Origin: Eggerthellaceae bacterium
GTDB taxonomy: Bacteria; Actinomycetota; Coriobacteriia; Coriobacteriales; Eggerthellaceae
Direction: 5' to 3'
DNA length: 11,074 nt
Assembly: GCA_900754955.1 (NCBI GenBank)
Contig: CAAEEV010000019.1
Coordinates: forward strand, 1 to 11,074
Shown here: piece after piece, positions 1-11,074 of the stretch
Layout of the letters: each line of letters starts with the position of its first letter
Numbering within the stretch: the stretch's first letter is position 1
The notes under the pieces: model-generated
What the model was told of the DNA's origin: nothing
Databases searched by the model: none
Seen by the model: the letters and a program-made list of their open reading frames with translations, nothing else
Translations under genes and position numbers: made by a program

Positions 1-1
1 C

Positions 2-862
2 GGCGATGCTCGCATCGCCTTCGGCGAGCATGTGACGCGCCATCTCCATCCGCTTCTCGCGAATACACTCCGCTACGCCCGCACCGCGCACCTGCCTGAA
101 CGCCTCGCAGAGGCGCGAGCGGCTCACGTACAGCTCGCGTGCGATGGATTTCGCCGTGAGAGGCTCGGCGAAGCGCGCGGAGATGAGGGCTTCGGCTCGC
201 TCGACGAGCGAGCGATCCTTCTGCCGAACCCGCGTTCCGACGTCAGCATCGGAACGTGCCAGGAGAACGCCTAACGCCTCGAGCGCCTTAGCGTGAAAAT
301 ACGGAGCGGCCCCAGGCAGCGCCGCGCGCTCGGGCGAAAACGAGCGCAGGATGAACCGCATCTCTGCCGGAGGATTCGTGGGGTCGAACGACCGCATCGC
401 CTCACCTGCGCTTTCAAAATCGCCTGGGAACGCCCTTGCCAGCCTTCCGAAATAGTCTGGAGTGTAGGTGATGCTCGTCGACTCATAGAGCACGCCCGCC
501 TGCATGAGGCAGCGCGTTGTCCCGCCCGTCTGCGAGAACGCTGCGAGGTTCTCCGTATCGGCGAGAGCGTCGGGCCCGACGCCCGGCAGCGAAAGATATG
601 TCGCGCGTGATCCCGAGAAGATGCAGGAGAAATCTGTCGGCCGTTCTTCGAGCACGAGAGGCCTTTTCAAACGCAGCGAATGCATGCTCACGAGGCAGTC
701 GTCGCCGAGCGGGACGGTCCAGAGGAACCCTTCGCCGAGCGCGTCCGGTAGCCTGCCGTACAGCCCGCAGCGGATGGGCTCCATCTTGATGGAGAGCTGC
801 TCTGTCTGCGGCTCAACAAACGTCAGCAGATGATCTGGCAAAGCCGAGCTCAGTGCACTCAT
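2..862 (-). CDS. AraC family transcriptional regulator, PchR-like (C-terminus cut by window start)
   Basis: About 287 residues are visible on the minus strand, starting MSALSSALPDHLL, and the frame stays open to the window edge. The C-terminal part is an AraC-type double helix-turn-helix. The first helix pair lies around residues 235-262 (AKSIARELYVSRSRLCEAF), followed by the linker helix ECIREKRMEMARHMLAEG and the start of the second HTH (DASIA). Some 25-35 residues are probably missing. The segment before the HTH (YFHAKALEALGVLLA) resembles the linker of PchR, the AraC-type regulator of siderophore genes. The start at 862 is supported by GGAAGGGG six bases upstream. It is divergent from the ABC pair at 1043, so control of that operon is likely. 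The effector-binding N-terminal domain has no diagnostic motif I recognise, and iron-siderophore sensing is inferred from family and context only. Confidence 0.88.
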   Translation of the reverse strand, partial: MSALSSALPDHLLTFVEPQTEQLSIKMEPIRCGLYGRLPDALGEGFLWTVPLGDDCLVSMHSLRLKRPLVLEERPTDFSCIFSGSRATYLSLPGVGPDALADTENLAAFSQTGGTTRCLMQAGVLYESTSITYTPDYFGRLARAFPGDFESAGEAMRSFDPTNPPAEMRFILRSFSPERAALPGAAPYFHAKALEALGVLLARSDADVGTRVRQKDRSLVERAEALISARFAEPLTAKSIARELYVSRSRLCEAFRQVRGAGVAECIREKRMEMARHMLAEGDASIA

Positions 863-950
863 TCAGATCCCCTTCCGACCATTGGTTTCGGCATCGTCCC
901 GATTCGTTTCGAGAGCGTCCGCAGTTACCGCAACGTGAGCTTCGCCCTCG

Positions 951-978
951 ATCATAATGATAAGTTAACTATGTTTAA
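951..978 (-). promoter_or_regulatory. candidate promoter for the AraC-like gene
   Basis: On the minus strand TTAAAC (978-973) and TATGAT (956-951) are separated by 16 bases. This would give a leader of roughly 75-80 nt for the regulator. The -10 matches consensus at 5 of 6 positions but the -35 is weak. The -35 lies inside the palindrome at 962-980, so a protein bound there would also affect this promoter. On the plus strand CATAAT (953-958) could be the -10 for the ABC operon, without a good -35. Confidence 0.35.
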
Positions 979-980
979 CT
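962..980. promoter_or_regulatory. candidate operator in the AraC/ABC divergent region
   Basis: AGTTAACTATGTTTAACT (963-980) is an inverted repeat with 6-bp arms AGTTAA/TTAACT. The 19 bp from 962 match the palindrome in front of the methyltransferase gene (5545-5563) at 12 of 19 positions, including the core TGTTTAA. The same bases can also be read as a 10-bp direct repeat (GTTAACTATG then TTTAACTATC, 964-983), the layout expected for an AraC-type site. It lies 63 bp upstream of the first ABC gene. Which regulator binds cannot be decided from sequence. Confidence 0.5.
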
Positions 981-1042
981 ATCAAGCGCACCAGGCCGCT
1001 GCGCAGTACAGGGCGGTGCGCAGCGTGAGAATCGGAGGTTGT

Positions 1043-2851
1043 ATGGGACAGAAAGGGGAAAGCTCCTCGCGCAAACGCGGCGCCGTCGCACGACTGCTCG
1101 ACTTCGCCGGGCCACGTAAGGCGCTCACGTACGCGGGCTGCGTACTTTCGGCGCTGTCGATGGTCGTGGGGTTCGGCCCGTACGTGTGCATCTGGCTTGT
1201 GGCGCGCGACCTCATCGCGGTCGCGCCTGACTGGAGCGCGGCTGCGGGCATCGCAGCCTACGGATGGTGGGCGCTCGGCTTCTCGGCGGCGTCCATCCTG
1301 TTGTACTTCGCGGGGCTCATGTGCACGCACCTGGCGGCGTTCCGCTGCGCGGCGAACATGCGCAAGCAGGCGACCGAGCACCTGATGCACGCGTCGCTCG
1401 GCTACTTCGACACGCACGCCTCGGGCGCGCTGCGGCGCGTGGTCGACGGCTGCGCGGCGGAGACGGAAGGGCTGCTTGCGCACAAGCTGCCCGACACGGC
1501 GGGATCCATCGCCATGATCGTCGGCATGCTCGCGCTGTTCTTCGCGTTCGACTGGCGGCTGGGGCTCGCGTGCCTGGTGCCTGTTATCCTCTCGCTTGCG
1601 TGCCTGTTCTACATGATGGGCGGACGCGGCATGGACTTCATGACGAAGTACATGGAGTCGCTCGTCAAGATGAACAAGACGGGCACCGAGTACGTGCGCG
1701 GCATCCCCGTGGTGAAGGTGTTCCAGCAGACGGTCTATTCCTTCAAGGCGTTCCATGACGCCATCGAGGAGTTCACGCGCCTCGCGCAGGACTACGCCGT
1801 CAAGTGGTGTCAGACGCCGCAGTCGCTCTCGCTCACCGTCATCAACGGCGTGGCCGTGTTCCTTGTGCCCGTCGCCATTCTGCTGGCGCCCGGCGAGGGC
1901 GATTTCGGGACGTTCCTGGCCAACTTCGCGTTCTATGCCATCTTCTCGGCGGTCATCCCCACGGCTATGACGCGCGTGATGTTCATGTCCGAGGCGTTCC
2001 AGTCAGCCGCCGATGCTGTGTCCCGCGTCGAGGAGGTGCTCGCGGCCCCCGTGATCGAGGCGCCGGCGAGCCCGAAGGCGCCCAAGGACAACTCCATCGT
2101 GTTCGAGGATGTGAGCTTCACCTACGAAGGGGCGGATTCGCCCGCGCTCAGCCATGTGAGCTTCGAGGTGCCCGCGGGGTCGACAGTGGCGCTCGTGGGG
2201 CCATCGGGCGGCGGCAAGACCACGGCGGCGAGCCTCGTGCCGCGGTTCTGGGACGCGAACGATGGCCGCGTGCTCTTCGGCGGCGTCGATGTGCGCGACA
2301 TGGATCCTCACGACCTTATGGATCGCGTGGCGTTCGTGTTCCAGGCGAACCGCTTGTTCAAGCAGAGCATCCTCGAGAACGTGCGCGCGGCGCGCCCCGA
2401 TGCGACACGTGAGGAGGTGCTCGTGGCGCTCCACGCCGCCCAGTGCGACGACATCGTCGAGAAGCTAGCCGACGGCGTCGACACCGTGTACGGCGCGGAG
2501 GGCACCCATCTTTCCGGCGGCGAGGTGCAGCGGCTCATGCTGGCGCGTGCCATCCTGAAGCGCGCCGACGTGGTGGTTCTTGATGAGGCGACGGCCTTCG
2601 CCGACCCCGAGAACGAGGCGAAGATCCAACGCGCGTTCTCCGAACTCGCGCGCGGGCGCACCGTGCTCATGGTGGCTCACCGCCTATCCACCGTGCGCAA
2701 TGCCGACAGAATCGTAGTGCTCGACGACGGACGCGCGGTCGAGCAAGGCACTCACGACGAGCTGCTGGCGGCGGGCGGTCTGTACGCGCGCATGTGGGCC
2801 GACTACGAGCGGGCGGTCAGCTGGAAGATCACGTCCGAGGAGGTGGCCTAG
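1043..2851 (+). CDS. ABC transporter, fused permease/ATPase, YbtP/IrtA-like subunit
   Basis: This 602-residue half-transporter has an N-terminal six-helix exporter-fold membrane domain (about 25-310) and a C-terminal nucleotide-binding domain (about 355-590). Visible motifs are Walker A GPSGGGKTT (386-394), Q-loop Q434, signature LSGGE (490-494), Walker B VVVLDE (510-515, catalytic Glu515) and switch His546. The D-loop is FADP instead of the usual SALD, and ATAFADPENE together with an AHKLPD segment in the membrane domain are typical of the YbtP/IrtA branch, known to import iron-siderophore complexes despite the exporter fold. The start at 1043 was chosen for GGAGG four bases upstream; the in-frame ATG at 830 would cover the divergent promoter and overlap the AraC gene. 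It abuts the next ABC gene with no gap, so the two probably form a heterodimer. Substrate and direction are inferred; a drug exporter remains possible. Confidence 0.93.
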   Translation: MGQKGESSSRKRGAVARLLDFAGPRKALTYAGCVLSALSMVVGFGPYVCIWLVARDLIAVAPDWSAAAGIAAYGWWALGFSAASILLYFAGLMCTHLAAFRCAANMRKQATEHLMHASLGYFDTHASGALRRVVDGCAAETEGLLAHKLPDTAGSIAMIVGMLALFFAFDWRLGLACLVPVILSLACLFYMMGGRGMDFMTKYMESLVKMNKTGTEYVRGIPVVKVFQQTVYSFKAFHDAIEEFTRLAQDYAVKWCQTPQSLSLTVINGVAVFLVPVAILLAPGEGDFGTFLANFAFYAIFSAVIPTAMTRVMFMSEAFQSAADAVSRVEEVLAAPVIEAPASPKAPKDNSIVFEDVSFTYEGADSPALSHVSFEVPAGSTVALVGPSGGGKTTAASLVPRFWDANDGRVLFGGVDVRDMDPHDLMDRVAFVFQANRLFKQSILENVRAARPDATREEVLVALHAAQCDDIVEKLADGVDTVYGAEGTHLSGGEVQRLMLARAILKRADVVVLDEATAFADPENEAKIQRAFSELARGRTVLMVAHRLSTVRNADRIVVLDDGRAVEQGTHDELLAAGGLYARMWADYERAVSWKITSEEVA

Positions 2852-4588
2852 ATGTCCATCAAAGAGAAGTACGGACTCACCGACGAGGGCGTGCGCAACG
2901 TCAAGCTGGGAGCCGTCTGGACTGCGGTATCGAACCTTGTGGTGTTCGCGGGCGTGGGCGCGCTCTTCCTGGCTATGGGGGCGTTCATGGACCATCTGGC
3001 AGGCGGCGCGGCGCTGCCCGACATCGTGCCGTACGCTATCGGGCTCATCGTGTTCGCGGTCGTGCTGTTCTTCACGGAATACTTCGCCTATTACTACCAA
3101 TACGGCGTCATCTACAAGGAGAGCGGCAGACTGCGCATCGGGCTTGCGGAGCGACTGCGCAAGCTCCCGCTGTCGTTTTTCGGCAGGCGCGATCTGGCCG
3201 ACCTTACCGAGACCATCATGGGCGACGTGAAGACCATCGAGCACGCCTACAGCCATGTGCTGCCCGAGCTCTACGGCGCCTACATCATGCTGGGCGTGGC
3301 AGCGGTGGGGCTTGTCGCGTTCGACTGGCGGCTTGCGATCGCGGCGCTATGGAGCGCGCCGGTGGCGCTCGGGCTGCTGTTCGGCGCGCGCCGCGCGCTC
3401 CAGCCCATGATGCACGCCACCCGCATGAGGGGTCTCGCCATCTCCGAGGACATCCAGGAGGCGCTCGAATGCGTGCGCGAGGTGCGCGCGACCAACCAGG
3501 AGGAGCGCTACCTCGAGCACATCCGCGCCGACATCGACGCGGCTGAGCGCCAGGCGGCGAAGTCCGAGATCGCATGCGGCGTCTGCGTGAACGGCGCGCA
3601 GATCGTGCTGCGGCTGGGCATCGCCACCACTATCCTCGCAGGCTCGATGCTCGTGCTCGACGGGTCGTGCGGCTTCATGACGCTGTTCTGCTTCCTGTTG
3701 GTGGCGTCGCGCATCTACGCGCCGTTCGACCAGTGCCTCATGCTCATCGCGGAGCTGTTTTCGGCGAAGACCTCGGCTGCCCGCATGAAGGCCTTTTACG
3801 ACGAACCGCTGGCGGGAGGCGCGGAGACTTTCGAGCCGCGTGGCCACGACGTGGCCTTCGAGAACGTGGGCTTCTCGTATGGCGAGGGTGGGCCGAAGGT
3901 GCTCGACGGCGTGACGTTCACGGCTAAGGAAGGAGAGGTCACGGCGCTGGTGGGGCCTTCCGGATCGGGCAAGTCCACCTGTGCGCGCCTGGCTGCGAGG
4001 CTGTGGGACGCGACCGAGGGGCGCGTGACGGTCGGCGGCGTGGACGTGGAAACGATCGATCCCGAGGTGCTGCTGCGCGATTTCTCGGTGGTGTTCCAGG
4101 ATGTGGTGCTCTTCGACGACACGGTGGCGGGCAACGTGCGACTGGGCAGGCGCGGGGCGACCGACGAGGAGGTGCTGGCAGCTGCGCGCGCGGCGAACTG
4201 CGACGGGTTCGTCTCCCGCATGCCAGAGGGCTATGGGACCATGGTCGGCGAAAACGGCGCGCGGCTTTCGGGCGGCGAGCGCCAGCGCATCTCCATCGCA
4301 CGGGCGCTCTTGAAGGATGCGCCGATCGTGCTTTTGGACGAGGCGACGGCATCGCTCGACGTGGAGAACGAGACCGAGGTGCAAGGCGCGCTTAGCCGCT
4401 TGCTCGCGGGGCGCACGGTAATCGTGATCGCCCACCGCATGCGCACCGTCATGGCGGCCGATCGTGTGGTCGTGCTCGACGGCGGACGCGTGGCCGAGCA
4501 GGGCAGCCCCGCCGAGCTCCTGGCGCGGGACGGTCTGTTCGCCCGCATGGTGCGCTTGCAGACCGAGAGCGCGGACTGGGCGCTGTAG
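2852..4588 (+). CDS. ABC transporter, fused permease/ATPase, YbtQ/IrtB-like subunit
   Basis: This 578-residue protein has the same layout as its upstream partner: an exporter-type membrane domain (about 15-290), then an ATPase domain (about 335-570). It has Walker A GPSGSGKST (368-376), Q416, signature LSGGE (472-476), Walker B IVLLDE (492-497), a canonical D-loop SLD (501-503) and His528, so its ATPase site residues are complete. The membrane domain contains LAERLRKLPLSFFGRRDLADL, a pattern typical of the YbtQ-like partner. The ATG follows the stop codon of the first ABC gene directly, and its Shine-Dalgarno GAGGAGG (2837-2843) sits inside the upstream gene, so translation is probably coupled. 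The pair should work as one membrane heterodimer. Linkage to an AraC/PchR-like regulator favours metal-chelate uptake; linkage to TetR-type sites favours a xenobiotic or peptide substrate. Confidence 0.93.
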   Translation: MSIKEKYGLTDEGVRNVKLGAVWTAVSNLVVFAGVGALFLAMGAFMDHLAGGAALPDIVPYAIGLIVFAVVLFFTEYFAYYYQYGVIYKESGRLRIGLAERLRKLPLSFFGRRDLADLTETIMGDVKTIEHAYSHVLPELYGAYIMLGVAAVGLVAFDWRLAIAALWSAPVALGLLFGARRALQPMMHATRMRGLAISEDIQEALECVREVRATNQEERYLEHIRADIDAAERQAAKSEIACGVCVNGAQIVLRLGIATTILAGSMLVLDGSCGFMTLFCFLLVASRIYAPFDQCLMLIAELFSAKTSAARMKAFYDEPLAGGAETFEPRGHDVAFENVGFSYGEGGPKVLDGVTFTAKEGEVTALVGPSGSGKSTCARLAARLWDATEGRVTVGGVDVETIDPEVLLRDFSVVFQDVVLFDDTVAGNVRLGRRGATDEEVLAAARAANCDGFVSRMPEGYGTMVGENGARLSGGERQRISIARALLKDAPIVLLDEATASLDVENETEVQGALSRLLAGRTVIVIAHRMRTVMAADRVVVLDGGRVAEQGSPAELLARDGLFARMVRLQTESADWAL

Positions 4589-4611
4589 AGATACGGAAGG
4601 TGATTCTGGTT

Positions 4612-4649
4612 GCGACGGCTGCAAGGGGATGTCCCTCTGCAGCCGTCGC
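4612..4649 (+). terminator. hairpin after the ABC operon (terminator-like, no T tract)
   Basis: GCGACGGCTGCA (4612-4623) and TGCAGCCGTCGC (4638-4649) form a perfect 12-bp stem. Inside it AGGG/CCCT adds four more pairs around a GATGT loop with a one-base bulge. It begins 23 bp after the stop of the second ABC gene. No run of T follows, so simple intrinsic termination is not assured. It may act as a 3' stabiliser or a Rho-type end. Confidence 0.6.
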
Positions 4650-4860
4650 GCATGAGCACGGACGCCCGCCCCGCACTATGGCGCCGCCATGCCAGCCGAA
4701 GACGCCCGAGAAAGAGGGCTTGGTCGTTCGCATGCGTTCGAAGAGGAGCTTTCGCGATTCTCCCAGCTCTGCTACGCGATGAGCCCCTCGTCATCCAGAT
4801 GGTTCTCTCGTCATCCAGGTGAATGCTACTTTGCTCCGCTTCTCCTTTCCCGTCATTTGT
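4650..4860. other. non-coding stretch between ABC operon and TetR gene
   Basis: No credible gene was found here. Short open frames have no ribosome binding site and no recognisable sequence. The only structure seen is a direct repeat at 4787-4801 and 4807-4821. The last 60 bases are richer in T and A than the neighbouring genes, as expected for a promoter region. Confidence 0.6.
4787..4821. repeat. 15-bp direct repeat with 20-bp period
   Basis: CTCGTCATCCAGATG (4787-4801) and CTCGTCATCCAGGTG (4807-4821) differ at one position and are spaced exactly 20 bp start to start, about two helical turns. They lie roughly 40 bp upstream of the predicted TetR promoter, which would suit a pair of activator sites, but no binding protein can be named. 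Confidence 0.55.
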
Positions 4861-4879
4861 TGTTGACCAATGTTCAATA
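4861..4879. promoter_or_regulatory. candidate TetR operator over the TetR promoter
   Basis: TGTTGACCAATGTTCAATA is an imperfect palindrome. Its reverse complement matches the site in front of the methyltransferase gene (5545-5563) at 16 of 19 positions, with TATTGAACATTG fully shared. It covers the -35 of the predicted promoter, which fits autorepression by the TetR protein encoded just downstream. Confidence 0.7.
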
Positions 4880-4891
4880 ACACGGTATTCT
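4863..4891 (+). promoter_or_regulatory. promoter of the TetR gene
   Basis: TTGACC (4863-4868) and TATTCT (4886-4891) are separated by 17 bases, a good sigma-70 arrangement. Transcription would start near 4898, only about 17 bases before the GTG start and directly at the Shine-Dalgarno. The leader is therefore very short. Confidence 0.6.
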
Positions 4892-4914
4892 ACGGTCGAA
4901 GGAGGTAGCACAAC

Positions 4915-5505
4915 GTGTCAAGAACGGTGAAGGATCCCGAAGAACGCAGGCGCGAGCTGCTCGCCACGGCGATGCGGTTGTTCGCCGAGGAAGGCTACGA
5001 CAACGTGTCGGTGCGGGCGGTGGCGCGCGCCGCCGGCGTGGCGCCGGGATTGGCCTACCACTACTTCGACTCGAAGCAAAACCTGTTCGCTGCTGCCATC
5101 GAGGACTACTCGCAGCGCTGCGCCGAGGGCATCTGCGCGATCTTGGACGATCGCAACCTCACGCTCGATGAGAAGATCGACCGAGCGATTACGCTGGGAT
5201 CTAACAACGACGCGTTCGAGCATGCCGCCTACTTCCACGCGGAGGGCCACGGCGCACTGCACGACCGGCTGTCGCTCGGACTGTGCGAGGCGGTGCGTCC
5301 GCATCTGCGTGCGGCGCTTGAGCTTGACGCGATGCTGCGCGGAATGCCGGCGGGTGATGCAAACGAACTCGCCGCGCTTATGGTCTACGGCTGCATCGGG
5401 CTCGCATCAGGCCCTGGCATGCCAGATGCACGCACGACAGACGCCGCACAGCGCTACCTCTCTGCGCTCATCGCCGAATTCAGATCGAACCCTGCTTCCC
5501 GCTAA
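4915..5505 (+). CDS. TetR/AcrR family transcriptional regulator
   Basis: The 196-residue protein has a TetR-type N-terminal DNA-binding domain. Residues 11-65 contain RRELLATAMRLFAEEGYDNV, then the helix-turn-helix VSVRAVARAAGVAPGLAYHYF (about 31-51) with the usual YHYFDSK motif. The remainder is a divergent all-helical ligand-binding and dimerisation domain with no residues that reveal the ligand. The GTG start at 4915 has a full AAGGAGGT (4899-4906) eight bases upstream. The methyltransferase gene follows after 71 bp. Matching palindromes at 4861 and 5545, plus a weaker one at 962, suggest repression of its own gene, of the methyltransferase and perhaps of the ABC pair, relieved by an unknown small molecule. 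Confidence 0.93.
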   Translation: MSRTVKDPEERRRELLATAMRLFAEEGYDNVSVRAVARAAGVAPGLAYHYFDSKQNLFAAAIEDYSQRCAEGICAILDDRNLTLDEKIDRAITLGSNNDAFEHAAYFHAEGHGALHDRLSLGLCEAVRPHLRAALELDAMLRGMPAGDANELAALMVYGCIGLASGPGMPDARTTDAAQRYLSALIAEFRSNPASR

Positions 5506-5544
5506 GAAGCGCACTCCGCTCTGGGAAGTTTTTTACGCCAATAT

Positions 5545-5563
5545 TATTGAACATTGTTTAATA
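5545..5563. promoter_or_regulatory. candidate TetR operator before the methyltransferase gene
   Basis: TATTGAACATTGTTTAATA is a near-perfect palindrome; only two symmetric pairs and the centre deviate. It ends one base before the ribosome binding site region, 13 bp upstream of the ATG, and matches the site at 4861-4879. The surrounding AT-rich stretch (TATTAT 5542-5547, TTTAAT 5557-5562) could hold a -10 element, but I cannot choose one with a convincing -35. Confidence 0.7.
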
Positions 5564-5576
5564 GAAAGGAACGGTT

Positions 5577-6218
5577 ATGAACGAGGAGAAATCCCGGAAA
5601 GCCAAGGCTCTTTCAAAAGCGGCGTTCGACGCCCAAGCGAAAACCTACGACAAGGGCATGGAGGGAGACCATGCGCGACAGCTCTACCGCATCGTGGCTG
5701 ACAAGGTGACGCAGGCATGCTCCAACATCCACATGCCGCACATCCTCGACCTCGGATGCGGAACGGGCGCGCTTGCAGAAATCATTCAGAGCGAAATCCC
5801 CGATTGCTCCATCGTAGGCATCGACTTGTCACCGCGCATGGTTGAACAAGCGCGCGCCCGTCTCGACGAGCGCGTCGAGATCACAACTGGCGACGCCGAG
5901 CATCTGCCCTTTCCTGATTCCTCGTTTGACGTCGTATATTGCAACGACTCGTTCCACCACTATCCAGACCCCGCTCTAGCCGCGTTTCAAGCATGGCGCG
6001 TGCTGCGCGCAGGCGGCACCTTCGTCATAGGCGACGTCTGGCAGCCGGCGCCAGCGCGAATGATCATGAACGCGTGGATGCCCCACTCGAAAGAAGGAGA
6101 CGTTCGCATCTACTCTGAAACCGAAATGGAGACGATCCTCGGGAGATGGTTCAACGACGTCTGCTGGCAACGAGTTAAATCAACCGCATGTGTTGTTACA
6201 GCCCAGAAAGGAAGATGA
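5577..6218 (+). CDS. class I SAM-dependent methyltransferase (Methyltransf_11/UbiE-like)
   Basis: The 213-residue protein shows the Rossmann-type SAM-binding core: motif I ILDLGCGTG (56-64), the acidic residue of motif II in GIDLS (Asp83, expected to hold the ribose), GDAEHLPF (105-112) near the adenine pocket, and FDVVYCNDSFHHYPDP (117-132) at the post-II/active-site region. The length is normal for a small-molecule methyltransferase of this group. AAAGGA six bases before the ATG supports the start. The acceptor is unknown. Its position directly after TetR and behind a matching operator suggests that it modifies a toxic or signalling compound handled by the same locus. A housekeeping quinone methyltransferase is less likely because no quinone genes are present. 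Confidence 0.9.
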   Translation: MNEEKSRKAKALSKAAFDAQAKTYDKGMEGDHARQLYRIVADKVTQACSNIHMPHILDLGCGTGALAEIIQSEIPDCSIVGIDLSPRMVEQARARLDERVEITTGDAEHLPFPDSSFDVVYCNDSFHHYPDPALAAFQAWRVLRAGGTFVIGDVWQPAPARMIMNAWMPHSKEGDVRIYSETEMETILGRWFNDVCWQRVKSTACVVTAQKGR

Positions 6219-6232
6219 AGCCATACAAGGAC

Positions 6233-6255
6233 GATAAATGGACAGGTCATTTGTC
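6233..6255 (+). repeat. hairpin element copy 1 (GACAGGT loop)
   Basis: GATAAATG, loop GACAGGT, CATTTGTC: an 8-bp stem with one T-G wobble on this strand. It sits between the convergent methyltransferase and DUF4179 genes and reaches to within two bases of the DUF4179 stop codon, so it could serve as a shared 3' end structure. It shares the loop and stem pattern with the elements at 7670, 8451 and 8967. Confidence 0.7.
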
Positions 6256-6256
6256 A

Positions 6257-7375
6257 TCATGCAGCACTCACGGGGATTTCCACGTCGCCCACCGCCACGC
6301 TCACGATATCGTCCACCGCAACGATGCGGTTGTAGGTCGCCGCCTTGGTGACGGCGCTCGTACCGTCGCCCTGTTTCACCGTTGAGCTGTTGGCACTCGT
6401 GGCGTCGAACGTCGTTCCGTCTGCGAAGGTCACGATGACGGGAAGGCTAATGACCGCCTCCTGCTCCGCAAGGGCCTCGCTGCTCACCTGGCCAGGAAGA
6501 GCGCAGTCATCGATCGGGCGATCGATCGTGTAGTCAACCGTGACGCCGAGGGAGGACACCGCCACAGCGTTGATCGTGACGCCTGTGCCCTGCCATGCCG
6601 TGCTCTGACCCGCTGGCAGATCGACGGTCGTGTCCTTGTAGTTCATCTCGAACTTGAAATTCCAGCTGCCCGAGGCCAAGGTCACGAACTCCCCCTCCGC
6701 AGTGCAGATCTCGAGCTTACTCATCGAGAAGCGCGCCGTGCGGCCCACGATGCTCGCATTGTCCCCTGTCTGCACCCCCATGACCTGTACGAGCTGCAGC
6801 GTGTTATCGCTGGGGTCGGCATCGTAGAGCTGGACCGACCCGCCATCAGCCGTCCAGCCGTCCACACGCAGGAACGCGTCGCCCACGTAGTTCAAGGTAC
6901 CGTCTTCGTTGGACTCGATTCCCTTGAGCGCGACGGGATCGTCGAACTTGATGGAATACGCGACGGCGTAGTTGGATCGATCGCCCACCACGGCCTCGGC
7001 TGTTACGGTGACGCCGTTTGAAGTCGCGCTTGCTCCGATGGGTCGGCCCACCTCGTTCAGGAGCTCGGTCTGTGCTGGGTCGCCGCCGAAAACATCAGAA
7101 AACACGTCGGCTGGATTGGGTAGCACCCCCGTCGCCACGGCAATCCCTCCGCCTCCGCCGATGACAAGCGCGGCGGCGAGACAGGCAGCGACCAGAGCGA
7201 GTCGGCGCTTGGGGCGTCGTCCGCCGGCATCCTCTGGAAACTCGACCATACGCATCGGCGCAACAGCACGAGCATCAACCGCCGCCTTCAAGTTGGAGGC
7301 CATACGAACCTTCGCTTTCTCGTCGAATGTGAGCTTGTCGAGGGATGTTTTGTAGGAATCAAGCGGAGAAGTCAT
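6257..7375 (-). CDS. DUF4179 family membrane protein, putative anti-sigma factor
   Basis: This 372-residue protein has a short cytoplasmic N-terminus (1-57, MTSPLDSYKTSLDKL), one membrane segment at about 58-84 (RLALVAACLAAALVIGGGGG), and a large extracytoplasmic part. Residues near 112-142 (ATSNGVTVTAEAVVGDRSNY, then AVAYSIKF) match the start of DUF4179 domains. In other bacteria such proteins are encoded right after ECF sigma genes and are thought to hold the sigma factor at the membrane. Here the start overlaps the end of a sigma region-4 gene by 17 bp, with AAGGAGG (7381-7387) five bases upstream, the classic coupled sigma/anti-sigma layout. The gene appears intact although its sigma partner lacks region 2. 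The extracellular domain is Ser/Thr/Val-rich and beta-like; no catalytic motif is seen. Anti-sigma activity is inferred. Confidence 0.85.
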   Translation of the reverse strand: MTSPLDSYKTSLDKLTFDEKAKVRMASNLKAAVDARAVAPMRMVEFPEDAGGRRPKRRLALVAACLAAALVIGGGGGIAVATGVLPNPADVFSDVFGGDPAQTELLNEVGRPIGASATSNGVTVTAEAVVGDRSNYAVAYSIKFDDPVALKGIESNEDGTLNYVGDAFLRVDGWTADGGSVQLYDADPSDNTLQLVQVMGVQTGDNASIVGRTARFSMSKLEICTAEGEFVTLASGSWNFKFEMNYKDTTVDLPAGQSTAWQGTGVTINAVAVSSLGVTVDYTIDRPIDDCALPGQVSSEALAEQEAVISLPVIVTFADGTTFDATSANSSTVKQGDGTSAVTKAATYNRIVAVDDIVSVAVGDVEIPVSAA

Positions 7376-7526
7376 CGAAGCCTCCTTTCAGAGTTTTCCT
7401 GAGACTGACCCTAGCTCGGCTCAAACGCTGGCGCACGGCGTCGTCGGTCGTCTCGAGGAGCGAGGCGATAGCGCGCGTTCCGAGCCCTTCGTAGTAATGG
7501 AGGTAAACCGCTTCACGCTGCGGCAT
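7359..7526 (-). pseudogene. RNA polymerase sigma factor reduced to region 4 (ECF-type remnant)
   Basis: The 55-residue frame starts MPQREAVYLHYYEGLGTRAI and contains a clear sigma-70 region 4: REAVYLHYYEGL followed by the helix-turn-helix TRAIASLLETTDDAVRQRLS and the basic tail RARVSLRKTLKGGFDDF. Normal ECF sigma factors are about 160-190 residues and need region 2 to bind the -10 element; no region 2 is found in any minus-strand frame up to the YjdF-like gene at 7808. The frame stays open upstream to 7766, but that part encodes nothing sigma-like and includes the hairpin element at 7670-7698. The fragment does have its own ATG with AAGGAGG seven bases before it (7534-7540), so it might still be made. 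I treat it as a decayed gene, with a short region-4-only regulator as the alternative. Confidence 0.72.
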
Positions 7527-7807
7527 TTTCTCGCCTCCTTCACGGGTCGTCGCGATTGCGCTGGAGGGTCTTTCAGAACCTTCCCCTCTCTTACTACACA
7601 CGCGGGAAGAGGAAATGTGACGGAGCATTTCCAGATTGGCGCTCGCGACGTCTGAGCGCAACAGGTGCCGGTGGCAAGCGGACAGGTCGTTTGCCACCAT
7701 CTGCTCCCCAGATGGCAGGCGGTGACGTTGACCATATGGGTCGCTTAGTTGTGGCAGCGATCCCATCGAACCATCTTGCAGAGGAGCTGGCCTCGCACGA
7801 ACACTCG
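7527..7807. other. non-coding stretch where the sigma N-terminus would be expected
   Basis: These 281 bases lie between the YjdF-like gene and the sigma fragment. No frame on either strand gives a recognisable protein. The one structured element is the hairpin repeat at 7670-7698. The position suggests that deletion or replacement of the 5' part of the sigma gene left this stretch. Confidence 0.55.
7670..7698 (+). repeat. hairpin element copy 2 (GACAGGT loop)
   Basis: GGTGGCAAGCG, loop GACAGGT, CGTTTGCCACC: an 11-bp stem with a single G-T wobble on this strand. Compared with copy 3 an A-T pair is replaced by G-C, a compensatory change. It lies in the non-coding stretch upstream of the sigma remnant, on the strand opposite to the neighbouring genes. 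Confidence 0.75.
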
Positions 7808-8224
7808 CTAGTGTCCGCGGTGCTTCTGCTTGCGTTTCTCCGTCTTTTTCGCGAACTTCTCACGGCGTTGCTCTTCACGCTGCGCGCTAGAGAGAGACTT
7901 GCTCGCCGCCTTCGCCGATTCGCGCTGCTCAGCGAGGACTTGCTGTGATCTCGTTCCTCGTCGGGCGTTTGATCGTATTTCCCGCTCGATCATTCGGCGA
8001 AGTCTTTTCGGGTTGATTCGCTTCGTCTGCTCAACTTTAATCTGGATGCTGTCCGTGAAACGGAATTCTCGCCACCTGTCGCACACGAAACGCAGAACCT
8101 CCGGGGTTGTGGGCTCTGCTCCAAAGACGTGACGGGCGACCTGGTAGCCCCTCTCGTCTTCGACCTCAACGATGCCGACCCAGAACGGATCCTCGAACCG
8201 AACCGTGAGTTTGCTCATGCCCAT
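7808..8224 (-). CDS. yjdF: YjdF-like protein (DUF2992)
   Basis: The 138-residue protein matches the YjdF/DUF2992 layout. An N-terminal beta-rich part (1-70) carries KLTVRFEDPFWVGIVEVED and ARHVFGAEPTTPEVLRFV, and a long, highly basic helical tail carries KRINPKRLRRMI and ends KRKQKHRGH. The biochemical role of the family is unknown. In Bacillus subtilis the gene is controlled by the yjdF riboswitch, which binds azaaromatic compounds, so a part in tolerance to such molecules is assumed. The ATG at 8224 is favoured over the in-frame ATG at 8218 because AAGGAG lies five bases upstream. That Shine-Dalgarno is inside an 11-bp stem, so translation is probably controlled by leader structure. It follows the guanidinium exporter gene on the same strand but has its own likely promoter. 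Confidence 0.88.
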   Translation of the reverse strand: MGMSKLTVRFEDPFWVGIVEVEDERGYQVARHVFGAEPTTPEVLRFVCDRWREFRFTDSIQIKVEQTKRINPKRLRRMIEREIRSNARRGTRSQQVLAEQRESAKAASKSLSSAQREEQRREKFAKKTEKRKQKHRGH

Positions 8225-8229
8225 ATACT

Positions 8230-8367
8230 CTCCTTCACGTTCTTGCGAGCATGCTCACGCACACGTGGCGATCACGCGTGCTTACGTGAAGGAGGGACAA
8301 CCTCAAAGGCAGGTTACTGACGAGCTCGCCGCAGCGCTTTGCCCGCATTCCGACTACCCAACGGAAT
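8230..8367 (-). promoter_or_regulatory. structured 5' leader sequestering the yjdF-like Shine-Dalgarno; candidate riboswitch
   Basis: In the minus-strand transcript CTCCTTCACGT (from 8294-8284) can pair perfectly over 11 bp with ACGTGAAGGAG (from 8240-8230), which contains the ribosome binding site. The 43 bases enclosed fold into two further stems: 9 bp at 8273-8281/8259-8267 with one G-U and a 5-nt loop, and 5 bp within 8245-8258. Together they form a three-way junction. Upstream are two small hairpins (AACCT/AGGTT at 8299-8315; ATTCCG/CGGAAT at 8347-8367). This architecture plus the YjdF gene suggests an azaaromatic (yjdF) type riboswitch. I cannot check the aptamer consensus by eye, so riboswitch identity is inference; the pairing itself is read directly. 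Confidence 0.6.
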
Positions 8368-8388
8368 CGTGTTTTTACCTTCGATGTA

Positions 8389-8397
8389 AGAATATCA
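8389..8397 (-). promoter_or_regulatory. candidate extended -10 promoter for the yjdF-like gene
   Basis: On the minus strand TGATATTCT reads as an extended -10 (TG, one base, TATTCT). No good -35 is seen at the right distance. A start near 8382 would give a leader of about 158 nt holding all hairpins described for this gene. Confidence 0.4.
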
Positions 8398-8450
8398 CGA
8401 GCCCGCAACGCGAACGCGCAGCAAGCACGATCATCGTTCCGTCGCAGTGT

Positions 8451-8479
8451 GGTGACAAGCGACCTGTCCGCTTGTCACC
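8451..8479 (-). repeat. hairpin element copy 3 (perfect 11-bp stem)
   Basis: Read on the plus strand it is GGTGACAAGCG, ACCTGTC, CGCTTGTCACC; on the minus strand the loop is GACAGGT. The 11-bp stem is perfect. It lies 36 bp beyond the stop of the guanidinium exporter gene, in the sense of that gene, and may act as its 3' hairpin. No T tract follows. Confidence 0.8.
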
Positions 8480-8499
8480 CGACCTATCCGCTTGCCGCC
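8460..8499. repeat. tandem 20-bp half-unit next to hairpin copy 3
   Basis: CGACCTGTCCGCTTGTCACC (8460-8479) is followed directly by CGACCTATCCGCTTGCCGCC (8480-8499), differing at three positions. The second unit is the loop plus one arm of the hairpin without its partner arm. It looks like a partial duplication that has since diverged. Confidence 0.65.
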
Positions 8500-8514
8500 T
8501 TCGCCCTCTGTTGC

Positions 8515-8838
8515 CTAGTGGGACTCCGACACCAGCTTGAGCCCGACGACGCAGCCGACGAGCACGGTGATCAGCACGATCTTCGCCACAGAAACAGGCT
8601 CGGCACCCGACACCATCGCGTAGATGACGGTGAGCGCCGCCCCTATGCCAACCCAAACCGCATAAGCGGTGCCGATCGGCAGTGTTTTCGTGGCCCATCC
8701 GAGCCCGATCATGCTCGCCGCGAGACCGATGAAGAATACGATGGTCGGAATTGGGTTAGTGAATCCGTCGGATTTGCCGAGCGCGGTGGCCCACACCGCC
8801 TCCATCATGCCGGAAAGAACAAGAACGACCCATGCCAT
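8515..8838 (-). CDS. gdx: guanidinium exporter of the small multidrug resistance family (Gdx/SugE)
   Basis: The 107-residue protein has four membrane helices (about 2-20, 29-49, 55-76, 83-103) and the normal SMR length. It carries the residues known for Gdx proteins at the family's own numbering: Glu13 (proton and substrate site), Trp16, Ser42, Tyr59 and Trp62, with the SugE-type segment TLPIGTAYAVWVGIGA. Gdx dimers sit in both orientations in the inner membrane and exchange guanidinium for protons. One gene is enough for a homodimer, and no second SMR gene is nearby. The start has AAGGGAG (8844-8850) five bases upstream, and a guanidine-III riboswitch precedes it, which independently supports guanidinium export over general drug efflux. 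Confidence 0.94.
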   Translation of the reverse strand: MAWVVLVLSGMMEAVWATALGKSDGFTNPIPTIVFFIGLAASMIGLGWATKTLPIGTAYAVWVGIGAALTVIYAMVSGAEPVSVAKIVLITVLVGCVVGLKLVSESH

Positions 8839-8840
8839 AA

Positions 8841-8903
8841 GAGCTCCCTTCTGTCACGCGCCGTCTTTGCGATCCTGGTACGGCTGCCCTCGTCAGGGAG
8901 CTC
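8841..8903 (-). promoter_or_regulatory. guanidine-III (ykkC-III) riboswitch with anti-Shine-Dalgarno arm
   Basis: The minus strand reads CCUGACGAGGGCAGCCGU, then ACCAGGAUCGCAAAGACGGC from 8897 to 8860. It follows the guanidine-III consensus: helix P1 CCUG/CAGG (8897-8894/8877-8874), the conserved ACGAGG after P1, and a pseudoknot GCCGU/ACGGC (8884-8880/8864-8860) preceded by AAAG. GAGCUCCCU (8903-8895), overlapping the 5' strand of P1, is the exact complement of AGGGAGCUC (8849-8841), which contains the ribosome binding site. This gives a simple switch: without guanidine the site is paired; with guanidine P1 and the pseudoknot form and free it. The aptamer match is from memory of the family; the pairings are read from the sequence. 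Confidence 0.87.
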
Positions 8904-8928
8904 AGGGGGTATCCGAAAGCTCAGCCGC

Positions 8929-8937
8929 ATTGTAGCA
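8929..8937 (-). promoter_or_regulatory. extended -10 promoter of the gdx gene
   Basis: TGCTACAAT on the minus strand is an extended -10 (TG, one base, TACAAT with 5 of 6 consensus bases). No clear -35 is present at the expected distance. Transcription would start near 8922, about 20 bases before the riboswitch. Confidence 0.55.
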
Positions 8938-8966
8938 CGACAACTGCTGGGCATTCGGCGTTTTGA

Positions 8967-8991
8967 TGACAAACGACCTGTTCACTTGTCA
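8967..8991 (-). repeat. hairpin element copy 4 (AACAGGT loop)
   Basis: On the minus strand TGACAAGTG, loop AACAGGT, CGTTTGTCA: nine pairs of which two are G-T wobbles; on the plus strand those two would be A-C mismatches. Outside it TTTGATG (8963-8969) and CATCAAA (8994-9000) can form an alternative outer stem. It lies between the divergent gdx and metallo-hydrolase genes, upstream of both. Confidence 0.68.
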
Positions 8992-9058
8992 CGCATCAAA
9001 GAAGCTGGCTCCGCGAGGTTTACGTCGTTCCGCTTCTTCAAGTACCCTTCCCTCAATG

Positions 9059-9067
9059 TGATACGAT
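9059..9067 (+). promoter_or_regulatory. weak candidate promoter for the metallo-hydrolase gene
   Basis: TGATACGAT fits an extended -10 (TG, one base, TACGAT, 4 of 6 consensus bases). The best -35 (TTCAAG, 9037-9042) is poor and 19 bases away. A start near 9074 would leave a leader of about 75 nt. Confidence 0.3.
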
Positions 9068-9123
9068 GGCGAAAGGGAAATTCGCCCAGCGGCGCAACTC
9101 CCATCCACCGCGGGCGATGGAGC

Positions 9124-9135
9124 AGGACGCGTCCT
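9124..9135. promoter_or_regulatory. 12-bp perfect palindrome abutting the ribosome binding site
   Basis: AGGACGCGTCCT is a perfect palindrome that ends exactly where AAGGAGG (9136-9142) begins. It could be an operator or a small RNA stem limiting access to the ribosome binding site. No protein can be assigned to it. Confidence 0.4.
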
Positions 9136-9147
9136 AAGGAGGATACG

Positions 9148-9849
9148 ATGGGCGTCAAGAAGCTGACCTTCTTCTTCGTGAATTCCTACGTCATCGAAGC
9201 CGGCGACAAAACGGTGCTGTTCGACTGCGGCGCCATTCTGGAGCCCGAGAAACTTCCCGCATTCCTCGAGGAGCAGGGCGTCAACCCCGCGGAGATCGAC
9301 CTCATCATCGTGAGCCACGACCACTTCGACCACATGCAGCTCCTCGGCGCATGGAAAGAGCTCACTGGCGCACCCGTGCTCTGCCACAAGAACGCCGTCG
9401 AATTCCTCGAGACCGGCAAGAAGGAGAACCTGTACGCATTCGGCGAGCGCGCCCAGCAATACCAGCCCTTCATGGACTTCATGGACGAGAGCTTCAAGCT
9501 GCCCGTGCCGCAGGTCAAGCCCGACATTGTCGTAGGCGACGACGATTACGACCTGCACGACTGGGGCTTCCCTGGCAAGATCATCTACACGCCTGGCCAT
9601 ACCGACTCGCACATCTCGCTCGTCATGGACGACCGTACCGCCTTCTCAGGCGACACCTTCCTCGACTGGCACACCGTGCAGCCGCTCGAAGAGATGTACC
9701 CCGATCGCACCGTCGGCTTCAACTGGGTTATGAACGATCTCGAAAAGGCGAAGGCGTCTGTGCGCCGGCTGCTCGAAGAGGCTGACACCTTCTACGGCGG
9801 CCACGGCGAGACCTACACCCGCGAAGAAGTGGAAAGCCTGCTGGATTAG
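9148..9849 (+). CDS. metallo-beta-lactamase fold hydrolase
   Basis: The 233-residue protein has the MBL-fold metal site: HDHFDH (57-62, the HxHxDH motif), His151 in TPGHT, Asp169 in FSGDT, and a C-terminal His219 in GGHGE. The spacing suits a two-metal (usually zinc) hydrolase of the general glyoxalase-II-like superfamily. The sequence starts with a typical beta-strand pair, FFFVNSYVIEAGDKTVLFDCG (7-27). It has no signal peptide, so it should be cytoplasmic. The start at 9148 was chosen for AAGGAGG five bases upstream; the same frame runs upstream to 8449, but that stretch would cross the riboswitch and gdx gene on the opposite strand. The oxidoreductase gene begins about 38 bp later, so the two may be co-transcribed. 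The substrate is unknown; a thioester or redox-related role is only a guess. Confidence 0.92.
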   Translation: MGVKKLTFFFVNSYVIEAGDKTVLFDCGAILEPEKLPAFLEEQGVNPAEIDLIIVSHDHFDHMQLLGAWKELTGAPVLCHKNAVEFLETGKKENLYAFGERAQQYQPFMDFMDESFKLPVPQVKPDIVVGDDDYDLHDWGFPGKIIYTPGHTDSHISLVMDDRTAFSGDTFLDWHTVQPLEEMYPDRTVGFNWVMNDLEKAKASVRRLLEEADTFYGGHGETYTREEVESLLD

Positions 9850-9887
9850 CGGCAACCACCGCAACAACGCAACGAGAAGAGGCAATG

Positions 9888-11074
9888 ATGCAACAACGAG
9901 AGAACCTGTGCGCAAGCGAGGTCATCCGCTCCGTATGCGGGGGCTGTCACAATTGCTGTCCCATAGACGTGACGGTCGAAAACGGACGCGTCGTCCAGGT
10001 GGAGGGCGTTCCAGGAGATCCCCGTACCGGCGGCGCCATCTGCTCGAAAGGCCAGGCGGGCCCGCAGATCGCGCATGATCCGCGCCGGCTCATGCACCCG
10101 GTGCGCCGCGCAGGAGCGCGCGGAGAAGGCAAGTGGGAACGCATGAGCTGGGACGAAGCGATCACGGAGCTTGCCGGCAAGGTAAGAGCCGCCGTGGATG
10201 AGCACGGCGGGCGTTCCGTCGCCTTTATTCGCGGGCAAGCACCTGGCTGGGGCTTCACCTACGACATGACGCAGCGCGTGGCGCACGTGGTGGGCACCGA
10301 CGTCGGCATGGGCGGCTCCGAATGCTTCGTCCCCCGTGCCATCATGGAGGGCATGACGTACGGCGGCATGCCGAGCCACTGCGACTACGACAACGCCGAT
10401 CTGCTCATCTTCTGGGGCAAGCAGCCGGCGTTCAGCGTGGCGCCCTCGCTGCGGAAGATCTACGACGCCCACGAGCGCGGCGCCAGACTCGTGTGCATCG
10501 ACCCGTTGCACTTCCACCTGGCGGCCACGGCCGATGTTCATCTGCAGCCCGAACCCGGAACCGACCTCGCCCTCATGCTCGCGATGATCTACACCATCGT
10601 GGACAAGGGCCTATGGGACGCCGCATTCGTGGACGCCTACACCAATGATCCCGGGCTCAAACGACTCTCCGCCCATGTGCGCGGGCAGAACAATCAGGGC
10701 GTTCCGTACACGCCCGCGTGGGCCGAAGAGATCACGGGCGTCCCTGCGGCCGACATCGAAGCCCTGGCGGTGGAGTACGCCACCACGAAGCGCGCTGGCA
10801 TCGTGTCGGGCCACGGTCTGGAAGGACGCGTGAACGTCACGCAGACGACGCGCGCGCTGTGCATCCTGCGCATCATCACCGGGCATCTCGATCGTATCGG
10901 CTGCGACGTGTTCACAGCGAAGAGCCCCGACCGAGACCCCGACTTCACGCTGGTCAGTCGCATGATGGACGGCAAGGTTCCCGACCATCCCACCAAGATG
11001 TTCCACGTGCCGCCCTACAACCACCCCGACTCAAGCTGGCCACTCTTGTTCAACGGCCAGGGCCTCCTGCCCAC
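9888..11074 (+). CDS. molybdopterin-dependent oxidoreductase (MopB/DMSO reductase superfamily), 3' end outside window
   Basis: The first 395 codons are present and the frame is open at the window end. An N-terminal 4Fe-4S motif is formed by Cys17, Cys20, Cys24 and Cys52 (CGGCHNCCP ... ICSKG), followed by the molybdopterin-binding fold. Cys146 in GGSECFVPRAIMEG lies where the superfamily places the Mo or W ligand, pointing to a Cys-liganded enzyme. IFWGKQPAFS, VCIDPLHFHLA and PGTDLALMLAM match the usual nucleotide-binding loops. There is no twin-arginine signal, so the enzyme should be cytoplasmic. Two adjacent ATG codons occur (9885, 9888); AGAGG at 9878-9882 fits the second better. Related cytoplasmic Cys enzymes include acetylene hydratase and the catechol dehydroxylases of gut Eggerthellaceae, but the substrate cannot be assigned. 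Full-length relatives are about 700-1000 residues. Confidence 0.92.
   Translation, partial: MQQRENLCASEVIRSVCGGCHNCCPIDVTVENGRVVQVEGVPGDPRTGGAICSKGQAGPQIAHDPRRLMHPVRRAGARGEGKWERMSWDEAITELAGKVRAAVDEHGGRSVAFIRGQAPGWGFTYDMTQRVAHVVGTDVGMGGSECFVPRAIMEGMTYGGMPSHCDYDNADLLIFWGKQPAFSVAPSLRKIYDAHERGARLVCIDPLHFHLAATADVHLQPEPGTDLALMLAMIYTIVDKGLWDAAFVDAYTNDPGLKRLSAHVRGQNNQGVPYTPAWAEEITGVPAADIEALAVEYATTKRAGIVSGHGLEGRVNVTQTTRALCILRIITGHLDRIGCDVFTAKSPDRDPDFTLVSRMMDGKVPDHPTKMFHVPPYNHPDSSWPLLFNGQGLLP

What the first reader, a model, noticed from the sequence alone, without database searches (positions are those of the whole stretch)
6233..8991. Family of four strand-polarised hairpins with a conserved GACAGGT loop and covarying stems
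Seen directly: four elements (6233-6255 and 7670-7698 on the plus strand; 8451-8479 and 8967-8991 on the minus strand) share a 7-nt loop GACAGGT (AACAGGT in copy 4) inside 8-11 bp stems. The stems differ by paired changes: A-T to G-C between copies 3 and 2, and G-C to A-T plus C-G to T-A next to the loop in copy 1. All four non-Watson-Crick pairs (one in copy 1, one in copy 2, two in copy 4) are G-U on the GACAGGT strand and would be A-C mismatches on the other strand. That asymmetry suggests selection on RNA of one sense. Three copies lie at or near gene 3' ends or in decayed sequence, and one lies between divergent genes. They may be REP-like mobile hairpins, 3' end stabilisers or protein-binding RNA sites with the loop as recognition element.
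Basis: seen in the sequence. Interest (0 to 1): 0.78.

Follow-up and report, generated by a model that had tools for sequence, protein, structure and literature searches.

The report
REP-like hairpin repeats of coriobacterial transposases
The four hairpins are copies of a dispersed DNA repeat that, in related bacteria, flanks a single-strand DNA transposase gene and can exceed a hundred copies per genome; they are probably not a new RNA device, but they bear on whether one class of transposases has such hairpins.

Summary
Four hairpins with a [GA]ACAGGT loop and covarying stems lie where stated, far beyond chance; a fifth, half unit (8480-8499, -) abuts copy 3. The family, GACAAG-N-GGACAGGT-NNNTTGTC, is a high-copy dispersed repeat in some Eggerthellaceae and other Coriobacteriia: 129 copies in G030, 123 in G299, 94 in G405, 91 in G290, often in inverted pairs. 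It flanks, inverted, a ~255-aa HUH/Y1 transposase of the TIRYT kind. Seven of eight genes with GACAGGT repeats fall in one supported clade of nine. More widely, 59 of 74 such genes carry private inverted repeats, against 2 of 216 swapped-flank controls. Best reading: REP/TIR repeats recognised as folded single-stranded DNA on the GACAGGT strand. The G-U excess is consistent in direction but weak; A-C pairs occur too, and it cannot separate RNA from ssDNA. Every window copy has a pyrimidine where relatives have the second G of GGGG, a variant almost unseen elsewhere. Against simple mobility: three repeat-bearing genomes lack the enzyme and no empty site was found. The window's own genome is not held, so its enzyme and copy number are untested.

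The parts
6230..6258 (+). Hairpin copy 1 (8-bp stem 6233-6240/6248-6255, loop GACAGGT 6241-6247; 11-bp stem if the C.A mismatch 6232/6256 is bridged). Fills the gap between convergent stop codons at 6218 (+) and 6257 (-)
7670..7698 (+). Hairpin copy 2 (11-bp stem with one G.T; loop GACAGGT 7681-7687), inside the non-sigma N-terminal part of a truncated sigma-70 region 4 ORF (7359-7766, -)
8451..8479 (-). Hairpin copy 3 (perfect 11-bp stem; loop GACAGGT 8462-8468), downstream of the SMR transporter gene
8480..8499 (-). Half unit GGCGGCAAGCGGATAGGTCG: 5' arm and loop without a 3' arm, directly 5' of copy 3
   Evidence: sequence
8966..8992 (-). Hairpin copy 4 (10-bp stem with three G.T-type pairs; loop AACAGGT 8976-8982), between divergent SMR and MBL-fold genes

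Best explanation
The hairpins are dispersed REP-type repeats (terminal hairpins) of a TIRYT-like family of HUH/Y1 transposases. SHOWN in relatives: the same hairpin is multicopy, occurs in inverted pairs, and bounds a Y1 transposase gene in the order hairpin(+), gene, hairpin(-); the hairpin type follows one transposase clade; stems covary. INFERRED: the transposase recognises the folded GACAGGT strand of single-stranded DNA, cleaves and rejoins near the foot of the hairpin, and so moves or copies either the gene-bearing element or gene-less hairpin pairs. Single hairpins and half units, as in the window, would be remnants or partial products. Strand polarity and the G.T excess then follow from recognition of one DNA strand. 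INFERRED for the window: a lineage outside the genomes held, whose source copy had a pyrimidine at the second G of GGGGACAG, closing an otherwise mismatched pair. At gene ends such hairpins may also act on mRNA 3' ends; that is secondary and untested.
For: The perfect window copy differs from a common repeat of G030, G299, G405, G290 and G420 at 1 of 23 bases. Copy numbers 129, 123, 94 and 91; in G290 29 head-to-head neighbours, 27 of them identical to each other; in G030 pairs about 65 bases apart with conserved inner ends. Hairpins of this type bound Y1 genes, inverted, in L056, L057, L086, L087, L090, L091 and L175. 59 of 74 TIRYT-like genes have inverted repeats between their own flanks, against 2 of 216 swapped pairs. 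7 of 8 genes with GACAGGT repeats lie in one clade of 9 (98/95); 4 label changes against a shuffled mean of 7.7, 0 of 500 as low. Covariation.
Against: The window's genome is not held and no transposase lies in the 11 kb. No window copy has the full GGGG of the GGGGWSAS motif reported for TIRYT repeats. G030, G097 and G084 bear repeats but give no match to a TIRYT of the clade; G030 and G097 have no Y1_Tnp match even at E 1. Between G299 and G405, 7 of 7 testable sites are occupied in both; no empty site was seen. 15 of 74 TIRYT-like genes have no such inverted repeat, and only 27 of 59 repeats pass the simple hairpin test with symmetric scoring.
Confidence: 0.8

Rival explanations
1. Host RNA elements: the hairpins are kept by selection as mRNA 3' stabilisers, terminators or protein-binding RNA sites read in the GACAGGT sense; the link to transposases is only their origin.
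For: G.T exceeds A.C on the loop strand in each set. Three repeat-bearing genomes lack the enzyme. Hairpins are shared at 7 of 7 testable sites between G299 and G405. In G299 and G405 the hairpin is followed by AGCTTTT and, in rough ORF calls, 17 of 25 G299 sites are between convergent or tandem genes.
Against: The excess is weak and equally expected for ssDNA. Window copies have no T-run and are not among the 3 terminator-like hits. One window copy lies between divergent genes; orientation to genes is mixed. Inverted pairs and transposase-bounding positions are not explained.
Confidence: 0.12
2. Orphan repeats: true TIRYT repeats, but the window's lineage has lost the enzyme and the copies are decaying relics.
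For: Copies 1 and 4 and the half unit are diverged; copy 2 sits in a truncated gene; enzyme-free genomes with up to 129 copies exist.
Against: Copies 2 and 3 keep 11-bp stems, and all copies share a pyrimidine at base 7, which suggests amplification from a lineage-specific source rather than random decay.
Confidence: 0.3
3. Chance palindromes or an assembly artefact.
For: Copy 4 folds only modestly better than shuffles (RNA z -1.65).
Against: 0.00 expected matches in shuffles; covariation beyond 500 of 500 shuffles; hundreds of related copies in other genomes.
Confidence: 0.01

Closest known systems
TIRYT / TIRtron terminal repeats (Di Nocera et al. 2013, PMC3733652); TnpAY1 subclass 2.1 (Quentin et al. 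2018, PMC6006769)
   Same: Y1/HUH transposase of about 250 aa with NHxH and Y-I-H-x-NP motifs, bounded by inverted repeats with a GGGGACAG core in relatives; repeats also dispersed, in dimers and clusters.
   Different: Here the repeats are hairpins in many cases, whereas Quentin et al. report no REP-like sequences beside subclass 2.1 genes; copy numbers reach 129; the host group is Coriobacteriia; window copies have GCGG, ATGG or GTGA instead of GGGG.
REP/REPIN repeats with RAYT (TnpA_REP)
   Same: Short dispersed hairpins, often in inverted pairs, bounding a Y1 transposase gene.
   Different: No GTAG/GTGG tag at the foot is seen; the transposases score under the cut-off of NCBIfam's REP_Tyr_transpos; the conserved bases are in the upper stem and loop.
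IS200/IS605 family ends
   Same: Y1_Tnp domain over the Pfam cut-off in 7 of 7 sample proteins; folding of one DNA strand is the presumed substrate (literature, not shown here).
   Different: Ends are inverted copies of one hairpin; the protein has a C-terminal extension; gene-less copies abound.

Membership tests
TIRYT/TIRtron repeats | Inverted repeats bounding a TIRYT gene | tested here: met
   In relatives, for this hairpin type: L056, L057, L086, L087, L090, L091, L175. In the window's own genome not testable.
TIRYT/TIRtron repeats | GGGGWSAS motif | tested here: not met
   Met in relatives. In the window: GCGGACAG (copies 2, 3), ATGGACAG (copy 1), GTGAACAG (copy 4), GCGGATAG (half unit); none has GGGG. 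Filed as a derived relative, not a strict member.
TIRYT/TIRtron repeats | Enzyme of subclass 2.1 type (NHVH/NH[YF]H, FQ or W[EQ], Y[IV]HLNP-like, C-terminal helix-turn-helix) | tested here: inconclusive
   Motifs NHVH, NHFH, FQ and YIHxNP read in the proteins; helix-turn-helix matches only below cut-off, in 3 of 7. The published subclass profiles were not run.
REP/REPIN of RAYT | Short palindromic repeat, dispersed in many copies | tested here: met
   In relatives. Four and a half copies in the window.
REP/REPIN of RAYT | Inverted doublets | tested here: met
   In relatives: 29 head-to-head neighbours in G290, pairs in G030. Not seen in the window.
REP/REPIN of RAYT | 5' GTAG/GTGG tag at the foot | tested here: not met
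   Only 1-4 bases 5' of the 23-mer are conserved within a genome, with no GT[AG]G.
REP/REPIN of RAYT | Cognate RAYT by NCBIfam NF047646 cut-off | tested here: not met
   Best model, but 54 to 71 bits against a cut-off of 80 in 7 of 7.
Intrinsic terminator | G+C-rich hairpin followed by a T-run | tested here: not met
   None of the window hairpins forms the stem of any of the 3 terminator-like hits in 6100-9150 (2.3 expected).

The most novel reading that the evidence does not exclude
Coriobacteriia hold a large radiation of TIRYT-like enzymes, most of them paired with a private hairpin: a natural set of protein-hairpin specificity pairs. In several lineages the hairpins have outlived the enzyme at high copy and fixed positions because the host now uses them, and the window records a lineage in which the hairpin changed its conserved G-rich core into a fully paired stem.
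Probability: 0.3. Interest if true: 0.66.

Novelty: new variant of a known kind. Interest (0 to 1): 0.42.

Why it matters
It turns an unexplained local hairpin set into a testable repeat-transposase system in Coriobacteriia. It gives data on a point left open in print: whether subclass 2.1 / TIRYT enzymes have REP-like hairpins (Quentin et al. 2018 found none and called for further analysis). The many different enzyme-hairpin pairs would allow the recognition rules of these Y1 enzymes to be worked out by comparison.

Tried and rejected
Rfam scan: one match, an azaaromatic (yjdF) riboswitch, none to the hairpins at gathering scores. Viral contigs: no exact match to either of two patterns. Literature searches, all of PubMed Central open papers only: Eggerthella lenta with 'repetitive extragenic palindromic', 0 papers; 'REP-associated tyrosine transposase' with Actinobacteria, 0; 'ggggacagg' anywhere, 286 papers, the 30 listed unrelated by title; RAYT/REPIN terms, 15 papers listed and 4; TIRYT, 2 papers; Coriobacteriia with 'palindromic repeat', 1 paper, unrelated by its title and abstract start; RAYT/REPIN/'group 1'/hairpin, 1,699 papers with two terms, 20 listed. 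PADLOC: no family for one TIRYT-like protein.

Search for an empty site between G299 and G405: none found. One search printed no gaps; one search stopped on a script error after two alignments (its hairpin pattern was also mistyped, so its count of 0 means nothing). Of 21 G299 clusters with 300-bp flanks, 7 had both flanks in the 1.58 Mb of G405 read, 10 had one or discordant flanks, 4 none. Two of the 7 are the transposase's own ends. The row L121 was scored 'False' by the script because the flank alignment ran through the hairpin; the alignment shows a hairpin there. Part of the G405 sample was chosen because it held hairpins (some regions), so 7 of 7 is biased upward.

The wobble test was first scored in a way that favours G.T (65 vs 17); I replaced it by symmetric scoring (9 vs 3). 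The first G030 table had one row too many (101) and was redone. The hand count of G290 loci (58 loci, 24 vs 7) was wrong and is replaced (54 loci, 20 vs 7). For G405, 5 of 10 deviating rows were entered; the other 5, read by eye, hold no G.T or A.C in the counted pairs. For the tree, 3 of 78 genes (L094, L165, L178) were left out; its bootstrap had not settled. The ORF contexts are rough: 25 G299 and 21 G030 loci, 10 of the latter falling inside an ORF.
Full report
What was checked. The window is 11,074 bases; no whole genome is held for it. Its genes include two ABC transporter subunits, a TetR regulator, a methyltransferase (5577-6218, +), a DUF4179 protein (6257-7375, -), a truncated sigma-70 region 4 ORF (7359-7766, -), a DUF2992/YjdF protein (7808-8224, -) behind an azaaromatic riboswitch (8277-8388, -), an SMR-family transporter (8515-8838, -) and an MBL-fold protein (9148-9849, +). 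The one contig that the MBL protein found among named genomes is an uncultured Eggerthellaceae MAG, 86% identical. That genome (G001) has no hairpin at up to 3 mismatches.

The hairpins. Copy 1 fills the 38 bases between two convergent stop codons (6218 and 6257). Copy 2 lies in the non-sigma N-terminal part of the truncated sigma ORF. Copy 3 is downstream of the SMR gene. Copy 4 is between divergent genes. The pattern search gives 3 matches (copies 2, 3, 4) at up to 3 mismatches, against 0.00 expected; copy 1 is more diverged. Directly 5' of copy 3 on its strand lies a half unit, GGCGGCAAGCGGATAGGTCG (8480-8499), with no 3' arm. By eye, similar half-plus-full units stand at the transposase-bounding repeats of L056, L086, L087 and L090, but a scan found only 2 half units among 172 units in seven genomes' loci, so they are uncommon. 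On 20 distinct hairpins, 4 from the window and 16 chosen from relatives, pairing, cells with changes on both sides and the covariation score exceed all 500 shuffles and all slid registers.

A dispersed family. In 138 Eggerthellaceae genomes 9 have matches; in a class-wide draw of 396, 13 do, several of them single three-mismatch hits that may be chance. Copy numbers with relatives' consensus patterns: G030 129, 100 listed; G299 123, the 100 listed all identical; G405 94; G290 91. Reversed-pattern controls were 0 in every listed genome except G030 (1 and 1). In G290, 91 copies form 54 loci with 29 head-to-head neighbours, 27 of them identical. In G030 many copies form head-to-head pairs about 65 bases apart with conserved inner ends. 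The flank 3' of the hairpin is conserved within a genome (AGCTTTT in G299 and G405, ACATTG in G030, ACGC in G290), the 5' flank for only 1-4 bases; no GTAG-like tag is seen.

The transposase. PF01797 (Y1_Tnp) matches 71 of 138 Eggerthellaceae genomes. I read 101 Y1 loci: 30, 11, and 60 fetched from the lower-scoring hits, not all of them. Of these, 78 encode the roughly 250-aa NHxH...YxxNP type and 23 do not. Hairpins of the window's type bound such genes in the order hairpin(+), gene, hairpin(-) in L056, L057, L086, L087, L090, L091 and L175. Of 74 genes with both flanks, 59 have an inverted repeat scoring 36 or more between their own flanks, against 2 of 216 pairs of flanks swapped between loci; 15 have none. 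With symmetric scoring 27 of those 59 repeats are hairpins better than all of 40 shuffles; the rest are imperfect or asymmetric under this gap-free test. Hairpin sequences differ greatly between genes. In the tree of 75 genes, 7 of the 8 with GACAGGT repeats sit in one clade of 9 (98/95); the label needs 4 changes against a shuffled mean of 7.7, 0 of 500 as low; the bootstrap had not settled. Seven of 7 sample proteins pass Pfam's Y1_Tnp cut-off; the best NCBIfam model is REP_Tyr_transpos, below its cut-off in all 7.

Results against a simple mobile-element story. G030 (129 copies), G097 (15 copies, all on one 2.7-Mb contig) and G084 (18 copies) have no match to a TIRYT of the clade at E 0.1. 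G030 and G097 have no Y1_Tnp match even at E 1; G084 has one Y1 gene, not of this type. Between the related G299 and G405, 7 of 7 hairpin sites with both flanks matched carry hairpins in both, with copy number differing at 6 of the 7 as I read them (sampling bias and the L121 row are told under Tried and rejected). At the five sites outside the transposase the flanks are 84-100% identical and the hairpins nearly unchanged. That fits maintenance, sequence exchange or both. No empty site was seen, so movement is inferred from distribution and anatomy.

The G-U argument. Over 11-bp stems the window has 5 G.T-type and 1 A.C-type pairs. In G030, leaving out the pair that is G.T in the consensus, G.T to A.C is 11 to 5 cells (8 to 5 over distinct sequences; p 0.21) in the 100 listed copies. 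In 27 flanking hairpins it is 9 to 3 (p 0.15; slid control 282 to 258). In G290 it is 44 to 9 cells, and 20 loci with any G.T against 7 with any A.C. In G405 it is 5 to 4. The direction agrees in every set, but copies are related by descent, and A.C variants such as TTCGTC recur in G290. The conserved G run on the 5' arm by itself makes G.T likelier than A.C (inference). RNA and DNA both fold better on the GACAGGT strand in all four window copies. The bias fits recognition of one DNA strand at least as well as RNA selection.

What is peculiar to the window. Relatives have G at the seventh base of GACAAGGGGACAGGT, mostly opposite G or A, so that pair is open. The window has C (copies 2, 3, half unit) or T (copies 1, 4), so it is closed or wobbles. 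In 395 genomes of the order, CAAGYGGACAGGTCRYTTG occurs 3 times in 2 genomes, each time with T. Two three-mismatch matches with C (L072, L073) are single and may be chance. Strictly, then, the window copies fail the GGGGWSAS motif and are filed as a derived relative of the TIRYT repeats.

What is known. Di Nocera et al. 2013 (PMC3733652; I saw the abstract, section 16 and term passages) named TIRYTs and TIRtrons, with the GGGGWSAS motif, dimers and clusters, and one self-complementary family in S. maltophilia. Quentin et al. 2018 (PMC6006769; [quoted passage not shown] That IS200/IS605 Y1 enzymes act on ssDNA hairpins rests on that abstract and on general knowledge. The kind is known. New within the searches made are the coriobacterial radiation, its hairpins, their high copy number and the window's variant; papers outside the open library, and supplements, were not searched.

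Verdict. Observation confirmed with two corrections; interpretation partly supported; a new variant of a known kind.

Noticed in passing
window 8277-8388 (-): Azaaromatic (yjdF) riboswitch, 62.7 bits, upstream of a DUF2992/YjdF gene (7808-8224, -); a textbook arrangement.
   Followed up: no
window 7359-7766 (-): Sigma-70 region 4 ORF with no detectable region 2; hairpin copy 2 lies in its unrelated N-terminal stretch, which suggests a truncated sigma gene beside its DUF4179 partner.
   Followed up: no
window 9148-9849 (+): The MBL-fold protein matches only 2 of 138 Eggerthellaceae genomes at E 1e-40: 86% identity in G001, 52% or less in G118.
   Followed up: partly
L098-L127 (G299), L245-L273 (G405): In these genomes the hairpin is followed by AGCTTTT and often preceded by AAAAGCT, which makes it look like a two-way terminator; the window copies lack this.
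   Followed up: partly
L308 (G405:C71) versus L117 (G299:C23): Where G299 has three hairpins, G405 has one hairpin and a run of AAAGCTGACAA fragments, as if units had been gained or lost in pieces.
   Followed up: no
L095 (G299), L167, L181, L169: Other TIRYT-like genes have different private hairpins around the same GGGGACAG, such as AAAAGGGGACAGTCCCCTTTT.
   Followed up: partly
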